This document shows, piece by piece, positions 1 to 32,379 of a stretch of DNA of 32,379 nt (the first letter of the stretch is position 1; each line of letters begins with the position of its first letter). This stretch comes from a virus, in IMG/VR virus record IMGVR_UViG_3300010430_000316, positions 1-32,379 of that record; one strand, given 5' to 3'. The translations under genes were made by a program, and so were the position numbers. Under the pieces are notes generated by a model, which was not told where the DNA came from, did not search any database, and saw only the letters and a list, made by a program, of their open reading frames with translations.

Positions 1-705
1 GTTTAAGGTGATTGAACCATCAACGGTAAATTGCTGGCTCAACACATCTTCTGGCTCAACTGTTCCCAGCACCCTATCGAATATAGCATTGCGTTTGATG
101 TTCAATGTTAGGGATTTGAGCGATATGGCTGACGAAGCAGCCAGCGAAGCGGTATCGGCTGCTAATTTAAACACCAAATGTTGATGCAAAAACTTGCTAC
201 CAATCCCAGTGAAGTCTGCGGTTTGGGTTGTCCAGTCTCTACCGACCTTGCTCATTATTGTGGCACTGGCTTTAACAATTGCATCTTGTTCAATCGTGAT
301 AGTTAATCCTGAAACCACGCTCAACGGGTACATCTTATTTGTGTCGGGGTCTTGATACAAAAACGATACTGATTGTGGTTGATTGCTATTACTTAGCGTA
401 TAGGCATGCGTATATGTCGGGCCACCGCTCGATGATGGCGATGCACCTATCAATGATGTTAAGAAAAGACCAATCTGAGTGTCGTTAAGTTCAAATTCAA
501 CCTCGCCCTCGGCGTGTTTTCCTGTTACATGGTTGGAATCACTTCCCTCAATCCGTCCCAGTCCTTCTTCTTCTCTGGCTGTTGCGGTTTTGTCATCCAT
601 TGAGATTGTTACTCGTGGAATCCAAAAAGTCGGGTTGACTGCTGTTCCCCTCGTAGCTTCTTTGGCAACTCCCAGTGTTCCCCTACGTCCTACAAACTTT
701 GTCAT
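1..705 (-). CDS. Phage tail tube protein (partial, runs off left edge)
   Basis: The minus strand is open from an ATG at 703-705 to the first base, giving 235 residues without a stop, so the C-terminus is missing. The ATG has a GGAGA Shine-Dalgarno stretch just upstream (about 711-715). The N-terminus (MTKFVGRRGTLGVAKEA) and the following beta-rich sequence, including a segment with FWIPRVTISM and later repeated strand-forming stretches, resemble the tail tube family whose members start with a GxxGxxxE-type segment (Phage_tube_2 type). Such proteins stack as hexameric rings to form the inner tube of a long tail. It lies directly downstream of the tail terminator gene, the normal order in siphoviruses. 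The family assignment is from sequence character and position, not from a search. Confidence 0.72.
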   Translation of the reverse strand, partial: MTKFVGRRGTLGVAKEATRGTAVNPTFWIPRVTISMDDKTATAREEEGLGRIEGSDSNHVTGKHAEGEVEFELNDTQIGLFLTSLIGASPSSSGGPTYTHAYTLSNSNQPQSVSFLYQDPDTNKMYPLSVVSGLTITIEQDAIVKASATIMSKVGRDWTTQTADFTGIGSKFLHQHLVFKLAADTASLAASSAISLKSLTLNIKRNAIFDRVLGTVEPEDVLSQQFTVDGSITLN

Positions 706-717
706 AATTCTCTCCTA

Positions 718-1173
718 TTATACTGAGTAGTCCGTATGGACTCTCACTGTTAATTCAGCACTATGCGCATATCCGCCTTCGTACTCTACTTCACTAAATA
801 CCACGTCCAATGCGTCAAGGTAAAGAACTTGACTGCTGAATTGCCCCAATTCGTAATCCGAATCAAGTGCATTTATAATCTCCTCTACCACCTGGCCGAT
901 GGCTTCGTGGGCATATTGCATCCTGTCATCATCTATGTTTTGCAGGCTTTGCCCCACATTGAATAGAGTGATAATCCTAAAACCGTAAATTCGGCGATTC
1001 TCAGCAGTTGACCAAAATTCGCCCTCCATATCCCCTTGCAATACAAGCACAGTGGGATCGCCCTCAAATGGGAGCTTGGGATAGGTATAAACCTTATGTA
1101 CAGAGTCAAGTTCATCAATTTTGTTTCTGATTTGTTCTCTAAGTGTTCGATTTAATGATGTACCCAAAGTCAT
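718..1173 (-). CDS. Tail terminator / minor tail protein
   Basis: A 151-residue protein in the slot between an HK97 gp10-like protein and the tail tube gene, where siphoviruses keep the tail terminator (HK97 gp11 or lambda gpU type) that caps the tube and joins it to the head. It starts with ATG overlapping the preceding stop as ATGA, with GAGG upstream. The sequence is a mixed alpha/beta fold: an N-terminal helix (TLREQIRNKIDELDSV), strands near residues 40-75, a long helix around 85-110, and a final strand ending RVHTDYSV. No catalytic motif is expected or seen. The call rests mainly on size and gene order; it is moderately secure as a tail-completion protein, less so for the exact role. 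Confidence 0.6.
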   Translation of the reverse strand: MTLGTSLNRTLREQIRNKIDELDSVHKVYTYPKLPFEGDPTVLVLQGDMEGEFWSTAENRRIYGFRIITLFNVGQSLQNIDDDRMQYAHEAIGQVVEEIINALDSDYELGQFSSQVLYLDALDVVFSEVEYEGGYAHSAELTVRVHTDYSV

Positions 1174-1604
1174 GTTTTCCTCGCTACGTTCTTAAATGTT
1201 TTGTCCATTGATACTTTCAGGGTCTTAGGTAGTTTAGGTCGCATAATATCTACCGCTTTTTCAAGGAATGGGCGTGGTTGCGGTTGATTAATTCCAGCAT
1301 GGACATAAGGAGCGTAATCCACCTGCTTGAAACCATGCGCCCTCGGTGAAATTGAGGCAGATAATTTCTTGTATCTGATACTCGGTAATATACTTGCTTT
1401 CAATCTGCCAGTCCTTACATAACCCGACTTGGCAGGTGGTTGGCGGTAAATCATAATTTGCGTTTGGTTGACTGCTTCACGAGCGATCTTCAAAGTAGCC
1501 ACCCTGATATCTTTGCGCAATCGTAGCTTCCACTCAATATCCGCCGCGCGCATAGCCGATCTAAACCTATTCAAATTGGTCAACCGCACCTTGACTATTG
1601 CCAC
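1170..1604 (-). CDS. HK97 gp10-like tail completion protein
   Basis: A 144-residue basic protein with features of the HK97 gp10 family: an N-terminal helical region rich in Arg and Lys, a GRLKASI-type segment near residues 66-72 (here in TGRLKASILPS) and a YAPYVHAGINQPQPRPFLEKAV segment in the second half, matching the family's Y-x-x-Y-V-x-x-G and P-R-P-F-L pattern. These proteins act at the neck or tail-completion stage. The start is GTG, one base overlapping the TAG of the upstream gene, with a strong GGGAGGGA Shine-Dalgarno. The PRPFL motif makes this the best-supported of the connector genes. Confidence 0.8.
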   Translation of the reverse strand: MAIVKVRLTNLNRFRSAMRAADIEWKLRLRKDIRVATLKIAREAVNQTQIMIYRQPPAKSGYVRTGRLKASILPSIRYKKLSASISPRAHGFKQVDYAPYVHAGINQPQPRPFLEKAVDIMRPKLPKTLKVSMDKTFKNVARKT

Positions 1605-1915
1605 TAATCCCTCCCTATCAGGATTAAATACTTGTGATCTAACAAACCCGCCCCTGAGTGAGTCGAAACGCCAGTTACATCATAGGTATTGCCACTAGAT
1701 ACAATCTGGTCGCCCTCTTTTACGGGAACTGTGCTATCAAGCCAACACTCATAAGTCTTGCCTATCCTGCCCCCTGCTTGTGCAATTCTGGTTTGCTCAA
1801 TCGGCTGTATATCCGCATTATAGGCGGTGAATGTCGCTGAAAACGCCCACTTAATACCCGATGTGTTGCGCTTACGTCTGAGTGTAATGTCGTGCGATGC
1901 AAAAAATATTGTCAT
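1604..1915 (-). CDS. Head closure / head-tail joining protein
   Basis: A 103-residue, mostly beta protein between the connector and gp10-like genes. Its C-terminal half contains VKEGDQIVSSGNTYDVTGV and then LLDHKYLILI, which resembles head-closure proteins (SPP1 gp16 or Phage_H_T_join type) in which a short barrel carries a G-D-x-I-x-x-x-G-x-x-Y-x-V pattern. Such proteins form the ring that closes the connector after DNA packaging. It starts with ATG overlapping the preceding gene as ATGA. Function is inferred from fold pattern and gene order. Confidence 0.62.
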   Translation of the reverse strand: MTIFFASHDITLRRKRNTSGIKWAFSATFTAYNADIQPIEQTRIAQAGGRIGKTYECWLDSTVPVKEGDQIVSSGNTYDVTGVSTHSGAGLLDHKYLILIGRD

Positions 1916-2535
1916 TTGTGGGCCAAAATAGGCGGTTCGCAGTATCGAGATAATGAATCATCTAGTCCAAGTTGCTCAATTAAGCTTGCCCCCTGCATAG
2001 GCTGAAAATACTCAATCTCACGTTGCCCTTCTTCTTTACGTTTCACACCTGAGCCAGTAGTAGCATTATCCACCAAATAGGCTGCCAACGTTACACATGC
2101 CTCAGATAAATCTGATGGAATGGTGGCGAATCCGGCATCATAAGTGACTCGATAACGATTCCAGTGTTTTGTAAATGTGAACAATGCGTCTAAAACACCA
2201 GCACCCACATCTGTGAAATAAAGCTCTGTGCCTACTGTTGTCCAATCGTTCTCATTTGTGGTTGTATCTCTTTGCTGTAATTGACTGAGAGTAATTATCG
2301 GTCTGGATTTCAGAATCAATTGGTTCGTTCCTGTTCCGTCATATTCTTCATCGGTGTATGTAGTTTCAGCCAAGTGGCGGCCATTGTGTAAAGCACAAAA
2401 GCCCTCGATCATGTCGGTGGCTTGGTTAATTTTGCGAATTATAAGATTATCCTTTGATGTATCGCCTGCACTAATTCCCAATGTTTCCTTAACGTCAACC
2501 AATGTTGTTAGCGCATAACTAAGAAGACTGGCCAT
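1912..2535 (-). CDS. Head-tail connector (adaptor) protein
   Basis: A 207-residue protein with the layout of the HK97 gp6 / SPP1 gp15 adaptor family: an N-terminal helix with TLVDVKETLGI, a helix with IRKINQATDMIEGFC, then strands with the common adaptor signature of a conserved R-P-I-I stretch (residues about 77-80) and a Y-x-x-G-x-x-x-I-P-x-D-L segment near 153-163, where YDAGFATIPSDLSEACVTLAAYLV is typical of this family. These proteins dock on the portal ring. The start is ATG with an AAGGGAA stretch upstream, and it slightly overlaps the small gene before it. Confidence 0.75.
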   Translation of the reverse strand: MASLLSYALTTLVDVKETLGISAGDTSKDNLIIRKINQATDMIEGFCALHNGRHLAETTYTDEEYDGTGTNQLILKSRPIITLSQLQQRDTTTNENDWTTVGTELYFTDVGAGVLDALFTFTKHWNRYRVTYDAGFATIPSDLSEACVTLAAYLVDNATTGSGVKRKEEGQREIEYFQPMQGASLIEQLGLDDSLSRYCEPPILAHK

Positions 2536-2722
2536 TTCCCTTGCCTCGCTTGTTCTTAGCTCGTCTAAGAGCTTTTACTTTGTAATCGGTGTCATTGACC
2601 ATATCTTTTGACAATACCGCATAGCCAGCATCTAACAAGCCAAATGCAACGTTGTTTGTTTCAACTATAACCTGCCCGGCTTTGTAATTCTGGTGGTCTC
2701 TGATGATCTTAATCCTTTGCAT
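2519..2722 (-). CDS. Small protein following the major capsid gene
   Basis: A 67-residue protein that starts MQRIKIIRDHQNYKAGQ and ends in a very basic tail (RRAKNKRGKGNGQSS). Small proteins starting with a Met-basic-Ile-basic strand followed by a K-A-G-Q-V pattern are common right after the major capsid gene of HK97-type phages; their role is unclear to me and may be structural. I chose the ATG at 2720-2722 because it puts this strand at the N-terminus; an in-frame TTG at 2735-2737 would add five residues, and both have G-rich upstream sequence. It overlaps the adaptor gene by 17 bases. Confidence 0.6.
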   Translation of the reverse strand: MQRIKIIRDHQNYKAGQVIVETNNVAFGLLDAGYAVLSKDMVNDTDYKVKALRRAKNKRGKGNGQSS

Positions 2723-2766
2723 AATACCCCCACTCAAGCCCCCCTAAAGGAGCAAGAGTCGTTTTA

Positions 2767-4047
2767 CTACGGTGCGCCGACACCCGTTATCTCAATAACT
2801 GGTTCGGTTCTGGTCAATTCACCATCAACACGTTTCTCAACTCGTACATATGTTAAGTTACGTTCAAAGGCTGATTGACTGGCAACAGTAGCTTCATCAG
2901 ACACCCGAATATCAATTCCCTCTCGGTCAGCGATAATGTAGTGGCTGAAATCTCCGAAGAACACCTTGCCATCACCTATGTCGTTCTGCTCATAGATGGG
3001 GCGACCACGTAGCGTGGGAGTCGGGCCACCTGCCAAGTCGGACACAAGATAGTTGTTGTTTCCGTCTTTGAGCGTGTGAATCCTCTCAAGTGTTCGAGAG
3101 TTGGCTACGAATACACCACGATTCCTATAGCCCTGACTTAATCTGTGGTATGCCTGAATTAGTGCATCAGCACGAGAGGCATCAGATAGTCCGGCGGTAA
3201 TCGTTGTGAATGTGTAGTTGTCAACTCCTGTTGGTTGTCCCGTACCGCTTCCAACCCAGAATGCCCGATCTTCTGTTTCCGCAAGGGAACGCCCTTGAAG
3301 TTGTGCAACTTTGGAAACAATAGACGGCGATACACCAAGTGTCGCATCAGCGACTAACTCATTGGATAATCCTACGATGGATGCCAAAGAGTATGGTGTC
3401 AACTGAATCTCAGTAAAGTCAACCGTTGTGGTGGACTTGACCGCTGCCTCAGATCGCCAGCTTGCTTTAGGTCGTGAACCAAGTATAGGAACATGGAGCG
3501 TATCACTTGTAGTGGTCATTACATCAGCTAACTGACGCATCACCGTCAAATCACGAATGTCTTCAACGAGTACATTTGCGTAATCATCAGGCACTAAGAA
3601 TCCACCACGAGCGTTCGTGCCTTCAACTAAAACTTGAAGTTTCTGAACATCGCCAGTAATCATCGCCTGGATAAAGTGCATTGTTCCCTGAGAAACTTCT
3701 TTGTGTTTCTTGTCGTCACGATTTGGAAGCTCAACCTTGATCTTGTTAAGTTCCTCAACAGATTTTCGCCCGCCAAGTTTTTTGTCAACAATGTAGGATG
3801 GAGTCCTCACTTCGACAGTCTTTTTCTCACTAAGAATTTCATCTAGTTTTTCTTCAAGTGATTTAAGACGTGCAGTGGATTGTTCGTTCACTACGGAGGC
3901 CAACTTTTCAGCAGCATCATCAATTGCCTTTTCCTCGTCACCTTCTTCGGCTTTAGCTTCTGCTAATAGAGTATCAAGCTCTTTTTGTTCTGCTTCGGAT
4001 AAGCCATCTCTGGCTAGTTTTTCTCGAAGTTCTTTAATTCTTCCCAT
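2767..4047 (-). CDS. HK97-fold major capsid protein with N-terminal delta domain
   Basis: This 426-residue protein forms the icosahedral head shell. The first roughly 110 residues are a charged coiled coil (GRIKELREKLARDGLSEAE onward, rich in E, K and A), the scaffolding-like delta domain that the prohead protease normally removes. The rest shows the phage capsid family pattern: GGFLVPDDYANVLVEDIRD, then WRSEA, TPYSLASIVGLSNELVAD and a late GVFVANSRTLERI segment followed by LRGRPIYEQNDIG. The frame is open further upstream to 4083, but the ATG at 4045-4047 has AAAGGTG seven bases ahead and leaves a small 14-base overlap with the protease gene, so I take that start. It lies directly after the protease gene, the standard order. 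Confidence 0.93.
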   Translation of the reverse strand: MGRIKELREKLARDGLSEAEQKELDTLLAEAKAEEGDEEKAIDDAAEKLASVVNEQSTARLKSLEEKLDEILSEKKTVEVRTPSYIVDKKLGGRKSVEELNKIKVELPNRDDKKHKEVSQGTMHFIQAMITGDVQKLQVLVEGTNARGGFLVPDDYANVLVEDIRDLTVMRQLADVMTTTSDTLHVPILGSRPKASWRSEAAVKSTTTVDFTEIQLTPYSLASIVGLSNELVADATLGVSPSIVSKVAQLQGRSLAETEDRAFWVGSGTGQPTGVDNYTFTTITAGLSDASRADALIQAYHRLSQGYRNRGVFVANSRTLERIHTLKDGNNNYLVSDLAGGPTPTLRGRPIYEQNDIGDGKVFFGDFSHYIIADREGIDIRVSDEATVASQSAFERNLTYVRVEKRVDGELTRTEPVIEITGVGAP

Positions 4048-4789
4048 TGATTTCACCTTTAAGCGAAACAATTGTTTTTTCAACTGCTCGCTTGATAATA
4101 TTTATTTCACGAGCCGCACGTTTGTCATGTGCTAGTTTATCAGCAGCACGAACTGCTACTTTTTGCAAAAATAGCCTGTCCTTTGCGACACGTTTATCGA
4201 CCTTTGTATGCGGATTGAGGTGTTTAAGCCCCTTCACCGCCAGCTCGGTTTTTTCGGCAATAGAATCAACACGAGTTTCCAAATCAGATATTCGCTCATA
4301 TAAGTGAGCTGGAACGCCAATCTCGCCCATTTCATCATGTGTAAATCCTGCGCCCTTGAGTGACTTGTAAGCCATCGTCATTGCTTGAGGATTAGCCGGA
4401 ACTGATACAACAGAAATTTCTAATAGCTCCTGCTTGGTGTAGCGGTTTTCATCTGCATCAATTGGCATGAAGCCAACAGAAAAAGCCCTCAATATGCCCT
4501 CTTGCATAAGTTGTTTTATTTCCCTGCCTCTGGTTGTAGCGTCTGAAATAAACGCTTTAAACATCAACTTTGGTTTGCCTGATTTTTCGATCCACACCCT
4601 CTCGGCTTTGCCGATTGGTGTCATGTGGTCGTGTCCCCACAATATGATTGGGTTTTTCTTGAAGTTTTTTAATTCCCATCCACCCACTTCAACAACTTCA
4701 CCCTGTCTATCTTGTGATTCGGTTGAGGCGACTGCGATGAAAGAATCGTCTTCTTGTTTTTCAACAAATGCCTTTGTGTATAGCTTCAT
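4034..4789 (-). CDS. HK97-family prohead maturation protease (S78)
   Basis: A 251-residue serine protease that cleaves the capsid delta domain during head maturation. Visible family marks are the catalytic His in WGHDHMTPIG (H53 or H55), the Ser in RAFSVGF (S104) and the signature ELLEISVVSVPANPQA at about residues 121-136, which includes the conserved acidic residue. The C-terminal third is a long charged helical segment of the kind that acts as a scaffold or self-cleaved tail. The gene overlaps the capsid gene by 14 bases, which suggests coupled translation. Its position is normal relative to the capsid gene but it is separated from the portal gene by about 7.5 kb of extra virion genes. Confidence 0.93.
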   Translation of the reverse strand: MKLYTKAFVEKQEDDSFIAVASTESQDRQGEVVEVGGWELKNFKKNPIILWGHDHMTPIGKAERVWIEKSGKPKLMFKAFISDATTRGREIKQLMQEGILRAFSVGFMPIDADENRYTKQELLEISVVSVPANPQAMTMAYKSLKGAGFTHDEMGEIGVPAHLYERISDLETRVDSIAEKTELAVKGLKHLNPHTKVDKRVAKDRLFLQKVAVRAADKLAHDKRAAREINIIKRAVEKTIVSLKGEINGKN

Positions 4790-4845
4790 CTAAGTCCTCG
4801 ATATTACTCTCTTGTAATATCTGAACTTTGTTTTCTGGTCAACAA

Positions 4846-4992
4846 CTAGGCTTCTTTTTCGGTTGCTTCTGCATTGTCTTCAAGCTTTTCAAGGCTTTGC
4901 AATATGTTGACTATTTTGGCAACTTCCACATATGGACGTTTGCCGACATAGGCAAGAATGGCATTGACTTGTTCGGTTGAGATTTTAAACAT
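4846..4992 (-). CDS. 48-residue helical protein of unknown function
   Basis: A short gene with a strong AAAGGAG site seven bases before its ATG (4990-4992), which is why I discard the longer in-frame start at 5082 that would overlap the LamG-like gene. The product starts MFKISTEQVNAILAYVGKRP, continues as a Val/Ile/Leu-rich helix (YVEVAKIVNILQSL) and ends in an acidic tail. Very similar short proteins with a Q-V-x-A-I-L-x-Y-L/V-x-x-x-P-Y-x-E-V layout are frequent in phage structural regions, but I know of no established role. The spacing suggests co-transcription with the virion genes on both sides. Confidence 0.7.
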   Translation of the reverse strand: MFKISTEQVNAILAYVGKRPYVEVAKIVNILQSLEKLEDNAEATEKEA

Positions 4993-5017
4993 GGCACTCC
5001 TTTCACGAGTAACTATA

Positions 5018-6013
5018 TCAACCCACCCCCATAATTGGCAATCCATAACGTCTGGTGTTTGCTGGTGCATCCCCTGCCTCATCTAACCACCATAATTTTG
5101 TTGGCGGTGTCCATAGCTGTTGTGGGCGGTTGTGTAACTCAACTACTTCTTCGGGAGCTAACGCCCTATCCCATACACCGACCAACGAATGTCCACCAGC
5201 GGTATATTCAGCCCATGAACCAGTTGAACGGTTGAGCGTAGTAACTGCGACATTTCCAATCCAGTTGTCAGATGAGTTGTACCAAATGTTATTAGTGGAA
5301 AAGCCTGTTTGTTCTTCATATTCAATATTACCGATTTGCGTCCCACCACTTGCCCAAGTTCGCACCGCACTGGGGTCATTGCTATCTTCGATGTCTCGAT
5401 AAAACCTAACCGTTCCGCCCTGTCTGGTTACTACATAAGTATGGAAGTAATCAGTCGAAGATTGATCCCAAAATGAAGTTGATGTGGTGGTGATTGTATC
5501 AGATGAGGAGCTTCCAGTTGCAATATGAAATAAAGCCCCGTTGCCACTATCATTTCTTTGTAACTGGTATGCCATGTACGGGTTCGGCCATGTACCTAAG
5601 TTGCTAGATGGCATACCAATAACTTTGGAGTTAGAAGTCCCCCACCCTGCAATAAATCCCCTGAATAATAAAGTTATGTCGCTGGGTACTCTTTGATGTC
5701 GCCCTTGAGGGTCTTGAGTGGTAACACTTCCCCAACTTTCTTTGCCCCACATTATCCCTGAGAACACTGATGCGGTACGAAAAGCATCAATTGAACCCAG
5801 TAACGGGTCAATAGCACTATTTCTTAAATGATATGACTCATACCACTGACCAGAGGCAACAGTTCCAGCCCTATAGCCATAAACCATATCATCATAAGAA
5901 CCGGCTGCTCCACCAGCCAGCAAGCGTATACCTTGAGCAAGTGGATTGCCCTTGTTGAGCCGATTAGCCCCCATTTTGGGGTTAACTGGTTGTCGCTTGT
6001 TGTTTTGTAGCAC
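5018..6013 (-). CDS. LamG / concanavalin-like virion protein
   Basis: A 331-residue protein whose middle and C-terminal parts look like a LamG-type jelly roll: a central run of aromatic strands (FHTYVVTRQGGTVRFYRDIE) typical of the step where these domains test ligand or label strands, followed by GHSLVGVWDRALAPEEVVELHNRPQQLW, the classic C-terminal LamG signature (x-x-x-W-x-R-A-L-x-x-x-E-V-x-x-L). The last residues (NTRRYGLPIMGVG) resemble the end of other phage surface proteins. It starts with GTG just after the stop of the preceding gene. Such domains bind sugars or decorate capsids and tails; here it likely sits on the virion surface. Binding target unknown. Confidence 0.78.
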   Translation of the reverse strand: MLQNNKRQPVNPKMGANRLNKGNPLAQGIRLLAGGAAGSYDDMVYGYRAGTVASGQWYESYHLRNSAIDPLLGSIDAFRTASVFSGIMWGKESWGSVTTQDPQGRHQRVPSDITLLFRGFIAGWGTSNSKVIGMPSSNLGTWPNPYMAYQLQRNDSGNGALFHIATGSSSSDTITTTSTSFWDQSSTDYFHTYVVTRQGGTVRFYRDIEDSNDPSAVRTWASGGTQIGNIEYEEQTGFSTNNIWYNSSDNWIGNVAVTTLNRSTGSWAEYTAGGHSLVGVWDRALAPEEVVELHNRPQQLWTPPTKLWWLDEAGDAPANTRRYGLPIMGVG

Positions 6014-6015
6014 AA

Positions 6016-6489
6016 CTACACCACTGTGGCAATCACGCCTACATATTCAAGCACAATCGGAGTTGCTGGTGCGGTTTCCCCTGTAACGTTTTCCACAACA
6101 ACTCCCCAGTGAACAGGTAATATACCGCCAAAGGCTTGAGCGATACTCCAAGGTCCACCGTTATAGGTTGTATTGGCTGCCGGTGCGAACACCGATGCTA
6201 ATTGCATCATGTTAGGTGGGTCGGTTGGTGTTACGGAAGCTGAATTTTCACCGATTGCATCTGTGAAGTTTGAATCATCAGTTGACGCTACCAGCCAAAT
6301 TCTAAAAGCTTTAAGATCGCTTGAAGCGTTTGATGCGTGAGTTTTAAACTGCCCTTGTAATAAAGCGTCCACATAGAGATTGGAGTTGTTATCCACCCAA
6401 GTTGATGAACGATAAACATCAGCCGCCAGTGTTCCAGTATTTATGGTGATCGCTGTATTGGAAGCGTACTCTAGGTTTACATCAGCCAT
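6016..6489 (-). CDS. Putative virion surface protein, beta-rich
   Basis: A 157-residue protein with almost no Lys and many Thr, Ser, Asn, Val and Ala, a composition typical of phage surface proteins. It has regular strand-like segments (ITINTGTLAADVYRSSTWVDN, FRIWLVASTDDSNFTDAIGEN) and a hydrophobic end (IVLEYVGVIATVV). I do not recognise a family for certain. ATG overlaps the preceding stop by one base and GGGAG lies upstream. Its place between the 1848-residue repeat protein and the LamG-like protein suggests it is part of the same virion structure, perhaps a decoration or fiber-attached subunit. Confidence 0.6.
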   Translation of the reverse strand: MADVNLEYASNTAITINTGTLAADVYRSSTWVDNNSNLYVDALLQGQFKTHASNASSDLKAFRIWLVASTDDSNFTDAIGENSASVTPTDPPNMMQLASVFAPAANTTYNGGPWSIAQAFGGILPVHWGVVVENVTGETAPATPIVLEYVGVIATVV

Positions 6490-6824
6490 TAGCTAACTCC
6501 CGATAATGCGTCCCATATTGCCGACATCTGAAACTCTAAATCTCCATCTGAAATATCTTCACTGGCTGATTCACTGGATAGAATCGGCTCGGTAACGCCT
6601 GTTAGGATTGTTGAATTGGTGGTAACTGCTAACATTACTTGGTCATCGGCCACTCTCTCGCCCTTTAGCACCTTATCGGCATAAGTGGCTCGCTCAGCAT
6701 GATTTGCGGTTCCACCGTCCTCAGCCATAACATCAAGTGCTGTTTCCACCAAGCAAGCTAACACTCTACGTTGTAAGTAGCGGTTATTCGCCAGTCCTGA
6801 TGATTTTTTGTAATCTACTGCCAT
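6489..6824 (-). CDS. Unknown 111-residue virion-region protein
   Basis: Starts MAVDYKKSSGLANNRYLQRRV with an AGGAG site before the ATG. The first 60 residues look helical and end with the segment NHAERATYADKVLKGE, followed by ADDQVMLAVTTN and an acidic Ser-rich stretch (ILSSESASEDISDGDLEFQMSA) with a final helix (IWDALSGVS). Similar helix-rich proteins with a R-x-x-Y-A-x-x-V-L pattern occur beside phage structural genes, but the function is not known to me. It is packed tightly between two virion genes and so is probably structural or an assembly factor. Confidence 0.55.
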   Translation of the reverse strand: MAVDYKKSSGLANNRYLQRRVLACLVETALDVMAEDGGTANHAERATYADKVLKGERVADDQVMLAVTTNSTILTGVTEPILSSESASEDISDGDLEFQMSAIWDALSGVS

Positions 6825-6832
6825 ATATTCTC

Positions 6833-9800
6833 CTATTTATAGTGCAAATTTATTATACATGCTCCTGCTCCTGGAGCGGTGTTCCCTTCTGAATCAGTCG
6901 AACATGCTGCGGTAATGGCCGTGCCATACGCAACCCCTTGAGGTATGTTGTAGGTAAATCCCGCACCGTCTGAATCGGCGTTGCCCGGTATTACATATTG
7001 CTCAGTTGGTGTGGTTGTACCAACTGTCACCGAACCCTGCGCCACATTGAACAGTTGCAAGAATAGTGGTGCTGCTGTGGTATTAAAGGCGGTTATTCCG
7101 TAAACAGTACCCGCCCCCGCCTTGACTGCAATAGCGGCTTCATCAAGATCAGCATCATAATAGGTTGAAAGCCCCCCAGTTGTTCTGCCCTGTATTCCAA
7201 CATCAGCCACCAAGTTTGAGCCTGCACTTATCGAAGTAACGTCAACATCACCAATGTCCACGCCTGAGTTTGCGGATAGTTTACCAATGGCGTTTGTTCC
7301 CGCCGGCAAGCTCGCTACAACATCCACTTGTAACTCTGAACCCGATACCGTTCCGGCAAGGCCAGTCGTGTTCGTATCAATGTTGTCCAAAACAGTATTG
7401 TCGGTGGCACTAAGATTAGCTGTTACCGTTCCCGATACTGGTTGAGTAACACCTGAACCGTCAACGGTGAGTGTTCCGTTTACGGCACTATCAATTGAAT
7501 CGAGTACCGCATTATCGGTGGCCGAAAGATTAGCGGTTACAGTTCCATCAACCGTCACAACTCCTGTAGAATCATTGGCAAGCGTAACTCTGAGAGCCGT
7601 TGCTTCCACGCCCCCGCCTGTTACTGCCCCAAAGTCGGTATTGGTTTCAATGTCCACCAGAGAGCCTTCAACGCCATCTAGGTGTCCAATAATGGTTGAT
7701 TGATTGGCTGCTGTGCTTGCCCCAGTCGGCAATGCCGATGAGACAACATCAACTTGTAATTCCGAACCTGATACCGTACCCGCTAGCGATGATGTATCGC
7801 TATCAATTGTTCCAAGTACAGTCTCAATACCGTCAACCAAAGTTTCTAATGTCCCACCATCCGCAACGTCCACGAACAATGCACCAGTAGCGTTAACTTG
7901 TAACGGAGCATAGTCGCCATCCGTACCCGCTAGTGCTGCCAAAGTATCATTGCGAACTGCAAGGGTCATTGTACCTGTATCACCAGTGTTGTGAGCGGTA
8001 TCTTCATCGTATTGCGTACCGCCTCCAAATGAGGTTATTTGTGCATCTGAATCATCGAAGATTGCCACCCGCATTACGTCAGTTGAGCTTATCGTTGCAA
8101 CAGGGTCATCAATTAGTTGTAATGCTGTTAAGGCATCACCGTCTAATTGAGTGGCGAATGTACCGCCGTTGTCTACGGTGATTGCACCACCGTTGTCATC
8201 AATCGACAATACTCCGGTTGAGTTGTTGGCGATTGTAACTCTTAAAGCGGAAGCTTCTGTACCACCACCAGTTACAGCACCAAAATCTGTATTGGTCTCA
8301 ATGGTATCGAGTACCGCATTATCTGTAGCTGAAAGATTAGCCGTTACCGTACCTGATACCCCCACCGTTTCACCGTCTAACGTAATTGGCAGATCGCCCT
8401 GCCCCGTAGCATCAACTGTTACGGTGTTTGAAACATTAGCCCACAATCTGCCAGTTGAGTCCACCTTGAGCGTGGAGTAATCCCCGTCCGCTTCTGTGAG
8501 TGTTGTTAAACTGTCATCACGAACCGATAATGCCAAAGTACCCGTGTTCCCGTCCGCATAAGCCACGTTGGTTGCATACTGAGTACCGCCGCCGATTCCC
8601 ACCGAATCACTGGCAATATTGATATCTAATTCGTTGGCGTTGATAGCGGCAGCCAGTTCAGTCAATCCGGCATTGTCCACTGTCAGTGTCCCGCCCGCAT
8701 CATCGACTGAGACAACTCCTGTACTGTCATTCGCAATTGTTACCCGTAGAGCAGATGCTTCTACTCCACCGCCTGTTACAGTTCCGAAGTCGGTATTCGT
8801 TTCAATCGTATCAAGTACAGCATTGTCGGTAGCACCCAGATTAGCGGTTATCGTGCCATCGACTGTAATTACATTCCCACCGTCATTGATGGCGATCTCT
8901 GGTGCTGTAACAATATCCACTTGCATTTCTGAGCCTGTTACTGCCCCGGCAATTGTTCCAATATTGGTGTCCATGTTTGCGGTATCAGCCAAAATGGCTG
9001 TTGAGTTGGTTTCGTGAACTTTCAAACTTCGAGTCGAAGTGATGCCAAGTGTCCCCAAATCGCCGTCTGTAACCGATGTGGGTGACGATTCATAGACCCC
9101 CATTGATGGAGTGCCTTGCGTTGTTCCTGCGGTAAAGTCGGCATCATCGGCTGCCGATGTTCCACCTGAACCCCCGAATGAATCTATGAAGTTTCCGCTG
9201 GAATCAAGAATTTGAGTATAAGCTGCTCCATATTCCGTACTCCTTCGAGCCACATTGTCGCCATCGGCTGCGATACTCACTGGCGAATCTTCTCTGACTA
9301 AAATCTGTGCATTTCCTACGGGATCGCCAGCCGCCGCCGCATCTTCTGTATATTGCGTACCGCCTCCAATACCCACTGAGTCGGTGGCAATATCGACTTG
9401 TAAATGCCTGGAAGCGTTTAACAACAAAGCTTCGGCAGAGTTGCCCGTTGACTCACCCATTGCAATTGTACCCGTCAATGATGGATCAGTATCGCCCTCA
9501 GTATATTGCGTACCACCGCCGATACCGACTGAATCAGATGCAATATTGATATCCAATTCATTGGCGTTTATGGCTGCCGCTAGCTCGGTTAAACCTGAGT
9601 TGTCCACAGTTAACGATCCGGCATTGTCGTCAATTGAGACAACACCAGTTGAATCATTGGCGATTGTAACTCTGAGAGCTGTGGCTTCTACTCCGCCACC
9701 TGTAACCGTTCCAAAATCAGTGTTAGTTTCTATGGTGTCGAGTACGGCATTGTCGGTGGCTGATAGGTTCGCCGTAACAGTTCCATCTACCGTTAATGCC

Positions 9801-12379
9801 CCTCCGCCATCATCTACGCTTATAACGCCCGTACTATCATTTGCCAACGTAACTCGGAGTGCTGATGCCTCAGTTCCACCACCTGTTACATTTAGGGGTG
9901 CTGGCACTGTTAGTACGTCAACATCACCTATGTTGTTGCTACCTGCTGGCAGAGAAGCGTCAAATTCCTCAATTGCCACCTTTAGATTTCCGCCTGCAGT
10001 TGCATCAATTGCTGTGAAATCGCCTGAACCAGCCGCTTGAGCAAATAGAACAGATTTTACTACCTGCGCCGATCTGTCTGGCGACATATCGTTAGATAAT
10101 CTGTGTATAGAAGTGAGTACATTAGTTCTGTGCAATACGGTCTGCGCCCTAAATGCTGATTGCCCTGTACCACCGTTGGTATAAACGATTCGGAAGTATC
10201 TAGCACATACAGGAAACTGGAATCGCCTCGTATCGCTGGCAGATATATCCATCGTAAAGGTATAAACATCATCCCAATTAGAGTTATCGGTTGAAAACTG
10301 GAACGTCATGCCGTCTATCGCACCATCCACATCAGCGTAAAGCGTACAAGTAACCGAAGAATATCCGTCTAGGTCTGTTCCTGTTCCTGTATATACCGCA
10401 TCAATCCCTAAAGGTGAGGTGGTCGAGTTGTTTGAATCAATATCGGAGCTATCAAGGTCGGTAGTGAGGTTTCCAGAAGCAACATTGACATCTAACGCAC
10501 CGGCAGTTTCAGTAATGTCTGTACCATCACCAGCTTGCAGGTTTACATTCACCTCCGGCATTGTCAACACATCCACTTGCATCTCCGAACCGGCTACTGC
10601 ACCTGCTATTGTTCCTAAGTTGGTGTCCATGCTGGCGGTATCAGCCAAAATTGCCGTGCTATTGGTTTCGGTTACAGTTCCATCAACCGTCAACGAACCA
10701 CCGTTATCATCAACGCTTAGAACACCAGTGCTATTGTTGGCGATAGTTACCCGTAGGGCTGTGGCTTCCGCACCACCGCCCGTAACTGCACCAAAATCTG
10801 TATTGGTCTCAATGTCTGCTAGTGAACCCTCTACACCGTCAAGGTGTCCAATAATGGTGGTTTGATTTGCGGAAGTTGATGCGCCTGTTGGTAGTGATAC
10901 CGTTCCGGCAACATTATTAATATTCCACGTTCCTGATTGTGTAACTGCTAGAGTTGAATCAGTTACGTCTACTGGTAAAGGTTTCGCACTAGAGACTGCC
11001 CTCAACGTATCGGCTGCGTCTTCCCACAAAATCGCCGTTCCTGTGATACTTGCATCCGTATCGGCTTCGGTGTATTGAGTGCCACCGCCGATACCAACAC
11101 TGTCTGATGCAATGTTAATATCTAGTTCATTGGTGTTAATAGCAGCGGCAAGCTCCGTCAATCCGGCATTACTAATCGGTACTGTTGTACCACTGGCATC
11201 AACGACAAGTGTTCCCTCGACTGCTGTTTCGATGGCTTCCGTATCAATTTTGATTTGGTCTAATACCGCATCAATAGTGTCCAGTACCGCATTATCGGTG
11301 GCGCTTAAATTGGCGGTTACTGTTCCGTCTATGGTGATGGAATTGCCACCATCCGCAATGGTTACATCATCGGCGTGTTTCATGTAAAGCTCGCCCTTGT
11401 CGGTGGCCCGCAAAGCTATATTGTCGCCATCGGTTGTGGTTTGACCAGATAGTGCATCGTCCCGCACCGCCATATTCATATTGCCAACTGGGTTGGCTGC
11501 TGAGGCTGCATCTTCCGTATACTGAGTGCCACCGCCGATACCGACATCGTCTTGCGATATAACAATTTCTAGTCTTCTGTCAGTGTTCATTCTTAGTGCG
11601 CCAACATCCCCCGAATCAACAGTATCGGTGGTGGCGAATCCCATCGCTGGCGTGCCCAGATCAGTTCCAGCCGTATAAGCTGCGTCATCAGTGGAAGAAG
11701 TACCACCAGCACCACCAACAGCCCCGGCAACAATGTTAACTTGAACGGCATTGTTTACGGCATCCATGACTGATGTTCCAGCACCATCTTCTATGTCGGT
11801 GATTACGCTCGATGTGCTACTGGAAGCTCCACCGCCCCCACGTCCACCTGAATTGGTGAAATTATCATCAAACATCAGCTTGTTGCCCAACTTGACCACT
11901 CGCCTCATGGGAACATAGTCAGTTGCACTTTGCTGCTTAGTCTTGGACTCAATCAATACTTTTTCAACTACTTTTGACAATGCTTGAACGCTTTTGTCTA
12001 TCTTGCCGATAGATTTTTCACTAGCCAGCCAAGCGGGAAATTCTACGTCCTTTGGCTTGGGGAATTGTATATCGGATAGGTTCTCAACTAATACCTCTTT
12101 GTCCTTATCGGTAACATCAATTCCTCGGCTCAATAGCTCGCCCAAAGCTCCGATGCCATCCCTTATTTCCATCAGCTTATCTATATTTTGTAAGTGTCTT
12201 CCCTCGTGATCTAGCGACTCGACAATTTTTACAAAGTCATTTCGGACATCTGTCATTTCTTTAGCGATATCCTTTATCTCTGGCAGGTTAATCGAAAACC
12301 CAACTTGTGCGGTTTGATCTTTTTCCCTCACGATATTATGTTTCGCTTTATCCAGTTTGTCTTTTCGCCTGTTATTCAT
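6833..12379 (-). CDS. Giant repetitive virion protein (putative fiber/decoration, 1848 aa)
   Basis: The largest gene of the window. Residues 1-150 are charged and helical (a likely docking or coiled-coil part). The rest is built from shuffled Thr/Asp/Val/Gly-rich modules: EA(T/S)ALRVT(I/L)AN(N/D)STGV occurs six times, a GGGTQY(T/D/A)E-type segment six times and TANLSATDNAVLD-type segments six times. A distinct module near the middle (TLYADVDGAIDGMTFQFSTDN, then RYFRIVYTNGGTGQ) looks like a discoidin-like or beta-sandwich unit. The end (VQ-type AAPLFLQLFNV, PQGVAYGTAI, GACIINLHYK) matches a C-terminal jelly-roll domain I know from other phage virion proteins. It overlaps the portal gene by eight bases and has AGGGG upstream. 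No enzyme motif is seen. Likely a head or tail fiber; its high Ser/Thr content makes it a candidate substrate for the glycan cassette (inference). Confidence 0.82.
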   Translation of the reverse strand: MNNRRKDKLDKAKHNIVREKDQTAQVGFSINLPEIKDIAKEMTDVRNDFVKIVESLDHEGRHLQNIDKLMEIRDGIGALGELLSRGIDVTDKDKEVLVENLSDIQFPKPKDVEFPAWLASEKSIGKIDKSVQALSKVVEKVLIESKTKQQSATDYVPMRRVVKLGNKLMFDDNFTNSGGRGGGGASSSTSSVITDIEDGAGTSVMDAVNNAVQVNIVAGAVGGAGGTSSTDDAAYTAGTDLGTPAMGFATTDTVDSGDVGALRMNTDRRLEIVISQDDVGIGGGTQYTEDAASAANPVGNMNMAVRDDALSGQTTTDGDNIALRATDKGELYMKHADDVTIADGGNSITIDGTVTANLSATDNAVLDTIDAVLDQIKIDTEAIETAVEGTLVVDASGTTVPISNAGLTELAAAINTNELDINIASDSVGIGGGTQYTEADTDASITGTAILWEDAADTLRAVSSAKPLPVDVTDSTLAVTQSGTWNINNVAGTVSLPTGASTSANQTTIIGHLDGVEGSLADIETNTDFGAVTGGGAEATALRVTIANNSTGVLSVDDNGGSLTVDGTVTETNSTAILADTASMDTNLGTIAGAVAGSEMQVDVLTMPEVNVNLQAGDGTDITETAGALDVNVASGNLTTDLDSSDIDSNNSTTSPLGIDAVYTGTGTDLDGYSSVTCTLYADVDGAIDGMTFQFSTDNSNWDDVYTFTMDISASDTRRFQFPVCARYFRIVYTNGGTGQSAFRAQTVLHRTNVLTSIHRLSNDMSPDRSAQVVKSVLFAQAAGSGDFTAIDATAGGNLKVAIEEFDASLPAGSNNIGDVDVLTVPAPLNVTGGGTEASALRVTLANDSTGVISVDDGGGALTVDGTVTANLSATDNAVLDTIETNTDFGTVTGGGVEATALRVTIANDSTGVVSIDDNAGSLTVDNSGLTELAAAINANELDINIASDSVGIGGGTQYTEGDTDPSLTGTIAMGESTGNSAEALLLNASRHLQVDIATDSVGIGGGTQYTEDAAAAGDPVGNAQILVREDSPVSIAADGDNVARRSTEYGAAYTQILDSSGNFIDSFGGSGGTSAADDADFTAGTTQGTPSMGVYESSPTSVTDGDLGTLGITSTRSLKVHETNSTAILADTANMDTNIGTIAGAVTGSEMQVDIVTAPEIAINDGGNVITVDGTITANLGATDNAVLDTIETNTDFGTVTGGGVEASALRVTIANDSTGVVSVDDAGGTLTVDNAGLTELAAAINANELDINIASDSVGIGGGTQYATNVAYADGNTGTLALSVRDDSLTTLTEADGDYSTLKVDSTGRLWANVSNTVTVDATGQGDLPITLDGETVGVSGTVTANLSATDNAVLDTIETNTDFGAVTGGGTEASALRVTIANNSTGVLSIDDNGGAITVDNGGTFATQLDGDALTALQLIDDPVATISSTDVMRVAIFDDSDAQITSFGGGTQYDEDTAHNTGDTGTMTLAVRNDTLAALAGTDGDYAPLQVNATGALFVDVADGGTLETLVDGIETVLGTIDSDTSSLAGTVSGSELQVDVVSSALPTGASTAANQSTIIGHLDGVEGSLVDIETNTDFGAVTGGGVEATALRVTLANDSTGVVTVDGTVTANLSATDNAVLDSIDSAVNGTLTVDGSGVTQPVSGTVTANLSATDNTVLDNIDTNTTGLAGTVSGSELQVDVVASLPAGTNAIGKLSANSGVDIGDVDVTSISAGSNLVADVGIQGRTTGGLSTYYDADLDEAAIAVKAGAGTVYGITAFNTTAAPLFLQLFNVAQGSVTVGTTTPTEQYVIPGNADSDGAGFTYNIPQGVAYGTAITAACSTDSEGNTAPGAGACIINLHYK
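6990..11860 (-). repeat. Mosaic of diverged in-frame coding repeats inside the giant gene
   Basis: Within the 1848-codon gene, units of about 30-90 codons recur in different orders rather than as a clean tandem array. The longest shared block joins three modules: ATDNAVLDTIETNTDFG, then EATALRVTIANDSTGV and then LTELAAAINANELDINIASDSVGIGGGTQY. The copies differ at many third positions, so the repeats are old at the DNA level although protein identity is high, which points to selection on the protein. The antisense strand stays open over long stretches because of this codon pattern. Boundaries are approximate. Confidence 0.75.
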
Positions 12380-14714
12380 TGTCTACCCCTAACACCTTTT
12401 CCAATTCTCTTATGTATTCTCGATCTTCTTTTTTCAGCAATTCCATGTTCTTGATTTGTTCCTTTAGGTTATCCGCTTGCTTTTCGCCTGTAAATTCCCC
12501 CTCACCAGTGAAAATCGGTAATATAATGCAACGGCAGTTGGGATGGAGCGGTGGGTATTGGGTAGTCCCCTGATAATCCACCATGTTTTGATACTGTTTG
12601 TCATTCATAATTCCTTTCAAGAAGCCGTTATAGTCACCCTTTAATTGAACAATCTTGCCATTCATAGGCGCGCATAGTGAATCCACTCTGTCATCTTCGG
12701 CAGTCAACCATTGCTTGGCCACTACGCCTGGGGTTTGCTCAAAGACATCCTGCGCCCCCAAGTTGGAAGCCCTTATCACCTCTGTTCTGACTATCCTCTC
12801 GGCAATTCTTGGTGTAATTTCCACAAATTGCTCTGTTATTTCCCGCTTAATCTTCGGTATTGACTTACCTTCTGCGAGTCCACTTGCCAATATATCGGTC
12901 ATTTCGTCCACCCTGCTAGCGATCATTGAGTTAGCGAATAGGAGGATTTGCTTCATCAGTTCTTTTCTTATGTCTAATTCTTTTTGATGCTTTGGCACGT
13001 AGGGATTTTCTGAGCCAACCAGTTTTTGAGCTTCTTGACCGCTCGCCACTAACACTTCAAACAAAATAGGTATGGAGGCTTCGGCAATTCGCAATTTTCT
13101 GGCTTCCACGTCAACCAAGTCTGAGGACTTGCGGTTTTCTGGTTTATCAATATTGCTCAATCCTTCTGCAACTATTTCTTTGGTTTGTTGCTCTATGACG
13201 TTTTGCAAGCGTTTCTCCTGTGCCTCCACATGATCTATCTGCTTGCTCCAATATCCCCACACTTGATCGTTTGTGAATATAGCATGTTGTCGGATTTCTT
13301 CTCTTGCCTGTTTCTTCCGGCGACTTCGTACAATCTTTTCGGCGTATGGTCTGGCTTTTCGCACCGCAATTTGGTGTTCCCTCTTTTGGGTGTAAAGCTT
13401 GGTTTTCCTGAAATGTCGCTTATAGTTTACGTTCTGTATGGATTTTGGTAATTGATTCTCATTGCTAACCCTCTCTGCTCTGTCCGATGCAAATTCGTCA
13501 CCGCCCTGCGTGGGGTCAAGTTCTAGCATTTCCCTCGCCTCGTTTCTGGTTATAACGTCTGAACTCTTTAACCGTATCGCTTTATCAATCTTGGCACTTT
13601 CATCTTCTGGTACAGGATCAACGAACCCCAGTATCAAGTCCTCGCTGAACTGCGGCACTAGAAACTCATTTAACGAATCCACGATTCTGCCAATGTGGGA
13701 TTTTACGGTGGACTGTTTCCATAGAGCAATAGACGCTTCGGCATTGGCTCGGTTCACATCCTCAGTTATACCCAATGCTGATTTGGAATTGCCAAACGCT
13801 GCCATGATTATATCCCTGAGCCATTTCTGTAATTCAATCAACTGCATTTCTTTAGCGTTGCGCTGTAATGATTCAGGCTTCAATCCACCTGAGAATATAG
13901 GTATATTCCAAGCATTGCCCACACCAGTATGCGCTGCTCGAAGTTCTGATTTCATTTTCTTTAGCTGCTCATCGGTGATGCGTTGGTCGGTAGTCAATGC
14001 AAAATCACCGATCATTCCCGATAAGAAAAACTGTCTTAGTGATTCCCTGCTCATTACATCAGTGTCGATTGTTTTTGCGACAACTTCCACCTTTGATAAA
14101 CCCCTGTATGGGTTCTTTGGGTTAGGCTCTTTAATTTGTATTACCTGTTCGGGTGAGTATTTCATTTCAACAGACTTACCATCAATGGTGTCTTTGTATA
14201 GATATCCGTCAACCAATTGCCTTGAGTTATCGGTGAAGTCGCCCAATATCAACTCAATATTCGCCGGGTTAAGCGTGAACAGGTTTTGCGGGTTAGTCGG
14301 TTCATCTAGCAATAGAAACGAATCACCAGCTAAGTTGATGTGTGATTCTAATGTATAAATTCCCTCTGCTTTGGTAGTGGTGTCATTGAATCTGTCCAAC
14401 AAGTCTAAAACAGGGTGTTCATCTATTTTAACAAGTTCAATCTCGCCAGCTCTCATTCTGGTTCTATAGAGTTCAAATTCGACCTTTGACACTTCCGTTG
14501 CTAGAGTGTGGTTGTTTATGTAGACCCATTCCTCATTAGCATCAAGCAACTTGTCCGAAACGGTCTTTTCGTTGGATAACTTCTTTTGTCTTAAATCAAG
14601 AAAACCACCCAAATACTGCGTGGATTTGTGTTTCACTTCTTTGATGACCTCTTTAGTCGGTAAATTACCAGTCAAGCCCCGGCCAATAATCTGAAACCTT
14701 TCCCTTAGAGTCAC
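12372..14714 (-). CDS. Portal protein fused to a MuF-like domain
   Basis: A 780-residue fusion. The first 430 residues are an HK97/SPP1-type portal, the dodecameric ring through which DNA enters: marks include HPVLDLLDRFND, LAGDSFLLLDEP, a KEPNPKNPYRGLSKVEVV segment and GITEDVNRANAEAS, which is the portal stem-to-crown signature. The C-terminal 150 residues are MuF-like: IAERIVRTEVIRASNLGAQ, then TAEDDRVDSLCAPMNGK and PLHPNCRC, a metal- or Cys/His-rich signature of phage minor head proteins. Between them is a basic helical linker (residues about 440-520). The start is GTG with GGAAAG upstream, overlapping the terminase gene by 50 bases. MuF is normally a separate protein that sits on the portal, so the fusion puts both in one chain. 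Confidence 0.93.
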   Translation of the reverse strand: MTLRERFQIIGRGLTGNLPTKEVIKEVKHKSTQYLGGFLDLRQKKLSNEKTVSDKLLDANEEWVYINNHTLATEVSKVEFELYRTRMRAGEIELVKIDEHPVLDLLDRFNDTTTKAEGIYTLESHINLAGDSFLLLDEPTNPQNLFTLNPANIELILGDFTDNSRQLVDGYLYKDTIDGKSVEMKYSPEQVIQIKEPNPKNPYRGLSKVEVVAKTIDTDVMSRESLRQFFLSGMIGDFALTTDQRITDEQLKKMKSELRAAHTGVGNAWNIPIFSGGLKPESLQRNAKEMQLIELQKWLRDIIMAAFGNSKSALGITEDVNRANAEASIALWKQSTVKSHIGRIVDSLNEFLVPQFSEDLILGFVDPVPEDESAKIDKAIRLKSSDVITRNEAREMLELDPTQGGDEFASDRAERVSNENQLPKSIQNVNYKRHFRKTKLYTQKREHQIAVRKARPYAEKIVRSRRKKQAREEIRQHAIFTNDQVWGYWSKQIDHVEAQEKRLQNVIEQQTKEIVAEGLSNIDKPENRKSSDLVDVEARKLRIAEASIPILFEVLVASGQEAQKLVGSENPYVPKHQKELDIRKELMKQILLFANSMIASRVDEMTDILASGLAEGKSIPKIKREITEQFVEITPRIAERIVRTEVIRASNLGAQDVFEQTPGVVAKQWLTAEDDRVDSLCAPMNGKIVQLKGDYNGFLKGIMNDKQYQNMVDYQGTTQYPPLHPNCRCIILPIFTGEGEFTGEKQADNLKEQIKNMELLKKEDREYIRELEKVLGVDNE

Positions 14715-16188
14715 GATCTACTTTCCTTTCCTTCTGGTCAACAGCAAGAAGTGTCATATCTGCCGTTGCGCCCTTTGTGTACTCAGCGTATGCCCATTCA
14801 GCCAAAGCCCATGAGTCAGGATAGTCATCGTGTGCGCTGGCATCATCGGGATGCGCTACATGCAGGAGTTGTCCCTTATATTCCTGCTGGAGATCTAGCA
14901 TTTGCTGTTTAAACCTCTCACCGTCTTTTGTATCTAGTTTGGGCAAATCCGTCAACAACTCTTTTATTGATACTTTCAAATTAGTGTACATGTTGTGTTT
15001 CGATACCGCCGAAAACTTGACCCGGTACAGCCCTGAGTTTTCATCCATCCACTGTGTATTTTGCTCAAACCAATCACCCACCCAATCGCCCTGCCCCGTA
15101 GCATCTATGGCGAGAGCCACCACATTATAGTTAGATAAAAACTGTTTGATGATTTCAACTTGATTCATGTAATTATCACCCTGCAATTCCATCCAGTTCA
15201 ATACCTGCTTGCGCCTCAAGTCCCTGTTGTAACGTAAAATCGTTACCACAGTTGAGTCGGGATATTTAGCGGTATCAATCCCGGCAAATGCCTGAGATTG
15301 TTTTTCCTGATAAGTGTTGTGTCTGTCCATGACCATGCGATCCAAATCTTCTTGTGTACAAAATTGACCCTCCCCCAGTTGCCATACTCCGAAATATTGC
15401 CTCTGTATTTCTGGTGAGTCCTGCCCGTATTTCTCGATGTCAGAGCGTACTGACTGCTCATAAATCAGGTGGTAAGGGTCTTTGGTCTGCTCGAACGCTT
15501 GCCTTCTTTGTGTCACAGCTTCATCAAAATAAATCTTATATGCTCCGGCTTGACCCAAGCGGTAAAAATGACATATCTGAGTTCCGGCTGTTCCAATATA
15601 AACTCTGGGCGCATTGGTAGTTTTACCCATCGGCCATATCACATGCTTTAATATCTCATCATCAGCGTCCTGAGCTTCATCAATCAGGATTAAGTCCAGG
15701 GTTAACCCCGCAATCTTTGAGGTCAAACTTATTGGAGCAATGACGCAACTAGAGCCATTGGGCAACACTAACTTCTTTGCGTTTTCTTCTTCCCGTATCT
15801 TCTTTTTGTCCTCCTCGCTCGTTACCATCATGCCCTTAATCGGTCTGAGTGCGTTTCTCAGTATCGTGTAAGATATTCGAGCCTGATCTATCTGCGGTGC
15901 GAATATACCAATTCTAATTGGTCGGTTGTATACCTCCGATACGAAAGTCATAATAACTTCGGCGGTGTGTGCAACCACAGTAGTTTTACCCACCTGACGT
16001 GACGTTTCAATCGCAATTTCTTCTTGTGTCAGTCTATAAACGGCATCCTCTCTCAAATTCTTGGTGATTTCCAAGTTTTCAACCAGCGCATTGATTATTC
16101 TATTCGATACCTCCTCCTGATATGGATAGAATCTCAGATCATGCTGCGCCCTTAGATGATCTCTCCTCAGTCGTTGGAAGTTTATCAA
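14665..16188 (-). CDS. terL: Terminase large subunit
   Basis: A 507-residue DNA-packaging motor. Walker A is SRQVGKTT at residues 63-70, Walker B LILIDEAQD at 166-174, with a coupling TAG-type motif near 200 (IGTAGT). The RNase H-like nuclease domain shows GIDTAKYPDST (D305), LAIDATGQGDWV (D362) and HDDYPDSWALAEW (about 453-465), the three acidic sites that cut concatemeric DNA. No good ATG exists near the N-terminus; the frame starts with TTG at 16186-16188 behind GAGAGGGGGG, which overlaps the small terminase by 50 bases. The motif set is complete, so the gene should be functional. Confidence 0.95.
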   Translation of the reverse strand: MINFQRLRRDHLRAQHDLRFYPYQEEVSNRIINALVENLEITKNLREDAVYRLTQEEIAIETSRQVGKTTVVAHTAEVIMTFVSEVYNRPIRIGIFAPQIDQARISYTILRNALRPIKGMMVTSEEDKKKIREEENAKKLVLPNGSSCVIAPISLTSKIAGLTLDLILIDEAQDADDEILKHVIWPMGKTTNAPRVYIGTAGTQICHFYRLGQAGAYKIYFDEAVTQRRQAFEQTKDPYHLIYEQSVRSDIEKYGQDSPEIQRQYFGVWQLGEGQFCTQEDLDRMVMDRHNTYQEKQSQAFAGIDTAKYPDSTVVTILRYNRDLRRKQVLNWMELQGDNYMNQVEIIKQFLSNYNVVALAIDATGQGDWVGDWFEQNTQWMDENSGLYRVKFSAVSKHNMYTNLKVSIKELLTDLPKLDTKDGERFKQQMLDLQQEYKGQLLHVAHPDDASAHDDYPDSWALAEWAYAEYTKGATADMTLLAVDQKERKVDRDSKGKVSDYWPGLDW

Positions 16189-16519
16189 TTCCGCCCCCCT
16201 CTCCGTACTTGTTTATTATCAACTCGATTGGGTTTTCACTCGATCCTGTGTGTTCTACTTTTTCTGGTGCGTCTACGCCCAACAGTTTCAGTTTCTTTTC
16301 CCACATTCGCCAGTCCTTGCGCCCGGCATTTTCCATTTCTTTTAGCGTTCGTTGTATGGCTCTTTCCATTGCTTGCTGTGCTTCTGGTAGTTTCTTCCAA
16401 TTGGATATTGTAGCCTCACTGACACCCGTAGCCCTTGCAATCTCAGACCAATGCCCCACTTGGTCCTTCTCTAACCTCTTTACAAACTCTTTGAAACTGT
16501 ATTTATCTTCAACTCTCAT
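16139..16519 (-). CDS. terS: Terminase small subunit (HTH DNA-binding)
   Basis: A 126-residue protein directly upstream of terL. Residues 7-45 contain a helix-turn-helix (FVKRLEKDQVGHWSEIARATGVSEATISNWKKLP), which would recognise the packaging site. The following long helix (AMERAIQRTLKEMENAGRKDWRMWEKKLKLLGV) fits the oligomerisation core, and the tail (IDKLPTTEERSSKGAA) is flexible. Size, HTH, helical core and position all match small terminase proteins. The last bases overlap the terL start, suggesting coupled translation. Confidence 0.85.
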   Translation of the reverse strand: MRVEDKYSFKEFVKRLEKDQVGHWSEIARATGVSEATISNWKKLPEAQQAMERAIQRTLKEMENAGRKDWRMWEKKLKLLGVDAPEKVEHTGSSENPIELIINKYGEGGGIDKLPTTEERSSKGAA

Positions 16520-16682
16520 CTTGCTCTATTGTAACCTTTACAACTTTATTTTGGGGTATTGCTAGGAGTTGTGCAACCTTTTGCTGCTCATACTCACCAA
16601 CATCAAATGCCACAGTAAACGAACCGTCCACTTTCGGGCCATTCACTTTAACTTTGTCTGCGAGTATTTCTACTGAGTTCAT
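16509..16682 (-). CDS. Small conserved phage protein of unknown function
   Basis: A 57-residue protein, from an ATG at 16680-16682 with AAAGGT just upstream; a longer in-frame start at 16715 would run into the glycosyltransferase gene and lacks a good site. The sequence (VDGSFTVAFDVGEYEQQKVAQLLAIP) is a beta strand pair then a helix. Small proteins with the same D-G-S-x-x-V-x-F-x-x-G-x-Y-E-x-x-x-x-A-x-L-L layout occur in many phages, often near replication or packaging genes. No function is established that I know of. It overlaps terS by 11 bases. Confidence 0.65.
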   Translation of the reverse strand: MNSVEILADKVKVNGPKVDGSFTVAFDVGEYEQQKVAQLLAIPQNKVVKVTIEQDES

Positions 16683-16695
16683 AATACCTTTATGT

Positions 16696-17544
16696 CTATT
16701 GGGTTGTAAGTTCATCTATAAATTCCTTGTATTCTTTAACACTTTCCACGCAATCGTAGTTTGTTCTTGCATCTTCAAAGATTTGCTTGGCGTAAACATT
16801 GCGCTTATAGGTATCGTGCAACCGTTCTAATGCCTCTACTGTTGTTACCGCCGGAACTCCAAGCAAGTGCGAAACGATTGTTTTGTTTTCGGATTTGAAC
16901 CTGTCTTGAGGTCTATATCCTTTGGGTAGTATAACAGCATCGTGGGTTTTCAACATTCTGAATATGTTTTCTTGTTGGTATTTCTTATATGTGTAGTCTA
17001 GTTCGCCATGTCCTTTAGCCCACCGATATGCGTTAGGGTCATAATTCGAGTATATAGTCAGCTTGATATTGTTTCTGGCTAAGTATGGAACGGCTGTTTT
17101 TAGCAAATCGGCGTTTTGCGAATAACCGAACCACGCCACGCTTTCAATTTTGCCAGTGTGGGTTTTGGGGAATTTTGGCATATTATCGAGGTCAAATCTA
17201 TCTTTTATTACCTTGACTGGTTTATCTGTTAATTGCCTTATGAACTCTGCCATTGCTTGAGTTGGGCAAGTAACCCCATCCACAACGTCAATGGTTTCCT
17301 TAACTTTTTGCCCTTCCAGCCAGTCAGGGTCGCATATATCCAGTATCTTGATTCCGTCAAACACCTTTGGAAAATCAAAATCCGCGGTCATATAGACTTT
17401 TTGGAACACAATGACATCTGGTTTTTCGGCGTATTCGTACAGTTTGGCATCTGGCCAATGCTTGATGAGGTTGTGAACTCGTATCGTGGTTGACCCGATT
17501 TGTCTTTTGTTGTGATACTTCTCGTATGTAAAAAAGCTCACCAT
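16696..17544 (-). CDS. Glycosyltransferase-like protein
   Basis: A 282-residue protein probably belonging to the GT-B family. It starts [27 protein letters not shown], a stretch found at the start of a phage and bacterial glycosyltransferase-like group, followed by a Rossmann-like first half (KPDVIVFQKVYMTADFDFPKVFDG, KILDICDPDWLEG) and a C-terminal half with VAWFGYSQN, KLTIYSNYD and HDAVILPKGYRPQDRFKSENKTIVSHLLGVPAV, where the acidic and Lys residues match a nucleotide-sugar binding site. I chose the ATG at 17542-17544 because it leaves only a seven-base overlap with the upstream gene; ATG at 17562 is an alternative. Donor and acceptor sugars are not readable from the sequence. Confidence 0.72.
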   Translation of the reverse strand: MVSFFTYEKYHNKRQIGSTTIRVHNLIKHWPDAKLYEYAEKPDVIVFQKVYMTADFDFPKVFDGIKILDICDPDWLEGQKVKETIDVVDGVTCPTQAMAEFIRQLTDKPVKVIKDRFDLDNMPKFPKTHTGKIESVAWFGYSQNADLLKTAVPYLARNNIKLTIYSNYDPNAYRWAKGHGELDYTYKKYQQENIFRMLKTHDAVILPKGYRPQDRFKSENKTIVSHLLGVPAVTTVEALERLHDTYKRNVYAKQIFEDARTNYDCVESVKEYKEFIDELTTQ

Positions 17545-18608
17545 ATTTTTTGTCCATTCCATTTCGGTTTGTTGCCCTTTGATACTTCGCTGATGATATG
17601 CCACAAGTCCTTGAGATATCTTTCAAGGTTGAAATACTTAATGGCAGATTCCCTACCCCTTTGTCCTATCTCAACCGCATCTTTATAGTGATAATTCACT
17701 AACTGGTAAATGGTTTCAGCATATGATGCCGGATTGTCGGGTACGATAATACCATTCACGCCATGTACTATGAACTCATCAGCGTTGTGATACTTGCTTG
17801 TTAATATGGCCGATCCTGAAAGCATTGCTTCGGTTCTTGAGCGTGGCATCGGTGAATCTAACGTGGGGTTGACGTATATCAAAGACCTGCCGATATATTC
17901 TCGATACTCCGTCCAGTCAAACGGGACTTTTGCATTTCCCCAAAACAACGGGTCAATTTGGATATGCCTGACAAAATCTCCATACTTCTCTTTTGTCATT
18001 GTTTTTATCATTGTCAAAAGTGAACGATTGTAATACTTATCCAATCCACCCGGTGACAGTGAAATCACCGCTCTAGGTTCTTTGGGTAGGTCAAACCACT
18101 CTTTTTCATCCATTCCATGTATAAGCGGATATCCCCAACCCCAACGGTCACCTGCGGCATAAGAGTTCACCACCATAAAATTGTCGCCAATTAGCCTACG
18201 CATACCCTCAATGTGCTTTTTAGTTCCGTCCGTTCTGGATATTTCGCCGCCATTAATTACCATATCCTCGTCATACATTTCGGCATACATCGGAGTGCCA
18301 TGATTGATAACGATTTTCGGGATATCCTGAATCAGCTTGTTCATTTCACGATATATTTTGCCCTTGCCGATGTCGGGGTTAACGTGTTGTTGGTCAACGT
18401 GCAGGATCGCCACATCATACTTGCCGGGTTCGTAATAGGCCGCCCATTTCAAGTGCTTTGGCATTGGTCTCATTGACTGGTGAAACCTTGACCACTTCCG
18501 TACATTGTTGTTCAGATAAGTAAACTCAACGTCATAGTGTTCAGCCAGTTTAAGCATTTCATGCTGGTTGCCCAAATGGTTGACCACTCCGAATATCTTT
18601 AAAGCCAT
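17538..18608 (-). CDS. GT4-type glycosyltransferase
   Basis: A 356-residue GT-B protein. The N-terminal half has a Rossmann pattern ([39 protein letters not shown]) and a NHGTP segment. The C-terminal half has the donor-binding marks of family GT4: [15 protein letters not shown], the motif [27 protein letters not shown], in which the acidic residue of the E-x7-E-like site is in the RTEAMLSG segment, and [16 protein letters not shown], the phosphate-binding end. It probably transfers a sugar from a nucleotide donor in the cytoplasm. The ATG overlaps the GDP-mannose dehydratase stop by ten bases. Confidence 0.82.
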
Positions 18609-19534
18609 CTATCAACCATTTTTCGGACTATTTCCTTAAATGATGTACTTGGTTGCCACCCCAATTCTTGTTTGGCCTTGCTCGCATCGCCCAGTAAAGT
18701 ATTCACCTCAAGTGGTCGGTATAACTTCGGGTCTGATCGGACGTACTTTTTTGGGTCTAATCCCACATATGAAAAAGCCTCGTTTACAAATTCCTCTACA
18801 CTATGGTTTTTGCCAGTAGCTATAACAAAGTCATCTGGTTTTTCTTGTTGCAGCATCAACCACATAGCCTTGACATAATCCTGTGCATAGCCCCAATCCC
18901 TCATTGCTTCCAAGTTCCCAAGAACAAGCTCATCATCAACACCGTTTTTGATGTTGGCTGCACCTCTTGCGATCTTTTGGGTGACAAAATCATAGCCTCG
19001 GCGTTCTGATTCGTGATTGAACAATATACCCGAACAAGCAAACAAATTGTATGTTTCACGATAATTGATAACCGCATGATGGGCCATTGTCTTTGCTACT
19101 CCATATGGTGAACGTGGATATAACGGTGTTTTCTCGGTCTGCGGCGTTTCCTGTACCTTGCCAAACATTTCGCTTGTCGATGCCTGATAAAAGCGGATTG
19201 TTGGGTCAAGATTGCGGATTATTTCAAGTATACGAATCGGGCCAAGCCCGTTGATGTCGGTAGTTGATAAAGCAGTATCGAAACTTGCGCCCACATGTGA
19301 CTGAGCTGCTAAGTTATAAATTTCATGCGGGTGTACGTCCCGAATAATCCGCTCCAGGCTCGCTGTATCTGTCATATCTCCACAGTGTAGCGTTGCGCCT
19401 TCTAAGTATCTTATGTGATCGCTCTGAAAACTCGTGCGCCTGACGATACCATGCACTATATATCCCTTATTCAATAGCAACTCGGTTAAATATGTTCCAT
19501 CTTGACCAGTTGCGCCTGTAATCAAAGCCCTCAT
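18599..19534 (-). CDS. gmd: GDP-mannose 4,6-dehydratase
   Basis: A 311-residue short-chain dehydrogenase that converts GDP-mannose to GDP-4-keto-6-deoxymannose, the entry to GDP-fucose, GDP-rhamnose and related sugars. The NAD(P) site GATGQDG is at residues 7-13, [12 protein letters not shown] near 74, the STSEMFG segment at 119-125, the catalytic [10 protein letters not shown] (Y144, K148), NHESERRG at 173-180 and [21 protein letters not shown], all specific for this enzyme rather than for other SDR dehydratases. It is slightly shorter than the usual 320-370 residues but complete in motifs. It overlaps the GroES-like gene by four bases (ATGA). No reductase or epimerase to finish GDP-fucose is seen in the window; the host may supply it. 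Confidence 0.95.
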
Positions 19535-19779
19535 AGCAACGCAACCACGTCCTGTTCTTCAACTAATAACAATTGGTGCTTCTCGTCACCAAAGGTTAAT
19601 CGGGCATCGTGATATTTTTGATACACTATGCGATCACCAACCTTGACAGATTTGACTCGCTTGGCTACTCGTAGGATTTTACCAACTTGGGTATGTTTTT
19701 CTTCAAGCAATATATATTCTGATGGTTTGTCCGGCTCTGGCTCTATCAATATCCACTTCCTGATTGGTATAAATTTCAC
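19531..19779 (-). CDS. GroES-like co-chaperonin
   Basis: An 82-residue protein of the size and fold of GroES (Cpn10). It opens [25 protein letters not shown], matching the family start of P-L-x-D-x-V-L-I-x-P, then [50 protein letters not shown], where the G-K-I/V and V-K-V-G-D-x-V-x-Y/F and final E-x-D-V/I-x-A pattern are the conserved roof and strand positions. The N-terminal mobile loop ([13 protein letters not shown]) is short. Phages such as T4 (gp31) use their own co-chaperonin for folding capsid proteins; here it lies between glycan genes, and its partner would be host GroEL. GTG start. Confidence 0.85.
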
Positions 19780-21341
19780 AGCAACCCCATCTTGTATAGG
19801 CGGTTTTTTGAACGAGTAATTTCATTTTTTCTGCGCCACCTGTTGCTTGATTTACCCTTTGGCGTGGCTTTGGCTGACTCAATATACTCGGTTTGCATCC
19901 CCTGCGATCTGATTCTCGACCTAACCTCCTGTGACATACCGCCATACCACTCCATGCGCTCGCAAAACATGCCAGCGTCAATGCACTCTTGCCTATAAAC
20001 ACAACTAAAGTTTTCCACAAAGTCTTTTTTGAATCCTTTGTTTCCGTACAGCCAATAACGGGGTTTGATATTAGCCACAAACTGCTCAATTGCGTCAAGG
20101 TACATGATCTGTCTTTGGTCGCAAAATACCAAAACATCGCCTGTGGCCTCTATGATTCCCAAATTCCTTGCCCTTGCCAGTCCCCAACCCTCCTGTGGTC
20201 GGTTGATATACCGCACCGGATATTTTGAACGAGCTGCGAAACCTTTAACCAATGATTCATTGTGCGATTCAGGATTGTCGTTTGACACGATGATTTCAAG
20301 ATTTGTATAACTTTGGTTCTCAATTGCGTCGAGACATTCTTTCAATCCTTCCGGCTGATAGCATGGCACGATAACCGAAACGGTCTTTTCGTCACTCATA
20401 ACCTCCCTGTATAAGCGCTGGTACTCATACGCTCGGCGTTCATTTGATCGTACTTTGGCAGAATCCCATGCTTTTTCCCTGTAGCCTCTCAACTTTGATT
20501 CATCATCCAATAGGCTGCCGATTATCCGCTTGAGTTCCAGCACATTCTCAGGATCGCCATCGTATATTTCCATGTTTAATCCATTGTTTAGTTCTGGCAC
20601 ATGCCCAACGGGGCGAGACAATACTGGTGTTCCGCATAGCATAGCCTCCAATACAGGCAATGGGCCTGATTCAAAATCGTCAATTGAGTTACAAACCAAC
20701 AGCGATGATGTCTGATATAACTCCATCAAATCGCCATCTGATATGTTTTCGTGAAACTCAACCGCACCTGTCTGCCACACTGATTCGGCATAATTCTGGT
20801 CGCTAACACTACCCACCACGATAAGTTTGAATCCGAGTTCTCCACAGGCAATCGCCACAGGCAATATACCCTTCTTGCCCTCAATCCGCTTGGCGACCAT
20901 GATGACTTGTTTGTTGGGTTTCCAGTTGGGATTGAATTGCCAAAAGTCAGTATCAACTGTCAATTGAATTTTTTTTAGTTTGGCTTGGGTGATGGTTGTC
21001 AATTCCTCCCACATAGACTGATTATTGGCAATCACATAATCGTAGTGATTCCAGTTCTGTTCCCTTATCGAGTAGGGATTCATATGAGTCAGTATCTTCT
21101 TTTTGTCCTTGAGCCAGTCATACCTGTCAAGTAACATTTCGGCGGTACGGAAATATTGAAAGTCCACTATGTCGGCTTGGTTTGCCGAAGCCTCAAACCT
21201 TTGTAATTGGTCTGCTGATGGTCGCTTGGGGTGAACATCGCATATATCGAATTGAATATTATCGTGGAATCGTGCCACCCCTTCGGCCAGTCGGTCTATT
21301 GCTGTACCTTTTTTATCAACAACGCAAGTAATCCGCATCAT
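19776..21341 (-). CDS. Two-domain glycosyltransferase (GT4-GT2 fusion)
   Basis: A 521-residue fusion. Residues 1-315 form a GT4-like GT-B domain: a Rossmann half with QADIVDFQYFRTAEML, then KQVIMVAKRIEGKKGI and the donor site FESGPLPVLEAMLCGTPVLSR at about 224-243. Residues 319-521 form a GT-A (family 2) domain starting VSVIVPCYQPEGLKECLDAI, with LEIIVSNDN and GLARARNLGIIEATGDVLVFCDQRQIMY; the DxD metal site appears as CDQR, a variant seen in related enzymes. An internal ATG at about 20399 with GGGAGG close by could allow separate expression of the second domain. Two activities in one chain suggest two sugars added in series. It overlaps the neighbouring genes by four bases on each side. Confidence 0.85.
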   Translation of the reverse strand: MMRITCVVDKKGTAIDRLAEGVARFHDNIQFDICDVHPKRPSADQLQRFEASANQADIVDFQYFRTAEMLLDRYDWLKDKKKILTHMNPYSIREQNWNHYDYVIANNQSMWEELTTITQAKLKKIQLTVDTDFWQFNPNWKPNKQVIMVAKRIEGKKGILPVAIACGELGFKLIVVGSVSDQNYAESVWQTGAVEFHENISDGDLMELYQTSSLLVCNSIDDFESGPLPVLEAMLCGTPVLSRPVGHVPELNNGLNMEIYDGDPENVLELKRIIGSLLDDESKLRGYREKAWDSAKVRSNERRAYEYQRLYREVMSDEKTVSVIVPCYQPEGLKECLDAIENQSYTNLEIIVSNDNPESHNESLVKGFAARSKYPVRYINRPQEGWGLARARNLGIIEATGDVLVFCDQRQIMYLDAIEQFVANIKPRYWLYGNKGFKKDFVENFSCVYRQECIDAGMFCERMEWYGGMSQEVRSRIRSQGMQTEYIESAKATPKGKSSNRWRRKNEITRSKNRLYKMGLL

Positions 21342-22090
21342 TTTGTTCTATCTCCATTTTGGAACATGCCCCATCCATTATAACTAAAGTTTTCCGGCTT
21401 CAAGTCTGCAATAGCTTGCTCAATGTATTTCGGGTGAGTGCCGTCAAAATCGTGATGTTTTTGATACCGTCCCCGTACCATTTGCAACCAATCTTCGAGT
21501 GCTGTTTCGGGTTTCCCATGTCCATAGTTGCCAAATTTTCTATAATAAGCACTGGCAAATCTAGCCCGGTCAGTGCGATGTTGCTCTTTGGTTTTCAGCA
21601 AAGCATCATAGCAATAAAATGGGATCCTGGCTTCTGGAACTCTGCTATGGTCAAGCAATACACCGTCCAGCGTTGGTTGACTAAGATCGCCACCACCGTC
21701 AAATTTTATTTTGTTACCATACTTTTTCTTGTTAACCGCTATGGCTAAGCGGGATTTGAGCGTGTACTTCTTGGGGTTATAAAACATATATTTCCAAAAC
21801 GTCAATGCTGGTTCTTCTGAACTCAACAAAGCCCTCCTGATCTTCTCGTGGTCATCTTCATGGAAAAAATAATCAAGATCGCAATGAATCACCCAGTCGC
21901 CCGTTGCTCGTTCATAACCTTTTTGGAATTGTTGACCGATAAACTCCCACGAAAACTCGTCTGGCCACTTATCGTCAACCTCGATAACCTCATCGGCGAG
22001 ATCACGATAGCACTTCATGGCTTCGTGATAGGGTTCTTCTCTGGTTTTCCAATTGTCAGTTGTAACAAAAATGCTCAACTTTAAAGCCAT
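21338..22090 (-). CDS. GT2-like glycosyltransferase (GT-A fold)
   Basis: A 250-residue GT-A type protein. It starts with the strand LKLSIFVTTDNWKTREEPYHEAM, then ADEVIEVDDKWPDEFSWEFIGQQFQKGYERATGDWVIHCDLDYFFHEDD, where the C-D-L-D site is the metal-binding DxD motif of family 2 and related enzymes. The later segment (LLDHSRVPEARIPFYCYDA, HDFDGTHPKYIEQAI) probably forms the acceptor side and includes a histidine-rich H-x-F-x-G-x-H-P end typical of this group. It would add a sugar in the cytoplasm. Start is ATG at 22088-22090, overlapping the FkbM methyltransferase stop by ten bases. Confidence 0.78.
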   Translation of the reverse strand: MALKLSIFVTTDNWKTREEPYHEAMKCYRDLADEVIEVDDKWPDEFSWEFIGQQFQKGYERATGDWVIHCDLDYFFHEDDHEKIRRALLSSEEPALTFWKYMFYNPKKYTLKSRLAIAVNKKKYGNKIKFDGGGDLSQPTLDGVLLDHSRVPEARIPFYCYDALLKTKEQHRTDRARFASAYYRKFGNYGHGKPETALEDWLQMVRGRYQKHHDFDGTHPKYIEQAIADLKPENFSYNGWGMFQNGDRTK

Positions 22091-22599
22091 TGTTTATACC
22101 TCTTACCAAGTGTATTTATAATCTCACCTCTGTTATACTCGCCCGTCATTTTGCCATCGTGCCACTCTATCAATGCAATATCCATAATGTTATAAGTTCC
22201 ATCGTCAATCATCTTGTTCAGTATCGGAAACTCTGCGCCCTCTGCATCAAATTTGACTATCACAAAATCATCGGCAAACCGTTTAATCCACTGGGAAAAA
22301 TCAAAACACTTGGCTGTTAAAACCTCGCCCATGCCCCAGTCCCGCTTCTCTCTCATAATAGTCGAGCCATAGGGTGCATTTACTGGTCTGAGCGTGAAAT
22401 CAACCTCGCCATTGTAATTGTGCGCTGCCTTGCGTTCAAAGTGTGTATGTTCGTTGGTCATCTTATTCCACTTGGCTTGAAATCTTGGGTTGGGGTCAAA
22501 AGCGTATATTTCCCAATCGTCATGCAACATCTTGCCCCAGTTGCGAAACTCCCTTACTGTATCACCGTCATAACATCCAATGTCGATATATACATTCAT
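22081..22599 (-). CDS. FkbM-type methyltransferase
   Basis: A 172-residue SAM-dependent methyltransferase. The start MNVYIDIGCYDGDTVREF is SAM motif I of the FkbM family (x-x-D-I-G-x-x-x-G-x-T), followed by IYAFDPNPRF (motif II, acidic residue that holds SAM ribose) and FVIVKFDAEGAEFPIL, the family hallmark K-x-D-A/V-E-G-x-E. FkbM proteins O-methylate sugar hydroxyls. I take the ATG at 22597-22599, which overlaps the upstream stop as ATGA; a longer TTG start would extend into that gene. Short but complete in motifs, it likely methylates the glycan made by the neighbouring enzymes. Confidence 0.87.
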   Translation of the reverse strand: MNVYIDIGCYDGDTVREFRNWGKMLHDDWEIYAFDPNPRFQAKWNKMTNEHTHFERKAAHNYNGEVDFTLRPVNAPYGSTIMREKRDWGMGEVLTAKCFDFSQWIKRFADDFVIVKFDAEGAEFPILNKMIDDGTYNIMDIALIEWHDGKMTGEYNRGEIINTLGKRYKQWL

Positions 22600-23576
22600 T
22601 TCCAACACCAATATATCGGTTTTTGACAATTATCTTGATCTGTTGCAACGCTCACCTGTTCAACTTTCCTGAACATTTTTTTTAGTTCCGGCAAGGCGTT
22701 ATGTTCTTTTGAGTTGTCTTCAAAAATACATAGAAATTGTGTTATCTCTGGCAACCATTTTGGAATATCAACATGAAAGTTCATCGAAGCGAACAAGACC
22801 ACATCAGCCGGAGCAGGCTTTTCCGTCCTCAAATCCATTTCGATATAATCCGACTCCCAGCACTCAAACTCATTAGCAACTAGACGGCAGGCGGCAATTG
22901 GGTTCTCTGAGCCAATGTTGGAGCAATCATAGCCGATGGCTCTTGCGCCCTGTTTTTCGGCATATCTCACAAAGTAACCACCCGCACAACCTAAATCAGC
23001 GAATTTTCTATCTTCAAGATCAATTCGATCTAGCCCCAACCATTTGATGCGTTCGGGGTTTTGACGTGGTGAATTAGTCAATCCCCACTCTGGTATATCG
23101 TGATAATATATTTTGCCATATCGGGCGGTTTTTATGTACTTGGCTTTAATCTTTGCCTGATGGTCATCTGTAAAGTGAAAAGTATTGAAATCCACCAGCT
23201 TGCCGCCCATAACATCGTAAGTCGATACATCATCTTTGTCGTTGGTGAAACCGTATTCTTCGCCCAACTTTTTAACTTTGGTGTAAACTTCCCACGCTTC
23301 ATCCATGCTGGTTTCGCCACTAACCACTTCTGTGAACTGCGCCCAATACCTATGAGCGCCAACTTGTACCTGATGCACTCCGTAAACTCTGGGCGCTAGA
23401 TTGTGCATCCAACAAATGTTCTGAATTTTTGTCGCATCTTTTAGCGATACCGACATATTGTGTTGGTTCTCTTTGGGTTTGTCGCCCCATAGTTGGTTAT
23501 CGGGTTTGTCGTTAAACACCTTCCAGCCGTCATGGATAAAACAATGTTTACCTCTCGGAAATAGCTCATATATCAT
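22596..23576 (-). CDS. Kinase-like domain fused to a SAM methyltransferase
   Basis: A 326-residue two-part protein. Residues about 195-326 are a SAM methyltransferase: FADLGCAGGYFVRYAEKQGARAIGYD is motif I and II, with ADVVLFASMNFHV as motif IV. Residues 1-190 resemble a kinase or phosphotransferase fold: NICWMHNLAPRVYGV looks like the N-lobe to hinge region, NDKDDVSTYDVMGG the catalytic-loop area with Asn and Asp, and KLVDFNTFHF the metal-binding DFG-like segment. E. coli WbdD, a kinase-methyltransferase, ends polymannose O-antigen chains by capping them; this gene, with the domain order reversed, could have a similar chain-capping role. The methyltransferase is clear; the kinase part is inference. 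Confidence 0.75.
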   Translation of the reverse strand: MIYELFPRGKHCFIHDGWKVFNDKPDNQLWGDKPKENQHNMSVSLKDATKIQNICWMHNLAPRVYGVHQVQVGAHRYWAQFTEVVSGETSMDEAWEVYTKVKKLGEEYGFTNDKDDVSTYDVMGGKLVDFNTFHFTDDHQAKIKAKYIKTARYGKIYYHDIPEWGLTNSPRQNPERIKWLGLDRIDLEDRKFADLGCAGGYFVRYAEKQGARAIGYDCSNIGSENPIAACRLVANEFECWESDYIEMDLRTEKPAPADVVLFASMNFHVDIPKWLPEITQFLCIFEDNSKEHNALPELKKMFRKVEQVSVATDQDNCQKPIYWCWK

Positions 23577-24091
23577 TTTGAAAACTCCATTATAAAACCA
23601 GTTGTATTGTGATTGCTGTACTGCTTTGCCATTCTCATGCCATCGGCCATATATAGTTTTTGCAAATATCCCGACTTGTCCAGGCGATATGTAATATTAG
23701 TCAATTTCAACCCGAACTCTGCGCCAAGTCTTGCAAGCCCCGTTTCCGTATATCGCAAAGCGTCAAGTTCAAGTTCGTTGTGGTGTGGGTAGATCAATGG
23801 AGCTGAAATATAGGCGGTTCGTTTGGTGCAATCTGCTATGTTCTCAAAGGCCGTCATCGGATTAATCACATATTCGATTGTTTCAAGACAAAATACAATG
23901 TCTGCCGTTGGTGGATTCTGCCATTTTGTTTGTAAATCCCAATCAGGTAAATCCAAAACCCTGTAAGATTCAGCGTCCCATCGTCTAACCCTTGATTTAA
24001 CATTCATTTGACCGCCGCCGATATCAAGCACCGAACCCCGAACGTCTAATTGTGCCAGCCAATCTTCAAGCTGTTTCCTGTAAAAGCTCAA
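23573..24091 (-). CDS. SAM-dependent methyltransferase (class I)
   Basis: A 172-residue protein with motif I VLDIGGGQMNVKSR at about residues 21-34, YRVLDLPDWD (motif II, Asp for ribose) and ADIVFCLETIEYV (motif IV) followed by FENIADCTKRTAYISAPLIYPHH. The order and size match small class I methyltransferases, such as those that act on sugars or lipids. The start is a TTG at 24089-24091 with AAGGAG five bases ahead, overlapping the upstream glycosyltransferase by 26 bases; the longer open frame (to 24202) has no comparable site and I rejected it. The GGGQ motif is a common phage form. Target unknown, likely a glycan given the neighbours. Confidence 0.82.
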   Translation of the reverse strand: MSFYRKQLEDWLAQLDVRGSVLDIGGGQMNVKSRVRRWDAESYRVLDLPDWDLQTKWQNPPTADIVFCLETIEYVINPMTAFENIADCTKRTAYISAPLIYPHHNELELDALRYTETGLARLGAEFGLKLTNITYRLDKSGYLQKLYMADGMRMAKQYSNHNTTGFIMEFSK

Positions 24092-24920
24092 GATACTCCT
24101 TCCCCATTCTTTCAAGTTCAAAATAACTTGCTCCGTCATTCTCAAAATGCCAGATGATTTCAGGTGCGCCCCCAGTGTTTGCCATTCCGTACTCATCATC
24201 AATTTGACATCCGCACAATAAAGCCTCGATCAGGGTATTGGAGCAAGCATCATTCCAATAAGTGTAAAGGAAATAATCAGTATCACGATATAAATTAGCC
24301 AGATAATTCGGGTCAGATGAGACTCCCAGATACTTATATCGCTCATTCATGTAAAAATCAAAGTTGGCCTCGTGCATGTCTCTTGAGTACCTACCGATTA
24401 TTTTTAGCTCTGCTCTGCCCCCATGTTCTAAATACCTTTGTTGAAAGGTTGAACGGGCAATTTCCCAATTTTTAGTTTCGTCCCTTGAGTATCTTGAGAA
24501 TAAATATCTAACATTTTTGTTGGGTCGTCTACCCCTGTCATGATATATTGCCGTATCAGCACCGTTGATAATCACCGAGCCATCTTTGTTCAGATAAGGC
24601 TTTAGCAGATTCTTCGCAAATTCAGATTGGTAAACCACTACATCGGCAATGTTGGCATAATCCCGCATTTTTGGCATACCTGTTGATCTATTTCGGGAGT
24701 TTCTTAGTATATTATCCACCCTGAGTAAAATTTTTTTACCGTCCCGCTTGGCTTGTTCCACTTCCTCACGAGCAATCATCGAAGCCGAAGCAATGAAAAA
24801 CCAATCCGCTTTTTCATATTGTGGCTCGTATTTATCCCCCAATGCTTTAATCAGGTTTTTTTGAAACGTCCAGCCACCACCGAGTCTGTGATCTTCATAT
24901 CTGGCAAGATGTATTTTCAT
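24066..24920 (-). CDS. GT4-type glycosyltransferase
   Basis: A 284-residue GT-B protein. The N-terminal Rossmann half starts MKIHLARYEDHRLGGGWTFQKNLIKAL, with GGGW standing for the glycine-rich loop of GT4 enzymes and VVVYQSEFAKNLLKPYL for the typical acceptor-side helix. The C-terminal half has VRYLFSRYSRDETKNWEIA and DYFLYTYWNDACSNTLIEALLCGCQI, the donor-binding motif of GT4 with the conserved E in NTLIEALLCG, then GGAPEI. It is shorter than most GT4 enzymes (about 370 residues). The ATG at 24918-24920 overlaps the deacetylase stop as ATGA. Confidence 0.82.
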   Translation of the reverse strand: MKIHLARYEDHRLGGGWTFQKNLIKALGDKYEPQYEKADWFFIASASMIAREEVEQAKRDGKKILLRVDNILRNSRNRSTGMPKMRDYANIADVVVYQSEFAKNLLKPYLNKDGSVIINGADTAIYHDRGRRPNKNVRYLFSRYSRDETKNWEIARSTFQQRYLEHGGRAELKIIGRYSRDMHEANFDFYMNERYKYLGVSSDPNYLANLYRDTDYFLYTYWNDACSNTLIEALLCGCQIDDEYGMANTGGAPEIIWHFENDGASYFELERMGKEYLELLQETA

Positions 24921-25474
24921 TTTGTATTTGCCTTTATATAATCTTCCAGTTCGCCCCACATTGAGTATTTATCCAGCTCCCAAGCATGACACCACAATTC
25001 TATCTCGCCCTGTTTTAGCTTCAAATCGGCCAACTCTTGCCACTTGACCCCTTCATTTGCTCCTGACTTGGGGTGAATATGTACAAGATTCTTACCTCTG
25101 GTCAAGCGGATTTCTCCATAGTGTTTTTGTGCGAAATCTAACAATGGTTCTGTAATATATCCCCTCGCTGGTGCGAACTTGTTGATTTTCTTTTTGAATA
25201 ACCGCTCCAATTGTTTTTTGGATTCTTCGATTTCGTACCGAGCATCGTCCTCACTCATTCTTGTCAGCAGGTCGTGTGTAAGCCCATGAGAGCCGATTTC
25301 ATGGCGTTGGGCGATAATATACGCATTATTGTACGAAAGTGGCTTGTAGCCCTTCCTACGCGCTAGACCGTACCACTCAAGCGGCCAATAAAACACGCCG
25401 GGGATGCGGTATTTTTCAAGAAGCTCGAACAGAAAAAAATCATTTGCCGATCCGTCATCAACACTAATTCTCAT
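24917..25474 (-). CDS. Polysaccharide deacetylase (NodB-like, CE4)
   Basis: A 185-residue carbohydrate esterase. The metal and catalytic Asp lie in MRISVDDGSAND (D6, D7, equivalent to T-F-D-D-G), and the zinc ligands in HEIGSHGLTHDLL (H63 and H67, in the S-H-x-x-x-H motif). KFAPARGYI matches the R-P-P/Y motif near the substrate, and the closing C-terminal His is probably in LWCHAW. These enzymes remove N-acetyl groups from polymer or lipid-linked amino sugars. No signal peptide is visible, so it probably acts in the cytoplasm on a sugar or lipid-linked intermediate. The start is ATG at 25472-25474, overlapping the gene before by 11 bases. Confidence 0.86.
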   Translation of the reverse strand: MRISVDDGSANDFFLFELLEKYRIPGVFYWPLEWYGLARRKGYKPLSYNNAYIIAQRHEIGSHGLTHDLLTRMSEDDARYEIEESKKQLERLFKKKINKFAPARGYITEPLLDFAQKHYGEIRLTRGKNLVHIHPKSGANEGVKWQELADLKLKQGEIELWCHAWELDKYSMWGELEDYIKANTK

Positions 25475-26267
25475 TGAGCTTGTTAAATTCTTGGTTAGAT
25501 TGCACCGCCTGATTAAAGAACTTAGGATCATAGCCAACCTTCCTGCTTGCTTCCACTAGTGCCGGTAAATCTTTGTCGTAGCATTTTGACTTGAATCCGC
25601 GCTTGCCCTTCATGGTTCTGGTGTGCATGGCATCGGTTCGTGAGTCCAACCCCCACCCTTTAATTACTTGGATGAAATCACCGTCAAAAGCATCACAAAT
25701 TGATTTAACCTCGTTAGCAAACACCACTTTCATTCCACCCCATGTGTTTTCCACCATCTTGATCAATTCAGCTTCTAGGGCGGTTACTTGGTGGATGTGG
25801 ATATCTGGCGACATCTTTTCCCAGAAGAACTCCGCTACCTCGCTGCGGTCTTTAGGTTCACCGCCTACGATCAAAAAGTCATGTTTGACTGGATTGTGGG
25901 GATCGGGATATTTCCAAGCTGGCAACCAATAGTTGCCCTCACCGACATACTCAGGCGATACCACGATTCGTTTTCCATACTTGGCCTTTAACTTATCGGC
26001 TGTTCCAGGCATTAGGGCAGATTTGATGCAGATGAGTTCAGTTTCTAACCAACTGACAACATCATCAACGATTCCAGTGTCCAGCTCGTTAGTTTCGGTT
26101 AGGTTGGTTGGGACTGCCACTAATGCCATTGTGCATTTGTTAACTTCTTCCCTCGTTCCAATCTTTTTGGGTTCGTCATAAATGTAGGCATCTGGAAACA
26201 CGTTGAGAAACGCCTGTCCTACATAGCCATTTCCGATAATTGCTACTGTTCTGCTTGCTTCCGACAT
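25464..26267 (-). CDS. UDP-glucose/GDP-mannose dehydrogenase-like protein (short)
   Basis: A 267-residue protein of the nucleotide-sugar dehydrogenase family. The NAD site is VAIIGNGYVGQAF near residues 8-20 (G-x-G-Y-V-G). Further marks are LVAVPTNLTE, KSALMPGTADKL, VVSPEYVGEGN, the helix with MVENTWGGMKVVFANEV, whose Lys is a conserved catalytic residue, and GFKSKCYDKDLPALV, which holds the catalytic Cys. The family is usually about 400-450 residues; this copy ends just after the catalytic Cys region and lacks the C-terminal UDP-binding domain, so it is either a truncated relative or a different sugar dehydrogenase. The gene has no Shine-Dalgarno and starts only a few bases after a strong promoter. 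Confidence 0.78.
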   Translation of the reverse strand: MSEASRTVAIIGNGYVGQAFLNVFPDAYIYDEPKKIGTREEVNKCTMALVAVPTNLTETNELDTGIVDDVVSWLETELICIKSALMPGTADKLKAKYGKRIVVSPEYVGEGNYWLPAWKYPDPHNPVKHDFLIVGGEPKDRSEVAEFFWEKMSPDIHIHQVTALEAELIKMVENTWGGMKVVFANEVKSICDAFDGDFIQVIKGWGLDSRTDAMHTRTMKGKRGFKSKCYDKDLPALVEASRKVGYDPKFFNQAVQSNQEFNKLNEN

Positions 26268-26277
26268 GTTGGTTTTA

Positions 26278-26306
26278 TTTATACTTTATGCCAATAACTA
26301 AGTCAA
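26278..26306 (-). promoter_or_regulatory. Sigma70-type promoter of the glycan cassette (probably leaderless)
   Basis: On the minus strand TTGACT (plus-strand positions 26301-26306) is followed by a 17-base spacer and TATAAA (26278-26283), five of six matches each to the consensus boxes. The expected start of transcription lies about three to five bases before the ATG at 26267, so the first gene would be translated from a leaderless or nearly leaderless message, and no Shine-Dalgarno is seen there. The promoter overlaps the end of the preceding gene (26298-26585). Confidence 0.7.
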
Positions 26307-26585
26307 ATTCTCTTGAGTATTAGATTTATATATACCAGCTCTTTTGATTTGTAGTTCTTCTAGCTTCTTACACTGCTCTGGTGTGCATCTAACTAGGTGA
26401 TGAGGTAGTGGACTGTCAATGGCTCGTGTAAATGCCACTGTTACCTCGTAAGTTGCCCCTTTCCCCTCCTCTCTACGGACGTGATATCCAAGCCCTACAT
26501 CTGCGCAGTCTTTTACCCTCATAGCCTTCTTGCCCTTATACCTACCGATAACCCATTCTGCTTTTTGAACTTTACCAACCTGCAT
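26298..26585 (-). CDS. 95-residue protein of unknown function
   Basis: Starts MQVGKVQKAEWVIGRYKGKKAMRVKDC with a strong AAAGGAGG site nine bases before the ATG, and overlaps the replication-like gene by 14 bases, so the two are probably translated together. The sequence is a beta-rich start (residues 5-60, with YHVRREEGKGATYEVTVAF) followed by a short segment HHLVRCTPEQCKKLEELQIKR that could be a helix or zinc-binding region. I do not recognise the family. Its place suggests a role in replication or early control. Confidence 0.6.
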   Translation of the reverse strand: MQVGKVQKAEWVIGRYKGKKAMRVKDCADVGLGYHVRREEGKGATYEVTVAFTRAIDSPLPHHLVRCTPEQCKKLEELQIKRAGIYKSNTQENLT

Positions 26586-27285
26586 CGTATGTAACCTCCT
26601 TTACGTTTTCAGCTGCCCACTTCTCTACCTGCTCATAACTCTTGATTAAGAAGTCCAAGTCTGCTTCCCACCCCCTGTCGTTGTCGCCACGATGGAACTC
26701 TGACTCGGATAGATTGTCTACTGCTTGTAATAACATCTCCTCCCCTGCGTCATTTAACCGAACCTTGAGTTTCTTTTTACGAGCATCGCTTAACTTGTAT
26801 TGGTTTGGGTTTTTACCAAACTTTTCAATGAATCGGTTATAGACACGTCGAATAGCATCGCTATTCCGACTAGTACCTTTAGGTACTATAAGATTCTCTT
26901 TGTTATTCTCTATCAGTGAACTTTGTTCACTAGCGGGGTGAACTTTGTTCACTGCTACCTCTATCAGTGAACTTTGTTCACTAGCGGGGTGAACTTTTTT
27001 CACCGCTACCCTTATATATTTTGGTGTTACTCGTACATGACCACGCACATTCTTCTCTATAAGCTCACGCTCAATCATTCGGTTTTTTAGATTTATGAGT
27101 CCACGCCTAGTTATTCCCATATCTTCAGCACAGCTTTCAAGCGATTTACTGCACCACCGTTGATATGAAAGCTTGTGTACCATATCTAAATAAAAGTATT
27201 CATTTATGGATATATTTAACTGCTTTCGCACACCATATAATAGTGTCGCATAAAGCGGTGTTTCGTTTTGCTCCTTTTGCTCCAT
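26572..27285 (-). CDS. Replication initiator / replisome organizer-like protein
   Basis: A 237-residue protein. The N-terminal 100 residues form a winged-helix-like domain (INEYFYLDMVHKLSYQRWCSKSLESCAEDMGITRRGLINLKNRMIERELIEK), the type found in phage replication proteins such as replisome organizers. A central stretch is a 17-residue duplication (KVHPASEQSSLIEVAVN) encoded by the iteron region. The C-terminal third (RRVYNRFIEKFGKNPNQYKLSDARKKKLKVRL, then LDFLIKSYEQVEKW) resembles the helicase-loader-binding or DnaD-like tail of the family. It is the first gene of the long minus-strand unit, with an AGGGGG site before its ATG. The name is inferred from domain type, internal repeats and position. 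Confidence 0.75.
   Translation of the reverse strand: MEQKEQNETPLYATLLYGVRKQLNISINEYFYLDMVHKLSYQRWCSKSLESCAEDMGITRRGLINLKNRMIERELIEKNVRGHVRVTPKYIRVAVKKVHPASEQSSLIEVAVNKVHPASEQSSLIENNKENLIVPKGTSRNSDAIRRVYNRFIEKFGKNPNQYKLSDARKKKLKVRLNDAGEEMLLQAVDNLSESEFHRGDNDRGWEADLDFLIKSYEQVEKWAAENVKEVTYDAGW
26910..27011. repeat. Tandem 51-bp repeat carrying palindromic iterons
   Basis: Two direct copies of a 51-bp unit (26910-26960 and 26961-27011) differ at three bases. Each copy holds two 15-base palindromes GTGAACTTTGTTCAC, at 26916-26930, 26938-26952 and 26967-26981, with a fourth, imperfect copy (one change) at 26989-27003. The spacings are 22, 29 and 22 bases, nearly two or three helical turns, so a dimeric protein could bind all on related faces. 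The array lies inside the replication-like gene and keeps the reading frame (17 codons per unit). It is a strong candidate for the initiator binding site. Confidence 0.85.
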
Positions 27286-27305
27286 TTATACCCCCTATAA
27301 ATGAA

Positions 27306-27336
27306 AACCGCCCGCTGTGTACGCAGGCGGGCAGTT
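27306..27336. promoter_or_regulatory. GC-rich hairpin in the leader of the replication operon
   Basis: A 10-base stem (27306-27315 with 27327-27336, one G-T pair) closes an 11-base loop. On the minus strand the stem is followed by TTTTC, about 20 bases before the replication gene ATG, so it could act as an attenuator or terminator in that leader; the short T run makes an efficient terminator less likely. Confidence 0.5.
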
Positions 27337-27342
27337 CTCATC

Positions 27343-27354
27343 TTACAATTGTAA
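27343..27354. promoter_or_regulatory. 12-bp palindrome TTACAATTGTAA (operator candidate)
   Basis: A perfect 12-base inverted repeat, TTACAATTGTAA, located about 30 bases downstream of the minus-strand promoter and before the leader hairpin. This is a normal place for an operator that blocks transcription of the long minus-strand unit. The binding protein is not identified; the HTH-RHH protein at 28740 is one candidate. Confidence 0.5.
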
Positions 27355-27382
27355 ACTATGGCTATCGTACACTAGCCTTTTC

Positions 27383-27411
27383 ATAATATATTATTTTGTT
27401 GATAAATCCAA
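27383..27411 (-). promoter_or_regulatory. Minus-strand promoter for the replication-to-tail block
   Basis: TTGGAT (plus positions 27406-27411) and TATTAT (27383-27388) are separated by 17 bases on the minus strand. The -10 box matches five of six bases and lies in a perfect 12-base palindrome ATAATATATTAT (27383-27394) that would melt easily. The expected start is near 27376, which leaves a leader of about 90 bases containing the TTACAATTGTAA palindrome and the GC-rich hairpin. Confidence 0.5.
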
Positions 27412-27489
27412 TTAGTCAGGGAATCTCGGTGCGATAAAGACGATCAACGGAAGGGGTGATCTTGCACCTGACTCCCCGACTTATCCACA
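27397..27489. other. Putative replication-origin element: DnaA boxes flanking a folded region
   Basis: A perfect consensus DnaA box TTATCCACA lies at 27481-27489 on the plus strand and a one-mismatch box TTATCAACA at 27397-27405 on the minus strand. Next to the latter is the AT-rich palindrome at 27383-27394. Between the boxes is a folded element: AGTCA (27414-27418) pairs with TGACT (27469-27473), GGTGC (27428-27432) with GCACC (27464-27468) and GATCA (27442-27446) with TGATC (27457-27461). Boxes, AT-rich DNA and the nearby initiator gene with iterons together fit an origin; the folded part could also be a small structured RNA. Confidence 0.5.
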
Positions 27490-27519
27490 TTGTAGCACGG
27501 CTAATATATCTTGCTTATG

Positions 27520-27548
27520 TTGACATTAAACTACTAGCATGATAAACT
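27520..27548 (+). promoter_or_regulatory. Plus-strand early promoter
   Basis: TTGACA at 27520-27525 is a perfect -35 box, followed after a 17-base spacer by TAAACT at 27543-27548 (four of six matches to the -10 consensus). It faces the small gene at 27575 and the ERF and HTH genes after it, and is divergent from the minus-strand promoter at 27383-27411, a layout typical of phage early control regions. Confidence 0.65.
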
Positions 27549-27574
27549 TGTGATGTCATTAACGGAGGGCAGAA

Positions 27575-27709
27575 ATGAAAACAATCAAACAAAATAACAA
27601 AAGATACATCATCTACACCGAGTTTGTATCTAAAACGCCTGTGGCGATTGAGATTTCTCGATTGCATTACTGGCGTTGCAAATTGATGGGAGGCGTTATA
27701 TGGCCATAG
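27575..27709 (+). CDS. 44-residue early protein of unknown function
   Basis: A short frame starting ATG with GGAGG about six bases ahead and about 26 bases after the -10 box of the strong early promoter, so it is the first gene of the plus-strand early unit. The product is MKTIKQNNKRYIIYTEFVSK at the start, then PVAIEISRLHYWRCKLMGGVIWP. It is basic, with no signal or membrane segment. The next gene starts inside its end (ATG at 27700), pointing to coupled translation. No family recognised; tiny first early genes of phages often code for host-takeover or anti-defence proteins, but nothing here shows that. Confidence 0.6.
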   Translation: MKTIKQNNKRYIIYTEFVSKTPVAIEISRLHYWRCKLMGGVIWP

Positions 27710-27993
27710 ACCCATTGTTTAAGGATATTCTCGACAAACAATTTATGCCGGTGCGAGAAATCAAAGTCAAACACATAACGACCAACAATAAACTATTGTT
27801 TAAGGATATTCTCGACAAACAATTTGTGTGGGTGCGAGAAATCAAAGTCAAACACATACCAACCAACAATAAACTAGCCAAGTGTCCTGGATGCAAACAC
27901 TACACTATTTCAGGTCAAAGGCATTGTGATCCCAGAGACTATACACCTGACTATATGTGGGATGATGACTGGCTAATAGAGCAACCATTTTAA
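27700..27993 (+). CDS. 97-residue protein with internal 27-residue duplication and Cys-rich end
   Basis: Starts ATG at 27700 with GGGAGG six bases ahead, overlapping the preceding gene by ten bases. After MAIDP it consists of two 27-residue copies, LFKDILDKQF(M/V)xVREIKVKHI followed by (T/P)TNNKL, then a Cys-rich C-terminus CPGCKHYTISGQRHCD with an acidic tail (DYMWDDDWLIEQPF). The C-x2-C plus later H-C could bind one zinc ion. Function unknown. Position in an early operon next to an ERF protein suggests DNA metabolism or host takeover. Confidence 0.6.
   Translation: MAIDPLFKDILDKQFMPVREIKVKHITTNNKLLFKDILDKQFVWVREIKVKHIPTNNKLAKCPGCKHYTISGQRHCDPRDYTPDYMWDDDWLIEQPF
27715..27876 (+). repeat. 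81-bp tandem coding duplication
   Basis: Two copies, 27715-27795 and 27796-27876, differ at five of 81 bases. All five differences fall in three codons and change the amino acid (Met to Val, Pro to Trp, Thr to Pro); no silent difference is present. The duplication is thus recent, and the changes look clustered. Each copy starts TTGTTTAAG and has an inverted end AAACAA 15 bases later, so a hairpin or protein site is also possible. Confidence 0.85.
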
Positions 27994-28005
27994 GGAGGAA
28001 AGAAA

Positions 28006-28617
28006 ATGGAACATTTAAGAGCAATACAACAACAACTCAAAGCCCCAAAGGACTTGACCAATCAGTTCGGTGGTTATAAATACCGTTCGGCTGAATCAAT
28101 CCTTGAGGCGGTTAAGCCTTTGCTTGATCGTGAAGAAGCAATTGTCACCCTCTCGGATGAAATCATGCAGTCTGCCGATAGGTTTTACGTTAAAGCAACA
28201 GCCACTTTTTTGGCTGGTGATTTCAAATATCCAGTCACCGCATATGCAAGAGAACAGGAAACCAAGAAGGGAATGGATGAATCGCAAATCACCGGTTCGG
28301 CTTCTAGCTACGCCCGCAAGTATGCACTCAACGGGTTGTTCCTGATTGATGACGTGAAAGATGCCGATCATCACGATAATAGCAATGAGAGCAATGAGAG
28401 CAAGGGCATGAGTCGAAAGTCATACAGGCCGCAAAGTGCTATGCAAGATCAACCCGCCACGCCAAAGCAACTAAAATATATCGAAGACCTATATGCCCAA
28501 AATGGAGGCGATCCCGAAATGCTGGCGACACTCTATAAGAGTGAAGGAGTTAATGGTACACCGACAGTTGAGCAGGCCAAATTGTTAATTGCCAAAGGTC
28601 TAAAGGGTCAATTATGA
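28006..28617 (+). CDS. ERF-family single-strand annealing protein
   Basis: A 203-residue recombination protein. ERF proteins anneal complementary single strands in phage recombination and replication. The N-terminal part shows the family pattern: LTNQFGGYKYRSAESILEAVKPLLDREEAIVTLSDEIM, where Y-K-Y/F-R-S-x-x-x-I-L-E-A-x-K-P-L-L is the hallmark, then FYVKATATFLAGD and SQITGSASSYARKYALNGLFLIDD, the conserved G-S-A-x-S-Y-A-R-K-Y-A-L motif. The C-terminal third (PATPKQLKYIEDLYAQNGGDPE) is a separate helical module after an Asn/Ser-rich linker. A strong AAGGAGG site precedes the ATG. No RecE-type or other exonuclease partner is seen nearby. Confidence 0.93.
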   Translation: MEHLRAIQQQLKAPKDLTNQFGGYKYRSAESILEAVKPLLDREEAIVTLSDEIMQSADRFYVKATATFLAGDFKYPVTAYAREQETKKGMDESQITGSASSYARKYALNGLFLIDDVKDADHHDNSNESNESKGMSRKSYRPQSAMQDQPATPKQLKYIEDLYAQNGGDPEMLATLYKSEGVNGTPTVEQAKLLIAKGLKGQL

Positions 28618-28712
28618 GTTCAGTTATAGGTTACATCTCATGCGTTAAATGCGAAAAACCATTGTGGAGCTGTAAGTGTGAAAAGCCAACTAAAGGAGAA
28701 CAACGAGATTAG
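28614..28712 (+). CDS. 32-residue Cys-rich peptide
   Basis: ATG at 28614 overlaps the ERF stop as ATGA, with AAAGGG six bases upstream, so it is probably translated by coupling. The product is MSSVIGYISCVKCEKPLWSC followed by KCEKPTKGEQRD, with cysteines in a C-x2-C-x6-C-x-C arrangement that could hold one zinc ion. Too short for a family call. The end of the gene contains a copy of the AACTAAAGGAGAACAAC sequence repeated farther on. Confidence 0.55.
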   Translation: MSSVIGYISCVKCEKPLWSCKCEKPTKGEQRD

Positions 28713-29293
28713 AATTATCAAAATAACTAGGAGAATAAAATGTTAAGAGGATATAACATAACAATGGAAATATTTAACCGAATAAAGCCAATAATAGATT
28801 CGAGCGATCAATCAAACAGCGAACTGGCAAAAGCATTGGGTTACTCACCCACGACGATCAGCCGAATCCGCAGGGTGAAGAATCACGAAGAATATATGGA
28901 ATATACAAAAGCACATAATAATACAGGTAAACCTAAGCGGGGACGACCGACCGAGATAAAGCGGGATATAACTAAAACCTCTCAGAGCGGACTACGAGAG
29001 GGGCTTACTAGAGCGACCTTTATTATCCGAGAGGATACACTCGACCGACTTAAACAGAGAGCCTATGACGACCGGAAAAAGCTAAAGGACATAGTAACCG
29101 AGGCTCTCGACTACTACCTAGATAAAACTAAAGACAAGGAGACCAATGATACAGCAGTACCACCATTAGAACAGAACAACCACACCGAACTCTTAATACA
29201 GGTGTTACAGCATTGCAAAGATATTTCACTCACGCTAGATATTCAGAACAATATATTGGAACAACTAAAGGAGAACAACTAAAGGAGAACAAC
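28688..29293 (+). repeat. Repeated ribosome-site sequence AACTAAAGGAGAACAAC
   Basis: The same 17-base sequence occurs at 28688-28704, 29263-29279 and 29277-29293; the last two overlap as a 14-base tandem unit. The third copy supplies the Shine-Dalgarno of the gene at 29295, and the second is in frame at the end of the regulator gene. It looks like a small local duplication of a translation signal. Confidence 0.6.
28740..29282 (+). CDS. DNA-binding regulator: HTH, AT-hook-like and ribbon-helix-helix segments
   Basis: A 180-residue protein with three DNA-binding motifs in one chain. Residues about 26-45 form a helix-turn-helix (NSELAKALGYSPTTISRIRR), residues 64-71 an AT-hook-like KPKRGRPT, and residues 91-128 a ribbon-helix-helix segment (ATFIIREDTLDRLKQRAYDD, then RKKLKDIVTEALDYYLDK) of the CopG/Arc/ParG type. 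The last 30 residues are a separate helix that could mediate dimerisation. It may be a repressor, a partition-like protein or a replication regulator; nothing in the sequence decides. An AGGAG site lies seven bases before the ATG. Confidence 0.7.
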   Translation: MLRGYNITMEIFNRIKPIIDSSDQSNSELAKALGYSPTTISRIRRVKNHEEYMEYTKAHNNTGKPKRGRPTEIKRDITKTSQSGLREGLTRATFIIREDTLDRLKQRAYDDRKKLKDIVTEALDYYLDKTKDKETNDTAVPPLEQNNHTELLIQVLQHCKDISLTLDIQNNILEQLKENN

Positions 29294-29294
29294 G

Positions 29295-29516
29295 ATGACA
29301 GGTACATTATCAGGCGGTAAAAAAGCATCACTAGTCAACAAATCGAGACATGGGGAAGATTTTTACAAAAGAATCGGCAAAATCGGTGGCTCTCGCAAAG
29401 TGCCTAAAGGATTTGCAGCTATGAGCAGGGAGAAACGAGTGGAAGCTGGGCGCATTGGTGGCACTAAATCAAGGCGATTAAAGGGTAACAAAAACAAAAA
29501 TGAAAACAACAATTAA
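29295..29516 (+). CDS. KGG-motif (Con-10-like) basic protein
   Basis: A 73-residue very basic protein. KIGGSRKVPKGFAAMSREKR followed by VEAGRIGGTKSRR matches the KGG (Con-10, stress-induced acidophilic repeat) motif of K-G-F-A-x-M-x-x-E-K-x-x-x-x-x-x-x-G-G. Phages often carry such small KGG proteins; they may bind DNA or RNA but the role is not established. The ATG has the AAAGGAG of the repeated sequence seven bases ahead. The end is rich in Lys and Asn (GNKNKNENNN). Confidence 0.7.
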   Translation: MTGTLSGGKKASLVNKSRHGEDFYKRIGKIGGSRKVPKGFAAMSREKRVEAGRIGGTKSRRLKGNKNKNENNN

Positions 29517-29658
29517 CGTACTATCAGGGATTGTCGCATTACTAGCCATTCTGGTAATAATGTTGCTGGCAACGCTGATGATAGCGTGGCTTCTGATTGC
29601 GGTTGACGCTAACCGACAGGCTGAGATAAGAGATAAAACACCGATAGGTAATAATTAA
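29500..29658 (+). CDS. 52-residue single-span membrane protein
   Basis: ATG at 29500 overlaps the previous gene by 17 bases in another frame. The product MKTTINVLSGIVALLAILVI (continuing MLLATLMIAWLLIAV) is one long hydrophobic helix of about 28 residues followed by a charged tail DANRQAEIRDKTPIGNN. No close Shine-Dalgarno is seen, so expression would depend on coupling. It could be an anti-holin or a membrane anchor; both are guesses. It is the only plausible gene in 29517-29667. Confidence 0.5.
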   Translation: MKTTINVLSGIVALLAILVIMLLATLMIAWLLIAVDANRQAEIRDKTPIGNN

Positions 29659-29667
29659 GGAGACTAT

Positions 29668-29736
29668 ATGACACAGATATACACAGAAGATGACGGGACT
29701 TTGGTTTGGATAGAAGATGACGAACAACAAGATTAG
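29668..29736 (+). CDS. 22-residue acidic peptide
   Basis: A very short frame with a perfect AAGGAG five bases before ATG. The product is MTQIYTEDDGTLVWIEDDEQ plus QD, strongly acidic. The good ribosome site argues for real translation, perhaps mainly to bring ribosomes to the overlapping gene at 29717. No function can be read from it. Confidence 0.4.
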   Translation: MTQIYTEDDGTLVWIEDDEQQD

Positions 29737-29839
29737 TTTGGCAAAGTTCAAACTCTACTACGAGTCATTACCTGACGAGGATAAATGGTTAAGGCGTATG
29801 TTAAGATTAAAAAATGGTGTCATATGGAAAAGGCGATAG
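29717..29839 (+). CDS. 40-residue basic peptide before the HNH gene
   Basis: A frame from ATG at 29717, inside the end of the 22-residue peptide, to TAG at 29837-29839, which overlaps the HNH start at 29814. The product, MTNNKISLAKFKLYYESLPD then EDKWLRRMLRLKNGVIWKRR, has a helix with alternating charge and aromatic residues. Tight overlaps on both sides suggest a chain of coupled genes. No family known; it may be a nuclease partner or simply a spacer. Confidence 0.4.
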   Translation: MTNNKISLAKFKLYYESLPDEDKWLRRMLRLKNGVIWKRR

Positions 29840-30233
29840 AGGGCGGGCCACCAAATTACACTCGCAAGTTGTTCGGCAGAGAGGTCATTGCGATAGCTGC
29901 GGAACAAAAGATGGACTCCAATGCGCTCATATCATATCTCGTAAATACAATCGAACTCGAACCGATATGCTAAATGCGGTCTGTTTATGTGCTAAGTGCC
30001 ACTTCCGTTTCACAGACAGGCCGCTTGAGTGGGTAAGGTGGGTCAATAATAAAATAGGAGTAAATGAACATGAAAGACTACAAGAAGAAGCCGACAACTA
30101 CACAAAAACGAAACTACCAAAAATTGATTGGTCGGATCGGGTCAAGTTTCTCAAGAGCTTACTCAAAAAGCTCGAAAGTAGTGAAATTGAGTACGAACAA
30201 GCTCAAGAAATGGAACGTGAATACTGGTCTTGA
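29814..30233 (+). CDS. HNH endonuclease
   Basis: A 139-residue HNH protein. CDSCGTKDGLQCAHIISRKY (C26, C29, H39) followed by TDMLNAVCLCAKCHFRFTD (N54, C59, C62, H63) is a zinc-stabilised HNH (beta-beta-alpha-metal) core: the catalytic His is in CAHI, the Asn in LNAVCL and the last His in KCHF. The final third is a charged helical tail. Such proteins nick or cut DNA, and many phages need one for packaging or recombination. Here it lies in the early region away from terminase, so recombination or host-DNA cutting is equally likely. No strong Shine-Dalgarno. Confidence 0.85.
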   Translation: MVSYGKGDRGRATKLHSQVVRQRGHCDSCGTKDGLQCAHIISRKYNRTRTDMLNAVCLCAKCHFRFTDRPLEWVRWVNNKIGVNEHERLQEEADNYTKTKLPKIDWSDRVKFLKSLLKKLESSEIEYEQAQEMEREYWS

Positions 30234-30378
30234 TTGGCTAATAAACTTGGTTTTCTTCTTAGTCGTGGGCGTGTTGGCGGTATCTGGTACTAAGTGGCTA
30301 GTTGAGAATGGGGAATTACCCCTGTTAACATCTTTGGTCACGTTCCTGATACTAGCCCACCTTATACAGAAAAAATAA
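30070..30378 (+). CDS. Two-helix membrane protein, holin candidate
   Basis: The frame holds two membrane segments near its end: WLINLVFFLVVGVLAVSGTK, then, after WLVENGE, LPLLTSLVTFLILAHLI with a KK tail. Two short helices directly ahead of the CHAP lysin gene fit a holin, which times lysis. The start is uncertain: ATG at 30070 has AGGAG nine bases upstream but lies deep inside the HNH gene in another frame (164 bases of overlap) and gives 102 residues with a very basic N-terminus; GTG at 30217 would give 53 residues and overlap 17 bases only. The C-terminal membrane part is the same in both cases. Confidence 0.5.
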   Translation: MKDYKKKPTTTQKRNYQKLIGRIGSSFSRAYSKSSKVVKLSTNKLKKWNVNTGLDWLINLVFFLVVGVLAVSGTKWLVENGELPLLTSLVTFLILAHLIQKK

Positions 30379-30381
30379 ATC

Positions 30382-30412
30382 TTGACATCAATTAGTTGAA
30401 GCGTGGTAAGGT
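30382..30412 (+). promoter_or_regulatory. Promoter-like block before the CHAP lysin gene
   Basis: TTGACA at 30382-30387 is a perfect -35 box; TAAGGT at 30407-30412 is a weak -10 box after a 19-base spacer. The spacer contains ATTAGTTGA (30391-30399), which recurs in the block before the glutaredoxin gene. The leader of about 55 bases between here and the lysin start at 30472 shows no clear fold that I can recognise. Confidence 0.45.
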
Positions 30413-30471
30413 CAATTTGCTAAACAAAGGACATAGGCTTCCTGTAAGTATTGCGACCATGAGCCACCGTT

Positions 30472-30957
30472 TTGAAAAAAGCACTCTTGCTGACGATAAT
30501 AGCGTTGGCAATCACAACCAGATTTTCAACAGCAACAATCACTGACGTATCGGGTTTTGTTCAACCGCCTGAGAGCCATTCTAAGCCTGTTTTAGTGAAA
30601 CATAGTCTCATAGACGTGTTGGACACAATAAAGCCACCACCGCCCCCACAAACCCCCCCACAGAGCGTTTCCGTAGCATATACCAACGACAATAGTTATT
30701 CCTATGGGTTCTGCACTTGGCATGTAGCCAACAAACGGAGTGTCCCTCAGTTTATGGGTGATGCGGTCAACTGGGGCAATGTTATGCCCCGTTCAGCACC
30801 AGTTGTCGGAGCTGTTTATTGGGAGGCAGGAATTAATCATGTAAGTTATGTTGAATCGGTCAATCCTGATGGCTCAGTAACCGTCTCAGAGGCTAATTAT
30901 CAAGGTTGGAATCAAGTATCATATCGCACCGTATTTGGTGGGGTATTCTTAAACTGA
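30472..30957 (+). CDS. Secreted CHAP-domain endolysin or peptidoglycan hydrolase
   Basis: A 161-residue protein with an N-terminal signal peptide (MKKALLLTIIALAITT), a Pro-rich linker (IKPPPPPQTPPQ) and a C-terminal CHAP domain. The catalytic Cys is in YSYGFCTWHVANKR (C81), the His in AGINHVSYVESV (H123) and the acidic/Asn partner in TVSEANYQG (E140, N142). CHAP enzymes cut amide bonds in peptidoglycan. The start is TTG; in-frame sequence before it ends at a stop, and the site is weak. A signal peptide means export by the host Sec system, which many lysins lack. The membrane protein just before could work with it in lysis. Confidence 0.88.
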   Translation: MKKALLLTIIALAITTRFSTATITDVSGFVQPPESHSKPVLVKHSLIDVLDTIKPPPPPQTPPQSVSVAYTNDNSYSYGFCTWHVANKRSVPQFMGDAVNWGNVMPRSAPVVGAVYWEAGINHVSYVESVNPDGSVTVSEANYQGWNQVSYRTVFGGVFLN

Positions 30958-30971
30958 TGTATATTCCACAC

Positions 30972-31002
30972 TAGACGCTATTAGTTGAGGGTGGGGTAAA
31001 CT
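30972..31002 (+). promoter_or_regulatory. Promoter-like block, second copy, before glutaredoxin
   Basis: TAGACG at 30972-30977 and TAAACT at 30997-31002 stand 19 bases apart, the same spacing as in the block at 30382, and share the ATTAGTTGA core (30980-30988) and a GTGG run. The -10-like box ends five bases before the ATG at 31008, so a message starting here would be leaderless. It could instead be a binding site for a phage regulator. Confidence 0.4.
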
Positions 31003-31007
31003 AAAGT

Positions 31008-31220
31008 ATGACTATATTCACACGCAAAACGTGCGCTCCTTGCCATACGTTGATTGCTTATCTAAAACATAAAAACATAGCTTATACAGAGGTGGACGCT
31101 GACACGCCGGAGTTCCAAGAAGCTATCAAATTAAGTGGTTCGGTTTCAGTCCCCCAGGTTCACAGTGAAAAGGGTATTGTAGTTGGATTAAACTTTGGAA
31201 AATTAGCACAGATAATTTAG
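31008..31220 (+). CDS. Glutaredoxin / NrdH-type thiol redox protein
   Basis: A 70-residue thioredoxin-fold protein. The active site is CAPC (C9, C12) in MTIFTRKTCAPCHTLIAYLK, the cis-Pro lies in VSVPQVH (P49) and the end GLNFGKLAQII is the usual glutathione/flavodoxin-side helix start. NrdH-like proteins give electrons to ribonucleotide reductase, and phages use them to keep dNTP supply; no nrd gene is in this window. The gene follows a promoter-like block with no Shine-Dalgarno and ends before a hairpin and a convergent gene. Confidence 0.85.
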   Translation: MTIFTRKTCAPCHTLIAYLKHKNIAYTEVDADTPEFQEAIKLSGSVSVPQVHSEKGIVVGLNFGKLAQII

Positions 31221-31234
31221 ATTTGATAATTTAA

Positions 31235-31284
31235 AGTCCCTACTTACTCTTTGCTACCCATTTGGGTAACGAGCGTTCGGGACT
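31235..31284. terminator. Hairpin between convergent genes
   Basis: AGTCCC (31235-31240) can pair with GGGACT (31279-31284), enclosing a second hairpin TACCC-ATTT-GGGTA (31255-31268). The position between the glutaredoxin gene and the oppositely facing gene ending at 31283 suits a two-way terminator. There is no run of T on either side, so it could instead be a structured RNA end. Confidence 0.45.
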
Positions 31285-31651
31285 AGGTTTGCCAATGATA
31301 GAGGATAAACTGCCACGCTTCCATCAGCCATTCGCCCTCTTCTGAGAGCATGATGATAGGATCGTGATTCTTTCCCCAGTGTTGGTTGAAAATGTCAACT
31401 TCCTCTCTGGACGGTTTCCTCTCTGAGTGTGTTCCGCAACCGATTTCCTCTGTAGCGACTATTAGCCACTTCAGATTTTCAGGTACGAAAAAGGCGTTAA
31501 CCGTTTCACAGTGGTTGCAAATGACTTCAAGATGCGACACTTGAACAAACTCCTCATCTAAAAAGAAGTAAGTCATGCATTCATCGCTCCCGAAGCTCAT
31601 CTGTTTACCACAGGTTTCACATCTTCGATCTATCATGTCGAGTGGGTTCAC
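31283..31651 (-). CDS. Zinc-finger-like protein of unknown function
   Basis: A 122-residue protein with two Cys pairs: CETCGKQMSFGSDEC near the start and VICNHCETVN near residue 45, a pattern that can hold one zinc ion. The rest is a mixed fold with FFVPENLKWLIVATEEIG and a C-terminal helix (EEGEWLMEAWQFILYHWQT). The annotated start is GTG directly after the stop of the upstream gene; an ATG at 31634-31636 would also work. No family is recognised. It may be a DNA- or protein-binding early factor. Confidence 0.6.
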   Translation of the reverse strand: MNPLDMIDRRCETCGKQMSFGSDECMTYFFLDEEFVQVSHLEVICNHCETVNAFFVPENLKWLIVATEEIGCGTHSERKPSREEVDIFNQHWGKNHDPIIMLSEEGEWLMEAWQFILYHWQT

Positions 31652-31906
31652 TCATGCTCGATTTCTGTTGATGAGCTGATAGACTTCATCTGCTACCAAG
31701 CATATTGGGTCGTATCGCCTTGGGACAAGATGGAACAGATGTGCTGTAACCATTGTCCAAAGTAGAATCACGAACCACCGCCTGACTGGGTGTTCAACTG
31801 CGTTGTAGAAGGCTGTTGATAGTGATTCGCCCTCTTTGTACGCTGCGACTACATCGTAGCCGATAACGTAAAGGGTGATCCCTAGCCAGCCCCAGTAACC
31901 TTTCAT
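31652..31906 (-). CDS. Small membrane protein of actinophage-like type
   Basis: An 84-residue protein starting MKGYWGWLGITLYVIGYDVV, with two hydrophobic segments (residues 4-21 and VRRWFVILLWTMVTAHLFHLV near 46-66) and a cytoplasmic connection AAYKEGESLSTAFYNAVEHP. I know similar proteins (W-L-x-x-x-x-x-V-x-x-Y-D-V, then L-S-x-x-F-x-x-x-x-x-H-P-x-x-R-W, then T-x-H-L-F) from actinobacteriophages, where the role is unknown. I take the ATG at 31904-31906, overlapping the next gene upstream as ATGA; AGGGGG lies before it. Confidence 0.7.
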   Translation of the reverse strand: MKGYWGWLGITLYVIGYDVVAAYKEGESLSTAFYNAVEHPVRRWFVILLWTMVTAHLFHLVPRRYDPICLVADEVYQLINRNRA

Positions 31907-32115
31907 ATATATCGCCCCCTGATGTCTGGAATGTCCCAACTGTGAAGTATGGGAGTTCTTGGTTCGCCCCGCTTTTCCAGTCGTGCTTCGACCAGTGAAC
32001 GGTAAGCGACCTTCGGTTGGTCATTCCTGTAGTACCGTATGCAGTAGCTACAGAATCGAGTATCGGCTTGCTCATCGTGGAGTCTGAATCCGCATATTTC
32101 ACATATCACAACCAT
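31903..32115 (-). CDS. Zinc-ribbon-like protein
   Basis: A 70-residue protein starting MVVICEICGFRLHDEQADTR and then FCSYCIRYYRND, with two C-x2-C pairs (residues about 5-8 and 22-25), a treble-clef or zinc-ribbon pattern. The remainder is basic. The ATG at 32113-32115 has AAAGGAG six bases upstream, so the longer frame to 32163 is not needed. Small zinc-ribbon proteins in phages often bind DNA or host proteins; role unknown. Confidence 0.62.
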   Translation of the reverse strand: MVVICEICGFRLHDEQADTRFCSYCIRYYRNDQPKVAYRSLVEARLEKRGEPRTPILHSWDIPDIRGRYI

Positions 32116-32248
32116 ATCTTCTCCTTTGAATGACTCGTATGATCTTGTGGATTTCAGCGTCAAAGTGCCTACGAAGTCTTTGTATACTCCGCAAGTATAG
32201 ACGCAATTCTTCTTCCGTTAGATGATTTAGGTCTTCTTCGGATAGCAT
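32099..32248 (-). CDS. 49-residue charged helical protein
   Basis: ATG at 32246-32248 overlaps the preceding stop as TGATG and has AAAGGAG just upstream; the stop overlaps the next gene by 17 bases. The product, MLSEEDLNHLTEEELRLYLR then SIQRLRRHFDAEIHKIIRVI, is one long amphipathic helix with a basic C-terminus. It could be a coiled-coil partner of the zinc proteins beside it. No family is known to me. Confidence 0.55.
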   Translation of the reverse strand: MLSEEDLNHLTEEELRLYLRSIQRLRRHFDAEIHKIIRVIQRRRYGCDM

Positions 32249-32379
32249 CATTCTCCTTTGTGGTCTCTACGGTGTGGAAATGGGCAAGTTCGGCACGTTT
32301 CGTGTCGCTGACATGTATCAACCTTATATCTCATTTGGTGATTGGTCGGCTTGGCTGGTGCAAGTTCGGGATAAGCCCA
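32248..32379 (-). CDS. Partial Cys-rich protein running off the right edge
   Basis: The minus strand is open from the last base to a TGA at 32248-32250, giving 43 C-terminal residues: WAYPELAPAKPTNHQMRYKV, then DTCQRHETCRTCPFPHRRDHKGE. The Cys spacing C-x5-C-x2-C with nearby His can bind zinc. The N-terminus is outside the window; an internal ATG would give only 28 residues. The TGA overlaps the next start, so it belongs to the same operon. Confidence 0.5.
   Translation of the reverse strand, partial: WAYPELAPAKPTNHQMRYKVDTCQRHETCRTCPFPHRRDHKGE

Follow-up and report, generated by a model that had tools for sequence, protein, structure and literature searches.

Organization of the rep locus

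The window, that is, the whole 32,379-bp IMG/VR record analysed here, carries the markers of a tailed phage (terminase, portal, capsid, Erf, CHAP, and a NinG/Rap-like HNH gene), together with a minus-strand gene, rep, whose features are listed in Table 1. The product matches PHROG_345, annotated as 'replication initiation O-like', with E=4.4e-13 (residues 44-215 to positions 65-277 of the 297 in the profile), and also PHROG_19658 (E=1.8e-11) and other initiator families, while a Pfam search of the protein gave no match. The Rep profile also matches MarR-type winged helices. An AlphaFold2 model, built from a shallow alignment of 12 sequences, resembles winged helices (best PDB E 1.9e-3) and predicts a disordered linker at residues 99-142, followed by a helical domain that presumably contacts the host helicase or its loader. 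The protein, called replication-like in an earlier note made from the sequence alone, is thus a lambda O-like initiator by PHROG profile and predicted fold.

Table 1. Features of the rep locus and of other loci (window positions unless a locus is named)
Feature	Position	Strand	Remarks
rep, O-like replication initiator gene	26572-27285	-	237 aa; ORF and PHROG profiles
Winged-helix DNA-binding domain, residues 10-96	26998-27258	-	Predicted; AlphaFold2 pLDDT by block mostly 76-94
Recognition helix, residues 60-72 (R60 R61)	27070-27108	-	R61 is the column covarying with the half-site
C-terminal helical domain, residues 140-227	26605-26868	-	Predicted; AlphaFold2 confidence low to moderate; covered by the PHROG matches
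Iteron 1 (gene order)	26989-27003		GTGAACTTTTTTCAC, gene sense GTGAAAAAAGTTCAC; one mismatch; codes VKKVH
Iteron 2	26967-26981		Gene sense GTGAACAAAGTTCAC; exact; codes SEQSS
Iteron 3	26938-26952		Gene sense GTGAACAAAGTTCAC; exact; codes VNKVH
Iteron 4	26916-26930		Gene sense GTGAACAAAGTTCAC; exact; codes SEQSS
51-bp tandem unit, copy nearer the A-rich side	26908-26958		
51-bp tandem unit, other copy	26959-27009		96% identical to the first
A-rich tract	26876-26915	-	Adjoins the 3' side of the array (gene sense, TGATAGAGAATAACAAAGAGAATCTTATAG...); candidate unwinding element
Dispersed GTGAACNNNGTTCAC repeat	L021, L022, L025, L029, L039, L045, L046, L050, L051, L055, L068, L070, L079		
CATATG-type arrays	L091:5913-6001, L093:5864-5925, L094:6586-6645, L097:6593-6657		

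A search for close relatives of Rep gave none in IMG/VR and a single weak C-terminal match in INPHARED. Phages related to this one through Erf and terminase carry neither this Rep nor the palindromes. A helicase-loader gene of the P or DnaC type was not recognized in the downstream ORF (26298-26585), which has no PHROG or Pfam match, nor among the other early ORFs scanned in the window. The window has no Rfam matches and no tRNA. A turn in its GC skew at 27-28 kb coincides with a change in gene direction, and the skew was therefore left out as evidence.

The intergenic region between the divergent rep and Erf operons (27290-27570) contains a GC-rich hairpin, a long imperfect stem, and one TTATCCACA; its folding z-score is -1.7, it has no Rfam match, and a DnaA box there does not exceed what chance would give. 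Between the packaging genes and rep (16696-26267) lies a run of sugar-related, glycosyltransferase-like, and methyltransferase-like genes, named by eye, which is of unusual size for a 32-kb phage record.

The palindrome array

A pattern scan of the record located three exact copies of GTGAACTTTGTTCAC and a fourth with one mismatch, separated by steps of 22, 29, and 22 bp, at the positions given in the earlier note. GTGAAC-N3-GTTCAC with 0-1 mismatch occurs nowhere else in the 32,379 bp, and the reversed-pattern control gave 0 matches. The 51-bp tandem duplication, likewise confirmed, is in frame with the rep ORF and adds 17 residues. The array begins 283 nt into rep, and the iterons code for residues 95-124, which belong mostly to the disordered linker. 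The central step of 29 bp is unusual and corresponds to no whole number of helical turns. Of the four sites, the degenerate iteron 1 is the most distant from the A-rich side; in Stx phage origins the weakly bound sites are the distal ones too (PMC7466680). The first 30 bp of the A-rich tract reach about 73% A+T against about 60% for rep as a whole; this is modest, and the tract is not where rep is most AT-rich. A second recent in-frame duplication is found near rep at 27714-27875, where an 81-bp tandem repeat (94% identical) adds 27 residues to ORF 27676-27993(+).

Two other identities were considered for the sites and rejected. LexA/SOS boxes have the form GAAC-N4-GTTC, with a spacer of four bases, and lie at promoters, whereas the spacer in the window has three bases and the sites are in the middle of a gene. 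Plasmid iteron origins consist of direct repeats outside the rep gene to which monomeric Rep binds (PMC5043065), whereas the sites in the window are palindromes inside it.

Selection on the DNA and on the peptide

When synonymous versions were resampled with the phage's own codon usage, the VNKVH and SEQSS segments were both palindromic in only 1.2e-4 of them, and the palindromes are therefore no by-product of the peptide. The four sites in the window are confined to two reading frames. Read in the remaining frame, GTGAACNNNGTTCAC includes TGA, a constraint that helps to explain the recurrence of steps such as 22+29=51 and 22+23=45. Across 17 loci with a GTGAAC site, 30 exact sites lie in the xExxS frame and 21 in the VNxVH frame. 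Near-sites in the stop frame were found only twice (L010 and L030), each with a single mismatch that replaces the T of TGA; as an open frame must lack TGA, these two cases show adaptation only insofar as nothing else in them is altered.

These results bear on the idea that selection acts on the protein, with the repeated 17-residue unit as a functional peptide and the palindromes incidental to it. The kept frame and the intact duplication of the unit would fit such selection. We nevertheless consider it very unlikely, given the resampling result, the use of two frames among the GTGAAC loci, the mismatches of both stop-frame near-sites precisely where TGA is removed, and the predicted disorder of the segment. 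The earlier suggestion that one change may serve both the DNA site and the protein is thus half right: 17 residues are indeed added, but they fall in the predicted disordered linker and relatives code the site in either of two frames (VNxVH or xExxS). For both reasons, selection appears to act on the DNA, with the peptide being tolerated.

Survey of O-like initiator genes

Two close GTGAAC-type palindromes were found in 16 IMG/VR contigs, three of which (L007, L009, and L014) represent the same gene, and in 15 of the 16 a winged-helix, Rep-like ORF contains the sites. A control palindrome planned as a negative, GTCAAG-N3-CTTGAC, matched four contigs, two of them in Rep-like genes as well, and we therefore conducted a general survey of O-like genes. 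The discovery survey was blind to palindromes and used PHROG_345 matches in about 300 genomes each of Bacillota, Pseudomonadota, and Actinomycetota, plus ten genomes drawn from loci; an array was called by a mechanical detector when at least three phased palindromes were present. In-gene arrays were detected at 18 of the 95 discovery loci, in every case with a start at +235 to +369 nt from the beginning of the match, against 0 in 228 kb outside the genes. A fresh set that included Bacteroidota (110 loci, 91 with a winged-helix match at i-E < 0.01) gave 17 arrays in genes and 1 outside in 159 kb. Over both sets, comprising about 200 O-like loci, 35 arrays are thus in-gene and 1 outside, and the in-gene ones closely follow the winged helix.

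Steps of 21-24 bp dominate across the survey, and the iteron sequences vary widely among O-like loci. The strict detector reveals an array in less than half of these loci. Directly 3' of the arrays, A on the coding strand rises by 16% (z=11.8, 50 loci) with T unchanged, comparable to the A+T-rich tract of lambda. Lambda O, used as a positive control, gave a matching order, with a winged-helix match at residues 44-115 and iterons from nt 348.

The survey makes it extremely unlikely that the repeat arose by chance, as a slippage duplication of a functionless palindrome. The two 51-bp copies, being 96% identical, are young, as slippage would have it; however, unrelated phages have this palindrome in the corresponding position of Rep-like genes, and arrays are close to absent outside the gene. 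An operator function, in which Rep or another winged-helix regulator would block elongation at the palindromes and autoregulate rep with no role in an origin, deserves somewhat more attention, as most winged helices of this type regulate transcription, and pairs of this palindrome that are probably operators of a regulator do occur in bacteria. Such pairs, 22-25 bp apart, were observed in Rhodococcus (L027, L037, L057, L060, L064, and L072, several of them beside an apparent MFS transporter gene) and in Arthrobacter (L032, L034, and L066). The array in the window, however, is phased, lies 283 nt into the gene within the linker, and is followed by a modestly A-rich tract, as in the lambda ori, and all but one of the 16 viral matches are inside Rep-like genes; an operator function alone is therefore improbable.

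Tandem GTGAACNNNGTTCAC copies in bacterial genomes were also considered as Rep sites and rejected, as they are mostly not associated with Rep. Besides the operator-like actinobacterial pairs, they include pairs mostly 32 bp apart over unrelated ORFs of a few Deltaproteobacterial/Myxococcales genomes, which constitute a dispersed palindromic repeat. In Erf-related phages, apparently non-coding CATATG-type palindrome arrays, with a period of mostly 23-24, lie beside an AT-rich tract, and these may possibly be an intergenic origin in place of an in-gene one.

Recognition helix and half-site

Counted from the Ser/Thr at the start of the recognition helix, the second residue that follows is Arg in 18 of 22 discovery loci with GTG-type arms vs. 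3 of 19 others (p=3e-5), many of these loci having been gathered by the GTGAAC pattern. The prediction that Arg accompanies GTG-type arms was fixed beforehand for the fresh set, where it held in 6/6 vs. 6/20 loci (p=0.004). With near-identical sequences removed, the figures are 19/23 vs. 8/34 (p=1.3e-5), relatedness being only partly controlled. The four most site-associated of the 70 alignment columns are all in helix 3. Rep of the window combines R61 with GTG arms, as expected for a protein that belonged to the discovery set. Taken from sequence comparison, this covariation suggests a joint evolution of the initiator and its sites that is in part readable.

Streptococcus thermophilus phages

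The blastn match between the array in the window and rep of Streptococcus thermophilus phages is weak (E 0.4) and not significant alone. The rep genes of these phages (P9901, P9902, SW2, and others) contain in-gene GTGAACAAAGTACAC sites, arranged as two-site units of 45 bp. Between P9901 and P9902, all 810 of 810 shared bases of rep are identical, and the difference is exactly one such unit. The earlier note had proposed a search of relatives for variable numbers of the 51-bp unit; no relatives varying in the number of exactly this unit were found, and the 45-bp case of P9901 and P9902 is a strict analogue. The 17 sampled streptococcal phages have 2, 4, or 6 sites, apart from CHPC869, with a frame-shifted gene and 5. 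In the CHPC869 rep (L321), the frame shift stems from an insertion inside the first iteron, and the record annotates two overlapping rep pieces, which may reflect either a sequencing error or a real split gene.

Asn in helix 3 goes with an outer G/C and Glu with an outer C/G in 17 of 17 streptococcal phages and at 81 of 81 sites. At helix 3 and over most of the iteron region, the identity between Asn- and Glu-type rep genes is as low as 0.67-0.77, vs. mostly 0.87-1.0 elsewhere, and this confinement fits an exchange of the reader and its sites as one block. Since the independent events are probably few, the streptococcal case is a strong example rather than statistics. As in the window, these sites also code for VNKVH, come in tandem two-site units, and lie in a linker after the DNA-binding domain. 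The streptococcal genes differ in their helix (SNKAV vs. TRRGL), in their site number, and in having a second replication gene next door (DnaC-like in Javan prophages); the origin role is putative in both systems.

Comparison with known in-gene origins

The lambda ori lies inside O and consists of four iterons and an A+T-rich tract (PMC5043065, PMC3349717). The lambda gene and that of the window share a winged-helix-like N-terminal domain, in-gene palindromic iterons directly after it, an A-rich tract 3' of these (modest in the window), and a C-terminal part. They differ in the half-site (TCCCTC-N5 in lambda vs. GTGAAC-N3), have very low sequence identity, and, unlike the O-P module of lambda, the window lacks a recognizable P-type helicase loader among the ORFs scanned. 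Stx phages have six iterons, and two gained iterons add 13 residues to O (PMC7466680), a gain that resembles the 17 residues added in the window. For TP901-1 (ORF13), Tuc2009 (Rep2009), both lactococcal, the initiator binds a repeat-rich region of its own gene that was determined as the origin (PMC8965321), and in SPP1 the oriL repeats and an AT-rich region lie within gene 38, which encodes the initiator gp38 (PMC6316719). Both cases resemble the window in the location of the repeats, but these are direct repeats by the published description of TP901-1 and Tuc2009 and likewise in SPP1, which has in addition a second origin, oriR. Given the origins in the initiator genes of lambda, Stx phages, TP901-1, Tuc2009, and SPP1, the design of the array in the window is already known. 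We found no paper in the open-licence literature presenting a cross-phylum survey of in-gene origins or a helix-site covariation, and the covariation of reader and site is the more interesting part of this work than the array itself.

Proposed function and significance

The palindromes sit where lambda O and many O-like genes have their iterons, which supports the phage-origin arrangement put forward in the earlier note. We estimate a probability of roughly 0.88 that the array is the replication origin of this phage, of the lambda type and inside the gene of its own initiator. Points against this reading are the 29-bp central step, the degenerate iteron 1, the modest A-rich tract in the window, the lack of a helicase loader among the ORFs scanned and of close Rep relatives for comparison within its own lineage, and the detection of arrays in less than half of the O-like loci. 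The sequence itself shows the sites and where they lie, the constraint on their frame, the domain layout as predicted, the repeated occurrence of this layout with an A-rich tract in many phages, and the helix-site covariation, whereas binding, dimerization, unwinding, and helicase loading by Rep are inferred, with the covariation in relatives as indirect support for binding. Rep, probably as a dimer, would use the recognition helix in its N-terminal winged helix to bind each GTGAACAAAGTTCAC palindrome and, on sites about two helical turns apart, would assemble into one complex. This complex may then open the A-rich DNA just 3' of the array, while the C-terminal domain would recruit the host helicase. 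The array itself probably grew by in-frame duplication of a two-site unit, with the 17 extra residues being placed in a flexible linker.

For the window, this marks the most likely replication start of an uncultured phage together with the protein responsible for it. The survey suggests that in-gene origins are common beyond the lambdoid and lactococcal phages and that they can be found from sequence. Natural initiator/site pairs, such as the streptococcal ones with their 81 of 81 consistent sites, offer a ready-made experiment on the joint change of a DNA-binding protein and all of its sites. We lean slightly towards a broader view, in which many phage initiators in several bacterial phyla are self-contained specificity cassettes, with helix and sites within a few hundred bases of one gene, that co-diversify, can swap en bloc, gain or lose in-frame two-site units, and follow a partly readable code between helix 3 and half-site. 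If this holds true, both the origin and its sequence could be predictable from the initiator gene alone.
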